From: Sphaerolaimus hirsutus
Taxonomy: Eukaryota; Nematoda; Chromadorea; Monhysterida; Sphaerolaimidae
Assembly: GCA_964036195.1 (NCBI GenBank)
Contig: OZ038454.1
Coordinates: 2,728,001 to 2,792,000, forward strand
DNA: 64,000 nt
Direction of reading: 5' to 3'
Below, piece by piece: positions 1 to 64,000 of this stretch (positions are counted from its first letter, which is position 1; the number at the start of each line of letters is the position of its first letter). The notes under the pieces are model-generated. The model was not told the DNA's origin, searched no databases, and saw only the letters and a program-made list of their open reading frames with translations. A program made the translations under genes and the position numbers.

Positions 1-119
1 TCAAAAATGCTACCATACAGATAGACATGTCAAATGGGGGGGGGGGGGGCAATTTCACCTTCTTGTATATTCCGCGGGCAGCACCCTTTACATGCACATA
101 TTTTTATGTTTTAAAAAGT

Positions 120-300
120 GATGTAAAAGTGCCATGGCGCTGGCGCCTGGCACTACGCCAGAGCCAAAAGCAACATGGTGCTTCCAGTGCTTGGCGCTAT
201 TTATCCATGGTGCCCATTGGCACTTAGTGCTGAGGTGCAGAATTACCATGGTGCTATTGGTGCTTGGCACCAAACCCCTGGTACTCTTTACATCATTGGC
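120..300. repeat. GCGCCATGGCGC-type repeat
   Basis: Repeated GTGCCATGGCGCTGGCGCC and TTGGCACC words; same kind as 29774-29973. Confidence 0.6.
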
Positions 301-1531
301 TTTAGGCTACAAATAACCAATGAATGCAACACTTAGGCTGTGTTTACACGTTTTTTTGTGATGACATGAAAACTTTTTCAACCATTTTTGGGATGAAAAT
401 CAATAATTAGGTAGATGGGATGCCTTGATCAACCATGATTTGATCAGCCAAACTACATGGAATGATCATCAAACTTTAAAGATAGCATAATACTGAACAC
501 TACTAGATGACATATTTTTCTTGTTGTCAGAGCTTGTTGTAGGATTTGTTCCATGAATCCACGCTAACAAGGCTGCATAGAAAACTTTCTCTAACAACCT
601 GACAACAAAAAAATATGTTATCTAGTGTGCATGATTGCAAAATCTATGAAAATTGGTGATTGCTCCATGCAGTTACACTGATCAGGTGTCACATCCATTT
701 AATAATTTATTTTCATCCCTAAAAAGGTAGCAAAAAGTGAAATAAAAAAACCATATAAATGCCACATTATGTGCCTGCTTTTACAAAAGTAAATATCATA
801 ACAGAAAAGTGTATTTTCATTGCACAAAATATTGTTTAAACTTAAAAGTTTGGAGTGATTTGAAAAACACTTAAAAATTGAAATACTTTCTTCCCTGATG
901 GTTTTGCTGGTTTTCCAGGTCATTGATGGCCCACACACTAGTTGACACATGTGTGTCAACTCAAATTTTGAAATTACGGCTTGCTGCAATATTTTTTTTC
1001 AACATTTGGAGATCGCTGTGTGACACATAAGCTGAAATCAGAGTTGACACAAACCAGTTGACACACATCTGTCAACTAGTGTGTGGGCTGCCATTACCGT
1101 TATCTTTCCGGGATTATAATGTTGTGGGAGAAGTAGCTTCTGAGCAAAGAAAGATCAACCACCAAGGATTGATGTATTGCGGTTTTGTATGAACAATGTT
1201 AGTATGGCTTTAGTAAACATGAACAATATTTACATATTCACACAGATGAACTTTCATAAATCCAGTTGACAAGTCTGTACAGGTTTGCATTTCCCGCTGT
1301 AAAATGCGAGTTGTGACGTTTCACATTGATTGCTCCCTTTCAATGACATCAGGAAATGAACTGTTCATTGTCACAATTTCGGTGCTCATTCAACCACAAC
1401 CATTGGTTATGCGATCATTTAAAGCACGCTCATTGGCTAATTGATAAATTTTTGAGCATTTACGCGTGCAGGAAAAACACATTTGTTTTGCTTTACTGCA
1501 ATGCGAACGGAGACTGTCCCCGGGTTAAGTA
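301..1531. other. No gene seen; C/D-type fragments
   Basis: AT-rich. An inverted pair ACTAGTTGACACATGTGTGTCAACT / AGTTGACACACATCTGTCAACTAGTGTGTGGGC at 926-1088 is C-like. Nothing coding. Confidence 0.4.
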
Positions 1532-1649
1532 CCGCAAATCCTAGAATAAGACACCCCTCGAATAACTCCCCCCCCTTGAATAAGTCCCCCCTTACAAAAA
1601 TATCTGACGAAAAAATAACTCCCCTGGGGTCTTATTCGAGGATTTAGGG
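1532..1649. mobile_element. A-type element (CCGCAAATCC variant)
   Basis: Flanked by TA; CCGCAAATCCTAGAATAAGA at the left, TCTTATTCGAGGATTTAGGG at the right. Confidence 0.7.
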
Positions 1650-1776
1650 TAGATTATCAGAGCAGGCGGCAGTGCCACACTCCGCAGTGTCAAATGTCAT
1701 ACAAATTTGTCAATTGTCATGTCAAGAGATCAAACGGTTGCGTGGATTGTCGGCGCGGCGGTTGTCGAAAGGTCTA

Positions 1777-2172
1777 CCGTATTTCCTCGAAATACCCCCC
1801 CCCCCTCGTTTGACCACCCCCCTCTCGAGACCACTATGAAACAATCACCCCCAACAGACCAATCAATCAATGAACGTACATGACAAATACTGCTGTTTGC
1901 GTTCTGCGTAGTGCAGAACACACGTTAAAACAATGTCGGAATCACGTTAGAACAGTGTTTATACCATCTACGTAAATACATATATTAGTCTACAGGAGTC
2001 TATACATGTCAGTTATTGATGCATTTTTCTACCCCAGTGTACATCACAAACGACGATTTTGTACTAGGGTTTCAAAAAAGTTCTTGCGAAATAATAACCC
2101 CCCCTCGAAATACCCCCCCCCCTCTCGGGAGCACTATGAAACAATCACCCCCCGGGGGGTATTTCGAGCAAT
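1777..2172. mobile_element. A-family element, right end decayed
   Basis: CCGTATTTCCTCGAAATACC start after TA; C-tract body and GGGGTATTTCGAGCAATTCT at the right. Confidence 0.7.
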
Positions 2173-3380
2173 TCTATCCGTGACACGAAAGTTCGCTTTT
2201 AATTTTTACTTAACCCACCACCTTCCATTTGTCTAAATTTTCACATTTATTGGCATTGTTCCCATGTGGACTTATTTTCCGAAGCTAAGCAACAACATGC
2301 TTAGAGGGTATCAAGACATTTTATTTCTAAAAAGACATTTTAGAGGTCCAACGAAGGGAAACTCCTTTTTAAACAGTACAATTGATAAGGAACAATAAAC
2401 CAAGCTTGAAAATTTCTATTACTTGTCTATGTATGACTAAGGTAGAATAAAAAGTGTAACTAGAAATATATTCAGAGAGCACTCAATATCATCGGAATTG
2501 TTGTGACACTTTCTAAGCAAACTTTTTACAACCACAAATGAATTTAAATATTCACCCTGCCTGCATTTTTTTATGATAGAATGGAAGCATTTTTATAAAT
2601 ATTCAGAAGCAGAAAAGCAATTTGTATAAATTTTTTACAAAAGCGTAAATTCAATTGTTAAAAATTACCAATTGATGCAAATAAATTTTCTACATAAAGA
2701 ATATCAGCCTATTTTTGGGAAAACCTTGTAGGTGTTTACTTAATTTTCTCCTGTAACATTCGTGCAATGACAAAAATTGTTGGTCACTGTAAACTTTAAT
2801 TTTACTTGGAATCACCTGAAAATCAACTCAGAAACAACAGCCTGGGCTCCTAATCAGAAGTTGACAAGCAAATTTTACAATGCAGGCATAAAAAGTGCAA
2901 AAATTTGTAAATTTATCATGTCGCACAAAGGAAAAATGAACATAATAAAGATGAGCACATAACAAGGGTAAAACCATACTGAACTTTCTAGAACATAACA
3001 AGAACACATGGGTGTGTGGACTATAGTGACGTCATGCTGGCAAAACAAGGGAGACCCTGTAAAGTCTAATTAATGTCAAGTGTCACGTAAAATGTCAAAG
3101 TTCTGTCAAGTTGTCAAAATGTGTAAAGCTCAGTAAATTTTTTTGTTTATATTTTAATTGTCAGTTCACATGACATTTAACATTTTACAGGGTGCGAGAA
3201 TCCCCCAAGGGCACTTCACAAGCCATGCAAACAGCAAACGCTTCATGTAACATCACACAATCGAAGGCATGTGGGCTAGCGAGGTGGTTTAGCATGTCCG
3301 CGTGAAACTACTGCAACTATTCGCTATCGAATGGTTTCCTGGGTGTTGATTGGTGAATGCGATGTGGCCCTGTGCCGATG

Positions 3381-3806
3381 CACATCTAAACCCATCCCAC
3401 ACACTGTATAGTTTGGTTGGGTCTGTGCCATCCCACATCTAAGCCCATCCCACATCCTGGCCAAGAAATTGGATGCTTGCCATATTTGATGCGTATTCCT
3501 TGCATTTTTGGTGGATAGTGGATGCAAAAATGTTGATTGTGAAAAAGTGCTACATTAAGAGCCACTTTCGATGACTCGGTGATTTCGCAGGTCAAAGTTG
3601 TACTCAATAACACTGACTGCACTCAATAGTTGTCAACTGTCATGTTTATACACATGTGGTGTCAAATTGCCTTCAAACACTCTAACATGTTTTATTAAAT
3701 TGATTACCTTGTGTCATCATGACTTTTTTGAAATTCCCTAATTTAAATACAGTCTATTTGAGAGACAAAGTAGATTTAGATGTGGGATGGGTTTAGATGT
3801 GGGGTG
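3381..3806. mobile_element. Element N, copy 1 (CATCCCACATCTAAGCC)
   Basis: About 425 bases, bounded by CCATCCCACATCTAAGCC-type words in opposite orientation. The body matches 45908-46360 inverted. Confidence 0.7.
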
Positions 3807-4026
3807 AGCCTACGTCGCATTTACATCAGTCATTCGGACATTTCACATTTCTACCATTTTTCTAGGCAGACTAAATACACCCACTGGGCGCCACTTTACC
3901 AAGAATCGTATGCAGAACATTTTGACGCAAAAATTTTGACCACAGACAACACAAACCCAAATTTTACCGATGACGCTTCATTTACCGCTTTGAAGTATTT
4001 ACTCACGGGGAAAACTATCTTAAATA

Positions 4027-4441
4027 CCGTATTACCTCTAAATACCCCCATGGGGGTTTATTATTTCGCCAGCAAAATTTGAGGGCGGGGGGTTAATTCG
4101 AGGGGGGGGGGTTTATTATTTCGTCAGAAATTTTCGTAAGGATCGTAGTAAATAGTAGGCATTTGCATACCCAAAACAGGTTATAAATGTGTCCAAACAG
4201 GATATATTTGGACATAAAAACGTAGATAGCTACACAAACTAGTCTATGTGTAGCTGTAATGCAAATGAACAGTAATATACATCATGTACATTGCATACAT
4301 GACGTATTTATTATGTACATGACGTACATCATTCCGAAAGGGGGGGGGGTATTATTTCCCCAGCCCATTTTGAGGGGGGGGGGGGGTTTATTCGAGGGGG
4401 GGGGGGTTAATTCAAGGGGGGGATAATTCGAGGTAATACGG
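4027..4441. mobile_element. A-family element
   Basis: CCGTATTACCTC...GAGGTAATACGG between TA dinucleotides; C/G tracts inside. Confidence 0.82.
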
Positions 4442-4645
4442 TATGTTCATACGATCCGCACTTATGGTGTGTACCATATTACCTCAAATAATCTCTCGAT
4501 TGAATATCTCCGCAATCTGTGATTTTCTAGGCAGCGTACGCGCCAAACATAAAACGATAATTTTCACCAGTGTCAAATGTCATGTAAAATGTGATACAAA
4601 TTTGTCAAAATGTAAAAAATTCCCAAATAAAATATTTTCCTTATA

Positions 4646-4968
4646 CCGTATTTGCTTGAATTATCCCCCTGGGGGATTATTATTTCGTCAGACATTTTTG
4701 AGGGGGGAACTATTCGAGGGGGGAATTATTCAAGGGGGGAATTATAATTTCATCAAAATTTTTTAAGCATGTTTCCATCAACTCATTTCACGAAATATGT
4801 CTTATAAACAAAACAACATGCCAAATTATATATAACAAATTAATCTAATCTTTAAAGGGGGGGATTATTCGAGGGTGGGGGGAATTAATTTTTTCTCACT
4901 CGTCTTAACGGAGGGGATTATTCGAGGGGGGGAAATATTCAAGGGGGGAACTATTCAAGCAAATACGG
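4646..4968. mobile_element. A-family element nested in a B palindrome
   Basis: CCGTATTTGCTTGAATTATCC...CAAGCAAATACGG between TA; B-type words on both sides (about 4570-5036). Confidence 0.82.
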
Positions 4969-5549
4969 TATATTGATCAACATTTTACATGACATTTGAC
5001 ACCTGACTTTACGCTTTACGGAGTGCGGTACTGCCACCTGGGGTTGCAGATAAATATGAGGTAATGTGGTATTTTTTTAAATTCGATCAATGAAGTATAA
5101 ATATCTAAATCATAACTTTTTGGAATGCTGCCAGCAACAGAAAAACTGCAATATGAATGTGCTATCAAAATGTGAATATGTAATTTTTGGGATGGGAACA
5201 ACGGACTAAAATAAATTGACAAAATATTTGAGTCATTTATTTTCCTATATATAAATATGTAAAAATCAGGGGGAAAATTAAACTGGCTACTAAAATCGCC
5301 AGACACCTAAAATGTAAGCTTCGGGAACTGTGCGAAATTGTGAAAAAGCTATCCACTAAGCTATCTATACTACTGACAAAAAATGTATTGATGTCAAAGG
5401 GATATGGTGAAATTTAATCGACACGTTTTTTCTCTCAAAAATCCGAATAATTGCGTCACTGTGCAACTCTGTGTAAATAATCCATATGCACTTGCAAATG
5501 GCAAATCTTGGAAATGCTTGCATTAGCGTTCGAATGAAGCAAACCAGGT

Positions 5550-5729
5550 GGCAGTCCCAAGTCCTGTAAAGTAAAGTGTCAATTGTAAAGTCAAATGCAA
5601 AATAAACTGTCAATTGCCACGCAAAGTTCAGTAAGAAAATCTTTTCTTTTTTGTTTTGATTGACAGTTTACTTTGCATTTGACTTTACATTTGACACTTA
5701 ACTTTACACTTTACAGGGCTTGGGAATGA
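5550..5729. repeat. B-family palindrome
   Basis: GGCAGTCCCAAGTCCTGTAAAG...CTTTACAGGGCTTGGGAATG, with alternating AAAGTGTCAAATGTAAAG words. Confidence 0.75.
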
Positions 5730-6100
5730 CAGACAAAAAAAAGAAAATTTGCCACTTTGATAACATGGATCATTTTACATTACTTTTTACACTTTTATAA
5801 CATTAGCTATTTTACAGGGTGCGTGGCTCCAGGAACAAGCATTCACAAAATGATTGATTGTAGGCGTAGCCGAATACAGGCATTTTCCCAATCACACATT
5901 TGCTCAGTAATTTGCGTAGATACATTTTCCCGACAACTTGTAAACCAAAATTTTGTAAACTCGAAAATCAGCTTCGTGCGCATTTGAGTTTACCGGAATG
6001 ATGTGGCCGTCAACTGCTGTTGATAGGCATTAAACATAACTCATTTTGGTAAAGTCAAATGAGTTCAATACTGATTTGCGAATTTTGGTTGAAAACTGGT

Positions 6101-6300
6101 GGCAGTCCCAAGCCCTGTAAAGTGTAAAGTAAAGTGTCAAATGTAAAGTAAAATGCAAAGTCAAATGTCAAATGTAAAGTAAAGTGTCAAATGTCATGTA
6201 AAGTTCAGTAATCAAATCTTTTGTTTTGATTGACACTTTACTTTGTATTTGACTGTACATTTGACACTTTACTTAACACTTTACAGGGCTTGGGACTGCC
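6101..6300. repeat. B-family palindrome
   Basis: GGCAGTCCCAAGCCCTGTAA...TTACAGGGCTTGGGACTGCC, clear 200-bp palindrome. Confidence 0.82.
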
Positions 6301-6670
6301 CCTTGGTGTGTGTAGGTCGACACATTCCGAATCGGGTTTACCGAAAAAACGTGTCGGGTTTAATAAAACTTCTCACTTGGTCACCGGCCTAGAGTTTCTA
6401 CTCGTGCAGCAGTGGGGATAAAAGCACAAAAAGCAACGTTTAATCACAGCATAGAAAATACGTAATTATAAGCATGCTATATACTTCGGTAAAAACATTA
6501 AGATTACAAAAATTCGAATCAAATTTTGAATATTTTTAATTTTTTTGAAAAGAATAATAAGTAGAAGCAATGCCTGCCACGTGATTGAAATATTTACTTC
6601 CTAGAATAATCCCCGAGTGAGATTACCTATTTAGCTAGTTGCAGTTTGCAAATAAATATTCATCCCCGGG

Positions 6671-6874
6671 TAGGGCCGCGAACGGTAAACGGTACGGTAA
6701 ATTATATTTTGCAATAAACGGTACGGTACGGAAAATCTGAAAAGTGCGGTACGTATTACCGGTATGGTAAATTCTCGAAAAATGCGGTACGGTACGGTAA
6801 ATTCTTAAAATTACGGTACACGGTAAATTTTCTAAAAATGGTGTAGGTACAGTACGGTAAATTCTGAAACCCTA
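6671..6874. mobile_element. TAGGG...CCCTA element, GGTACGGTAAA core
   Basis: TAGGGCCGCGAACGG...GAAACCCTA ends and many ACGGTACGGTAAATT repeats. A similar start lies at 32486-32550. Confidence 0.65.
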
Positions 6875-7652
6875 TCCGGGGGTCCATTGCACTTGTGGAC
6901 AAGTGATAAGTGCGTCGATGCGGCTGAACTTTAAAAAATCTATCGGGCGTACGCCCTACCCTACAAATCTGTAGGGAGAATTAAATCTGGGCCCTGAGGG
7001 TATTTCGAGGAAATACGGTATTTAAGTATTAGTTTCGGAAATTGCGGCAGTTACAAGTGTGTGTTCGTACTATGCACCAACTTTCCAGTACGGATCCCTA
7101 CTAGCATTGAAAAAATCTCAGAAAGATTTATATTTAAAAAATAACAGAAAATATAAGATTTTATGAGATTTATATTTTTCCCATTATTTTCCAGAGAGAT
7201 TTAATTACATTTTTTTTTTGAGATATTTTCTGAGATTTTAAAAAATATCATAAAATCTCTCAAATTCTGATATTTTAAATTTTTTTATATTTTTATTTTA
7301 TTTTATTTATTTATTAGAGTTTATCTAATTCTATTTTCCAAAAATTGATGATTTTTTTCAATGCTAATCCCTACATGTCCCTACATTCAATACTTTATGT
7401 ACTGTCAAAAACTTTCATCATCCGGGGATTATTCACGGAAACACGGTAATTATGCACAAAAACTTTAGCGCCTTTCCAATGTTCACAGTGTCACAGATAA
7501 GAAATTTAAATTGAAGATACAAAGGCACGTTATAAAATTTTCATGTTTCTTTCTACGTAAAAAATGTATCATATAAAATTTCTATGTATGCCCTAAAAGA
7601 TCATAATAACTGGCAGAGTTTTTAATAAAATTTTCTATTTCTTAGTTTAAAA

Positions 7653-8182
7653 CAGGGGTATCTTGAATTTTGACCCTCCGAGTGGTTGGATAGATAGCAA
7701 ATCGCTCCTCCGGAGGGATAGATAGCTGAAAAATTTTCTGGGGGGGGGGTTGGGGGGGGGTTTGGGGGGGGGGGTTGTGGTGGTTCGATATATAGGCTTT
7801 TTCGGGGCATAGAAGGAAGAAAAGGGAGAAAAATCGCTAAAAGTAGGTGTAAAATAGCTCAAAATGGGTATACAAGAGCATATAGTACTTAAAATAGCTG
7901 AAAATAGGCAGTTAGACGCATGAACCAGTGATTTTGGAGGTGAAAATCTATATATAGGTATGAAAAATAGCGATTTTGAGCGAAAATTGGGGTATAGTTT
8001 CTGAAAAATCGCTCCAGATAGGTAGATAGCTGAGCGATTTGGGGGGGGGTTTAGGGGGTAGTAGCCCAAAATTTTGCCTCCGGGATAGATAGATAGCTGA
8101 GCGGCCTCCGGGATAGATAGATAGCTGGGCGGTTTGGGGGGGGGGGCAACCCCCCCCCAACCCCCCCCATTCGAGACCCCTG
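7653..8182. mobile_element. hAT-like element, GATAGATAGCTG family, copy 1
   Basis: CAGGGGT...ACCCCTG ends, perfect 8-bp duplication GTTTAAAA. The body has repeated GGGATAGATAGATAGCTG words and C/G tracts. The long frames across it are not genes. Confidence 0.85.
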
Positions 8183-8471
8183 GTTTAAAAACTGTGCACC
8201 ACATCATCCACACCAAAATGCACAAATCTGAAAAAAAAAATCAAAAATTCGTCCATGTAGCAGCGATAATCATCTCGGATGTCTATAGTATTACCACCAC
8301 AACATTACCGACAACAATTTCGTTTAAAAAAATTAATTTCCAACAAATAAGCGCTTCGATTAGTGCCGCGATCATTCATTAATTCTTTCGCAACCATACA
8401 AAATTTAAAAAATACTCAAATCAACAAGCACTAAAAACCAGTATTTTCCAATTCATTTCAAACATGCCACT

Positions 8472-8721
8472 CTACTTATGCACCGCACACGATCCATTAG
8501 TCACATTAGTTCCAGATCGGTCATTTTCCGGACTTTTGTGCCCATCATTCGTAGCCAAATCGAGTTGCAACGCGTTGTCGTAGCACGCGCTTACCGTAAC
8601 CGCGGAAATGAGGTCGTCGCTGGCGGGCCGGTTATTCGGAAGATTACGGTAGACTTGACGCCCGCCGCTCGGAGATATGTTTAATGTGTCGTCACCGCTT
8701 AAAAGATCCGATGAAGGTTGC
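8472..8721 (-). CDS. Alternative last exon, probably sphingomyelin synthase tail version 2
   Basis: An AG acceptor (AAAATCCCAG) opens an 82-codon frame ending TAG. The product has polar tail character: QPSSDLLSGDDTLNISPSGG, VYRNLPNNRPASDD, NVTNGSCAVHK. It begins with one base, so it can follow the phase-2 donor at 10052 just as 9239-9359 can. The DNA is GC-rich and non-repetitive like the other exons, unlike the surroundings. The opposite strand is also open here (ATG at 8478). I prefer the minus strand because of splice site, phase and neighbours. Confidence 0.5.
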
Positions 8722-11700
8722 CTGGGATTTTAGTGAAAATCGATTGATCGTGGAGGATTTTAATGATTGGGTGTTCTGTAATAAGCCCCGCCCCCTCAAG
8801 AAATGTCATCTAGAAGTGTGAAATGAGAATGATTTGAACAAAGCCATACGAATATGGCACGAAGATGTACTTTAGTATACTCCGCGGACAGTACAGTAGC
8901 ATATTCATTGTAACCATTAGGGAATCTTACCACCACCCCCCCAAAAACACATACACACACCAAACTAGGGTTGGGACCATATAGCATACGAATATCGGGT
9001 ATCGACTGTTTTTTCATATCGAATATCGATATCAAGGGCTCAAATCGTATCGATATCGAATATTTTTTCGTATCCAATATCGATATGGAGGGTTCATATC
9101 GTATCGATATCGAATATCGAGCATCGAAAAAGATATCGAATATCGATATCGAAAAGTCATCTCGTCCGAACCCCACCCAACCCCCTGCCCCTCACCTGGC
9201 GGCGGGGTCACTGGGACTAGTGCTAGCAGACTCGACAGTCAACTGGCCTGGCGCCGACCGCCAAAGTCCGCACCGGAAACTGGCAACTTGCCAGGGCTGT
9301 TGTTGTCGTCGTCGGTGCTGTCCTCGCTGCTCACAGGCAGGTAGTTGTGCGTGTGTCGTCTGCGGCGGGGGGGGGGGGGGGAGGGGGTGTTAGCGAGGGT
9401 CTAGTGGAGGTTCTCGCAAAAATGCAGCTACCGTATTTCCTCGAAATACCCCCCTCAAAATGGACACTATGAACTTGTGGTCCGGGAAATGCATAACAGA
9501 CGTTCAAAACACTTACTGTGTTACGTTAGAACATCGTTTATACCATCTACATCCTTATACAAGGCTGTAAAAACTTATAAATGGTGGTTATTGTTGCATT
9601 TTTCACGTTTTTCTCTCAAAATTTCCACTCAGAAAAAACAACCCTCTGGGGGTATTTCGAGGAAATACGGTATTTAATTTAAATTTAATTAAATTTTTTT
9701 AGCTATTTTCACCTGTGTTGGTGCTGTTGCCAGCGGCGGCGGGAAGTGGGCCTTCTGGGCCGTTCCGTTGCATTTGAGCCCCGCTGAGCGCTCAGACGCC
9801 TGCAACAAAGATTAGGAATTGTATCAGTGGCTGTATCAATTGTACGATTCAGACCAGCACACTGTAAAGTGTCAAATGTCAAATACAAATTTGAGTTCAG
9901 CAAAGCTGTTTTTCCTTCTTATAATTGACATTTTACATGACATTTGACACCTTTACCTAACACTATACAGGGTGCGGAACTGCCCCTTTCGTCTCTAAAT
10001 CGGGTTCCCTCAAGCGTAGGATAAAAAGTAAAAACTCCCCCGAAAACGCACTTCAAAAGTCCATTCAATCCCTTGGGGAAATCCACGGGCCAATTCAATC
10101 TTATTGGCACCTTGCCAGGCGGCGTGTCGGATTCCAACCAATAAATAAATCGAACGATCGCGAGCGTTTGGAATATTGACGTGCGCCGTTTCGCAAGCGA
10201 CATTTCACAAGCCCCGTGGTAGATTGTGAATGCTCCTGGAAAGGGACATAACTTATGTAAAAGAAATGGTGAGAATAAGCTTATCGGTGGTTCTAGATGA
10301 TACAGCTGATTTTCAAGTTAATTTTTATCTCACTTTTTTAAATTTTTTGAGGGGAGCAAAGTACCTAAATTTATAGATGAGAAGTAAAAATCAAAGGGTC
10401 GACATTGTGAGAAGTCAAAAAAACAGTCAAAAAACGTTTTTCATTTGTCACTTGTTTGAACCCATTTGTTTTAACATTTGCCTGCCATTTCACGTATCAG
10501 TGATTGAAAAATTTCTTTTAATTTTTTACTTCTCATTTTTATGTTTTTTTTTTCTAAACACCTTCCCGGTCACGTCCGGCAGCCATTTTTTGATTTTATG
10601 TCTTATATCCTATCCCCAGTTCTAGGGCGCCCCCGAGGCTGAAACTTGGGGGAGATATTGTCGCAACCCCCCTCTACTTCGCATGAATTGGGGGGGTCGC
10701 GGCGACCCCTCTCAGGGTGGGTCGCCCTCACTGCAATTTTTTTGTGGCTTTTTTGGTGTCCCACAGCAGGTCCGGCACCCGCTGATTTCTGAGCTGTGGG
10801 AGGGGTATAAATCTGAAATTTTGGGGATGTGTTACCAACACCACTCTCCTACTATACACTATTCAATAATGTGAGATTAATGTGAAAAATTTCTCAAAAA
10901 TTCGCTTATTACCTAAAAAACCCACTCCCCAATAGACGGATGACAAAAAATTCACTTTTTGGAACTTTTTTATTAGACACTTGAAGAGCTGGTTTACAAT
11001 ACTTTAAAGGGAAGGGTTTAATGTTATGTAAAGAACCATACCTCTAAAATGCCTGCATTGCAAAATTTACTTAGGGCGAATTTTATTACATCATAATGAC
11101 ATCATCGCAGGAACAAAAATTTACCGAATTTACACTTTGAAATTCCCCCCCAAGTAAATTTTGCAATACAGGCATTTTAGAGGTATGGTTCTTTACATAA
11201 CTTTAAAGATCAAACCATTCCTTTTAAAGTATTGTAAACCAGCTCTTCATGTGTCTAATAAAAAAGTTCCAAAAAGTGAATTTTTTTGTCATCCATCTAT
11301 TGGGGAGTGGTGTTTTTTTAGAGAATAAGCGAATTTTTGAGAAATTTTTCACAATAATCTCACATTATTGAATAGTGTATAGTAGGGGAGCGGTGTTGGT
11401 AACACATCCCCAAAATTTAGATGTATACCCCTCCCACAGCTCAGAAATCAGCGGGTGCCGGACCTGCTGTGGGACACCAAAAAAGCCACAAAAAAATTTG
11501 CACTTAGGGCGACCCACCCTGAGAGGGGTCGCCGCGACCCCCCCCCCAATTCATGCGAAGTAGAGGGGGGTTGCGCCAATATCTCCCCGTAGAACTGGTG
11601 ATAGGATATAAGAACTAAAATAAAAAAATGGCTGCCGGACGTGACCGGGAAGGTGTTTACTTTTCCCCTTGGGGAATTGACCCCCAGGGTTCTCCAATAG

Positions 11701-14700
11701 GGGTGTTGCGACTAGGCGAATTATCCCCCAAAATCGCTTAGGTGTCTATCCATGTGGAGCAATTTTTGAGCGATTTTTCTGATTTTTGAATCTACCCAAC
11801 CCACGGAGGGTCAAAATTCAAGATTACCCCTGCCAACGCACCAACAGTAACTGCATACGCCACTAGGACATCCACGGTGTAGTGGAGTCTACTGATGACC
11901 AGACAAAATATTCCAATGTAGCAACACCCGACTATCAATTTTACCGGGCCTGAAAAGTGTATTCGTTTGGACTATATAAATAGCTCCTGCGAGTCGTGAA
12001 ATTTATTAAAATATTATACCATGGATCGAAACGAGAATTCCTCAAGCAAAATGTTGTGGCAAAATATAACCACAACCACAAGGGACCCGCACCCTGTAGT
12101 GTAAAGTCATGTGTTAAATGTCATGTAAAATGGCAATCAAAATAAAACAGAGAAAAATGATTACTGCACTTTTGAAATTTCGCCTGACAAATGACAAATT
12201 TGTATGACACTTTACATGACATTTGTCACTTTACTTTATACATTACAGGCTGCGACAATGCCACCAATGTAAATAATACAAACATATACGGTAAATACGA
12301 TCAGAACACCTTCAAGACACCCCCCTCCAAAAAACCTCAACAACTCCCCCCCCCCCCCAACCAACCCCCCAGCACCCCACCCCCATTGTGCCGTAGCCGG
12401 CGCCCATGCCGCCTGCGGGCAGGTAGCAGCGCACGGTCAACGTGCACAGGGTGAACACCATCGTGTGGCCCGAGAACAGCATGTCGCCGCACAGGTCCCC
12501 GCTAGTGGTCGGGGTCAGGCCTGGGGGTGTGAGGGGGTATTGTAGGGCGCTGGGGTAATTGTAACGAGCTGAGGCGAGTTCCGCACCCTGTAAAATGTCA
12601 CGTACAATTTTTTTTGCAAAGTGTAAAAAGTCTTGAAAATGGCCTGTAAAATGTGAAATGACCGGTAAAGGAAAAAAAGAACATTTTACATTTTACACTG
12701 CATGTTACATGACTTTTAACACTTTGCATGACATTTGACATTTCTCAGGATATTATGTAGTCACTTTTAAAGTTTTTTTTACATTTGACTTTTAAAGTTT
12801 TTTATAACATTTGAGATTTGACAGGGCATGTTACAGGGTCTGGGATTGGCCTCAGAGGTTAGGATGTGAATTTCACAGTATTGGTAAATATGAAAATTTT
12901 CCAGTAATTGATCTTATCGTTTCGTACCCTCTCTAAAGCCAATTTAGCATTTACATCTATTCAAGGCGATAAAAAACACCACACAAACAATCATTCAAAA
13001 TACTAACCCAAGGTTCCAAATTTGAAAATAAATCTTCTCATCACAGTGTAATAATTTGGATTCGCATCAATGGGTGCACAATATAAGCTAGCATTTTTAT
13101 AAGCCACTGGCAATTGAGTACTGAGAAGGCACATTGCCTGGAAAATAAAAAAAATAAATACTTGATTAAAAAGTGAATTTGTCAAATTTTGGGTTTATTC
13201 AACAAGTGAATCAGTGACAAGGGGTGGCTAGTGAAGTTGTTGTTATTAATATTTTTCAGGATTTCAGAGAGATTAAATTTTTCCTGGTGATTTTTTTTGT
13301 TTAAAAAAATATAAGAAGTGTTTATTTAATTATATATTTTCCGTCTTTTCTTAGAGAGATTCAGTCACCTATATATTTCCTTTTTTAGGAATTTTTTGAG
13401 ATTTTATCTGTTATCTGATTATTTTATCTTTTCTTGTCACTTGTCCACTTGTGGAACAGCCACTTGATGAAACTTGAAAAAGTTGACCATAAAAACGATA
13501 AAAGCTCACTCTCAATGAATATGCTGCTGCAGCTATTACTAAAACCCGTCGAATTACTACCATTCGATACCTGAGAAAAAAAGACAATGAAATAAAGTGC
13601 ACACGCAAAGTCATAAATACATTCACATGGTATGCAAAATCATAGCTCTGAAGTGAAGTGATGTGAACTTGAGGTCCACTTATTAGAATATTTACTTGTA
13701 TTGCCCTATAAAACTGGTTCCAATTCCGCAAGTAGATAGGTGAAAAGAAAAGTGCTAAGTAATAAGTCAAGTTGTAAGCGGTAAGCAAGAAAAGTTTGAA
13801 GTGATGAATTGTGATGTGATATTTGATTGAATTACTACAATATTTGTATAGTAATTCAATCAAATACTACAAAGTGATGAAAGTGTACTTGCCAAACTTA
13901 CCGCTTAAAACAAAACTCAACACGTCTGAATTTCTACATATTGTCACTTATCCAATTGCGGAATTCCCTAGACCCCTATTCAGTTCATCAAAGGCTCATA
14001 TTGTCGCACTACTTCAAAAAACGTTCCAACATTTCAACTCTAAAATCCGACTCCTTAAAGTGCCAAAAAGTGCCCTCCACCCAAAAAAGTTCCCAAAAAC
14101 GCACTTATGCAGCGCAGCGACCAATAAAATAATAGCGCCGGCCACAGCTACGAGTGTATCCCCCACTGGTCTCGCCCACGATTGTTCCTCTATCAAAGAG
14201 TGCAGCAAATCGGGCAGGGGCGTTCTGCAAATGGAGGGGGGGGGTAATTTCTTTTTTCTTTTTCCTTGGGGGGGGGTTTATCAAGTGCTGAAAGTGGTGG
14301 TGATGCCCTACGCACACTAGTTGACAAGGACACCAAATGTCAACTGGTTCCCATCCCAATTCAAAGCTTGCCGACAAGCTTGCCATATGAAAATTTCAGA
14401 GAAATATAATGAGAAGGGCCACTGGATGGAAAATCACTCGCAGAGAATGGCGCCGCGTACACTGGTTTACTTGCAGTGCACGCAAAACATGGTTAACTAA
14501 TAAATCAGCTTTGAACGGGCTTTTCAGGGCCGATCCCAAGGGGGGCGGGGGGGCTGCAGCCCACCCCCCCCCCTCCCGGGGTGAGACCTAAAAATCGTCG
14601 GAAATGCAACTTATTCTATACATTTTTCATCGTATGTGCAAAAATTTTGCGCGCAAGCGCGCATTCACCTCCTCAAACGTATAATTATCAGTGGGTGGGT

Positions 14701-15777
14701 CCCCATAGGCGCAAATCCTTGAAATTCATCCCAAAAGGGGTCTCACTCTCGCCGCGTGTATTTACATACAAATACAGTGGTTGGCGCCAGCGCCAATGAC
14801 GCCATGGCGTGGCGCCTACGAATGGCGCCATTCCGTTACTGTGTGGGCAAAATTTTAGGGCTGAGACCCCCCCCCCCCCCGCTCGCCGGCCTCCGTAAAC
14901 AAGCAGCCCCCCCCGCTCAAAAATCCTGGATACGTCCCTGGGGCTTTTAGTTTACTGGAATGAAGTGTTCGACAACTTCAGTTGACGGGGAGTAAAAATA
15001 ACTCATTCCACTCAACTCAAATGCATTCAAGGCCATTGAGCATACTGAATTCTTAAAGTTTATTGGTAAACTAGTGTGCGCTGCGAAAAATCAGGTCGAA
15101 ACATAAACTGCAATATCCGGGCAGTAGTTTTTGAACCCGTTAAGCTGCGTTCAGACTGCGTTATGTGCCGACAAATAAAAAAGTAAAAAAGTTCCATAAA
15201 TCCGGAATTGAGTTCCATATCTGCAAGAAAAAACAGTGGTGTATACTCACTAGTTCAGTGTACACACATGCCAAATTTCAGATAAATCGGGCTTTTCGTT
15301 CCATAGTTATAACTTATAAGCATTTAAAAAATTTGATCAAAAAAGCGAACCGACAACGTCAAATTTTTCAAATGCTTATAACTATGGAACGAAAAGCCCG
15401 ATTTATCTGAAATTTGGCATGTGTGTACACTGAACTAGTGAGTATACTTCACTGTTTTTTCATGCAGTTATGGAACTTTATTCCGGATTTACGGAACTTT
15501 TTTACTGTATTATTTGTCGGCACATAATGCAGTCTGAACGCAGCTTTACATGTAGTTCCTCCACACAATCAAAACGTAAAAAAACAACGGAAAATCAACT
15601 ATAATCAGCGGGAAAAAAATTTAACGTAGAAAAGAAAAAAAACCCAAAAAAGTTCAAAAATTGACGAAAAAATGACCTGGGCGCGATGTCGTGTATGAAA
15701 GCCAAAGCGAACGGGTTGCTGGCGGCGCCGACGAACAGAAACAGCACTGGATACAATATCGAACGGGAGATTTTTTC
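8472..15777 (-). CDS. Sphingomyelin synthase family gene (3' part, spliced; exons listed separately)
   Basis: Transfers phosphocholine (or, in the SMSr branch, phosphoethanolamine) to ceramide in ER/Golgi/plasma membranes. Nine exons join in phase. All four family motifs are visible in order: D1 as TPLPD; D2 as RR-x8-Y-x2-R-x6-T; D3 as CGDMLFSGHT; D4 as HYTVDVLVAY followed by F-x2-YH. The catalytic His of D3 and the His and Asp of D4 are present. Hydrophobic stretches in several exons fit the six-helix fold. The upstream boundary of the 15.7 kb exon is in phase 0 with no ATG, so the N-terminus (any SAM domain included) is missing. I could not find it confidently between 15.8 and 33.8 kb. Whether this is SGMS1/2-like or SAMD8-like cannot be decided without the N-terminus. 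Two alternative last exons are possible (9239-9359 and 8472-8721). Confidence 0.9.
8966..9174. mobile_element. TAGGGTTGG element with TATCGATATCGAA core
   Basis: Same core words as 62903-63124. Flanks CACCAAAC/CACCCAAC look like an 8-bp duplication with one mismatch. Confidence 0.65.
9239..9359 (-). CDS. Sphingomyelin synthase last exon, tail version 1
   Basis: Acceptor GCCGCAG, phase 2 in. Encodes a 39-residue acidic/Ser-rich cytosolic tail with YLPVSSEDSTDDDNNS, ending RRQAS and TGA. It follows exon 10052-10235 in phase. The reading depends on the phase match, not on homology. Confidence 0.65.
9431..9670. mobile_element. A-family element (240 bp)
   Basis: CCGTATTTCCTCGAAATACC...GTATTTCGAGGAAATACGG between TA. 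Lies next to the stop of sphingomyelin synthase tail 1, in the intron upstream of it. Confidence 0.85.
9853..9986. repeat. B-family palindrome
   Basis: AGCACACTGTAAAGTGTC...TATACAGGGTGCGGAACTGC. Confidence 0.65.
10052..10235 (-). CDS. Sphingomyelin synthase exon, end of the membrane domain
   Basis: Acceptor CCCTTTCCAG, donor TTGAA|GTGCGT, phase 1 in and 2 out. Begins AFTIYHGACE, completing the F-x2-YH end of D4. It then runs to FIYWLES and VPIRLNWPVDFPK, which align with the family's ...YFEKN..VP...WPxPWP tail. The cytosolic C-terminus follows. Confidence 0.85.
10555..11659. mobile_element. J foldback element, copy 1
   Basis: TAAACACCTTCCCGGTCACG at the left reappears inverted at the right end. 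The arms run about 500 bases each around a short centre near 11090. No transposase frame is visible. Confidence 0.85.
11842..11949 (-). CDS. Sphingomyelin synthase exon with D4 catalytic motif
   Basis: Acceptor CACTTTTCAG, donor ACTGTTG|GTGCGT, phase 1 in and 1 out. Encodes a helix (KLIVGCCYIGIFCLVIS) followed by RLHYTVDVLVAYAVTV. This matches the D4 signature and holds the second catalytic His and the Asp. Confidence 0.9.
12083..12262. repeat. B-family palindrome
   Basis: GACCCGCACCCTGTAGTG...ACAGGCTGCGACAATGCC. Confidence 0.65.
12413..12520 (-). CDS. Sphingomyelin synthase exon with D3 catalytic motif
   Basis: Acceptor CACACCCCCAG. Encodes GLTPTTSGDLCGDMLFSGHT, containing D3 and its catalytic His, then a helix ending RCYLPAG. 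The 3' border is uncertain: no GT donor in the required phase 1 exists nearby. The only in-phase solution I see is a GC donor at CCCGCAG|GCGGCA. The flanking DNA is a C/G tract, so a sequence error is also possible. Confidence 0.78.
12575..12852. repeat. B-family palindrome
   Basis: GCGAGTTCCGCACCCTGTAA...TTACAGGGTCTGGGATTGGC. Confidence 0.68.
13008..13137 (-). CDS. Sphingomyelin synthase exon, luminal loop
   Basis: Acceptor TTTATTTTCCAG, donor CCTTGG|GTTAGT, phase 0 in and 1 out. Begins AMCLLSTQLPVAY, completing D2 with its conserved Thr and the TxLPV stretch. The rest is the luminal segment containing YCAPIDANPNYYTVMRR. Confidence 0.88.
13510..13570 (-). CDS. Sphingomyelin synthase exon with D2 motif (5' half)
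   Basis: A 61-base exon, acceptor TTTTTCTCAG, donor TTGAGA|GTGAGC, phase 2 in and 0 out. Encodes YRMVVIRRVLVIAAAAYSLR, which carries the RR-x8-Y-x2-R part of the family's D2 motif. Confidence 0.88.
14105..14224 (-). CDS. Sphingomyelin synthase exon with D1 motif
   Basis: Starts with one base completing the Arg codon and ends in phase 2 at AA|GTGCGT. Encodes RTPLPDLLHSL (the PxLPD motif of the family) and a second hydrophobic helix ending AALHK. The acceptor follows a C/T tract and TTTGCAG. Confidence 0.88.
   Translation of the reverse strand, partial: NAPARFAALFDRGTIVGETSGGYTRSCGRRYYFIGRCAA
14525..14940. mobile_element. hAT-like CAGGGCCGATCC element
   Basis: CAGGGCCGATCC...GGATACGTCCCTG ends, perfect 8-bp duplication GGGCTTTT, body homologous to 32607-33031. 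Confidence 0.87.
15141..15549. mobile_element. Foldback element K (409 bp)
   Basis: TAAGCTGCGTTCAGACTGCG at the left is matched inverted at the right; near-perfect arms of about 190 bases around a loop near 15340-15360. Confidence 0.85.
15677..15777 (-). CDS. Sphingomyelin synthase exon, first transmembrane region
   Basis: Acceptor after AATTTCAG, phase 0; donor CCCAG|GTCATT, phase 2. Encodes a hydrophobic helix starting EKISRSILYPVLFLF and ending in AFIHDIAPR, matching the family's I/V-H-D/E-x-V/A-P stretch after the first membrane helix. It is the most 5' exon I can place, and an upstream phase-0 exon is required. Confidence 0.8.
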
Positions 15778-16089
15778 CTGAAATTCAAGCTCACTTTGAA
15801 TTGGGGTCACGCGTTCGCGTGTGTATTGGCGCTGCGCCAAATTTTCAACCAAAATTTCGAAAACTCACAAATCAATTTCGAATCCTTTTGAGTTGACCGG
15901 AATGAGATGGGGCTGTCAACTCCAGTTCAGATAAAAAATATTCACGTATTTCGGTAACTCGGATGCGTTCAAAACTGATTTATCAGCTTTCACAATTTTG
16001 GTTGAAGGTAAAGTTGAGTGTGTGATAGTGAGTGATCAGTTCCAGTGAGTGTCATCCCATTTTAGGGCTGTATATAAGTAACACACATA

Positions 16090-16524
16090 CCGTATTTCCT
16101 CGAAATACCCCCGGGGGTGATTGTTTCATAGTGCTCCCGAGAGGGGGGGGGGGTTAAACGAGGGGGGTATTTCGAAGGGGGGGGGTATTATTTCGCAAGA
16201 ACTTTTTTGAAATCCTAGTACAAAATCGTTGTTTGTGATGTGCGCTGGGGTAGAAAAATGCATCAATAACTGACATGTAAAGACTCCTGTAGACGTATAT
16301 TAGTACGTAGATGGTATAAACACTGTTCTAACGTGATTCCGACATTGTTTTAACGTGTGTTCTGCACTACGCAGAACACAAACTGCAGTATTTGTCATGT
16401 ACGTTCTCTTTACACTCAATTTGGGGGGGGGGTATTTCGAGGGGGGGGGGGCGATTGTTTCATAGTGGTCTCGAGAGGGGGGGGGGTCAAACGAGGGGGG
16501 GGGGGGTATTTCGAGGAAATACGG
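16090..16524. mobile_element. A-family element
   Basis: CCGTATTTCCTCGAAATACC...TATTTCGAGGAAATACGG between TA; inner TGTTCTGCACTACGCAGAACA palindrome shared with other copies. Confidence 0.85.
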
Positions 16525-16726
16525 TAGGTATTTAAGCCAGTACAAGCATCATAAGTGAACATACCACAATGAATACTAAATAAACACAACAACACCAGCT
16601 GGCTGCCACATGGGGCTGAGGGACCCCAAAACAATTCCCTTAACTGTAAAAACCTTAGGTAAATTACCTAGGTGAAGGTAATTTTGTCTGTGCGTAGACA
16701 CAACTGTGGGTAAGCAAGGTAAAGAC

Positions 16727-17233
16727 CATAATGTTAAAACGTTTTTACGTTTACTCGATAAATACGTATACTCGCGTACTGCGTAAATACGTTTACGTTT
16801 CCTCCCGAAAAAGATACCGGTACTCACTTACTCGCGTACTTTTTGAAAGTACGCGAGTACAGAAAACGTATTTTAAAGGGACAGAAAATGTCAACCATAG
16901 GGCATTTTCCTAAGAAATACTTATCAGGGGAGAAAAACACATCTTTGATGTATTTTAGCGTAAACATTGAAAAAGCACCAATTTTTACGTTATTTTTGTG
17001 ATAAAAATACCCACTTTTAAGTTTTATGTGATAAAAATACCCATTTTTACGTTTTCCCTGAAAAAATACTCATTTTTACGTTTTATCGGGAAAAAGTATT
17101 TTACTCACCTTTTACGCAGTGTAAAAGTGAAAATAAAATACTTTACGTTTTCTGTACTCATGTGTGAGTAAAATAAAAATACTTTACATTTACATTTACT
17201 TTAAAAAAAAGTTCAGTACTTTTAACAACTCTG
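16727..17233. mobile_element. hAT-like CAGAGTTG element, TTTACGTTTACTCG core, copy 1
   Basis: Ends CATAATGTTAAAAC...TTTTAACAACTCTG, duplication GTAAAGAC/GTAAATAC (one mismatch). Confidence 0.75.
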
Positions 17234-17280
17234 GTAAATACCAGTGCAAATCGATTTGCATGAGGAAATTGGAGATCTGA

Positions 17281-17444
17281 GGGCCAATCCCTGCAAAGTG
17301 TCAAATGTGAAATGTCAATCAAAACAAAAAAAGAAAATATTTGATTACCGAACTTTGCATGACAATTTACACTTTGCATGACAATTGACAACTTGTACCA
17401 CATTTAGCACTTGACTATAAACTTTACAGGGGTCGGGACTGGCA
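17281..17444. repeat. B-family palindrome
   Basis: GGGCCAATCCCTGCAAAGTG...ACTTTACAGGGGTCGGGACT. Confidence 0.7.
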
Positions 17445-17711
17445 CCAGGTGTAAGTGAACAAATCGGTTTTCTTTACTGCAATGCTAATGCGGGCATTTT
17501 CATCTTCGATTACTCATCTGCGCGTGCAAATATATTCGCACAGCAGCTTACGTTTTTATTGGCGATTTTAGTCACCTAGGCCAATCTCAAAGGCACAAAT
17601 AACAAACTATATTCTAAGTTTCAAATTCCTATAAAACTGTTCACTTCTGAATTTCGCTCACGTCTGCCACATTTTGCCACTTCAAAACAGCTTAAGAGCT
17701 TTTGACACTTT

Positions 17712-18308
17712 GGCCCTACACACGAGAACGACGCTGAATATCAACGGGTCCCCATTCCAATTCAAAGTTTGCTGCCGAATAACACTGCGCATTATTGTAT
17801 ACCATATTTCCTCGAAAGATCCCAGGCGGTTTATTATTTCGCCAGCAAATTTTGGGAGGGTTAATTCGAGGGGGGGGTATTATTTCGCCAGAAATTTTCA
17901 TGAAGGTTCATGGTAAAAAATATGCTTTAACAGGATATATTTGTACATGTATAGGTATAAATCTATACTAACTAGTACGTGTAAATAGCTCCGCTGCACT
18001 TTGACAGCAATTAATACATCATGTACATTGCATACATAATGTATTTACATTATTCATGATGGGGGGTAGTTCGAGGGGGGGGGCGGTATTTTCCCTCAGC
18101 TCGCTCAGATCTGGGGGTATTTCGAGGGGGGCCGATTCAAGGGGGTAATTCGAGGAAATACAGTAATTTCATTTAACATTGCACATAGCGCAAAGGTTTA
18201 ACGCAACAGTAAAGCTCGAAAGTGGTTCGTCGGCTCGCGAGCAAGCTTTGAATTGGGATGGGAACCAGTTGACATTTGCTGTCCATGTCAACTGGTGTGT
18301 GCAGGGCC
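17712..18308. mobile_element. C-family element with nested A element
   Basis: GGCCCTACACACGAG...ACTGGTGTGTGCAGGGCC ends; AACCAGTTGACATTTG inside. Confidence 0.75.
17802..18163. mobile_element. A-family element nested in a C element
   Basis: CCATATTTCCTCGAAAG...CGAGGAAATACAG between TA, inside 17712-18308. Confidence 0.78.
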
Positions 18309-18540
18309 AATATTTACAACACTCCACAAAAGTGGCTCCAAATACTCATTTCCAAAACACCCCCCAAAACCCACGTGCTTATAAGCCTGATCCCATCTCA
18401 GTTCCAAATCGCTCCCATCCGAATCGATAGGGGGCATTTTCAATGCGACACTGTTCCCAGTGAGTCTATTAGCTGCACCCATGTCGCTGACAGTGAGTAA
18501 ACTAGCAGAGGGGGGTAAGTGGGTGCTGGGGGTAGTCCCT

Positions 18541-18731
18541 GGGGGTAGTCCCAATGCCTGGAAAATGCCCTGGAAAATGTCAAGTGTCATGCAAAGTGTC
18601 CAAAGGCATGTAAAATGCCCTGGAAAATGGCAAACGAGTATACATTCTACGAGGGATTTTACAGGACTTTTGACAGTTTGAAAGACATTTGATATTTTAC
18701 AAGGCATTTTACAGGTTTTGGGAATGGCACC
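18541..18731. repeat. B-family palindrome
   Basis: GTAGTCCCAATGCCTGG...TTACAGGTTTTGGGAATGGC. Confidence 0.68.
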
Positions 18732-19814
18732 GGGTTTACATTTTGGGAGATTAGTCTTAGTAGATTCGTGTTTTCAATTAATTTAATTGAGTTATGAACT
18801 AGACATTTTTTGGAGATTTATATTTTGTAGAGTTTTCTAGCGGATGAATTTTTCGCCCGTCGCGTCACCGCTTTTTTGTCGAATTTTTTTTCGGCATTTC
18901 TGGAATGTTTGCGGGAAAATTGTCGCTTTTTAACGAAAAAACAACAGATTAAAAGCGACAAGAGATCGTTTGCGACAGAAAAAAAAACCTATTATAAAAT
19001 CAGCGAAAAGTCGAAAACCAAACTAAAACACATTTACGTGACGAAAAAATAAACAATCGAAAACACAGCATTTAAGAACTTTGGCAAACTGTAAAAATGG
19101 TTCTGCGCGACAGTAGAACCAAAAAGTGAAACGTACAAAATATTCTGTATACTGTATACCTAATAATACACAAGGAATAGGGCGCACACACCGCAAAATA
19201 TTTTCGGGCTATATTTATTTTTGCATACAGGGTGGGTGAAAATTTGAAATAAAATTTGGCACCGGCACACAATGGTGATATCATGCATAGAATGGTAGCA
19301 ATTGAGCATTGTGTGCAGCCTAAGTTCAAAATGATAAAAAGGTTGTGATAAGAAGGTTATGTGATAACAAGTGACAAGATCTTTGTATGTAGCATTTTTT
19401 TACTCACCCACCACCATGATTTGCATTCACCTACAATCATTGAACTTTGCAAATATAAACATCATAAATGAACATCTATGACAACTATCATATATTAGGT
19501 TGTCATTTGGAATTTTGATGCATTTGATCAATACAGATGATGACATGGAATATATGTAAGCTTTGTAAAGTCACAACTAAGCCATTTGCATGCATATCAT
19601 CAAAAACCCTGGGTGAACCCCAGCAGGATGGAGCATTAAGGAGTATACAATGTTTAATTACCACAGATTTGAAGGTCATGAGAATGCCTCTTAACAATGC
19701 TGAAGATTTCATCTGGTTGTAGATCTATTTAAATTGTCTTATCAATCATCTAATTGATTGCACATACTTATTCTCCCTCCTTCAAGTAGAATATTCATCA
19801 CAGAATTTCAAATA

Positions 19815-20302
19815 CCGTATTGGCTTGTTTTGAGTGCCATGCCGGAATTGAGTGCTATGCTCAAATACAGTGCCGGGGCAATGGCGTTATGAAATAAAAG
19901 AGTACCATTCTTGAATAGAGTGCCCCCAAATAGAATGAAACGTGACTTGGGAATGCATCATGTCTGCATAAAACATGACTGTATGTGCATGGCACGAGCC
20001 GCTTCTGTTGTTAAATGTTTTGTCATTGTGAATGGTTCACATCGTTGGTGGCAAAAGCAAACTCCACAAAGGATGGGACCATATGTTGAGGTTTTGCGCT
20101 GGATTAGTTGAGTATGAAACGTGAGCGTGTGAATTGCAACAAAGAGTGATCAGCCCAATATTGAGCAATATGTATCTGTTACGGAATTAGAGTATCTTGT
20201 AAATGTCTTATGAAAAAATACAGTACCATGCTTGAATTGAGTGCCACTGTAAGGACGTTGTGCAAAGATACAGTATCCGGGGTTCAAAACAAGCGTTTAT
20301 GG
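19815..20302. mobile_element. TA-flanked element, CCGTATTGGCTTGTTTTGA ends
   Basis: Inverted ends CCGTATTGGCTTGTTTTGAG / CCATAAACGCTTGTTTTGAA; repeated TTGAGTGCCA and AATACAGT words near both ends. Confidence 0.72.
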
Positions 20303-21242
20303 TATATTAGAGACTGGACAACAGAGCAATAACTGGCAAAATGCCAACCAGTTTACCTTCAAATTCTGTTTGTCAAAATCATTTTTATTTAAGAATGGGC
20401 CAGCCTGCACTACACTGGATTTAAAAACACAATTGCAACTAAAAGTGAGATATAAAAATAAAATGGTGCCTGCCCCAGGCTCAAAAATCTGGGATGTGTT
20501 CCAAAAACACAGCCCCATGTTGAAAACACAGGGTGTCCCACAAATACTGGAACTTACAAAATGATTTCCTTACGTTTCAATAGCACCGAAACGTTATGTG
20601 ATATTTTCCTTTCAATGGGGAAAAACGCACAATAAAAAACGCTCAGTCATCCCTTTACAAACACAAAATCGTAAAAAGAGCCAAAAATAAAAACGCGTTC
20701 ATGTTTTGTCATTAATAAGGCGGCTGTCGGGAAATCGATAACAAAAATATTATACTGTCCCTTCGGGAAATTTCGCATGGAAGTTAATTTTTAACGCGGC
20801 GGCACTAATATTTTTGACGAATGCGAATAAATTTTATCGACCCGATAAAATACTTTTTTTAGGGCAACTCGATCGATTTGAGCGGAAACTGTCAAATTTG
20901 CGTATGACTGATTTGACTGGACGCTTTAGAAAGAATGTGACCGTATTCCGATGAATAAACTCGCGTGACAAAGTCACTAAATTCAGTCGAAGCGAGAACA
21001 GTGCGATATAATGAGAAAATGAATTTATTGTGGGCGGAATTATTCAGACGGTGTACGGTAGACCTCATTGTAAAGCGTGCATTCATTGCACCGCATTAAC
21101 AGGGGTTCCGCCAATAACGAGAAACTTCACATGATACATCAGATGCGTGATCTTTTTGGCCCGACAAATTTCGTTGGGTAACCCGATTCAAGAGGATGTA
21201 GGCTCCCTAGACAAGTAAACCCACTCGACATGTAGACCCGGT

Positions 21243-21370
21243 GCAGGGGTCTCCAATGGGGGACGGCTGCCCCCCCCCCAAATCGGCCAGCTATCTATCC
21301 TGAGGTAAATTTTTGGGCTACTTCACCCTGAGCCCACCTCCCCAAATCATTCAGCTATCTATCTAGGTAC
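21243..21370. mobile_element. GATAGATAGCTG family fragment
   Basis: CAGGGGTCTCC start and AGCTATCTATC words; the far end is not clear. Confidence 0.6.
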
Positions 21371-22199
21371 TAATTTTGAGTGATTTTTACCAAATTTTCA
21401 CTCAAAATTGTAAATTCTTGTTACATTTTGTTAATTTTCACGTTAAAAATCGCAATTTAGGATATACACGTGGTTATATCCACATTTTAGCTATATTTTA
21501 CAAACAAGCTGAGCGGGTTTACATGTCTACAGGCACAGGGCCAATTGAATTGACAAGTAAACTTTTAAGTTATAATACTAGTAACCTGTGACCTGGATGG
21601 CCATAAAAATATATGGTAAAATATGTACTTTTTTCCTATACACAGTGAATTGAATTGAGATTAAGAAACAGACGGCGGGAAAATATATTCAAAATTTTGT
21701 CGCGGGTTTCCCAAAATGTCGGGTCAATCCTATTTGGCACAGTATTATGATATGAGTGAAATGATAACTATGGCGCCAGCGTATTTCTGCAGTTCCTGTA
21801 GATAAGATTGCAAAGTGACAACTGTATTTGTGTGTCAAGGATAATAAGTCGCGTGTGTGAGAAATTGTATTGTATAAATACATCCAAAAAAATAACTTTT
21901 TTATATTCCTAGATCGATTTTTGTTTTCACTAAATCACAATAGATAAAATCACAAATCATAAATATTTTTTCATATTTCTAGGTGAGTACAAAAATGTGT
22001 AGAAAATAGTTCTATTGGGTTGCAAGGATATTACTTTTTGATTTACCATTTTCCATAGATATATTTTTATATTTAGCCGTCGATTTTTGATATCATTTGA
22101 AAGTTTTCTACATTCAATATGCATTTCAAAAAGAACCCCGGTTAATCGAAGTGATCAAATTGACACATCAATCGCTCTATGAAATTTGGGAAACTCATA

Positions 22200-22607
22200 C
22201 CGTATTACCTCGAATTATCCCCCCTTGATATAACCCCCCCCCTCGAAATACCCCCCCTAAATTTCGGCTGAGGAAATAATAACCCCCCCTCGAAATACCC
22301 CCCCTGAAATTGAGTGTATCGTGAACGTACATGACAAATACCGCAGTTTGTGATCTGTACAAGTCAGAACGCACGTTAAGACTGATGATTGAGTGATGTT
22401 AGGGAAGGGTTTATGTGTACATACAGTTATATATGCCTAAAAACACATATACATGTATGTAATTGCTTGATTTTTCTACGTCTGAGTATGCGGAATTTCT
22501 GAAAATTTCTGGCGAAATAATAGACCCCCCCCCCCCCTCGAATTATCCCCCCTCAAATTTTGCTGGCGAAATAATAAACCCCCTGGGGGTATTTCGAGGT
22601 AATACGG
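22200..22607. mobile_element. A-family element
   Basis: CCGTATTACCTCGAATTATCC...TTTCGAGGTAATACGG between TA. Confidence 0.85.
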
Positions 22608-23903
22608 TAAATACTTTGAGAAACATTGCTGACAGCGATGAAAAATGACTCAACTCAAATAAACTCAAGTAAACTCAAATAAATGTGTAAAAAAATTAAT
22701 AACTCACTGGTAAACGTGTTCAAAACAAATTGATGAGTTTCCCTGATTTCACGGTACTAATTAGTGTGCGGTCAGACAGAAAAATGTGTGGGAGCTAAAA
22801 AACTCAACACAACTCAATCTAAAAGATCCAACTAGGTGTATGCACTTAATTTACAGTAAACAACCTTTTGTGGGAAAGTTTTTCACTCAAAACAGGTTGA
22901 AATGAAAACAACCTAAAACAAACTGAACAAAAATTCCATAGGAAGTAGGTGAAAAATTCCTGCAGAAATGTGTAAATAAAAATAGATGTTGCAAAAGAAG
23001 TTCAGTGCATGTGAGCTAGTGATGGAAAAGTTCATTTTTTTGACATTAAAAGTGTTAAAGGAACACATTTTTACAGTGAAAATGCTTTTGACAATGAAAA
23101 CACAATTGATTAATTATAAATTCATTAATTTTTTGGCCTTCTGTAAATTACCTAAATGTAAAAATGGTTTATTTAGTTTTCCTACACAAATATCAATAAG
23201 TTAGGTATTTTGTTATATAGGTATACCTATGAATATGTTATTTTTACTCAACTAAATATCTCACCATAATAAAATACTCTGTACTTTCAATGAATATGTG
23301 GAAGAACCAAAAACAAATAAAAAGCTTGCAAAAAATCACAAATCACTTTCAACATAAATATAAGCTCAATCATTGAATTTGCAAACAGAAATTGTCTCAA
23401 GAGATTATTAACTTATTTTATAATGTAAGACAGCCTTTTTCAATTTTCATGCAATTTTCCCACCCCCTGAATGCATGTGATTCTCTTCAGGGCAATATAA
23501 AGTGGAGATAAATGTAATGTTCCATGCATTATTCAAGGCTGTCCTGAGGTGTATTAGTTTTTCTTGCCAAAAACCGAAACTACAGAGGAAAAATGTGCAC
23601 GTGTCTGTGTATGTACCGGTATTTTGAATAAATTTAATGCGGGCCAACTTTTATTGTCCCAACCGATTTGTATTTAACTTTGTATTTATTACCTAGATAT
23701 AAAATCTTCACTGGTGAGCAGTAATAAATAAAATCCAAATAATGAAATACATTAAACTTAATATAAACATTGTCAATAATGTTGTCAAATGTTTTCCAGC
23801 AGTAACGATTTAAGTTTCTTTTTTGGCAATGATCCAATTTTCGTTTTTGTTGTTGTTGCACATTTACCGTTGTTGCAAGATAGCGGCCACTCGACAGCCA
23901 ATA

Positions 23904-23948
23904 CTCGAAAATCAAAAAGGGCACAAAACTGAAAATTAAAAAGAAAAC
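23904..23948 (-). CDS. Weak candidate exon, possible missing 5' part of a minus-strand gene
   Basis: Between an acceptor-like TTTTTAATTTTCAG and a donor-like ACAACG|GTAAAT a short open segment reads FLIFEYWLSSGRYLATT in one frame (true ends roughly 23870-23935). It would end in phase 0, as required upstream of exon 15677-15777. I see no homology that confirms it, so treat it as a lead only. Boundaries are approximate. Confidence 0.15.
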
Positions 23949-24937
23949 TTGGGCCATTGCCAAGTAAAAGAAGAACCAGCTTCACGCCTAGTAGATAAAC
24001 GTTTTGACAACTCAATGAGTAGATTTTTTTAAAATTAATGTGCTCACCCTGAAAAGCTTTTTATCTGGTGGCATGATGAAGTTTTGTCGGGCACAGCGCA
24101 CTGCCCGACAAATCTGTCGGGCAAAATGCATTTCCCCCCATGCACACGGTCATATGCTGAATAAACATACTTTTTCATACTTATAATAGAAGGCAAGATA
24201 GGGAAATCATTATCAATTTCTTATGCCATAAAACACGAATGAACCTAAATATTTAAATAGGTAGATAGAAACGGTAAACGCGCACAAACTGAGACAGTGT
24301 TGCTAATATAAAATGTATGGATATGAGTGAAGTAATTTTGACTGATCATTATTCATTAACGATGGCAAACGCTGTGGAGAAACGTGTTTAAATTTTTAAG
24401 TGTCTCTTTCACAATATTGAAATGAGTTTTTGAATTTTGAAATTTTCTAAATGGTTTTCAAATTTCGAATATCATTATCAAATTTCTGAATTTCATTGGG
24501 ATATGTTTTTGCGAAATTTACCATTAATGCCAATAGTTTTTGAATTTCGAAAATTTTGGGCTAATTAATGGAAATTAATCTTTGGATTCGATCGTGAAGT
24601 GTTTTATTCTTCGCTTTGGTGAAACAATGAACTTTCTACCTATTCTATTTGTCATCGTCACTGATAATTCTTTTTGCCGACATAAGCATTTTTTTTCTTT
24701 TTTTCCTCATAACTAGGTAAAATAATATTTAACACAACTATGAATACGAGAGTACGGCAAGTTCTTCAAACACAAAAAGGTAAAAATAGAAACTGGTAAT
24801 TTTCATGTTTAAGTATAAAATATTCAACACGTTATTGTCCAATGGATCTTGCCTATTTTACATTTTTTTTCTAAATCACTGGAGCCACTTTTAGACGACA
24901 AAAAAGCCATAGCAGAACAGAACCAAATATTTCACAT

Positions 24938-25436
24938 GGGGCCCACACACACTAGTTGACATCGCAAATTCGTGTCAACTGAATATGAACTAAATAATAC
25001 AAAGAAATTTTAAATGCATCACACTTAAGAGAAACAATGAAAATTAGTAAGTGTCACTATAAAAATTACCTATGCTCTATCACATCGGAAAGTTGAAATC
25101 ACATAATCGACCAACATTTACCTACCGTATTTCCTCGAATTACCCCCCGGGGGTTTATTTTTTTAGAGTGACAATTTTGAGAGAAAAACGTGTAAAATGC
25201 AACAATAACCACCATTTATAAGTTTGTACAGCCTTTTATAAGGATGTAGATGGTATAAACGATGTTCTAACGTAACACAGTAAGTGTTTTGAACGTCTGT
25301 TATGCATTTCCCGGACCACAAATTCATAGTGCCGAATTTGAGGGGGGTATTTCGAGGGGGGGGGGTATTTCGAGGAAATACGGTAGTTGAATTTAGTTGA
25401 CTCAAATTTTCATGTTAAACTAGTGTGTGTGGGCCC
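24938..25436. mobile_element. C-family element with nested A element
   Basis: GGGCCCACACACACTAGTTGAC...CTAGTGTGTGTGGGCCC ends. Confidence 0.8.
25125..25383. mobile_element. A-family element nested in a C element
   Basis: CCGTATTTCCTCGAATTACC...TTTCGAGGAAATACGG between TA, inside 24938-25436; body like 9431-9670, inverted. Confidence 0.85.
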
Positions 25437-27343
25437 AGAGACAAATTCTGCACAGTGTGTGGGCGGGGCGTATTCAACACACAAACACAAGCTGCATGTC
25501 AATTCAGCAAATAAATGGCTATCATCCTCAATTCAAGTGCCGTTTTATACCAAACATGATGAACCTGGATGGTATAAAAATACAACTGCAAAGGCAGCTA
25601 GGTAAATACATTATACAATGTGCACAGGAACAGCACAAGGCCACGGGCTATCTTAGGCGTTTGCCATTTTTACAACTTGTGATTTTTGCAACTTGCATTT
25701 TTAATTTATAATTAACGCTGTGTGTCAACGCAGATTGTCATCACGTGTTGCGGGACGATCTCCAAATGCACATGTGGCAATGTAGAACAAGAAAATATAT
25801 GGCAATTGCATTGGAAGATCACTCTGCAACACATGACGATGAACTTTGAGTTAACACAGGCTTATTGACACACATGTGTCAACAAGTGTGCAGGCTGCCA
25901 TTGCTTGGTGAAGCATGCTTCAATGAGTCTGGTGATAGGTGAAGCATGTGGACTACACTACATCTAAAATCTCATGAATTGTGTGTAAAATAGTGATAGA
26001 CTACATTTCTTCACCATTCTTCAAAAATCAATGTTGTTTTACATGAAGGCATCAAAACCATGTAAAAACAACAGCTGTAAGTTTTTATATACTTTTTCAT
26101 ATACTATAAGTTTTTACATACTTATATATATTTATTTATTTTACTTATTCACTATGTATTTTGCACAATTTTTTTGCACAGTGTGCGCAATTTCACACAA
26201 AAAATGTAATTTTTGGTTGTTGTCATTAATTCTGTCACATTTTCAGTGTAAAAGCTTCCACTTTTTCATGTCATTGCCTAATGATAGGTGTGATATGTTC
26301 GAGTGGTGCATGAAATCGTATAAATGTCCTTCCACATACTTATGAAGCATGCAACATTATTTTGTATGCATTAGCCTTCTCTTCTGAAAAATTCAGCAGC
26401 TAAAACATTTTACCCAGTTCAAGCAGCGATTCTGCTTTGGCAGCTAGGCTTTCTAGTTTGATGTGGATGCTGGCTGATAGGTGGGGGATGAATTGAGTCC
26501 ATTTTTTAAGCTCAATTCACCAGTTTTTAATATGCATTTGGATTGCACTGTGTTTCATTTGGTTATTTTTGAGCAGAAATTTTTGCATCTTTTTGTTTTC
26601 ACTTTATGGAGGAAAATTTTTTACCCTTTTGTTTTCCATTTTCTGACATAAAGAATTTTACCCTTTTTCTGGTTTCAGAAAAACTTCACCCTTCCCATTT
26701 TCCAGTATCAGAAAAACTTTACCCTTTCCATTCTCCAGTTGATAATTTCTTTACCCTTTCATTTTCCACTTTCTGACATAAACAATTTTACCCTTTCCAT
26801 TTTTGGGACAATTTTTTCCCCTTTCCATAAAATTTTTTTTTGACACCCTACTCATAACCATATTTAATTACGAGGTTTTGTAAAAAGTCATTAAGCTTCA
26901 AGAAAACTAATAGATAAAATATGTCAAAAGACCAAAGTATTAAAAAGATGACAAAAGCCCCCATATGTGAAACGAGTATAATCTCGCCACCCTACGCGCA
27001 AACGCCATCCGCACGGTCGGGGGGAGGGGGCAGGCAATGCATGCGCTACCCTCAATAACATGCATTCTGTGCAGCTGGAACGCATGCATCCGCGCGTGGA
27101 TACTGCACAGTTTCCATTGCGACCAGCCCCGGCCATGAAGCAACTATTCAGTATTTACACGTGTGTATGTATGTGTGTACCTATGTATGATAAAGTGTGT
27201 CAAGTTAAGTGAGATATATGATATTTTACCTTTTTCTGCAATTCTTTTTGCTGCGAGTAAAATAAACAAGTGATAGGGGAAGCGCTAATGTAAAAACGGA
27301 ATGCATAGCCTAGGCCGCCTGCCGCCTAACACACTGTATTTGC
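25437..27343. other. No gene seen
   Basis: AT-rich. A GC-rich island at 26990-27140 with GCATGCAT words has open minus-strand frames but no recognisable product or convincing splice sites. Confidence 0.35.
26620..26825. repeat. Imperfect tandem repeat, TTTACCCTTTCCATTTTCCA
   Basis: About six diverged copies of a 30-40 base unit. Confidence 0.65.
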
Positions 27344-28086
27344 CAGAGTTGTTACAATACTGGTATTTTTGGAAAGTGTAAGTGTAAATACACTTTCCAA
27401 ATTTTGAGTATGGATACCAAAAGTGTAAGGTATTTTAAAAATACCTAGGAAAGTGTAAAAAAGTGTAAGTGTAAATTTTTTTTTAGAAAGAGCTCCCACT
27501 GTTGAGCATTAGAAAACACTGCTGTTCTCACCTTTATATCAATCTATTTATCATTTCCATGCATTCTTTCACATTTTACAGCCTTTTATGAAACATTTCA
27601 GACTGTAACAAATACTGTAGTGATATGAAGTTCCCTAATAATGGCACTTTTTCAGTGCTGATGTTTTACTGATTAAGCAATGCGATACACACTGATTAAA
27701 TGCAAGAATGGACATGCAGAAATGTCAATGCAAAAGTTGACTTTGTGTCCAGCTGGTGAATTTCCATTGAACTTGTCCCTTTTACAAAAGTATGATGAAA
27801 CTGTAGAATACCATGAGTACTGATCAAAGGTTGGAGATCGAAGGCTAGTTTGTACATTTGCCATATTTCTACATTCAATGCATTTTTTGTACATGACCCT
27901 ATTTTATGCTTTCTCAAAAGCATAAAACAGGGCCATCTGAAAGAAAAGATACACTTTCTGTACCCGGGTATTTTGCCCAGGAAAGTGTAAAAAAAGTGTA
28001 CGGGTATTTGATGAAAGTGTAAGTGTATATGAATACCCATTTACCCGGGTATTTTGGGTCAGTGTAAATACACTTTCGCAACTCTG
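27344..28086. mobile_element. hAT-like CAGAGTTG element, AAGTGTAAGTGTA core
   Basis: CAGAGTTGTTACAA...GCAACTCTG ends, perfect 8-bp duplication GTATTTGC. The target looks like the end of an A-type element (GTATTTGCTTGAATAAT). Confidence 0.85.
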
Positions 28087-28385
28087 GTATTTGCTTGAAT
28101 AATAGCTCCCCTTGAATAATCCCCCCAGTTAGACGAGTGGGCAAGAAATAATTCCCCCTTTCGACATATGAACAATTTTTGTTCCTCAAATTTGAACAAA
28201 ACTATCATGGTATTTTCTTCATAAAGAATATTTCATGAAATGAGTAGATAGGAACATGCTTGAATATTTTGACGAAATAAAATCCCCTCTGAATAGTTCA
28301 TCCCTCAAAAAGTCTGACAAAAATTTATTCTCCATGGGAATTGTTCAAGTAAATATGATATCTGAATAATTTATAATGAAAAACG

Positions 28386-28553
28386 TCATGGTGTTCGGCG
28401 CCAGGCGCTAGCGCCACAGCAAAAAGGACCATGGCGCTTTTTACGCTTGGCTATATCTTTCCGTGAAGCCTAGAACAAAATGACGTGGCGCTAGCAACAA
28501 AATGAAAAGCGCCATGGCGCTTTTGGCGCTTCGCTCCAAAATGTTGGCGCTTT
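28386..28553. repeat. GCGCCATGGCGC-type repeat
   Basis: GGCGCTAGCGCC and GCGCCATGGCGCTTTTGGCGC words. Confidence 0.6.
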
Positions 28554-28584
28554 TTAAATAACTTATCTGAATCAAGGTCAAATA

Positions 28585-29002
28585 CCCTAAATCCTCGAAT
28601 AAGACCCCAGGGGAGTTATTTTTTCCTCAGCCATTTTGGAGGGGGGAGTTATTCAAGGGGGGGAGTTATTCGAGGGGGGGAGTTATTTTTTCCTCAGAAA
28701 ACTTGGACTTTATTTATTGCATGGATGTAGTCTGTAACTCATGTAATTCATGTATTTAACTGTCCAACAACAACAAAAAGAGTGTATACATTGCATATTT
28801 ACACTGTGTATTTGCTTTCGCTGCTGTAGGCTCATATTCTTTTGTATTTTTGTATTGTATTGTTTTCATCCAAAGGGGGGAGTTATTCATGAGGGGGGAG
28901 TTATTCGAGGGGGGGAGTTATTTTTTCCTCGCCTCGCCAACAGGGGGGAGTTATTCAAGGGGGGGAGTTATTCGAGGGGGGGTCTTATTCGAGGATTTGC
29001 GG
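28585..29002. mobile_element. A-type element (CCGCAAATCC variant)
   Basis: CCCTAAATCCTCGAATAAGAC...TCTTATTCGAGGATTTGCGG between TA. Confidence 0.8.
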
Positions 29003-29128
29003 TATCTTTAAGTTCTGATATTTATGCATCACGAAAAATGGCAGAAACACTGAAAAAGCTGCATAAAATCAAGGTGAGTGTTCTGCAACAAGTTAAGCCG
29101 TGCCCCGTGCATAGCAGAACATTATGTA

Positions 29129-29529
29129 CCGTATTTCCTCGAAATACCCCCCCTTTCGGGACCACTATGAAACAATCACCCCCCCCCCCCCAAATTGAGT
29201 GTAAAGGGAACGTACATGACAATAACTGTAGTTTGTGTTCTGTGTACTGCAGAACACACGTTAAAACAATGTTGGTGGCACGTTAGAACAGTGTTTATAC
29301 CGTCTACATACTAATATTAGTCTACAGAACCTTATAAATGGCGGTTTTTGTTTATGTTTCGACGTCTGCGTACGTTTCAGACGACAATTTCGTACTGGGA
29401 TTTAAAAAAAATTTTCATGTGAAATAATAACCCCCCCCTCGAAATACCCCCCCCCCCCTCGTTCCACCCCCCCCTCTCGAGACCACTATGAAACAATCAC
29501 CCCCCGTGGGGTATTTCGAGGAAATACGG
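29129..29529. mobile_element. A-family element
   Basis: CCGTATTTCCTCGAAATACC...TATTTCGAGGAAATACGG between TA. Confidence 0.85.
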
Positions 29530-29773
29530 TAGGTATATTTTTCATCAAGGTTTTTTAGATTATGACCGAACCATGCTGCTGTACATTGCCTAGATACATG
29601 ATGTACGTTAGGTATTCCATACGGGGGGGGGTACCTAATTCAATTCAAGGGGTAATTCGAGGGAATACGTGTTACAATTTCGTACGATTATAAACAAGAT
29701 TTATCGCTGATAAGCGAAGCCTTAATTTGTCACAAGAATAGAATATCAGTTTTGCAAAAGATATACCTATGAC

Positions 29774-29973
29774 TAGTGATGGAAAAGCGCCATGGCGCTG
29801 GCGCCAAACGAAAAAGCGCCATGGCGCTTGGCGCTACTTTTGACCGGCGCCAGGAACAAAATGTCTGGCGCTTGGCGCCATTTTGCTCTGGCGCCCTTGG
29901 CGCTGGGGTTCGGAAAAGCGCCATGGCTCTTTTGGCGCTAGGCGGCAAAGCCCTGGCGCTCTCTCCATCCCTA
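29774..29973. mobile_element. GCGCCATGGCGC element
   Basis: TAGTGATGGA...TCCATCCCTA ends, body of GGCGC/GCGCCATGGCGC palindromes. Related bodies at 120-300, 28386-28553, 40990-41030 and 51575-51615. Confidence 0.7.
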
Positions 29974-30191
29974 TATATGACAATGTTAAGGAAAGAAACC
30001 TTCAAAACGAATTGAAGTGATTCAACTTCTTGCATTTCAAAAATAGCTTTTTTATTTCTTTCTTAGCGTGCAATGTTCCGAGCACATGAAAACATATAAA
30101 GGAAAAACACTTAAACATATTTGATGAATATGTTCATTAAAAATCACGTCATAAATGGGAAATGCTAAGCATCATGTACTTATGTGTATAC

Positions 30192-30341
30192 CGTGTATCC
30201 TTGAACAATTCCCCCAGGGCTTAATAATTTTGGTAAGCTCTTTTGGCGGGAAAGTAATTTGAGAGTAGATTTACTTACCGCATTCATTATTTTTTTTGCA
30301 AGTTTTTTTTTTTTGGGGGGGGGGGTATTTGAGGATATACA
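30192..30341. mobile_element. A-type element, diverged
   Basis: CCGTGTATCCTTGAACAATTCC...TTTGAGGATATACAG between TA. Confidence 0.7.
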
Positions 30342-30425
30342 GTAAATGAGGTTCCGTTCTATTGGAGGGTGCCGTTCTATTTTTGACATAAATTGTTCCA
30401 CGTTTTCCATCTGACCATACATAGG

Positions 30426-30674
30426 TATACTCCGCTTACTTTACACCTTGCACGCGTGGTTCCAGCTGGAAGTGTGCCAACGATGGTTAACGCGTGCGAG
30501 TTTCATAAAAAGATGACAAAATTGATTGTTGTTATAGTGTTATTCATTAACATATACGCATCGATGAATTTTTTTCATCTTTTTACGGAAATCGCATGAT
30601 TTAATGATCATTGGCACGCTTCCAACACGAGACATAAATCAGTGCGAGGGCAGAGTATCATGTACGTTGAGTAT
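30426..30674. mobile_element. O-type element, copy 1
   Basis: TATACTCCGCTTAC...GTACGTTGAGTATA ends; body as in 39760-40006. Confidence 0.6.
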
Positions 30675-31020
30675 AGGTGGACAAAACCCGCTATGAAGAT
30701 GCCCGCTATTGGAGGTACGCCGTACTATTAGAAGAAATACGGTATTCTAGTTTGAAAAAACAATGCCAATGTCTGTAATAACTTCTCTGATGACACATAT
30801 CGCCTAGTTACCATTGCTTAGCAATAAATTGCAAATATCATACACGCCAATGGGGTTTAGCAGCCATAAATATTTACCTAGTCACCCATAGTAAAATTAT
30901 TTGGAAAAAAATGCAAAACACAAGAGATAAACCAAGCGTAAACTAATATTGATCATGTGAATAAACCCTTCCCAATCCCCCATCCAATTTACTGTTTGCA
31001 TTGCAAACATTTAATTCAAA

Positions 31021-32412
31021 TAAACACCTTCCCGGTCACGTCCGGCACCCATTTTTTGGTTTTACTTGTTACATCCTATCCCCAGTTCTAGGGCGCCCCA
31101 GAGGCTGAAACTTGGGGGAAATATTGGCGCAAATTTTTTTTGACTGTTTTGGTGTCCCACAGCAGGTCCGGCACCCGCTAATTTCTGAAATGTGGGAGGA
31201 GTATAAATCTCAAATTTTGGGGTTGTGTTACCAACACCACTCCCCTACTATACACTATTCAATAATGTGAAATTAATGTGAAAAATTTCTCAAAAATTCG
31301 CTTATTCTCTAAAAAACACCACTCCCCAATAGATAGATGACAAAAAATGCACTTTTTGGAACTTTTTTATTAGACACTTGAAGAGATGGTTTACAATACT
31401 TTAAAGGGAAGGGTTTGATGTTTAAAGTTATGTAAAGAACCATACCTCTAAAATGCCTGCATTGCAAAATTTACTGAGGGTGAATTTTATGACATCATTT
31501 CACCAACAAAAATTTACAAAATTTACACTTTGAAATTCCCCCCAAGCAGGGTTGGTTTTAGTAAAATTCTTTTTACTAAAATTGTAGTAAAATTGTATAA
31601 AAATTGTATTTTATTTTAATTTTATTCTTACATTTTTCATTTTATTTTTATTTTATTCTTTAATTTTCCATTTTATTTTTATTTTATTTTTATTTTTTAT
31701 GTCAGATCGTGACCAGAATTGATTTTTGTAAAATTATTTTTACTAAAATTGTAGTAAAATTGTATAAAAATTGTATTTTATTTTTATTTTATTCTTCAAT
31801 TTTCCATTTTATTTGTATTTTATTCTTCAATTTTCAATTTTATTTTTATTTCATTTTTATTTTTTTCTGAGATTCTGCCAACCCTGCCCCCAAGTAAATT
31901 TTGCAATGCAGGCGTTTTAGAGGTGTGGTTCTTTACATGACTTTGCCCATCAGACCCTTCACTTAAAGTATTGTAAACCAGTTTTTCAAGTGTCTAATAA
32001 AAAAGTTCCAAAAAGTGTATTATTTGTCATCAATCTATTGGGTCGTTGTGTTTTTTGGGGAATAAAAGAATATTTTAGAAATTTTTCACATTAATCTCAC
32101 ATTTTTGAATAGTGTATAGTAGGGGAGAGGTGTTGGTAACACATCCCCAAAATTTTAGATTTATACCCCTACCACAGCTCAAAAATCAGCGGGTGCCGGA
32201 TCTCCTGTGGGACACCATAAAAGCCACAAAAGTTACACTCGGGCGACCCAGCCTGAGAGGGGTCGCCGCGAACCCCAAATTCATGCGAAGTAGAGGGGGG
32301 TTACACCAATACCTCCTCCAAGTTTCAGCTTCTGGCGGTCCCTAGAACTGGAGATATGGTGTCACAAGTAAGATCAAAAATAGGGTGCCGGACATGACCG
32401 GGAAGGTGTTTA
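31021..32412. mobile_element. J foldback element, copy 2, interrupted
   Basis: Same arms as copy 1, more diverged, with a hAT-like element inserted at 31547-31886. Copy 1 shows the uninterrupted site. Confidence 0.85.
31547..31886. mobile_element. hAT-like element nested in J copy 2
   Basis: CAGGGTTGG...CCAACCCTG ends with a perfect 8-bp duplication CCCCCAAG (31539-31546 and 31887-31894). The core is TTTTATTTTTATT-type repeat. Confidence 0.85.
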
Positions 32413-32606
32413 CTTTCCTTATGTATATCAATTGAACGAAAGACGCAGCAAATAAGCAATTTTAGTGCACGCCGTGCCGTGTCTAGGGTTGGAAATGTTA
32501 CGAATTTCCGGTAAACGGTCCGGTGCGGTTTTTTTGGCGAGCGGCCAAAAAAATCCAGCAAGATCAGGTAATCTGGGAAGGCCAGTAACGATATTATACC
32601 TAACTG

Positions 32607-33031
32607 CAGTGGCGTAGCCAGGGGGGGGGCCGCCGCCCCCCCCCCTTCCCGTGCCAGACAAAAAAATTGCCGAGAATGGCGTTTTTCTATAACGGTTTTT
32701 GGTATGTTTACAAAAATTTTGCGCGCAAGCGCGCATTACGCACCTCTCACAAGCTATCTTTTTGTTGTGTACGTCACAGGTAAAAAATACCGCTTCAAAT
32801 AACTAAATGCTATACCATTTTCATACGTTTAGGGGTATATACTTTCTTATATTGTAGGCATTGGCGCCAACGCCAATTACGCCATGGCGCGGCGCCTAAG
32901 AATTACGCCAGCGCCATAACTACATTCCGCAACTACAGGAGTCAAATTTTAGGGGGGGGGGCGCCGCCCCCCCCCGTTCGCCGGGCTCCGTTACAACCGC
33001 CCCCCGCTCAAAAATCCTGGCTATGCCACTG
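32607..33031. mobile_element. hAT-like CAGTGGCGTAGCC element
   Basis: CAGTGGCGTAGCCAGG...CCTGGCTATGCCACTG ends, perfect 8-bp duplication CCTAACTG, GCGCCATGGCGCGGCGCC palindrome inside. Confidence 0.87.
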
Positions 33032-33706
33032 CCTAACTGAACTTGCTTTTTTACATGACATCTGGCGAAGTTGTATGACACTCTTCATGACATTTGACAC
33101 TTTACTAAGCACTTTACAAGTAATAAAGTAATATTACTAAGCACTTTACAATAAAATTTTGGTAGGATAAGGTAGATTTCGCTTCCTTTTATTCAATGTC
33201 TGTCGATTATCAAATCTGAACATAATTTGCAAAAACAAAAAAACAAATATTAAGTATTTATGTATCACAAAGTGAAATTGCAACGACAAAAAAAAACACC
33301 GATCATTTCCCGCACGCGTGAAATTCAAAGGCAAGAATTTCTATACACACTGAAATCTTAATAATTAAAATAATTTTGTATAACAGGCACAAAAATATCA
33401 CATTGGAAGGTTGCCAAAAACAAAAGCTGCAGGATTGTTAATGCTGGAACCGCTAAAACACGGGGCAAATTGCATCGAGTCTTCAAAAATTAAAAGTTGA
33501 TGAAAAATTTGGCAACTGTGTAAAAATATCTTAAAATATTCTAGAGAAAATGTTGAAAAGCCTGACGCCATTTCCTTGTCACCAGTGCCAAAACGCCAAC
33601 ACCACATTTGCAGTCTTAATGCAAAATATTCATAGGTATATAAAATCAAAGGCGATTAACATTCCAAAAATGTCTGGGGATAAATATTTTTCAAAATAAA
33701 AGATTT

Positions 33707-33712
33707 TTTATT
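33707..33712 (-). terminator. Possible poly(A) signal of the DPY19 gene
   Basis: AATAAA on the minus strand about 150 bases past the stop codon. This hexamer is common by chance in AT-rich DNA. Confidence 0.35.
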
Positions 33713-33862
33713 ATATATTGATGATTTTATAGACTGATTTAATTATATATTTTTCTGCTTGGTGGATCATATTTAATAGTGTCAATCAAATCTCTAACTT
33801 TTCCGACTTAACTACAATATTCAACGACATCAAAAAAAAATTTGACGCACCCTAAATTAACA

Positions 33863-34038
33863 TCACCTGACCTTATAAAGCCTAAAAGTGTGATTTTCGA
33901 AAAGCAATTCGAAATACTCTCCAAACTCTGGCGAGTCATCCAAATGTCTAATTTGATCGCAAAATCTAGGCGTGTGTTCTCTGCGCAAATCCGTGTCCAA
34001 TAAAGTTGCAGCGAGAGCGGTCGCTGCGTCCTCACCCC
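33863..34038 (-). CDS. DPY19 exon 17 (stop codon)
   Basis: Acceptor AATAATCCCAG. Encodes [29 protein letters not shown] and TGA, matching the family's C-terminal CxxL...F..VFQNSVYKV. A GT right after LYK could be a donor, but the in-frame stop two codons later fits a natural end. Confidence 0.85.
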
Positions 34039-37000
34039 CTGGGATTATTTGGTTTTATTTGTTGTTTTTAAAATTATTTTTACCATAAACCATCGAATAA
34101 ATCCCCGAGGGAGTTAAAGGTGCTAATTTTTGATAGTCTGATGTTGCGAGGGGTTATTCTTTGAAAAACGTTTTTCTACACAACTCCACGAGAGAAACCC
34201 CCCCCCCCAAAAAAAAAGTCAATCCAAGGCTAATTGAACCTGGGGGCGGTCCCAAGCCCTACAACGTGTAAAGTAAACTGTCAAATGTAAGGTCAAATGC
34301 AAAGTCAAATGTCAATTGTCATGCAAAGTGTCAAATGTAAAGTTAAGTGCCAAATGTAAAATCAAATGTAAGGTAAAGTGTCAATTGTGTATCCAAATCT
34401 TTTTTTCGTATCCAAATGTTTTGTATCCAAATCTTATTTTTGACATACGCTTTGAATACAAAAAAAAAGATTTGGATACACAATTGACACTTTACTTTAC
34501 ATTTGACACTTTACTGGGCTTGAGACCGCCCCCAGACACACCACTAATCATTTCTCTTGTCACTTGCCAATTTGCAAAACTGGCCCCAACAATTCATTCC
34601 ACAAGCAAGCAAAAATACAAGAGCCTTCGGACTTACAAATGGATAGTCCCAAAAAGTCCAAAAATAAATGGACTCGATGGACCTTTGTGGACGTATTCTG
34701 GCTATTCAGTGAGTACATTGGTACGTGTCTTGTCCCAATCCACTCGCTAAATGTCCGGAATACGTCTACAAAAGTAGGACATTTATTTTTGCCACATATA
34801 TGCACATTGCTAAATCCAAATTCTCTTGTACACTGCTCCCAACCCCCCCCCCCCAAGTGGGCGGAGTCACTAGTTCACCTTGGTGTGCGGGCAGCAGGGC
34901 GTACTCGGGCACATGTCCGTTGTGCAAATCTACTAGATCGGGGGTGCTGCAGCCGCTAGAACGCGACAGACAGATCGAGTCCTGCCATGGGAGGATTTTT
35001 TTTTGCATTTTTTGACAAATTTTTTTTTTGTGGGTTTTTTAATGATAGTGAAAATGTTGAAGTTATAGCAGAAATGACACTCATATAATTTATGCAGGTA
35101 TCTAAAATGATCCACGTACTGCAAATTTTGCCACGGAAACATTTCCTATCCTATTTGAAAGACAAATAATTTTTACCTAACCATAAATTACTTTCACTAT
35201 GGCACCATAATTTCACACAACTTTTCATAATTTCGCTCATTTTCCCTTCTCAAAATAAAGTTTATTCAACAAAACAATGTTCCTTTCTGTGCAAAGCCCT
35301 TACGGATAAATATTCCTCCCAGAAAATGCTACAAAAAAACTCAAAATATTGGGATACATACCTCCAAAATGATATAATCGACTCTTTCCTGTGCCAATAT
35401 CTGGTGCACTTTTTGCGGCGGCGCCCTGGCATAAATCTGATAAAGTCGGGCGGTTCGCTCGCGCAGCCACTTGTCCTCGAAGTGAGGGTGGTTGGCGATG
35501 TGCCTGCATCGATAAATGGGTCATTTTGATAAAATAAGTTTTATTTAATTTAAAACTAGAAAATCTCACTTAAAATCTGTAAAATCGTGGCAAAAATATA
35601 AGTAAACATTTTTTTATACTTCTTTTATCTTTTTTAAATATATTCTCCGATATTTTTAGTGTGAAAACTAATGCGATACCACCATAAAACTCTACAACCT
35701 AATGCGGAACCTGGTATTTACCAGTTCCGCAAATTGAGAGTAAAATGGCAAGTACGAAGAGAACGAAGTGAATTGAGACGAAAATTGGAAAAAGCGAAGT
35801 GAAATGGCAAGTAAATTAGCAAAAGCGAAGTGAGAAAAATAAAAACCGATTTCCCTTCGTTTTTGCCAATTTCCTTCTCACTTCTCATTTCACTTGGCAT
35901 TTGCCATTTTACTTCTCACTTGTCAATTTGCGGAACTGGCCCCGGTTTTATCGACAACTTTCCATCCACGTCTTTCTATACCTGGAAGTGCAGGCCTTGA
36001 CGGAGGCCATGAGCTGCATGCTGCCCGCCAGCGACGCGTCCGGCGCCGTCTGCGCCCGGATCCACTGCATCAACTCCACCGTGTCCGGGTCCCAGAACTC
36101 CTGCGACCAAATGGCACGTGACCAAGTGGGGATTGCCCTACACACACTAGTTTTCACCGTGACCGATGTGAAAACTGAAATGGCCACATGGCCACATCCA
36201 GCCTACTCTTTTTGTATGCTATATATGTTTTAGTTTTAAAATTTTCAAAGCTTAACTTTCTTTTTTTTTAATTCCAATTTAAGTTAAATGAAATCATTCA
36301 ACTGTGTTCATTAATTTGCATTTGAAAAAATTCCAGTTTTCACACGAAGTCACGGTGAAAACTAGTGTGTGTAGGCACATTAGTACTGATAGTGCTGATT
36401 ATACATACTGATAGTGCTGATTATACATTTTGTACCACATTTTACACGTTACATAACATTTTACAGGGTGCGGTATGCGATATGATAAAGTCGTGGAATA
36501 AATCCTATGCTAAATTATTCCATAGTGAAAAAAACGTTTCAAAGAAAATTTTATGATATTTTGTTCAGTATTCAGACGAAATATGGTACATTTGACTGCA
36601 AAGTATGCAGTAGGTAGACAACAACCCAAAAATGCCGAGCTAAGTTTTTAAGAGACGCCATATACTTTGTCAAATAAAACCAAATTTCCAGAAATTCACA
36701 AAACCCGCACACACCTTCAAATCTCGCATCCACTCAACGTAAGTGGGATAAAATTGTGCAGAGGCGATTCCAAATGCCATCAATGTGACGCAAACCGACG
36801 CCAACACTCCCCTGGGGTGAAATTATTTTTTAAATTGTTATGAAATTTTAGGTGGAAAGTCATGTTATAAGTTATACTCTAGGAAACAAAGTAGTGAACA
36901 GTTACAATTAAACTTGTCACTCATAAGTTCACATGTCACTGGCTTACCACATAACGTAGGTTATTCACTTATCCACTTGGGAAACGGGAATAAAAAACCC

Positions 37001-40000
37001 GACACAATAATCCGCATAAAACGGATCTGGATGCCCGAAAAAATATCGGGATGGCGACACTCTCAAACCCTGTAAAATGTGAAATGTCATGCAGAGTGTC
37101 AAAAGTCATGTAAAACATCAAGGCAAAATGACATTTTTTATTTTATATATTTCTGGGGCCAGTACAAGTTGACAAGTGCTTTACTTTTGACTGTTGACTA
37201 GGGTTCAAACGGGATTGACTTTTCGGGATCAGGATTCACTTTTTGAGATTTCGGGATCGGGATTGGGGTTTCGGGATCGGGATCGGGATTGGTATTTTGA
37301 GATTTCGGGATCGGGATCGGGATTGGCAGGGATTGGGGTCACGGGATCGGGATCGGGATTGGCATTTTTTCGGGATCCGGATTGGGGTCTGGGGATAGGG
37401 ATTTCGTCACTGTTCTGGCATTCACAGTTGTTCATAAAGGTCTCAAAACACTGTTGGATGCCAGAAAAGTGACATAAAATGGACGCTGGGGTTTGCGTTT
37501 ACATTTTTGCACGCAAAAATGTCATTTTTTTCACTTTTTATAATTTCCACTATTTTTTCCGGGATCGGGATCCCGGACTTGGGAGATTCTCGGGATCGGG
37601 ATCGGGATTTGAAAGTTTTCGGGATCGGGATCGCGATCGGGATTGGTATTTTTGGATTTCGGGATCGGGATCGGGATTGGGGTTTCGGGATCGGGATCGG
37701 GACTGCTAAATCCCGGAATTTCACGGGATCCGGGATCGGGATCGGGATCCCGTTTGAACCCTACTGTTGACTTGACTATGCTCTTGACTTTCAACGTGAC
37801 TCTAGAATTCGTCACTTGCGGAACCGGTAAGTGACAAAGTCAAGAGTCAAGTTCAAAGTTAAGAGTCAAGGCAAGAGTCAAGAGTGAAGCACTTGTCAAC
37901 TTGCGGGACTGGCGCCTGGACGTTTCTGATTTACCAGATCACTTTATTGTCAAGGATTTACTTGCTTTTTACATGACTTTAACACTTCACATAACACTTG
38001 ACACAGTACAGTAAGTGGCACCTGATGAAATTTCTTACCTGGTGCTGGTTTGGCTGCTTTTGCTTCGAGTCGCCTCATTACCCGAGTCCGTATCCGAATC
38101 CGACTGCGAGTCCGCGTCAATGTGTTTTCTGGATGGCAACTTGGCAAGGAGCCAAGACCACATGCGCTGGTCGGCTACGCACACGCTCGCCAGCACGCAC
38201 ATGCACGGGTACCTGGCAGATTAAATAAATATAAAATAATGTGGTGTGTGGTCTGATTTAGATGGCTACAATTTAAGGCTACGAGAATATCTAAGGATAA
38301 AGCTACATTTTAGGCGATAAAATAGCACACAAAAAGCATGAAAATGATGCCGAAAGCAGATAATTTCCAATGAAAATATATTCACAATTAGAGTACCTTA
38401 TATACCGCAAGCACAAAACTGCGCCGCATTCACAATCAAATAAATTTTACAAAAACACAATACTCACCATAAATACTTGAACCTGAGTGCCATCATAGCC
38501 AGGAACCCATACAGAGTAGAACATATAACCAACAGAGTCAAATTGGGTCTTCTACAACACAAATAATCCAAATTTGGCTCGGCCGGCGGTGGGCCGTCCG
38601 CCGCGCTGCGGTACGTTGCAGCTGGCACTTCCAACGTAGCCGCAACGTTTTTGTCGGTAACGTTGGCGCTACGTTTCGGCGACGTTGCCAGCGACAGACC
38701 GCACCTTTATAAAGGAGTGATAGGGTTTATTTGTTTGGGAGGAGTTTCGGGAAATTCGAATGTTTTGAAGGCAATGTAAAATAGCTTGCAACGGCTTGCA
38801 AATACGAAATTGCGAGATAAAATTTGAGTGGCTTATGTAAATATTTTCAAGTCAAGAAAATAGAACAGGGTTTCTTGATTCAATCTGTTTACCTAAATAC
38901 ATCAGATACATCAATTCGACATTATTTTATTTTATATTCTATGTACTTTTTTTTTTTTTATTAGACGAAATTTGTTTTATTTACGAGAAGAAAATATAAA
39001 AATATATCTCATTTATATCATTTTCTACTTAATCTGCATTTTTCAGAGAGATTTAATTAAGATTTCTTGAAAGATTTCATCTGTAATTATAGGTATTTGA
39101 TTTCTCTCTAAAAATCACCCATTCCCAACTTTAATTCCACAAAAAAACAAAAACAACCCACCACTGCAAAATGGTGTCTCTAAACAGGAAAAACAGCACA
39201 GTGCACACCAAGGCCGCGTGCAGCGGGAACACCAATCTCCACGAAGCTCTATAGAAAAAGTCCGTGTCCAAATAACTGAACGCTCCGTGGCACAAATACA
39301 GCCGAGACTCGAAATCGGTCGGGGGCGTGGAGAAGCCCAATTTGGCCATGAGGAACTTGTAGATGTGCGCGTCCGCTTCCAGGGGGCAAGTTTAATTCGC
39401 CCGACGGGTTTTTGTCGGGCAGCCGCCGGGTTTTTATGGTATTAACTCGAACAATAACCCTATTGAATACCCCACTGAACTGTACAGAAGGAACAGAAAT
39501 TTTCGGCTTTCGGATCAAAGATGTTGTCGGGTATCGGGTTCGGGTCGGGTCTAATACGGATTTTTATCTAACCTATTTTGAATTCATTTTGTCTACTTAT
39601 AACCTATTTTTAGCGATTTTGTTCCCTTTCTCCCTTCTGTACCTTGAAAAGCTGACATAATTTGCCAGAAAAAAAAACTATAAAAATGAAAAACAACTCG
39701 TTATTCGAGGTAATACGGTATCAATTACAAGCTACCGTAATCAGATTTAGTCGGCAGCGCGTACTCCGGTTACTTTACACCTTGCACGTGTGGTTCCCGC
39801 TGGAAGTGTGCCAACAATGGTTAACGCGTGCGAGTTTCATAAAAAGATGACAAAATTGATTGTTGTTATAATCTTATTCATTAACATATTCACATCGATG
39901 AATTTTTCACCTTTTTATGGAAATCGCATGATTTAATAATCATTGGCACGCTTCCAACACGAGACATAAATCAGTGCGAGGGCAGAGTATCATGTCCGCC

Positions 40001-43000
40001 GAGTATACTCTCATTCACAACAAATCGGGCTGCCCGAAAAAACGTTTCGGGTGAATAAAATTTGGCACCAGGTTGAGCAGGCGCTTGACGCCCCAGTTGC
40101 AAGCCAGAGTGGACACCAAGCACAGCAGGAACTGGCCGAACACTCTGCGAGGAATGGTTGGCATTTTGCCAATTCAGAATGAATGAATCGACTCCACTCG
40201 AATGAATTTCTACCCTGCACCCAAAAAGACGCAAGCCAACCTGAAGGCACCCTCCACCATGCCATCGTTGCTGAGCGTGGCATTCTGGCACAGCCACAGC
40301 GTGAACATGGCGGCCGGGGCGAAGCTCAGCACCTGCGACACGATGCTAGTTGCCCGACACGTTTTTGTCGGGCAGCCCGATTGATTGTATGCATTCAATT
40401 TTTTTGTTGTTTTTGGGTTGGCTGCCAAGGTACAAATTAGAGGCCACTCCGGGGAGTGTAAAGTGTCAAACGAACGGTAAAAAATTGAAAATTGACATTT
40501 TACACAGCTTTTGGCACTGTTGGCATAACTGAAACCAGAACCGCACCGAACAGGGCAGCCACAAAAAATCGGGTTGCCCGACAGAAGAAAAAAACAAAAT
40601 CGGGCAAATTCAATGCCGCACCAGGGAGCCGAGTAACATGGGCTGCAAAAACTGGCAAACGGCGGCGATGAGCACGCTTAGCACGACGGTGAACAGCAAC
40701 CGGCCGCACTTGCACAGGGGCGCCACCCGCAACACGCCCAGCACGAAGATGCCCCCGCCTGGGAGGTTTTTTTATTTTGAGTGGATTAAAATTGAATTTA
40801 ATTGACTTTCTTGTTTTAGTCTGATTGCATTTTGAAGGTGGGGCTTTGGAATTTATTTAGGGGTGAGTTTTTCACCTCGACTTATTTTCTCGGTGCAAAC
40901 GTTCAGAATTACCGAGTACGCATGTAAGGCAACAACACTTTGATGCTTAACCCGCAGAGAAATGAAGCAAAGTGCGAAAACGCTTTTTACTCTGGCGCTA
41001 GCGCCAACGCCAGCGCCATGGCGCTGTCACTCCCAATGGCTAAATTAATGAACACGGTTGAATGATTTTATTTTAATTGGAATTTAAATTAATGAAAGTT
41101 AAATTTTAAATTTTTTCAAACTAAAACACACATAGCATACAAAAAGAGTATGCTGGATGTCGCCATGTGGCCATTTCAGTTTTCACACGAAGTCACGGTG
41201 AAAACTAGTGTGCGTAGGCACAATACCGCTATAAACCATTGACACTAACACAAATTGTTCCACCAAACTTTTCACCGTTTGAATATTAATTTCAAAATTT
41301 CCAACACTTGATATGTTGCATTTCCAACTTAAAAAAGACAACAAAAAAGACTCACACTGTATAAAAAGGACGAACTGGGAGAACTGCCAGCAAAGTGCAA
41401 ATAGTGTGCAAAACAACAAGTTAAAAAAGTTCAGTAAGCACCGGGTAACTGCACGGCGCTGCACCGGTTCCAGCAGTAAGTGTATGCACAGCATCTGCAT
41501 AGAAAAAGCCCAAATTTTCCTTGTTTAGGTATAAACAGGGGTCTCCAATGGGGTGACCCCTCACAAATCTGCCAGCTACCGTATTTCCTCGAAATACCCC
41601 CCCCCCCTCGTTTGACCCCCCCCCCTCTCGAGACCACTATGAAACAATCACCCCCCCCTCGAAATACCCCCCCCCCAAATTGAGTGTAAAGAGAACGTAC
41701 ATCACAAATATGGCAGTTTGTGTTCTGCGTAGTGCAGAACACACGTTAAAACGATGTCGGAGTCACGTTAGAACAGTGTACATACCATCTACATACTAAT
41801 ATTAGTCTACAGAACCTTAAAAATGGCGGTTTTTGTTGCATTTTTCGACGTCTGCGTACGTTTCAGACGACAATTTCGTACTTGGTTTTCAAAAATTTTC
41901 TTGTGAAATAATAACCCCCCCCCCCTCGAAATACCCCCCCCTCGTTTGACCCCCCCCCCCTCTCGGGACCACTATGAAACAATCACCCCCGGGGGGTATT
42001 TCGAGGAAATACGGTATCTATCCCGGAGGCAAATTTTTGAGAAATTTTGACACTTTTTTGTCCATTTTCAACTTAAACGAACTAGTTCATGCGCTTTTTG
42101 CCTATGTTCACCTGTTTTTGTCAATATATATATTGATGTGCTTTTACGTATACCCATTTCTAACTGTATCTCCCCTGTTTTTAGCAACTTTTTCCTATTT
42201 TCTCTGTTCTACAACTTGAAAGAGCCTATTAATCGAACCCCCGCGAACCCCCAATATTTTTTTTCCCGAAAAAAACCCCCAAAATTCACCTGTGCCCCCA
42301 AAAAAGGCATAGCGAAAGCCTCCCTCAAATTGACAGTGAAAAAGACTCTGCTCGCATCTTCACCTCCAGCGGCCATGAACAAAACGCACAAAAGTCCGGC
42401 CAGCCAAGAGCTGCTGGCGTGCCAGCTCAACGCAAACAGACACATCACGTAGAAACCCTGTGAAGTGTGAAGGGGTGTGAAGAGTCGTGAAGTGCCTGCA
42501 CTGCGGATTGGTTGAGTGGCGCATTTTTATACTTGAGGACAGAGGGGGTAGTGCCGCACCCTGTAAAGTGTGAAGTGTCAAATGTCATGTAGAATGTCAA
42601 TATAATTTAAAAGAAAAGATTTTATAATTGAACTTTTGACATTTTGTATGATATTTGACAAGTTTGTAGGACACTTGACATTTTACTTTACACATTACAC
42701 GGTTTCAATGGTAAAATTTTTTTACATTCTGAAACTTGTAATTCGCAAATACAACTAAATCTGTAAAATCAAATGATATCCACGTAAATACGCTTTAGTT
42801 ACCTGAAGTTGGAAAATCGATTGAACATAGAAAAGTATGGGTGCCATGGACGGTTGCAAACGAGTATATAAACCAGCTAAAACGACCTGCGCATGTGAAT
42901 AAAAAGGGTAATTTTGAAGGATGAAAAGGAGTTCGGTTTAGAGAGCAACTGGGATTGACTTTTCGGGATCGGGATCACGTTGGATTTTGTATTTTCGGAA

Positions 43001-45401
43001 TCAGGATCGGAATTGGGGTAAGGGGATAGGAAACGCGATTTGAAAATTTTCAGGGTCGGAACTGGGATTGGGTATTTTCTGACTGGGTATTTTCAGATAA
43101 CTGACAGACTACTAGGTATTTTCGGTATAACTGGGTATTTTCGGTATAACTGGGTATTTTCAGTATAACTGGGTATTTTCAGATTTCGGGATCGGGATTG
43201 GGGCTTCGGGTTAGGGACCGCTGAATCCCGGAAATTATCGGGATTCGAAATCAGGATCCCGTTTGAACCCTAGATAGGGGAACCATGCGGGGGTGCACTG
43301 ATACGCACATCTGCCTGTTACGCACATTTGCCCGTTTTTTCACTTGACACTTTCAAAGTGATTTTCAGATATACCGTATTACCTCGAAATACCCCCAGGG
43401 GGTTTATTATTTCGCCAGCAAAATTTGAGGGGGGATAATTCGAGGGGGGGTTTATTCGAGGGGGGGTCTATTATTTCGCCAGAAATTTTCGGAAATTCCC
43501 CATACTCGGACGTAGAAAAATCTAACAATTACATATATGTATATGTCTTTATAGGTATATATAACTGTATATACACATAAACCCTTCCCTAACGTCACTC
43601 AATCTTCAGTTTTAACGTGTGTTCTGCATTCTACAGATCACAAACTGCGGTATTTGTCATGTACGTTCTCTTTACACTCAATGTTAGGGGGGTATTTCGA
43701 GGGGGGGGGGTTTATTATTTCCTCAGCCGAATTTTAGGGGGGGTATTTCGAGGGGGGGTTAATTCAAGGGGGGGATAATTCGAGGTAATACGGTAAGTGA
43801 AGTGAAAAAAGTTCACTAATGTCATTGCGCAGCTTTTTTTCACTTTACTCATATCTGAAAATCACTTGAAAAAGTGTCAAGTGAAAAAAACGGGCAAATG
43901 TGCGTAACGGGCAGATGTGCGTATCAGGCCTGCCCCGAACCATACCAAGTCGTTACAGTAAGCACCATTTTGCAAACGGAATTCCCAACCCGCCAACCTC
44001 CTGATACAAATTGAATCTTTGCAGCACATTTATCGTGCGCGTGTGTTCCGTCGCGTTGTCAACTGTCAATGCAAAAAGTCCCCTCTCGAAGGTTTGCGCT
44101 GCGAGGATTTCCTTGAAATAGGAATAATACAGGCCGCACTCGGTGCGGAGGCTGATTTCTCGTTCCACCTGAAAAAGAGTGATTTTTAGGTTGATTTTGG
44201 AGGTTAAATATCCGGTGCCCGGTCCGCTAGTGGATAGGTGACAAAAAATGGGCCGGGAAAAATATTTGTCATTTGTGAAAGTGAATTTTTAAATGAAAAT
44301 ATTTGTCACATTCATTTATGTACTTGTCAATTGACTTGGAGTCATCATAACCATATTTACCTTGTAAAATGAAAAATGACATGCAAAGTGTCACAAGTAA
44401 AATGACCTGTAAAATGTCGTTTGTAACTTTTTACTGGACGTTTGACATTTTCCAGGACTTTTGACACTTTGCGCGACATTTGACAGAATAACAGAATTTG
44501 ATAACAGTACTTGACCTGACTTATCACTAACCACTTCACCTGTCATTTTATCACATGCAGAGAACGGGGAACCCCAACTCAGGAGTTTTTCACAACCTAG
44601 GTAAATACCCCCCTCACAACCCCCCCCCCCGAACCTGCTGTATATTGGAGAACCACAGGTGATTCTCGTGCAGTTGCGCCTGCAGGAGGGCGTAGGCGCC
44701 GCCCGACGCGCACAGGGCACCCAGACCGCACAGCGAGCACAGCACCGTGAACCACAACCCCCCGCTGTAGGGCGAGGGGCCGTCTGAGGGGGGGGGGTTG
44801 TGATTGTGGTTGCCCAATGGCGCTGCTAAACATATTTACTGGGTGTGAACTGGTTTACATGTCAATTCAGGGTTTAGTTGACTGGTCGTAGATGGACAAT
44901 TTTTGAGTGTTGAGGGGTGTATATTGCCATGTGCATTTTAACATGGTGCGGCAACCCGCCAACTAAAATCTGAATGGAAACCAATGGATTCAGTTGACAG
45001 CTGATATCATTAGCCCTACACACCAAATGTCAACTGGTTCCGTTCCCAATTCAAAGCTTGCGTTTGACAGTCGTTCGTCAGCTCGTCAGCAAGCTTTGAA
45101 TCGGGATCGGCACCAGTTGACATTTGGTGTCGATGTCAACTAGCGTGTGCGAGGCCAATGTCAACTAGTGTAGGGCCATACTCAACAAATTGGATAAAAT
45201 CTTTCACGACGCGAGAAAAATCCAATACAAAAAGATAAAACATTCTTCAAAAAGACCACCCAACAAACCATCACACTTCTCCACTTTACCATTGGTCGCG
45301 GGCGCGCCATTTTTGATCGTTTCAGCGCCATTACTGGCGCCATTTTTCTTGGCCCCTTTCCTCCTTCTAGGCCCCTCGCTGATTTGAGATTGCTGTCGCA
45401 T
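33863..45401 (-). CDS. DPY19-family protein C-mannosyltransferase (17 spliced exons)
   Basis: DPY19 enzymes are ER multi-pass membrane proteins that attach mannose from dolichol-phosphate-mannose to Trp in WxxW/WxxC motifs of secreted proteins. Seventeen exons give a 2394-base frame (about 797 residues plus stop), within or slightly above family length. Family signatures appear in order: basic cytosolic N-terminus, first helix, [13 protein letters not shown] (luminal acidic loop), [28 protein letters not shown], the multi-helix core, [17 protein letters not shown]-like [40 protein letters not shown] and the terminal RFCDQ...FELLF. A Ser/Ala-rich insertion before the late helices (exon 11) and SDSDTDSGN (exon 12) add length. 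Introns hold many MITEs. Which vertebrate paralogue is closest cannot be told. Confidence 0.95.
34242..34533. repeat. B-family palindrome
   Basis: GGGGGCGGTCCCAAGCCCTA...GGGCTTGAGACCGCCCCC. The centre is AAGATTTGGATACACAATTG. Confidence 0.8.
34879..34981 (-). CDS. DPY19 exon 16
   Basis: Acceptor CCCATGGCAG, donor CACCAAG|GTGAAC. Encodes [19 protein letters not shown], matching ESWCVRRSKPGCSMPEIWD. Confidence 0.9.
35362..35503 (-). CDS. DPY19 exon 15
   Basis: Acceptor CGATGCAG, donor TTGGAG|GTATGT. Encodes [18 protein letters not shown] and VDYIILE, matching RPIVNHPHYEDAGLRART and NYYILE. Confidence 0.93.
35721..35942. repeat. B-related palindrome, CCAGTTCCGCAA ends
   Basis: CCAGTTCCGCAAATTGAGAG...CAATTTGCGGAACTGGCC with AAGTGAGAAGTAAAATGGC words; DPY19 intron 14. 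Confidence 0.75.
35982..36100 (-). CDS. DPY19 exon 14
   Basis: Acceptor TTGGTCGCAG, donor ACTTCCAG|GTATAG. Contains [20 protein letters not shown], matching the family's ELIEWIKYSTKPDAVFAG. Confidence 0.93.
36134..36377. mobile_element. D-family element, copy 1 (DPY19 intron 13)
   Basis: GCCCTACACACACTAGTTTTC...GAAAACTAGTGTGTGTAGGC ends with TTTTCACCGTGAC arms. Confidence 0.82.
36715..36811 (-). CDS. DPY19 exon 13
   Basis: Acceptor CACCCCAG, donor TTGAAG|GTGTGT. The helix [19 protein letters not shown] is followed by the start of the luminal C-terminal domain. Confidence 0.85.
37155..37915. repeat. B-related palindrome split by a hAT-like element
   Basis: GGCCAGTACAAGTTGACAAG...CTTGTCAACTTGCGGGACTG, interrupted by 37199-37763; DPY19 intron 12. 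Confidence 0.75.
37199..37763. mobile_element. hAT-like TAGGGTTCAAAC element, GGGATC core
   Basis: TAGGGTTCAAACGGG...CCCGTTTGAACCCTA ends, perfect 8-bp duplication CTGTTGAC. The body is many GGGATC hexamers. It is inserted within element 37155-37915. Confidence 0.85.
38039..38212 (-). CDS. DPY19 exon 12
   Basis: Acceptor ATCTGCCAG, donor [29 protein letters not shown] matches TPHMCVMASLICSRQLFGW. It is followed by an Asp/Ser-rich insertion, [14 protein letters not shown]. Confidence 0.9.
38468..38704 (-). CDS. DPY19 exon 11
   Basis: Acceptor CTTTATAAAG, donor TTTATG|GTGAGT, phase 2 to 2. The first half is a polar Ala/Thr-rich stretch that the family core lacks. The second half is [16 protein letters not shown] and [10 protein letters not shown], matching the late membrane helices. 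Confidence 0.78.
39162..39379 (-). CDS. DPY19 exon 10 (unusual 5' border)
   Basis: Encodes [24 protein letters not shown] and a long helix, then RDTILQW. The ADAHI motif of the family is intact only if the exon starts at GAAGCG. The intron end there is CCCTG, not AG. The nearest AG (GGAAG|CGG) would shift the frame. Donor CAGTG|GTGGGT, phase 2. Confidence 0.8.
39384..40067. mobile_element. S1 inverted-repeat element forming DPY19 intron 9
   Basis: Ends GGGCAAGTTTAATTCGCCCG and, inverted, TGCCAAATTTTATTCACCCG, each followed by a TCGGGCAGCC block. CCAGG is repeated at 39379-39383 and 40068-40072. A separate element (39760-40006) is nested inside. Confidence 0.7.
39760..40006. mobile_element. 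O-type element, copy 2 (nested in S1)
   Basis: About 250 bases, nearly identical to 30426-30674, with inverted GTACTCCG...GAGTATACTC ends. Confidence 0.6.
40069..40144 (-). CDS. DPY19 exon 9
   Basis: Acceptor CCTCGCAG, 1+75 bases. Encodes [17 protein letters not shown] and VKRLLNL, matching the family's FWLFGTVILKYLTSK. The donor at CTG|GTGCCA opens the S1 element intron. Confidence 0.85.
40241..40332 (-). CDS. DPY19 exon 8
   Basis: Begins at TCGCAG|GTGCTGAGC in phase 0. With exon 7 it reads [19 protein letters not shown], matching the family's SSLVIIWGILAM. Donor CTTCAG|GTTGGC, phase 2. Confidence 0.88.
40334..40617. mobile_element. S2 inverted-repeat element forming DPY19 intron 7
   Basis: Ends carry imperfect inverted repeats around TTGCCCGAC...TGTCGGGC. 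GCACC lies on both sides (40329-40333 and 40618-40622), a 5-bp direct repeat of exon sequence. The whole intron is the element plus one repeat copy. The donor GT comes from the repeat, and the acceptor AG is the element's last A plus the first G of the repeat (minus strand). Confidence 0.7.
40622..40758 (-). CDS. DPY19 exon 7
   Basis: Phase 1 in and 0 out. Membrane segments [15 protein letters not shown] and [15 protein letters not shown] end with LLGSL. The downstream intron is the S2 element (40334-40617). Confidence 0.88.
41040..41222. mobile_element. D-family element, left end missing
   Basis: CACGAAGTCACGGTGAAAAC and CTAGTGTGCGTAGGCAC at the right; body matches 36134-36377. Confidence 0.7.
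41356..41494 (-). CDS. DPY19 exon 6
   Basis: Acceptor TTTCTATGCAG, donor ACAGT|GTGAGT, phase 0 in and 1 out. Contains [15 protein letters not shown], matching the family's LPWQFAQFVLLTQ. Confidence 0.92.
41536..42060. mobile_element. GATAGATAGCTG family copy split by an A element
   Basis: CAGGGGTCTCCAATGGGG start. The AGCTATCTATCCC word is split after AGCTA by the A element 41579-42014. Sister copies keep the word whole. Confidence 0.7.
41579..42014. mobile_element. A-family element inserted in a GATAGATAGCTG copy
   Basis: CCGTATTTCCTCGAAATACC...TTTCGAGGAAATACGG. The split word AGCTA|TCTATCCC shows a duplicated TA target. Confidence 0.88.
42290..42457 (-). CDS. DPY19 exon 5
   Basis: 56 codons, phase 0. 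A hydrophobic helix is followed by [17 protein letters not shown], matching the family motif HGExTRVxWTPPLRESF. Acceptor CACTTCACAG, donor GCACAG|GTGAAT. Confidence 0.92.
42549..42700. repeat. B-family palindrome
   Basis: GTGCCGCACCCTGTAAAGTG at the left, ACTTTACACATTACACGG at the right; lies in DPY19 intron 4. Confidence 0.65.
42803..42886 (-). CDS. DPY19 exon 4
   Basis: A 28-codon exon, acceptor ACATGCGCAG, donor CTTCAG|GTAACT, phase 0. Begins [16 protein letters not shown], matching the family's PEVILASWYR...P region. Confidence 0.88.
42953..43273. mobile_element. TAGGGTTCAAAC-type element, degenerate
   Basis: GGGATTGACTTTTCGGGATC at the left and GTTTGAACCCTA at the right, with repeated CTGGGTATTTTC units inside. 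Confidence 0.6.
43278..43943. mobile_element. Palindrome P, split by an A element
   Basis: GTGCACTGATACGCACATCT at the left is mirrored by AGATGTGCGTATCAGGCCTG at the right; the arms continue through AACGGGCAAATGTGCG and AAGTGTCAAGTGAAAAAA. The A element 43374-43793 sits off-centre in the left arm. Confidence 0.75.
43374..43793. mobile_element. A-family element nested in palindrome P
   Basis: CCGTATTACCTCGAAATACC...TTCGAGGTAATACGG between TA. Confidence 0.85.
43998..44168 (-). CDS. DPY19 exon 3, luminal active-site loop
   Basis: Acceptor TCTTTTTCAG, donor CAGGAG|GTTGGC, phase 0 on both sides, 57 codons. Contains [20 protein letters not shown] and [11 protein letters not shown], the strongest DPY19 signature in the window. 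Confidence 0.95.
44635..44783 (-). CDS. DPY19 exon 2, first transmembrane helix
   Basis: Acceptor after a C-rich tract (CCCCCTCAG), donor ATACAGCAG|GTTCGG, phase 1 in and 0 out. Encodes [20 protein letters not shown] and the luminal stretch [14 protein letters not shown], matching the family's ...LFENDRHFSHLS segment. Confidence 0.88.
45012..45156. mobile_element. C-family element in DPY19 intron 1
   Basis: AGCCCTACACACCAAATGTC...CAACTAGCGTGTGCGAGGCC, GTTCCGTTCCCAATTCAAAGC core. Confidence 0.7.
45290..45401 (-). CDS. DPY19 exon 1 (start codon)
   Basis: ATG at 45401-45399 opens [19 protein letters not shown], a basic Asn/Gly-rich cytosolic tail. The donor is CCAATG|GTAAAG, phase 1, which matches exon 2. 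A 5'-UTR acceptor (TTAATTGCAG) lies about 17 bases upstream of the ATG, so at least one non-coding exon precedes it. Confidence 0.85.
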
Positions 45402-45416
45402 TTCAGTTGAATTTCA

Positions 45417-45476
45417 CCTGCAATTAAATTTAATTTGCCCGATTTTTCTAATTTTGGTCGGGCAGATCGGGTAGTG
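45417..45476. mobile_element. S-type element end at the 5'-UTR acceptor of DPY19
   Basis: TTTAATTTGCCCG, then GGTCGGGCAGATCGGG, begins at the CTGC that is the acceptor of the 5'-UTR intron, in the same arrangement as S1 and S2. The opposite end was not found. Related TCGGGC pairs occur at 24086-24130 and 21154-21190. Confidence 0.5.
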
Positions 45477-45706
45477 ATTCGTGGATTAAAGTGATGCTTT
45501 TTAAGTGTCAGATTTTTTGCGGTTACTTGAGTCCTAGGATTAGTTCCAACTGTGATTTACGAAAATGCACCACTCGGTCAGATTTTGAAAGACAACGTAT
45601 AAAAAAATAATAATAATGGCATCACACACGTGATGTCAACTAAAATCTTAAGGAAAACCAGTTGACAGCCGTTCACACTCAAGAGTCCAATGTCAGACAA
45701 CTGAGA

Positions 45707-45890
45707 GGCAATCTCAAGCCCTGTAAAGTGAACCGTCATGTGTCATGCATGTGTCAACTGTCCTGACAAATGTAAAGTAAGGTGTCAATTTGTCATGCAA
45801 ACTTCAGTTTCTTTTCTTTTTTGTTTTGATTGAAATTTTACATGATAATTGGCATTTTACTTTACACTTTACAGGGCTTGGGATTGCCCC
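45707..45890. repeat. B-family palindrome
   Basis: GGCAATCTCAAGCCCTGTAA...TTACAGGGCTTGGGATTGCC. Confidence 0.78.
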
Positions 45891-45907
45891 CGGATGTCAA
45901 CCGGACG

Positions 45908-46375
45908 ACGTAGGCTTATCCCACATCTAAACACATTTAATTTAATCTAACCTAATTTAAGGAATTTCAAAAAAGTCATGATGACACAAGGTAATCAATC
46001 TAATATAACATGTTAGAGTGTTTGAAGGCAATTCGACACCACATGTGTTAAAACATGACAGTTGACAACTATTGAGTGCAGGCAGTGTTATTGAGTACAA
46101 CTTTGATCTGCGAAATCACCGAGTCATCGAAAGTAGCTCTTAATGTAGCACTTTTTTCATCATCAACATTTTTTGCATCCATTATCCACCAAAAATGAAA
46201 AGAATACGCATCAAATATGACAGGCATCCAATTTCTGGGTCAGGATGTGGGATGGGCTTAGATGTGGGATGGGCTTAGATGTGGGATGGGCTTAGATGTG
46301 GGATGGGCTTAGATGTGGGATGGGCTTAGATGTGGGATGGCACAGACCCAACCAAACTATACAGAGTGTGGGACT
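45908..46375. mobile_element. Element N, copy 2, with 17-bp tandem array
   Basis: Inverted relative to copy 1. The 17-bp unit ATGTGGGATGGGCTTAG is repeated about 5.5 times at 46246-46340; copy 1 has about two. Confidence 0.75.
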
Positions 46376-46379
46376 GCTC

Positions 46380-48560
46380 CCAGTGTCTGAACGGATATTT
46401 CTCCAGTGAGGGCGGCCGCATTTATTCTGGAATTAAATCCGAGCCAGAAAATGAAAAGCAAAACACAAACACCAAGAGCTAAATTAAAAAAAGGTATTCC
46501 CAATGCCACATTTTGTGTCTACACACACTAATTTCAACATTTTTTTTAATTTGGAAACTCATAAAAAAGCTTTGAACTTGACCAGTTGTAACTTTACTTT
46601 AGTTGAGTTTACCAGAATGAGTTTTTTCCTGTTAATTGTAGTTGACAGACACCTCATTATGGTAAACTAAATGTGTTCAAAGCTGATGTATTTACGAGTT
46701 TCCAAAATTTTCGAAATTTTGGTAGAAAACTAGTGTGTGTAAAACCTTTACGGCAGGAAAAGCAAACTGCAAGCAAAATAATTTTGTCAAGAAATTCAGA
46801 AACACGTTTGGAGTTTATTGTTGCCACTGAAAATCAATTGACGAAAATTAATGGTAAAAAACATTTAGTTCGGTTACTTAAACACAAATTTGTGAAATAC
46901 GATGAAAATGTTCATGCCCGGGGCCAATTAAGTTAGGTATAGGTAAAGTTGTGGTAAATTATGTGACTACTAAAGTCCTCAATGAAAAGATATGTGAAAG
47001 TTAATTGACTTATTTTAAATTATTGACATTTATTAAACTTTACCTGTAGCTTGCCCCATATGGAAGTTTTCTTATATTTTTCACTCAATTTAGAGAAGAT
47101 TATCAGTGTTTACTGCAACACACCTTCGAATAAGTATTTACAAAAAATTAATAATGTATAAGACAAATAGTGTCAATGAAAAATAAATGTAGTCCCAAAA
47201 TCTAATTCAAAGGTCAATACGTAAATGGAAATTACAAGTAAATATATTTTGGTATGACCATAATCCATCCAATGTAAATACAAATTTGTTAGATAAACTG
47301 GTGGCACATTTAAATGAGAAATCAGGTACCTCATTTTTCATAACAATCTCACAGGGAAACGTGCAGCCCAATATGGCTGCCATTTGTTGTGGGGGTGCCC
47401 ACAACATTTGCCTACATAAATGCCAAGTGGCACCCCATGGCACCCCCGTGTTCTGCTGCTACAGATAAATGAAAAAAATTTGCCAATTCTTTCCTGGAAA
47501 ATATAAATGAGAATTTTCAAAAAAACACACAAAATATGGCTGCGGTAAAGTGTGCAGCCTTTTTTTGGTGTGCTGACAACACAAGTGATGAATACACTTG
47601 TGTTGGTGCTTTTTCAAAAAATAAAAATTCCTTGTGGCTTGCCCAAAGCCATCGTTTGACCCACTGGTAAGTAGGGGGTATATTTTGACCCCCAGCCCAC
47701 TCCCCCACACAAAAATTACCCCCAATATACAGACATGTGCCACGAAGCCATGTCAACAATGATTTTAAACTTTGTGATTACCTAAATTGTGGTTGTAATT
47801 AAAAAACTGTGATTTTTGATTTTCTGGACATGACGTCTTTATTTGTCTGGGCCAGTCACACTAGATACAGGGCACATTGCCCATCGGCCCCTATAGGTTT
47901 TTATCAGATAATTAGTGCCCACATTGAATGGGCACAAGTATTTTGTGATTAGCATCATGACACTGCAGGCGCTGGACGCGCTGTCACGTGAGTGCCCTCT
48001 TTACACAGGGCTGTTTTATCATTTGCTATAAAAAATACATAAGTGCAAAAACGGGGCCCAGACGCAGCCATATGTTGCCCCTGACACTGAGCGAGCCAAT
48101 TCTGGCCACCATGTGCTCCATAAATATCTTGGGATAGTGGATTGTCCACTTTTTCTAACCTATGTTTTTCTCCAAAAATTTTTTTTAATTTGATCAACAA
48201 TGCCATCATTGTGTGGGGCTTCTGGGGTTTCTGAGGGGGTAGAAAAGTTGCACGTACTTACACTCTACCAATGTCAAAAAAACTTTTTTGTCTAAAGTGT
48301 CTAGAAAAAAATTTATTAAAAATATAAATTTCATCGGGAACAAAAATTTCTATGGAATTCTCATTTATATTTTCCAGAAAAAAATGATAAAAAAATTATT
48401 TTCTGCACCAAGGGTGGCCTGAGGGGGGTGCCCCCTAGGGTATATATAGTGAACACTTGGGGTCACCCTCACACAAGATGACAGCCTGACAGCTTTCATG
48501 TGGGATCTGTAAAAGACAATAAAGTGATTTTCTCATTTATATTTTCCACCAGTTTACATT
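46380..48560. other. Gap between the unidentified gene and DPY19; possible decayed element
   Basis: AAACTGGTGG with AAATGAGAA near 47300 and the inverted CCACCAGTTTACATT with TTCTCATTTATATTTTCC near 48540 suggest a diverged inverted-repeat element of about 1.3 kb. No coding sequence. Confidence 0.35.
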
Positions 48561-48596
48561 GCACTTCGAAAATCTATAAATAGATAAACATTTTTA

Positions 48597-48721
48597 TTAG
48601 TCGAGAAATGATACGCGAATACCACATCTGCTCAAAATCGGCCTTCCAAAGGTAATCATTGGAGCTAAGGGATTAATTTTGCCATTTTTTCGCCAATCCC
48701 ACATAAAATTTTGGTAGGATT
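48597..48721 (-). CDS. Unidentified gene, last exon
   Basis: Acceptor GTATGTGCAG, 40 codons and TAA. Encodes SYQNFMWDWRKNGKINPLAP and MITFGRPILSRCGIRVSFLD. An A-family element (48731-49135) ends 10 bases upstream of the acceptor. Confidence 0.55.
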
Positions 48722-51146
48722 CTGCACATACCGTATTACCTCGAATTATCCCCCCTTGAATTAACCCCCCCTGAAAATGGGCTGGGGAAATAATAAACCC
48801 CCCCTCGAAATACCCCCCCCCCTTCGGAATGATGTACGTCATGTACATAATAAATACGTCATGTACGCAATGTACATGATGTATATTACTGTTAATTTGC
48901 ATTGCAGCTACACATAAACTAGTTTGTTGAGCTATCTACGTTTTTATGTCCAAATATATCCTGTTTGGACACATTTATAACCTGTTTTGGGTATGCAAAT
49001 GCCTACTATTTACTACGATCCTTACGAAAATTTCCGACGAAAAAATATAAAAAACCCTCGAATAACCCCCCCCCCCCCCTCAAATTTTGCTGGAAAAATA
49101 ATAAACCCCCATGGGGGTATTTCGAGGTAATACGGTAATTTGCGGTCCGCCGGGTATATGTGCATTTGAACATCCACTAAAATCTGAATTGAAACCAGTT
49201 TCCCAGTTGACAGGCGATGTCACTGTCAACTATGTTTGTATGGCCAATGGTCATTTTTTGAGTTTGGAAAAAATCACACCCAAAGCCCACGAGATAAACG
49301 TTTCTCAACGTAAATTTGTGTTCTATTAATCAGCATCAAGGTTGGCCAATTCCTAGGCAAATGTGGCATTTTAACATATTTACAACCAATCAAGTACACC
49401 TATTTCATATTTACGTAGTTATTTGTGTAGTTCACTCACACTGTTCACCAACGGGCAAATATTTGTCATGGCAAAGCGCCAAGATCCGAGGCGCCACGCT
49501 CCAAACTAGTTGACATCAGAATTAGGGTTCAAACGGGACCGCGGTCCCGGTACCCGGTTCGGCAAAAAGTCGGGACTGGGGTGGTCCCGGTCCCGGTCCC
49601 GACAATCCCAGTCCCGGTCCCGACACCCCAGTCCCGGTCCCGACATTCAAAAATTTCTGGTCCCGGTCCGGTCCCGACCACCCAGTCCCGATCCCGACAT
49701 TGAAAAATTTCTGGTCCCGGTCCCGGTCCCGTTTGAACCCTAATCAGAATTCGTGTCAACTAAATAACCTAGACGTTGGTTAATCACGTGATTTGAACTT
49801 TCCTATGTGAGAGTTTCTGTTAAGTTTGATGAGTTGAATTTTTTGTGTTATTCAGTTGACATTCAGTTGATACGAATTTGCGATGTCAACTTGAGTGGAG
49901 GTCCAAAGCAGCGCCATGTTCCCGGGCGATAGTGCCAAATCTTTTAGCATATTATACGTCAATGCGTGACTAAAATAATTTGCCCTACAGCAAAAGAGAT
50001 GGGAGTCTTTGAATAAGCATAAACTTTTTGAAACTACCATTTCTGGTGCCAATTCCGCCAGTGGCAAGAAAAGCGTTTTTCAAGTCAAGAGACAGGTAAA
50101 TAAACTTTAAAAGTTGAAAAACTTGTCATTCATAAGTTTACTTTTCAATGTGGAATTGGCACCTGATGTGTTCCAGTACATAGAGCAGCAAATGGAACTA
50201 ATTTGTCAAATCCAACAGATTACCCCAATCGAAACGTCAACGTAAAAACGTTTTTGACAAAACGTATAGTAATTTTCGCCCAGGGTATTACTGGGTAATG
50301 AAAAGAGATACGACGTTCAGACAACCATTTATCTGAAAACAACAACAGAAATCTACGGGAAATCGGACAGAAGGTATTTGAATGTGATCACAAAATTTAA
50401 CTTTTCCTAGAAGGTGCTTAAACAATTTTTCACACAAATGTTTTTTGTGTAGAACGAACTTGCAAGTTTTCAAGAGCCCAGAGTTCACCAAAAAGCTGAG
50501 AAAAACCGAATAAAAATCGAACGTAGAACAGTAACAAAAGTTGATCCAAATCAAAGGGCATTGACACTTTGCCAGCGACAACCGAATAATAAAAAATCAT
50601 TTTAAAATGCCTGAATATTTTCAAGGAAGTGCGTATGTCGTGTTTTTGCATATGCAAAACGGAATTTGAAAATGCATAACCGAAACATCTCAGACTTATT
50701 AAACATTGGGTAAGATTGGTGCCACTCTGACTCTATAAAATGCCCCGTAAAATGTGGAATGTCATGCAAAGTTTCCAAAATCATGTAAAATGCCCCGTAA
50801 AATGTTAAATGTCATGCAAAGTGTCTAAAGTTATGCAAAATGTCCTGTAAAATGACAAAAATACGTTTATCATTTTACATGACTTTTGACACTTTGCATT
50901 GACGTCTTAATAAATTTTACAGGGCATTTCACAGAATCTGGGACCGCCCCCATGAGTGATATCTAATAGGAATCCGATGACATTTTTCTTGGAAATCTGA
51001 AACTTTACCCACATGATTTTTGTGTTCACTCACTTCACATAAATTACTGCGGGGCTTTCGAAGTTCGTCACTAATTTTTCATAGGTTACCATCAGTGTGT
51101 AATAATGGGCACACACACGCCAGTTGACATCGACACCAAACGTCAA
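48597..51146 (-). CDS. Unidentified gene, 3' part (four exons in phase)
   Basis: Four segments with splice sites join without a phase conflict: 51034-(51106 or 51146), 49891-49984, 49442-49505 and 48597-48721. The visible product includes MVTYEKLVTNFESPAVIYVK, then ANYFSHALTYNMLKDLALSP, GNMALLWTSTQ, RLGSWRFAMTNICPLVN, QNFMWDWRKNGKINPLAPMI and RCGIRVSFLD-stop. I do not recognise the family. Non-repetitive coding segments, canonical donors and three consecutive phase matches support it. Its 5' end may be the signal-peptide-like exon at 52215-52268, or it may be the 3' end of the coiled-coil gene. Both would join in phase 0. Confidence 0.55.
48731..49135. mobile_element. A-family element beside the last exon of the unidentified gene
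   Basis: CCGTATTACCTCGAATTATCC...TTTCGAGGTAATACGG between TA. Confidence 0.85.
49442..49505 (-). CDS. Unidentified gene, exon c
   Basis: Acceptor GTCAACTAG, which is the other terminal repeat of the same C-family element; donor GAACA|GTGTGA (or AGT|GTGAGT two bases on). Only the first donor keeps phase with the last exon. Confidence 0.45.
49506..49890. mobile_element. C-family element coinciding with an intron of the unidentified gene
   Basis: Inverted ACTAGTTGACATCAGAATT...CGAATTTGCGATGTCAACTT ends. The hAT-like element 49523-49742 is nested with duplication ATCAGAAT. Its terminal repeats supply the GT and AG of the inferred intron. Confidence 0.6.
49523..49742. mobile_element. hAT-like TAGGGTTCAAAC element, GGTCCC core
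   Basis: TAGGGTTCAAACGGG...GTTTGAACCCTA ends, perfect 8-bp duplication ATCAGAAT. The body is GGTCCC/CCGGTCCCG repeats. Nested in a C-family element. Confidence 0.85.
49891..49984 (-). CDS. Unidentified gene, exon b
   Basis: Acceptor CTTTTGCTGTAG, one base completing Lys, then 31 codons to ACTCAA|GTTGAC. The donor GT is part of the terminal repeat of a C-family element. Confidence 0.5.
50719..50950. repeat. B-family palindrome
   Basis: GGTGCCACTCTGACTCTATA...CACAGAATCTGGGACCGCCC with TGCCCCGTAAAATGT words. Confidence 0.7.
51034..51146 (-). CDS. Unidentified gene, exon a
   Basis: Donor GTGAA|GTGAGT, phase 2. The unique part (up to about 51106) encodes HYYTLMVTYEKLVTNFE and SPAVIYVK. No AG lies at the element border. 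The nearest usable acceptor is CACCAG inside the C-family element 51107-51269. Using it gives an open phase-0 extension, made possible because the usual TAG in that terminal repeat is TGG here. Confidence 0.45.
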
Positions 51147-51269
51147 CTGGTGCCGATCCCGATTCAAAGCTTGCTGACGAGCCGACGAACGAAGTTTAAA
51201 CGCAAGCTTTAAATTGGGAACGGAACCAGTGGAAATTTGGTGTCGATGTCAACTAGCGTGTGTGGGGCC
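51107..51269. mobile_element. C-family element beside exon a of the unidentified gene
   Basis: GGGCACACACACGCCAGTTG...CAACTAGCGTGTGTGGGGCC. Flanking AATG on both sides is a possible 4-bp target duplication. Confidence 0.78.
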
Positions 51270-51355
51270 AATGTTCAAGTGTAGAGATGTTTCGTACGCC
51301 GGTTACCATTTTAAGCGGCTGGTTTTGCATACGTTTATATGCGTACCTCTGCATA

Positions 51356-51517
51356 GGCCCCACACACACTAGTTGACATCGACACCAAATGTCAACTGGT
51401 TCCATTCCTAATTCAAAGATTGCATTTGAACGTCGTTCGTCCACCCGTCAGCAAGCTCTGAATCGGGATCGGCACCAGTTGACATTTGGTGTCAATGTCA
51501 ACTAGCGTGCGGGGGCC
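51356..51517. mobile_element. C-family element
   Basis: GGCCCCACACACACTAGTTGAC...CTAGCGTGCGGGGGCC; CATA on both sides. Confidence 0.8.
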
Positions 51518-52022
51518 CATACTTACTTATCACCGCCGACATTTGTTGCACTTTCAGTGATGTAAAATGATGTAAAAAGCGCCGCAAGTTTGGCGTCAAG
51601 TGCCATGGCGCTTTTACATCATTAAAAACAACATCAAAATCACTCCACTGACCGTATCAAACATGATAACAAATTCAGACAAGACCACACAACTCACGTG
51701 GAACAAGTAAAGGTCCAATAATTATCAATATACTCAAACTGATTCAACTATAGTTGACAGAGACCAAAAATGAGGCATTTCCGTCAACTCAAATGTAGTC
51801 ATTACGAATTTTAGTTGACGGATGGTAAACAGTGCGCGCAAACATCTTATTGGGTGTACTGAGCACACGCAAACACACTGCACTGAAATTTTTGCGATTT
51901 TGTGCAATGAGATAAACTCTAAAGTGATGTCGCATGCCCAGTTAACCAAATATTCGACCGTTTAATTTTCTACACAAAAATAACCAATTATCAATTTTTT
52001 GCGAGCGTCGGATAAGTTGCAT

Positions 52023-52150
52023 TTATTCGAGGTGAATTACGCCCAAATTTTTTTTTAAGTTTATTTTCGCTGCCTCGTTGCACTTTTGCCCGCGTCGCCG
52101 GTGGGCGTGGCCTGGAAAAAAAAATTCGTCGGTGTTTCGAGGAAATACGG
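52023..52150. mobile_element. A-family fragment
   Basis: TTATTCGAGGTGAATTAC at the left (truncated), GTTTCGAGGAAATACGG at the right. Confidence 0.6.
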
Positions 52151-52214
52151 TACAATAATTCTGATGAAGCAATGAATAATAATTTCCAATGTAAATAATT
52201 ATATTCCTCAATAC

Positions 52215-52268
52215 CGCAAAAGTCGACCCCCTTAATGAAACGACAAAAAACACTACCAAAACACGCAT
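52215..52268 (-). CDS. Possible signal-peptide first exon
   Basis: ATG followed by RVLVVFFVVSLRGSTFA, which resembles a secretion signal with a cleavable end, then a GCG|GTATTG donor in phase 0 that could join exon 51034-51146. The same DNA read in another frame from CTTGCAG (52278) is also open, so this is one of two readings. Confidence 0.3.
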
Positions 52269-52285
52269 AATCCGCGGTCTGCAAG

Positions 52286-52411
52286 CTAAGCACTTCTCTG
52301 GATGAAACACTCCATCGTGACGCAATCGTTGATAACATAAAAATTGTTCCAAAAGGAAAAATAAATTGCGGACAAAAGACGTTGCTTATATTTACTAGAC
52401 TCCGCCTTTTT
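52286..52411 (-). CDS. Possible last exon of the coiled-coil gene
   Basis: In phase 0 after CATAACAAG, 41 codons and TAG: KKAESSKYKQRLLSAIYFSF and onwards. The polypyrimidine tract is poor. The rival reading is an exon starting at CTTGCAG near 52278. Confidence 0.3.
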   Translation of the reverse strand, partial: KKAESSKYKQRLLSAIYFSFWNNFYVINDCVTMECFIQRSA

Positions 52412-55400
52412 CTTGTTATGGGGAAGCGCGCGCACGAATATCGCGTTGAAGACATAAGTATGTGCGGATGCATAGTGTGCGGTCGCTTACCTCAGCGGCA
52501 CTATCGGGAGTCTCGTCCAATTTCCGCCTCCTAGAACGACTGGCCGCGCCGCCGCTAATTGGCGCGATGCGCAACCGACGAATGTTTGGCGTTCGACTGG
52601 CGTTGGCGCCCATCGTTGGCGTGGCTGTTGGCACGGCGCCAACCAGTGAAGTCGTCGTCGACAGAATTAAACTGGCCGCTGTGGTGCCTGGAGGATTGTT
52701 TGAGGGTGAACGGTGGTGGAAAGTGTGATTAAATGTGTGAACGACTTATTTGCGATTTGTGTAGGATCCACTTCTAATTTTACTTCGTTTATAAATTTGT
52801 ACTTCTCGTTTACTAAAATACTCATATAAATTTTTACTTATCACTTCTAATTTTTTACTCAACTCGCGGAACTGGCCCCGGGCCAATAACCCCCCAATTT
52901 GGCACACAGCCAACGCAACTCACTTATATTCTGCACGACTGCAGCGGCGTTTCCGAGAGGCGAGTGGGCACTTTCGGAGACGTGCGCGTGGGAAGTCATG
53001 TGAGGCGAGTTGCGGAAATAACTGCCCATGGCCGTGATCCCGTCGGCCGCTATGGCTTTCGCCCGGCGACCGGGTCTGCAATTGGGATGGAAATTAGATT
53101 TTTGGATTTATTTTGAGTAATAAGTGATAAGTGATAAGATGTTGAAAATGAGCAGTGAGTAAAGCGTGGGACAGTACAGTAAAGTGTCAAGTCAAGTTTC
53201 AAACGTCACTTAAAATAAAACACAAAAGAATTTATAACTGAACTTTTGACATTTTGCATGTCAATTGACAAATAAAATTAAAACTCCAACTCAAAACATG
53301 TCTTACCTGCCCGAGCTGGAGGCGGACGACAGGTCCAGCGAGCCCGCATCCGAGCCCACCGACGACAAATCCAGCGGCCAGTTGCTTGATGGAGACGTGG
53401 CTGCAAAGCGTTTAGAGTTGTTTAAAAAACGTTATTTGTAAAATGCTTGGTCCACTCGCGGCACTGGTGCCAGATAGGTCGCTACAATCAAACCTCCATT
53501 TAAACTACAAAATTTTACTCATTAAAAAAACCCAACCCACCATTAACGGCCACCCCTCTAGGGGACTTGGTCCTGGCTTTTTTCTTGGGACTGGACGCTG
53601 GGGGCGGAAGCGGCTGCGCGCCGCTGGCGTCGAGCGCGTTCAGCACGGAGTCGTTGGCGAGCGAGCTGTCGGTGGACAACGCGCTGTACGCTACCTGTTG
53701 ACGTGGGGGAGGGGGAGGTTGAAGGTTGAAGGTTTTGGTCTAATGGGGAGGGTGAGCCCTCCCCGAATGTGTACAGCTTTCGTTGTTGATAGATAGTGAA
53801 TTTTTGTTTACAATAACCGAAATCGTCCATTACGGTCCAAACGGGATCCCGATCCCGAAAAATTCCGGGTTTTTTGGTCTCGAACCCGAAATTTGAAAAT
53901 CGTAATCCCGATCCAGGTCCCGATATGTCAATCCCATTTGAACCCTATCGCCCATCTAAAAATTTATCTATTAAATACCTTTATTGAATCCATTATGAGC
54001 GTTTTTCCCAAATATTCTTCCAAAGTAGCTGAATTTTGCGACTTATATTTAGGCATTTTATATTTAACAACCTCTCTAACAACGCGCTTGAGTAACACGG
54101 GCTTTTCGTGCTATTTTAACCGATAGAGCCCTCGGTAATAAAAGTTGGAATAGAAGTTTTGGAAATGAATTTCGTTTTTTTCCTTCAAATCTACTCGCCC
54201 ATCGTTCAAAAATCTACCCTTAGTAAACCAACCGCAAAGGGCAGCTGCTTAGGTTCTTTTCTTCCCCTGGCTCCGCCTTTTTTCCCGGCCCCGCCTTTTC
54301 TGGCACTCTTCCCCTTTTTCCTACCCCCATCAGCGGGCGTAGCCGCCAAAGTGGGCGGAGTTTCGTCGATTTGCAGTTTGTCTTCTGCTTCGCTGTCGCT
54401 GGCGGCCAGGCCGGCCGTTTCCGTCGGTATGGTGCGCGGCAGCTGGGAGTGAGGGGAAAGTCTCAATTTTTGGATTTTGAGATTTTTTTGGCTGATGTCG
54501 TTTGAATTTGTGGAAATTCGAAAAAATAAATTTGATATTATTTGTGCTCAGCATGTTTTATCATAATGTAAAAAAACGTTTATCGAGGATTTACAAACAC
54601 TTCACAAGCCTAGATTTCAACCGAAACACATCTGAGTTTACAGGAATGAGTTTTTTCAAACCCCATCAAATGTAGTTGATCAACACCTAATTCCAGTAAA
54701 CTCGACTGTCATTCAAAGTCGATTTTTGAGTTGACTAAATTTTCAGTTCACCGGCCGTCAACTAAAAACTGTGCGCAGCACCATCACACCGACCTTTTTC
54801 TTCCTAGCCGAGATCAACTTGTCACTAGAAGCGGGCATTTCATTAATCAATCTACTCTGCGCCGCGGTGCGAGCGTGCTGTTGCCCAGAGAGCAGAGAGG
54901 CGCCTGGACCAGCTGGCTGCTCAGTGGATGCGGGGGGTTGGGGGGTTAGCGCGCGGATAGCTGCCTGTGGGGGGGGGGGTTGAAAGTACTTGTTGAACTT
55001 TTTTTAAAGTAAACGTAAATGTAGAGTATGTTATTTTTACTCACCTCTGAGTACAGAAAACGTAAAGTAAACATTTTGAATTTTACTTTTGAGTAAACGC
55101 GAGTAAAATACTTTTTCAAGGAAAACGTAAAAGTGAGTATTTCTGATGCATTTAGCATCAATTTTCACTCAAAATAACGAATTTTCATACCTTTTCCCCA
55201 TTTTCAGCTAGTTTTGCCATGACATTGCTTATATACCCATTTTTGGTTATTTTCCCGTATTTTTAGCTTATTCAACTTGCCATACTTTCTGTGCCTTTAA
55301 AAAGCCTATATAAAAGCGTCTATGAAATACGTTTTCTGTACTCCAGTACTTCAAAAAGTACCCGGAATTAATAGCCATAACAAATGTTCAAAATGTCATG

Positions 55401-58400
55401 ACATCCAAATGTCAAAAAACTATCCAAATCCCCGCAAAACCGACCCTAGTCGTTCTAGTCATCCTGCCCCCAGTAGTCTGGGGTATGGGCGGTTTATTAG
55501 CACTTTTGCCTTTCGTCCGCTTGGTGGTACTTTGCAGCGGCGGGGCGGGCACAGAATCCGCATCCTCCAGCTGCTCTTGTTCCTGCCCGAGCTGTTCACC
55601 GGCCTGTTCGTGTCCGGCGTCCTCGACGAGCGCTGATTGGTCGGCATTTGTGTGTGCATCTGCATTTTCGACCGATAGTCGCGACGACGATCGGCCTGGG
55701 TTTGAAGGATTAGAATAGGGATGGAGAACAAAAATTCGATTGTTATTTTTTAACTATTTTAGGAAAAATCTAAACTAGGAGTCATTTTGGAAATTTTTAC
55801 ACTTTTTTCCAGACGGTTTACTATCTTTATTGAGAAGTGATTTTCAGTTTTAAGATATTTTCTCGTATTTACTTGCCAGCAAATAAAAAAATTTATATTT
55901 ATCACCACTATAACACCACTATTTATCACCACGAAATGAAACTGCGCGACACTATGACGAAACTGCACGACACTGTGACGTAAGTGCACAAAACAAATGT
56001 CTACAAAACCAAATTCCACACCTTTCTTCGATGGACTCATACTGGCAGACGACCGGCGGCCCTTCCCCTTGCCTTTTTTAGTTTTTTTCCGCGCATCGCT
56101 GCTCGCTTGCATTTCGTCATTTGCCATTTCTAAATCGTTCACTTTTTCCGCACTTTCCGCGGCGTTTTTCACGTCGGTTTCATTATTTTCCGGCTCTTGG
56201 ATAGATTTTTTACTTTCCAATTGTTCGGAGAGATCGCGGATTACCCGCTGGGATTTGTCCAATTCCGCCATATTTTCGTCGAGTTTGTTCTGCGGATTGG
56301 AATTGATTTTGAGTTGTTTTTTTTACAGTTGGGTTTAAAAGTTTACAGTTCAAACATTGGGGTTTTGAAAAAGATTCGGGTCTGATATCGGGTTACAATT
56401 TAGTAAACCTAAAAATTTGTTAAACTCATAAATCAACTACAAATTGCATTTGAATTTACTGGAATTGGACTTTAGTGCTCGTCATTGACGGTGAGTAAAG
56501 ATAACTAATTCCAGTAAACTCAGTTGCGTTCCAGGCTGATCAATAAAATTTCGTCGGTAAACTAGTGTGTGCAGTGACTTTGGCCCTACCCACACTAGTT
56601 GACAACGACACCAAATATGAACTGGTTCCCAACCCAATTCAGAGCTTGCTGACGAGTAACATAACGAAATGTACTACGTTATTGTATTCTAATTAGGGTT
56701 GGAAAAAAACGTTTTTTTAACTCGATGTTGTTTTTAAAAAAAACGTTTTTTTTAAATAAAAAACGTTTTTTTTTTAAAAGTTCCCAGATATGACCTTGTG
56801 TCAACATATATAGGTATATCAGAGAGTGGCAATACTCTGTGATGTTATATATGACCATATAATGGCTGTGGAGCCATGGGATAGCATTATAAGTGGTGAT
56901 TTGTGTCAAAAATATCCATTTTTCGTTGACATATCGTTCGTATATCGCCTTATAGTCGAATGTTCGTGACTTCAGGTAAAGTTTGGCACGGAATAGTGAT
57001 CAAACAAGGTTATAAAAGGAGGTTGTTACTTTGGGAGTGAAGTTACACACTGTGGAGGTACATGGAAGCACATTACCGCAATATTATATAGTACAGCAAC
57101 ATATGACGGCTTATTAACCCATGGTAGCACATAGAAATGGATACTTTGGTACTAAAAATGCCACAAAACCAATGAAAACAACCAGCAATGTCAATTTGTG
57201 TGTGAAAATGCGCGCTTGCGCGCAAAAATTTTGCAAAATACCTAGTGCTTAGTACTAAAAATTTCGGCCGATTTTTAAAAAACAAAAACATTTCGGACGT
57301 CATGTTTTTTAAAAAAAACGTTTAAAAAAAACATCAGCCAACCCTAATTCTAATACACATACATTTATTTACTTCATCCCAGTCTTGTATTTAGTATTTA
57401 CAAAGACATATCTGGCGCAATATTCTTCTCAACACTACAGCTTCATTCGCAACATGATTCAACACTCTTGCATTTGAAATTAGTTCGTCAGCTCGTGGAC
57501 AAGCTTTGAATTGGGATGGGAACCAGTTGACATTTGGTGCTCTCGTCAACTCGTGTGCAGGTTTTTTTCCACACAAACTCACATGGTACTGGAGCAATTC
57601 AGCTTCGAGTGCCTTCAACTTTCTACTCAACACGCCCATTTCCTGTTTGTGTTGGTCCTCTGCAGCGCGCAAACTTGCTTCTAAATCGTCACGCTTTTTT
57701 ATCTCGGCTTTCTGTGTGTTTTTAATTTCAATTTAAAAAGTTGCGAAATAAATTGATTGAAATATCGATTTGAACATATGAAGGGTGTGCTTCTAAAAGT
57801 ACCGATCTACAAATTTTTCAAATTTGAGTTAGGACCATTTTTGGTGTCCCCATAAAAATGCGCTTCAAAAATATATATAATATGTGGGGGGAGCGAAATT
57901 CAATTTTGAGATATGGGGGGTCGAAAAAAGAAAAAAAATCGCAAAATACAGTTTTTGAAATTTTAAAAGTACCGATCTACAAGCTTTTTCAGCTTTTGTT
58001 TCTTTAAAAGTACCGATCTGCACACTTATTCAAAATTGTTCTTTTAAATGTACTGATCTGCACATTATTTTTTGTGCTTCTAAAAGTACCGATGTCAGAT
58101 CATTTTCCTGTTGCGCAAAAACTCATTTTGTGCTTTTTTATTATGGGTAAAAGTACCGATCTACATCTATCTGATGTTGTGCTTTAATAAATACCGATCT
58201 ACACGCTATTACCAATTTGTTCCTTGAAAATGTACTGTACTACAAAAATACAATTCCCTAAATTTTATATAGCTAGTGTTATGTGTATAATCAATGATTA
58301 TACCCATGCACGTGGATACCCAACAATATGGTCGAAATACCCATACCCAAAATTCCCATACCCAATACCCATGTATGGGTATTGCATGCTCCAAACTTTC

Positions 58401-61400
58401 AATCGCGATTATCTCGAAATCGATTTTTTGTAGATCGGTACTTTTAGAAGCACACCCTTCATATGAACCAGGGCGTAGTAGGGAGGGGGGGTCAAGCCGG
58501 TAGTGCACTATTCCGCATGTAAACCCATCCCGCATGTTGACCCGGAACACATTTAATTATACCTGGCATGTTGAAACTAGGTAATAAAACACACCTAGTA
58601 TTTTGAAGGTATCTATAAGAAGTATGAAAATTAGGGAATTTTGGTGAAAATTAGGGTAAAATTGCTCAAAACCGCTCCAGATAGCTAGATAGCTAGGCAA
58701 TTTGCGGGTGGGGGGGGGGTGTTCAGGGGAATGTAACCAAAAAATTTGCGTTAGGGATAGATAGATAGCTGGGCGGTTTGGGGTGGTGTTACCCACCCCC
58801 CTTTCTTACCCCTGCAGGCATTATGTGCATATAATGGGTCTACATGCGGAATGGGCTTTGATGCGGAATGGGCCCTAGCCGTCAAGCCCCCCGTTAACGT
58901 TGCACCTACGTATTTATCCCAGCGGCCGCTAACAAAGTGATTTCGCCAGTTGTACATACCTTTAAAACACCAACAAATATACTTTCAGCCCATTTACACG
59001 TTCACAATTTCGGACTTCCGCTTAAATTTGTGGAAATAGCACATTTTCTCGAAACCCACAAGACTGAGGAAAAATACCCCCCAAAAAAACAAAATACAGG
59101 AAATACGTTACAAACGACGAAAAAGTACTGGGTGTGCAAAACAATTCTGACGAAATAATAACCTCCTCGAAATACCAGCTCCCCCAAAATTTGCACCCTG
59201 AAAAAATAAACTCCCGGAGGAGGGGGGGGGGGGGTATTTCGAGAAAATACGGTAGATACGCGAAAAAAGTTGTCATTCAACTCAAATTTGTCACAAGATT
59301 GTCGCAAAAATGACAAACCGCAGTGTCGGTGGCTTCGATCAAATCCCTTCTCAATCGCATAACTTCGTTGGACTTTTTCGACAACTCGTCTCGAAGTTGG
59401 GCGAGTTCCCGACGAGCTTCTTCCGTGGCTTTCATCAGCACTGCAGCGTTTGGGTCAAATGGAATTGTCACGAACGAGGGTAGGGATGTCTAATTTGGTT
59501 GAATAGGTTCAATGGGCCCGCACACGCTAGTTGACATCGACACCAAATGTCAACTGGTGCCGATCCCGATTCGAAGCTTGCTGACGAGTGGACGAACGAC
59601 GTTCAAACGCAATCTTTGAATTGGGAACGGAACCAGTTGACATTTGGTGTCGATGTCAACTAGCGTGTGTGGGGCCAATATGGTAGACATACATATCCCA
59701 TGTAATTGCACACCCAAAATTTTTTTTCGGTTTCATTTTTTTGTTATAATAGCCCTACACACACTAGTTTTCACCGTTACACGTGTGAAAACTGAAATGG
59801 CGACATGGCGACATTCAGCCTAATCTTAATGTATGCTATATGTGTTTTAGTTTTGAAATTTTCAAATTTTAACTTTTATTGATTGAAATTCTAATTTAAA
59901 TAAAATCAAATCATTCACCCGTGTTCATTAATTTGCATTTGAAAAAAATTCAGTTTTCCCACGAAGTCACGGTGAAAACTAGTGTGTGTGGGCACAATCA
60001 ATGTTATTTTAAATACGAAAATTTTGTATCGAATGCAGCACAATTTTTGCAACGAATGTTATTAAATATGTTTAGAAGCTGAAATATTTGAAAAAATAAA
60101 AAAAATGCTCTTTATATCAACATTGAAAAAACATATCCTCACAACGATAGAATGTAAATATTTCCATCCACTTGTAAATGTACACTCTTTACTTGCAACT
60201 TGTTTCGCAAATTCAAAGTGTAGTTTTCAAAAAATTTCATATTGAGATGCCTGTCATTAAAAAATACAACATACCGCCTTTGTTAGCTTCAACATCCTGT
60301 TTGTGCTTTTCCAGTAGTTCATTCAGTGACGTCGACATATCTGACAAATGTTTTTTTAAATATTTTTTTTTTGAACAAACCAGTCAAAAATTGTGAGTGA
60401 TATACGAAAACAGCGACGAAATTCAATTAGACTGACATGTTATTCTGATTGAAGCATTGCGATTAGGGATGCAAAAAACAACAACAACAAGTTTTATATA
60501 CTTTATTAAAACTGAACGTTTTTTTAAATCGAGGTGTTTTTAAACTTTCTTTTAAACCTGTAAATTTTCCCAGCGCCCGCGGCCGCACTGACCAAAAATG
60601 GATCAAAATAAACAATAAATGCTATTCAATTTCGTGTCATCATTATCGCTGCACACACTAGTTTACTGATAAAATTTTAAAAATTTACTGAACCTACAAA
60701 TCAGTATTGAACGCATTCAAGTGTGCTGAACGTCAGCAGTAGTTGACGAACACCTAATTCCAGTAAACTCAAATGCGACTCAAGAGTTAATTTCAGAGTT
60801 CACCAATTCTCTAGTTGACCGGCAGTAAACTAGCCTATTAACCCATAAATCAACAGTACACCATAGTTGTTAAAACGTATTTACGTTTACTCGACTTTTA
60901 CGTATACTCGAGTACTGCGTAAATACGTTTACGTTTCCTCCCGAAAAAAATACCGGTACTCACTTACCCGCGTACTTTTTGAAAGGAAACGTAATTCCAA
61001 AAAATTAATGGGGTGCAAAACAAGCAAAAACTATTCAAACGAATTGAAGTAGCTGTGAAAATCGCAGCGGCAATGATCAAAGTTGCGACGGGTAGGGAAA
61101 GCGATGACTTCCACGTTTGCTCTACTCACCTTTACGTTTTTTTGAGTACAAAATTGAAAAAATACTAGCTTTTACGTTTTCCCTGAGTAAAAATACGGGT
61201 ATTTACGTTTACTCACGTTTTACGCAGCGTAAAAGTATTTTAAAAATACTTTACGTTTTCTGTACTCAGGGTTGAGTAAAAAATAAATACTTTACGTTTA
61301 CGTTTACTTTGATAAAAGTTCAGTATTTTTAACAACTCTGCAGTGCACCTACCATTGCACCTCTGCTTGTACATGTGGTTCTCCTGTCTGAGCGAGTCCA

Positions 61401-62738
61401 GCGTGCTCACGTGCAATTTGCAGCGCTCCTCCAGCTGCGAGGCGAACCCGCGCGCCGAGTCACGATCTTTGCCCACGGATTGCAGTTCAGTTTGCAGCTG
61501 AGTTCGCGGGAATGAGGTTGAGTTGACCGAGATCAGGGATTGAGTTGATTTCGAAAATGACGGGTAGAAGGAAAAGTGGTGAGACGAGCTCGAGTTAAGA
61601 TTAAGTTATGTTGCCGTAATTACTGGAATTTTTTCCCAGGGCGGTTTTCTCAGTGTGTAATTTTTTTAGGGGGTATTTCGAGGGGTTGATTATCCCCAAT
61701 AATTTTTTTAACCCCCAGTATGTACTTTTTCGTTGTTCGTAACGTACGCAGACGTAGAAAAATGCAACAATCACCGACATGTTTTACCGCACTTGTCATT
61801 TCACTTAAAAATTATCAAGCGAACTGCAAAATGAAGAAAAAAACACTTTCCAGGCACTTAATACTTATTTGCACGACACTTGACACTTAAAAACTAGTGC
61901 CAAACCACCTAACCTTATTGATAGCCTCTTTAGTCTCATTATAGGCCTTAGTAATGATGTCATTTTTCTTCAAAGCGTCTTCCACAGCAATGGCGGCTTG
62001 GCGTTGGGTTTCAGCGGTGGTTTTGGCAATCGCCCGATTTACCGCTTCTGCGCGATCCTTCTCGCTTTTGTCCAGACGCTGCCTGAGGGATTTTTGGGGT
62101 TTTTAAAAATGGTTTTGAAGTTGTTGTTGTTGTTGTTGTAGTTTGAATGGGCGCACTACGCCCAAGATTCCGGTGGTCGCAAGCTCTGTCAAGTGTAGTG
62201 TCAAACGACACGTAAACTGTCAATTACCATGACAAATGTCATATAGTGTCAAATGCCATGCAAAGTGTCAATTGTCATGTCAAATGACAATTGGGTATCC
62301 AAATACAGACCCATATGTGAACATAGCATCTAGATACAAAAACATAAGATATGGATACAAGAAATTGCATACAAAATTGACAGTTTCCATGACGTTTGTC
62401 ACGACAATTGACACTGCATGACATTTGTCATCACAATTGACACTATGCTTGAATCTTGTCATGACAATTGACACTTTGCATGAATTTTTTAGGACATTTG
62501 ACACTTTACTTAAACCTTTACAGCACTTGGGACTGCCCCCTGGCCAGCATTTTCCACTGTACCGGGAACTCACTTCAACTGCTCAATGTCTTTATGCGCG
62601 TGGGCCAAACTGCGTAGATTTTCCGCCGACGTCTCCAGCGCCAACTTTTTCTTGATTTCCAGCTCGTCGGACAGTTTTTTCCACTTGGCGATTTCACTTT
62701 TCGCTTCCAAAATCTGTTTGTTCAACTCTTCAGATTGC
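52286..62738 (-). CDS. Unidentified coiled-coil protein with basic Ser-rich tail (3' part)
   Basis: Thirteen exons in consistent phase, reading off the right side of the window. The first seven encode heptad-like, Lys/Glu/Leu-rich coiled coil (for example KKLSDELEIKKKLALET, LEERCKLHV, ARRELAQLRDELSKK, LEASLRAAEDQHKQ). From about 56.1 kb the product becomes low-complexity and strongly basic with Ser/Thr: KKTKKGKGKGRRSSAS, KRTKGKSANK, GRKKGKSARKGG, SSPKKKARTKSPRG (a nuclear-signal-like cluster), SLDLSSASSSGR, RIAPISGG, SRSRRRKLDET. A coiled coil plus basic tail is seen in nuclear, centrosomal and kinesin proteins. No diagnostic domain is visible, so no name is given. The 3' end is uncertain. 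Confidence 0.75.
52491..52678 (-). CDS. Coiled-coil gene exon, tail
   Basis: Acceptor GGCACCACAG, donor GCTGAG|GTAAGC, phase 1 in and 0 out. Encodes TASLILSTTTSLVGAVP and RIAPISGGAASRSRRRKLDE. Confidence 0.78.
52924..53075 (-). CDS. Coiled-coil gene exon, tail
   Basis: Acceptor CCCAATTGCAG, donor ATATAA|GTGAGT. Encodes RPGRRAKAIAADGITAMGSY and HMTSHAHVSESAHSPLG. Confidence 0.78.
53307..53400 (-). CDS. Coiled-coil gene exon, tail
   Basis: Acceptor CGCTTTGCAG, donor GGGCAG|GTAAGA. Encodes ATSPSSNWPLDLSSVGSDAG and SLDLSSASSSGR. Confidence 0.8.
53541..53694 (-). CDS. Coiled-coil gene exon, tail
   Basis: Acceptor ACGTCAACAG, donor GTTAATG|GTGGGT, phase 0 in and 1 out. Encodes VAYSALSTDSSLANDSVL and SSPKKKARTKSPRGVA. 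Confidence 0.8.
53831..53947. mobile_element. hAT-like TACGGTCCAAAC element
   Basis: Ends TACGGTCCAAACGGG and ATTTGAACCCTA; 8-bp duplication TCGTCCAT/TCGCCCAT (one mismatch). Confidence 0.75.
54218..54442 (-). CDS. Coiled-coil gene exon, tail
   Basis: Acceptor CACTCCCAG, phase 0. Encodes LPRTIPTETAGLAASDSEAE and GRKKGKSARKGGAGKKGG. The donor is AAGG|GTAGAT; an earlier phase-0 GT at 54233 is possible. Confidence 0.72.
55445..55695 (-). CDS. Coiled-coil gene exon, tail
   Basis: Acceptor TTCAAACCCAG. The donor is taken as ACTAGG|GTCGGT, weak but in phase 0 with the next exon. Encodes GRSSSRLSVENADAHTN, a Glu/Gln-rich run and KRTKGKSANKPPIPQ. Confidence 0.7.
56022..56289 (-). CDS. Coiled-coil gene exon, start of basic tail
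   Basis: Acceptor CAATCCGCAG, donor AAGAAAG|GTGTGG. The last coiled-coil heptads (NKLDENMAELDKSQRVIRDL) pass into acidic, then Lys/Gly/Ser-rich sequence (KKTKKGKGKGRRSSASMSP). Confidence 0.82.
56694..57346. mobile_element. hAT-like TAGGGTTGG element, AACGTTTTTTT ends
   Basis: TAGGGTTGG...CCAACCCTA ends, perfect 8-bp duplication ATTCTAAT. Confidence 0.85.
57583..57711 (-). CDS. Coiled-coil gene exon
   Basis: Acceptor AACACACAG, donor TACCAT|GTGAGT, 43 codons in phase 0. Encodes KAEIKKRDDLEASLRAAE and LKALEAELLQYH. Confidence 0.8.
57780..58460. mobile_element. Inverted-repeat element M with GTACCGATCTACA motif array
   Basis: GAAGGGTGTGCTTCTAAAAG...CTTTTAGAAGCACACCCTTC ends. Between them about eight copies of AAAAGTACCGATCTACA, all in the same orientation, spaced 25-70 bases. 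Confidence 0.8.
58469..58893. mobile_element. Palindromic ATGCGGAATGGG element with nested GATAGATAGCTG copy
   Basis: GGGGGGTCAAGCC at the left and GGCGTCAAGCCCCCC-like sequence, inverted, at the right; TTCCGCATG words on both sides; a GATAGATAGCTG copy ends at ACCCCTG (58814). Confidence 0.6.
59087..59252. mobile_element. A-family element, left end decayed
   Basis: G-rich body and TATTTCGAGAAAATACGG at the right. Confidence 0.6.
59319..59440 (-). CDS. Coiled-coil gene exon
   Basis: Acceptor AACGCTGCAG, donor ACTGCG|GTTTGT. Encodes VLMKATEEARRELAQLRDE and RLRRDLIEATDTA. Confidence 0.8.
59515..59676. mobile_element. C-family element
   Basis: GGCCCGCACACGCTAGTTGAC...CTAGCGTGTGTGGGGCC; AATG/AATA flanks. 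Confidence 0.8.
59752..59995. mobile_element. D-family element, copy 3
   Basis: GCCCTACACACACTAGTTTTC...GAAAACTAGTGTGTGTGGGC. Confidence 0.82.
60275..60340 (-). CDS. Coiled-coil gene exon
   Basis: A 66-base exon, acceptor CATTTGTCAG, donor AAAGGCG|GTATGT. Encodes DMSTSLNELLEKHKQDVEA. Confidence 0.78.
60862..61340. mobile_element. hAT-like CAGAGTTG element, TTTACGTTTACTCG core, copy 2
   Basis: CATAGTTGTTAAAAC...TTTTTAACAACTCTG, duplication CAGTACAC/CAGTGCAC. Lies in an intron of the coiled-coil gene, 12 bases from the donor. Confidence 0.75.
61353..61497 (-). CDS. Coiled-coil gene exon
   Basis: Acceptor GCGAACTCAG, donor TGCAATG|GTAGGT, phase 0 in and 1 out. Encodes LQTELQSVGKDRDSARGF and SLRQENHMYKQRCN. 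A hAT-like element (60862-61340) sits 12 bases inside the following intron, with a 1-mismatch 8-bp duplication. Confidence 0.82.
61914..62082 (-). CDS. Coiled-coil gene exon
   Basis: Acceptor AATCCCTCAG, donor AATAAG|GTTAGG, phase 2 in and 0 out. Encodes QRLDKSEKDRAEAVNRAI and onwards to TKEAINK. Confidence 0.82.
62172..62542. repeat. B-family palindrome in a coiled-coil-gene intron
   Basis: GGTGGTCGCAAGCTCTGTCA...ACAGCACTTGGGACTGCCCC. Confidence 0.7.
62574..62738 (-). CDS. Coiled-coil gene, most 5' exon in the window
   Basis: Acceptor TTTCTTTTTTGCAG, donor TTGAA|GTGAGT. Encodes QSEELNKQILEAKSEIAKWK and a continuing heptad pattern to KDIEQLK. It starts with one base, so earlier exons lie outside the window. 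Confidence 0.82.
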
Positions 62739-62902
62739 CTGCAAAAAAGAAAAAATATGAACCATGGTGAGTTTTTATCATATAGGAAAATAAGTCGAGT
62801 GTTGAGTAGAAGTAGAAATGAAACAATACTATTTTTTAATGAATTTACTGTCCTTAAAGATTTTTGCCACTTGCGACCGACACCTAAGTGACAGGTCTCG
62901 GT

Positions 62903-63124
62903 TAGGGTTCAAACGATGAATAGTATCGAATATCGAATACCGGATATCGACCATTTTTTCATATCGAATATCGATATCGAAAATTTTGAAAAAATATCGA
63001 ATATCGATATCGAAAATTTTGAAAAAATATCGAATATCGATATCGAAAATTTTGTAAAAATTTCGAATATCGATATCGAATATCGACCATTTTTTCGATA
63101 TATCGAACCTGTATTGTGTCCCTA
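62903..63124. mobile_element. TAGGGTTC element with TATCGATATCGAA core
   Basis: TAGGGTTCAAACG at the left; about 36-base units ATATCGAATATCGATATCGA repeated; right end near GTCCCTA. No clear duplication. Confidence 0.65.
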
Positions 63125-63188
63125 ATCAAAGTTATTATTTTCATTTTGAGATATTTGTGATTGATCTGATTTACTATAGTATTTTATT

Positions 63189-63670
63189 CAGGGGTCTCCA
63201 GGATTTTGGCCCTCGCGGGGGCTGGATAGATAGCAAATCGCTCCTCCGGAGGGATAGATAGCTGGAAAAATTTTCTGGGGGGGGCTGGGGGGGCACAATT
63301 TATAGGCTTTTTCAAGGTTAAGAAGGCAGAAAGGGGAAAAAATCGCTAATAATCAGTTAAAAGTAGCCAAAAGTAGGTATAAAATGGCTAAAAATAGGTA
63401 TATAACCATGTATATAGGCGGAAAGCACGAATTTGAAGGTGAAAAACTATAAAAAGGTGCGAACATTAGTGACTTTGAGCGAAAATTGGGGCAAAATTTC
63501 TCAAAAACCACTCCAGATCGATAGATAGCTGAGCGATTTGGGGGGGGGGTCTTTTGGGGTAGTAGCCAAAAATTTTGCCTCGGGATAGATAGATAGCTGA
63601 GCGGCCTCCGGGATAGATAGATAGCTGGCCGATTTGGGGGGGGCAGCCCCCCCCCCCTAGGAGACACCTG
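63189..63670. mobile_element. hAT-like element, GATAGATAGCTG family, copy 2
   Basis: CAGGGGTCTCC...GAGACACCTG ends, perfect 8-bp duplication ATTTTATT. Body homologous to 7653-8182. Confidence 0.85.
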
Positions 63671-64000
63671 ATTTTATTTGATGAGTAAAACTACAATATT
63701 TATAATGTCATTTTTGTTGGAGTGCTAAATTTGAAGCCTGAAAATGCTGATATGTTGTTTTTTGCAACATGCATTAAGCAATTCAGTTATAAGTATGAAC
63801 TGTAATATCTACCAATTGTTGTTTGCCTGATACACTTTATTCATCGTGTTTTTCTACCATTTTCTACTTTTGACTGATGTAAACCTTTTTAAAATCACTT
63901 GTACCATTCATATTTCAGCAGAGATGATTAACCATGTGTGCAACCACATGAAAATACAATAAGCTGCTTGAAATTTGCCTTGCTATACCAAAAGAAAATT
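63671..64000. other. No feature seen
   Basis: AT-rich intron of the coiled-coil gene or intergenic DNA; nothing recognised. Confidence 0.4.

Follow-up and report, generated by a model that had tools for sequence, protein, structure and literature searches.

How an intron is born, and by what route a raw insertion turns into one that is spliced well, has long been asked. Is intron 7 of the DPY19 gene of this nematode a record of such an event? A preliminary description of the window (the whole stretch of 64,000 nucleotides analysed here, C6:2728001-2792000) had read that intron as an introner, i.e., as a transposon-like element that had entered an exon and was flanked by a 5-bp exon duplication, GCACC. 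The introner reading is supported, intron 7 being a copy of a dispersed element, here called S. The details of where the element begins and ends have had to be shifted.

Two S copies at intron borders in DPY19

The gene specifies a DPY19L3-like C-mannosyltransferase. Pfam PF10034 is matched at 5.2e-22 and the C. elegans dpy-19 structure (PDB 7zlg) at 8.7e-66, and a protein search gave 63 homologues, the top match at 46% and the best named one, Plectus sambesii, at 43%; besides other nematodes they include urchins, molluscs and vertebrates that score similarly. The exon range in Table 1, which runs to the C-terminus HTFRLYKV, comes from tblastn with these 63 homologues, six of which have matches among those listed; a protein search with a single exon gave no match.

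Taking out 40333-40621 does restore the frame LLGSL-VLSF, as had been claimed, and the join MLLGSL|VLSF is ungapped in 61 of the 63 homologues, the remaining two (P0051 and P0052) being gapped or misaligned around it. GCACC is present, exactly, at both ends, and so are the inverted repeats built on TTGCCCGAC/GTCGGGC, the longest pair of which is 26 nt and 85% complementary (40363-40388 with 40561-40586). Is GCACC, or GGTGC as the gene reads it, then the target duplication? Here the description stood only in part, the GGTGC/GCACC match being exact, but probably one register off from the target copy of the family. Aligned with other S members the intron 7 element seems to begin at TGC directly after CCTGG, so that GGTGC would be target GG plus TGC, the latter being at once the start of the element and the next exon bases. 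From this alignment the target copies seem to be CCTGG on the donor side and GCAGG on the acceptor side. GGTGC as target copy is possible, yet out of register with the S family, and the assignment of the donor GT to one target copy and of the acceptor AG to element plus the other copy is probably one register out.

A 5-bp repeat over a splice junction is, by itself, nothing special. The 11 ordinary introns of DPY19 show repeats of 1-5 bp, and two of them (I3 and I12) reach the full five. The inverted-repeat cores close to both ends of intron 7 are distinctive, because none of those 11 has GCCCGA or TCGGGC in the 45 nt next to either end. On both strands of the window TCGGGC occurs 29 times vs 15.3 expected, so the bare motif proves little; chance repetition was rejected as an explanation of S on the strength of the longer profile of the ends and of the counts over the genome given below.

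It had been asked whether S coincides with introns elsewhere. It does so two introns further on, where intron 9 has S ends at both borders, and where the join LNL|EADAHI is ungapped in the DPY19 homologues (n = 63) except P0063. Both ends of intron 7, both of intron 9 and a fifth, for which no partner was found, align with one another at 38.1 to 47.3 bits in a profile built from those same five ends, the next best in the window reaching 19.6.

Table 1. Positions in the window of the DPY19 gene, its two S-bordered introns and further S ends
Feature	Positions	Strand	Basis or score
DPY19 gene, exon-match range	33869..44835	-	tblastn, Pfam, PDB
Intron 7 (289 nt), GTGCGG...TCGCAG; S copy end to end	40333..40621	-	
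S element body in intron 7 (284 bp), family register	40337..40620	-	
Intron 7 apparent target copy CCTGG, donor side; final G is first intron base	40621..40625	-	
Intron 7 apparent target copy GCAGG, acceptor side (CAG|G acceptor)	40332..40336	-	
GCACC copy 1 of the preliminary description	40329..40333	+	
GCACC copy 2 of the preliminary description	40618..40622	+	
S end, intron 7 donor side	40561..40625	-	39.2 bits
S end, intron 7 acceptor side	40332..40388	+	47.3 bits
Intron 9 (689 nt), GTGCCA...CCCCTG (GT..TG); second S copy in DPY19	39380..40068	-	
Intron 9 target copy CCTGG, donor side	40068..40072	-	
Intron 9 target copy CCTGG, acceptor side; unchanged, without AG	39379..39383	-	
S end, intron 9 donor side	40017..40072	-	46.5 bits
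S end, intron 9 acceptor side	39379..39435	+	42.8 bits
S end at presumed acceptor (TTAATTGCAG|GTGAAATTC, minus strand) ahead of presumed first coding exon	45417..45477	+	38.1 bits; exon assignment presumed
Weaker S-like end, no gene linked there	24096..24142	-	19.6 bits

A dispersed family with a 5-bp target duplication

Across the 348,482,957 bases and 762 contigs searched, the exact S core pattern is matched 19 times vs 0 for a reversed control, and a longer pattern with up to three mismatches 173 times vs 2; viral contigs gave 0 matches to the S pattern. S is a dispersed inverted-repeat family. Outside the window 77 loci (L022-L024 and L027-L100) were examined, four of them near-duplicates of others, and the profile over S loci yields 40 end pairs. 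The alignment of S ends runs inwards from the target copy. An exact CCAGG or CCTGG stands just before 23 of 97 ends (those of at least 25 bits, with four duplicate loci dropped), the expectation at equal base frequencies being 0.19. For 33 of the 40 pairs (those dropped are two duplicates, four pairs whose left end lies within the first 40 bases, and one alternative pairing) agreement between the left and right 5-mers peaks at offsets 0 and -1, with 2.27 of 5 positions vs 1.1-1.6 of 5 at offsets of five or more in either direction; identical 5-mers number three at offset 0, two each at -1, -2 and -3, and one at +1. Most pairs are imperfect, and the 5-mers are identical in five of the 40 (L049, L050, L076, L095 and intron 9), with identical target copies additionally at L017 and, once extended, at L078. 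S has a target site duplication of fixed length, 5 bp, with the consensus CCWGG, and the terminal inverted repeats expected of a DNA transposon or MITE. MITEs are small non-autonomous inverted-repeat DNA transposons that have a target duplication and many copies. S is like them in size, inverted repeats, target duplication and copy number, and differs in standing exactly at intron borders. Not every copy is an intron, as no coding flanks are visible at L022, L024 and L029. One locus (L017:1842-2915) carries an element that is complete and about 1.07 kb long, with inverted repeats of 157 bp (90% alike), target copy CCTGG and S-related ends, which from its sequence is possibly a larger relative of S.

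Does the element enter its target either way round? Usable here are 38 of the 97 ends, those whose target copy has A or T in the middle and finishes in GG, and the counts of middle target base with first element base are T/T 17, T/G 6, A/T 3 and A/G 12 (Fisher p 0.0023; an element's two ends are not independent observations). Ends starting with T favour CCTGG and those starting with G favour CCAGG, a rule broken by nine of the 38 and by the related element at L017. If the cut is at CCWG|G and one polarity is preferred, the borders predicted for a fresh insertion are GT..TG or GG..AG, not GT..AG.

Joined proteins and predicted borders

What lies on either side of S in other genes? Among the 77 loci outside the window there is a strong family match at the element for L043 (one end only), L046 and L047, and a weak one for L066 and L078. 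In L046, an SLC4 transporter, the join WIIDPMENPIYTIPL|AFLPAILGSVLLFMDQQIT belongs to a peptide matching Pfam PF00955 at 5.8e-27 (residues 2-74) and is ungapped against the two PDB structures among those listed. In L047, P5C synthase (P5CS), the join RAAAASGMP-G-LMSLYEQ is ungapped against PDB 7f5t (4e-17), the join peptide matches TIGR01092 at 4.2e-18, and five exons read as one protein give 6.6e-62 and 8.9e-59. This gene, on C6, covers profile positions 1-708 of 715; positions 94-111, absent among the matches listed, are the short exon following S and are seen in the 7f5t alignment. Its S-interrupted part is single copy in the assembly, and the only other P5CS copy among the 20 matches listed, profile positions 341-708 on contig C536, is probably an unmerged haplotype. 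For phosphomannomutase (PMM; 1.2e-37 over the join) the acceptor is an S end and the donor an ordinary GTGTGT, with no recognisable S end on the donor side. Thus S does coincide with introns in further genes: the coding sequence of SLC4 and of P5CS is restored on its removal, and PMM has its acceptor at an S end.

Elsewhere the matches are slighter. L066 borders an MSP-like domain, in a match that falls below the cut-off (E 0.00025) and begins right after the join, and L078 is HMG-like (E 0.026, also below the cut-off); Pfam was asked with 27 peptides from 23 loci, and the remaining 18 of the 23 had either no match or only ones to unrelated families at chance level (best E 0.077). A search with the L050 peptide gave four candidates, none significant, while against solved structures L067 and L095 had no match and L078 one doubtful one. 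Open frames alone support L023, L050, L067, L068, L080, L091 and L095. The joins throughout were chosen by inspecting open frames rather than by a blinded count, and many flanks were judged by eye from translations; unclear flanks (L027, L042, L057, L060, L061, L072, L073, L076 and others) were left uncounted. L067 and L068, about 20 kb apart on C3, are a recent duplication of part of a gene including its S intron.

Likeness of sequence that reaches both splice borders, one hallmark of introners, is found for intron 7, intron 9, L046 and L047, and another, insertion in an exon with coding sequence restored on removal, for DPY19 twice, SLC4 and P5CS. The ungapped conserved proteins obtained on joining the flanks, together with the PMM acceptor at an S end, argue that S copies became introns.

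Cut at CCWG|G, ten loci have the following predicted borders: GT..AG for intron 7 and L046; GT..TG for intron 9, L047, L066, L067 and L095; GG..AG for L050, L080 and L091. (L023, with neither a GT nor an AG end when cut in the family register, is excluded from this set, and L068 is the duplicate of L067.) Predicted borders other than GT-AG, accompanied by direct and inverted repeats, are accordingly those of eight of the ten loci, plus L078, which is predicted to be GG..AG at the family cut. The copies flanking L046 are CCTGG and CCAGG, and comparison with those of intron 7 suggests that the CAG|G acceptors of both may be later changes from CCTGG.

Need the cell use such borders at all? S copies could be introners of which the non-canonical ones are spliced at a nearby GT-AG (or GC-AG), with a few residues gained or lost. 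Published introners can add codons, according to the text of PMC9860276 available to us. A scan was made for GT-AG pairs only. It took in every GT donor in the interval that begins 36 nt ahead of the cut and closes at the next in-frame stop, and every AG acceptor between the last in-frame stop and a point 36 nt past the cut. This gave stop-free frame-keeping pairs that add or remove residues at five of the eight non-canonical loci (intron 9, L067, L095, L050 and L080). Within the scanned range there is none at L066, L091 or, which counts against that explanation, P5CS. Intron 9 has three, of -8, +7 and -15 aa, all of them against homologue conservation at the join, for the deletions of 8 or 15 residues include the conserved EADAHIYK and the +7 option falls where no homologue alignment shows an insertion. 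We regard splicing at such nearby sites as rather unlikely.

A probable route from insertion to intron

On the evidence of the joins and target copies it is likely that S is a non-autonomous DNA transposon which inserts in exons and is spliced at CCWG|G, non-canonical at birth and later GT-AG. How might this work? A family with long inverted repeats and the 5-bp target duplication CCWGG would insert into exons as well as other DNA, for the most part in one polarity, with its T-end beside CCTGG and its G-end beside CCAGG. Splicing of the transcript at CCWG|G in both target copies would bring back the reading frame as it was before. One orientation would have the donor G|GTG, with its G from the target and its TG from the element, and the acceptor TG; the opposite one would have the acceptor CAG|G and the donor GG, so that a new insertion would have one non-canonical end. 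Folding of the inverted repeats may bring the ends together and so help removal, and a point change at the weak end could then yield GT-AG, which is the change proposed for DPY19 intron 7 and SLC4. The predicted junctions are 40069/39379 and 40622/40332 in DPY19 and C6:8293935/8294348 in P5CS.

The calculated pairing is strong. Between the first and last 65 nt, duplex energies are -44.8 to -70.6 kcal/mol for 11 S introns, and -13.7 to -36.8 kcal/mol for the 11 ordinary DPY19 introns at the same length, I8 being just 96 nt long so that its two 65-nt stretches overlap. In whole folds of intron 7, L046, L066, L080 and L091 the outermost long-range pair is within two bases of the donor and five of the acceptor. 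By these calculations the inverted repeats of S can pair the intron ends, and by analogy with what has been proposed for Amoebophrya such end folding may help removal.

The one-target-copy join and the pairing ends would suit precise excision from DNA in somatic cells, leaving one target copy and making splicing unneeded, as well as they suit splicing. However, unexcised copies stand in the assembly, and the GT-AG borders of intron 7 and SLC4 make sense for splicing only; we think excision very improbable. Equally improbable is it that the S-interrupted genes are dead alleles or assembly errors. An extra partial P5CS copy, that on C536, is kept in the assembly, and one P5CS exon match on C6 crosses a TAA. 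Against this, for most of their length DPY19 and P5CS can be matched to their families one exon after another; between the two S ends of intron 9 the identity is 78% over 46 nt, which makes the insertion an old one, provided that its ends were identical at the start; and the two exon differences seen between L067 and L068 are both silent. The idea that the introns are old and that S inserted in them later, near splice sites by chance, has in its favour the S copies in DNA with no visible coding flanks and L054, which seems intronic and some tens of bp from its donor (the exon was recognised by eye), and it is slighter still: it is rejected for intron 7, intron 9, SLC4 and P5CS because both S ends match the borders, in the same register and beside target copies, and no S core is near the ends of the 11 ordinary DPY19 introns.

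If S copies are exon insertions spliced at their own target copies, one genome holds the source element, the target rule, unmodified introns (intron 9 and P5CS, GT..TG) and apparently corrected ones (intron 7 and SLC4, GT..AG). The proposition that the cut at CCWG|G is set by the element's own target duplication, with GT..TG or GG..AG borders first, together with end pairing, and GT-AG afterwards by one or two changes, all birth steps thus being present in one genome, is in our judgement evenly poised. It has the merit of exact junctions that ordinary RNA-seq could confirm or reject, and RNA data on S introns that lack standard splice signals would show how a new intron is born.

How does S compare with known systems? 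Transposon-made introns are known from 175 of 3,325 genomes (Gozashti et al. 2022, PMC9860276), a paper in whose text, as available to us, the word nematode is absent. In the parts of it available, the DNA-transposon-type introners of Symbiodinium microadriaticum and others are like S in their inverted repeats, short target duplication and exon insertion, and in that one splice site is co-opted from a target copy and mRNA length is mostly kept. They differ in that their target copies are of 4 bp and that they carry a 3′ splice site, where S has CCWGG and a preferred polarity, and neither orientation of S is predicted to give GT-AG at birth. The non-canonical introners of the dinoflagellate Amoebophrya (PMC7789003), as far as the accessible text goes, share with S direct repeats (3-5 nt) that span the borders, pairing inverted repeats and non-GT-AG ends. 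Those introns are RNA-supported and are described there as lacking both a clear motif at their borders and a repeat specific to a family, whereas S is one family with a CCWG|G cut, alongside normal GT-AG introns, and is known here from genome sequence alone. The chordate Fritillaria borealis (quoted in the available part of PMC7789003 and cited in that of PMC9169325) is, like the host of S, an animal with introns beyond GT-AG; its are mostly AG-A(N), those of S being predicted as GT..TG and GG..AG. For Caenorhabditis, according to the accessible portion of PMC9169325, a study of 168 gained introns found no sequence from which they had come. The open-licence papers listed in literature searches, those since 2022 on nematode introners being judged by title, include no report of the S family, of CCWGG target duplications (among the 12 listed of 313) or of nematode introners, and none on nematode non-canonical introns with inverted repeats.

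The window has other repeats and frames. Repeats based on CCGTATTTCCTCGAAATACCCCCC are at 41560-42020, 43400-43800 and elsewhere, and also in several of the loci examined elsewhere. Inverted repeats of TGTAAAGTGTCA / TGACACTTTACA are at 6100-6290, 42440-42720 and 44350-44470, and also within intron 7 (40456-40505). In other DPY19 introns there are a further inverted-repeat element at 35700-35950, with ends near CCAGTTCCGCAAATTGACAAGTGAGAAG, and, at 37200-37770, long arrays of GATCCC-type repeats whose frames resemble IPIPIPDP peptides. On the minus strand at 12315-12692 is a reading frame containing CGDMLFSGHT, which, going by this motif, resembles a sphingomyelin synthase.
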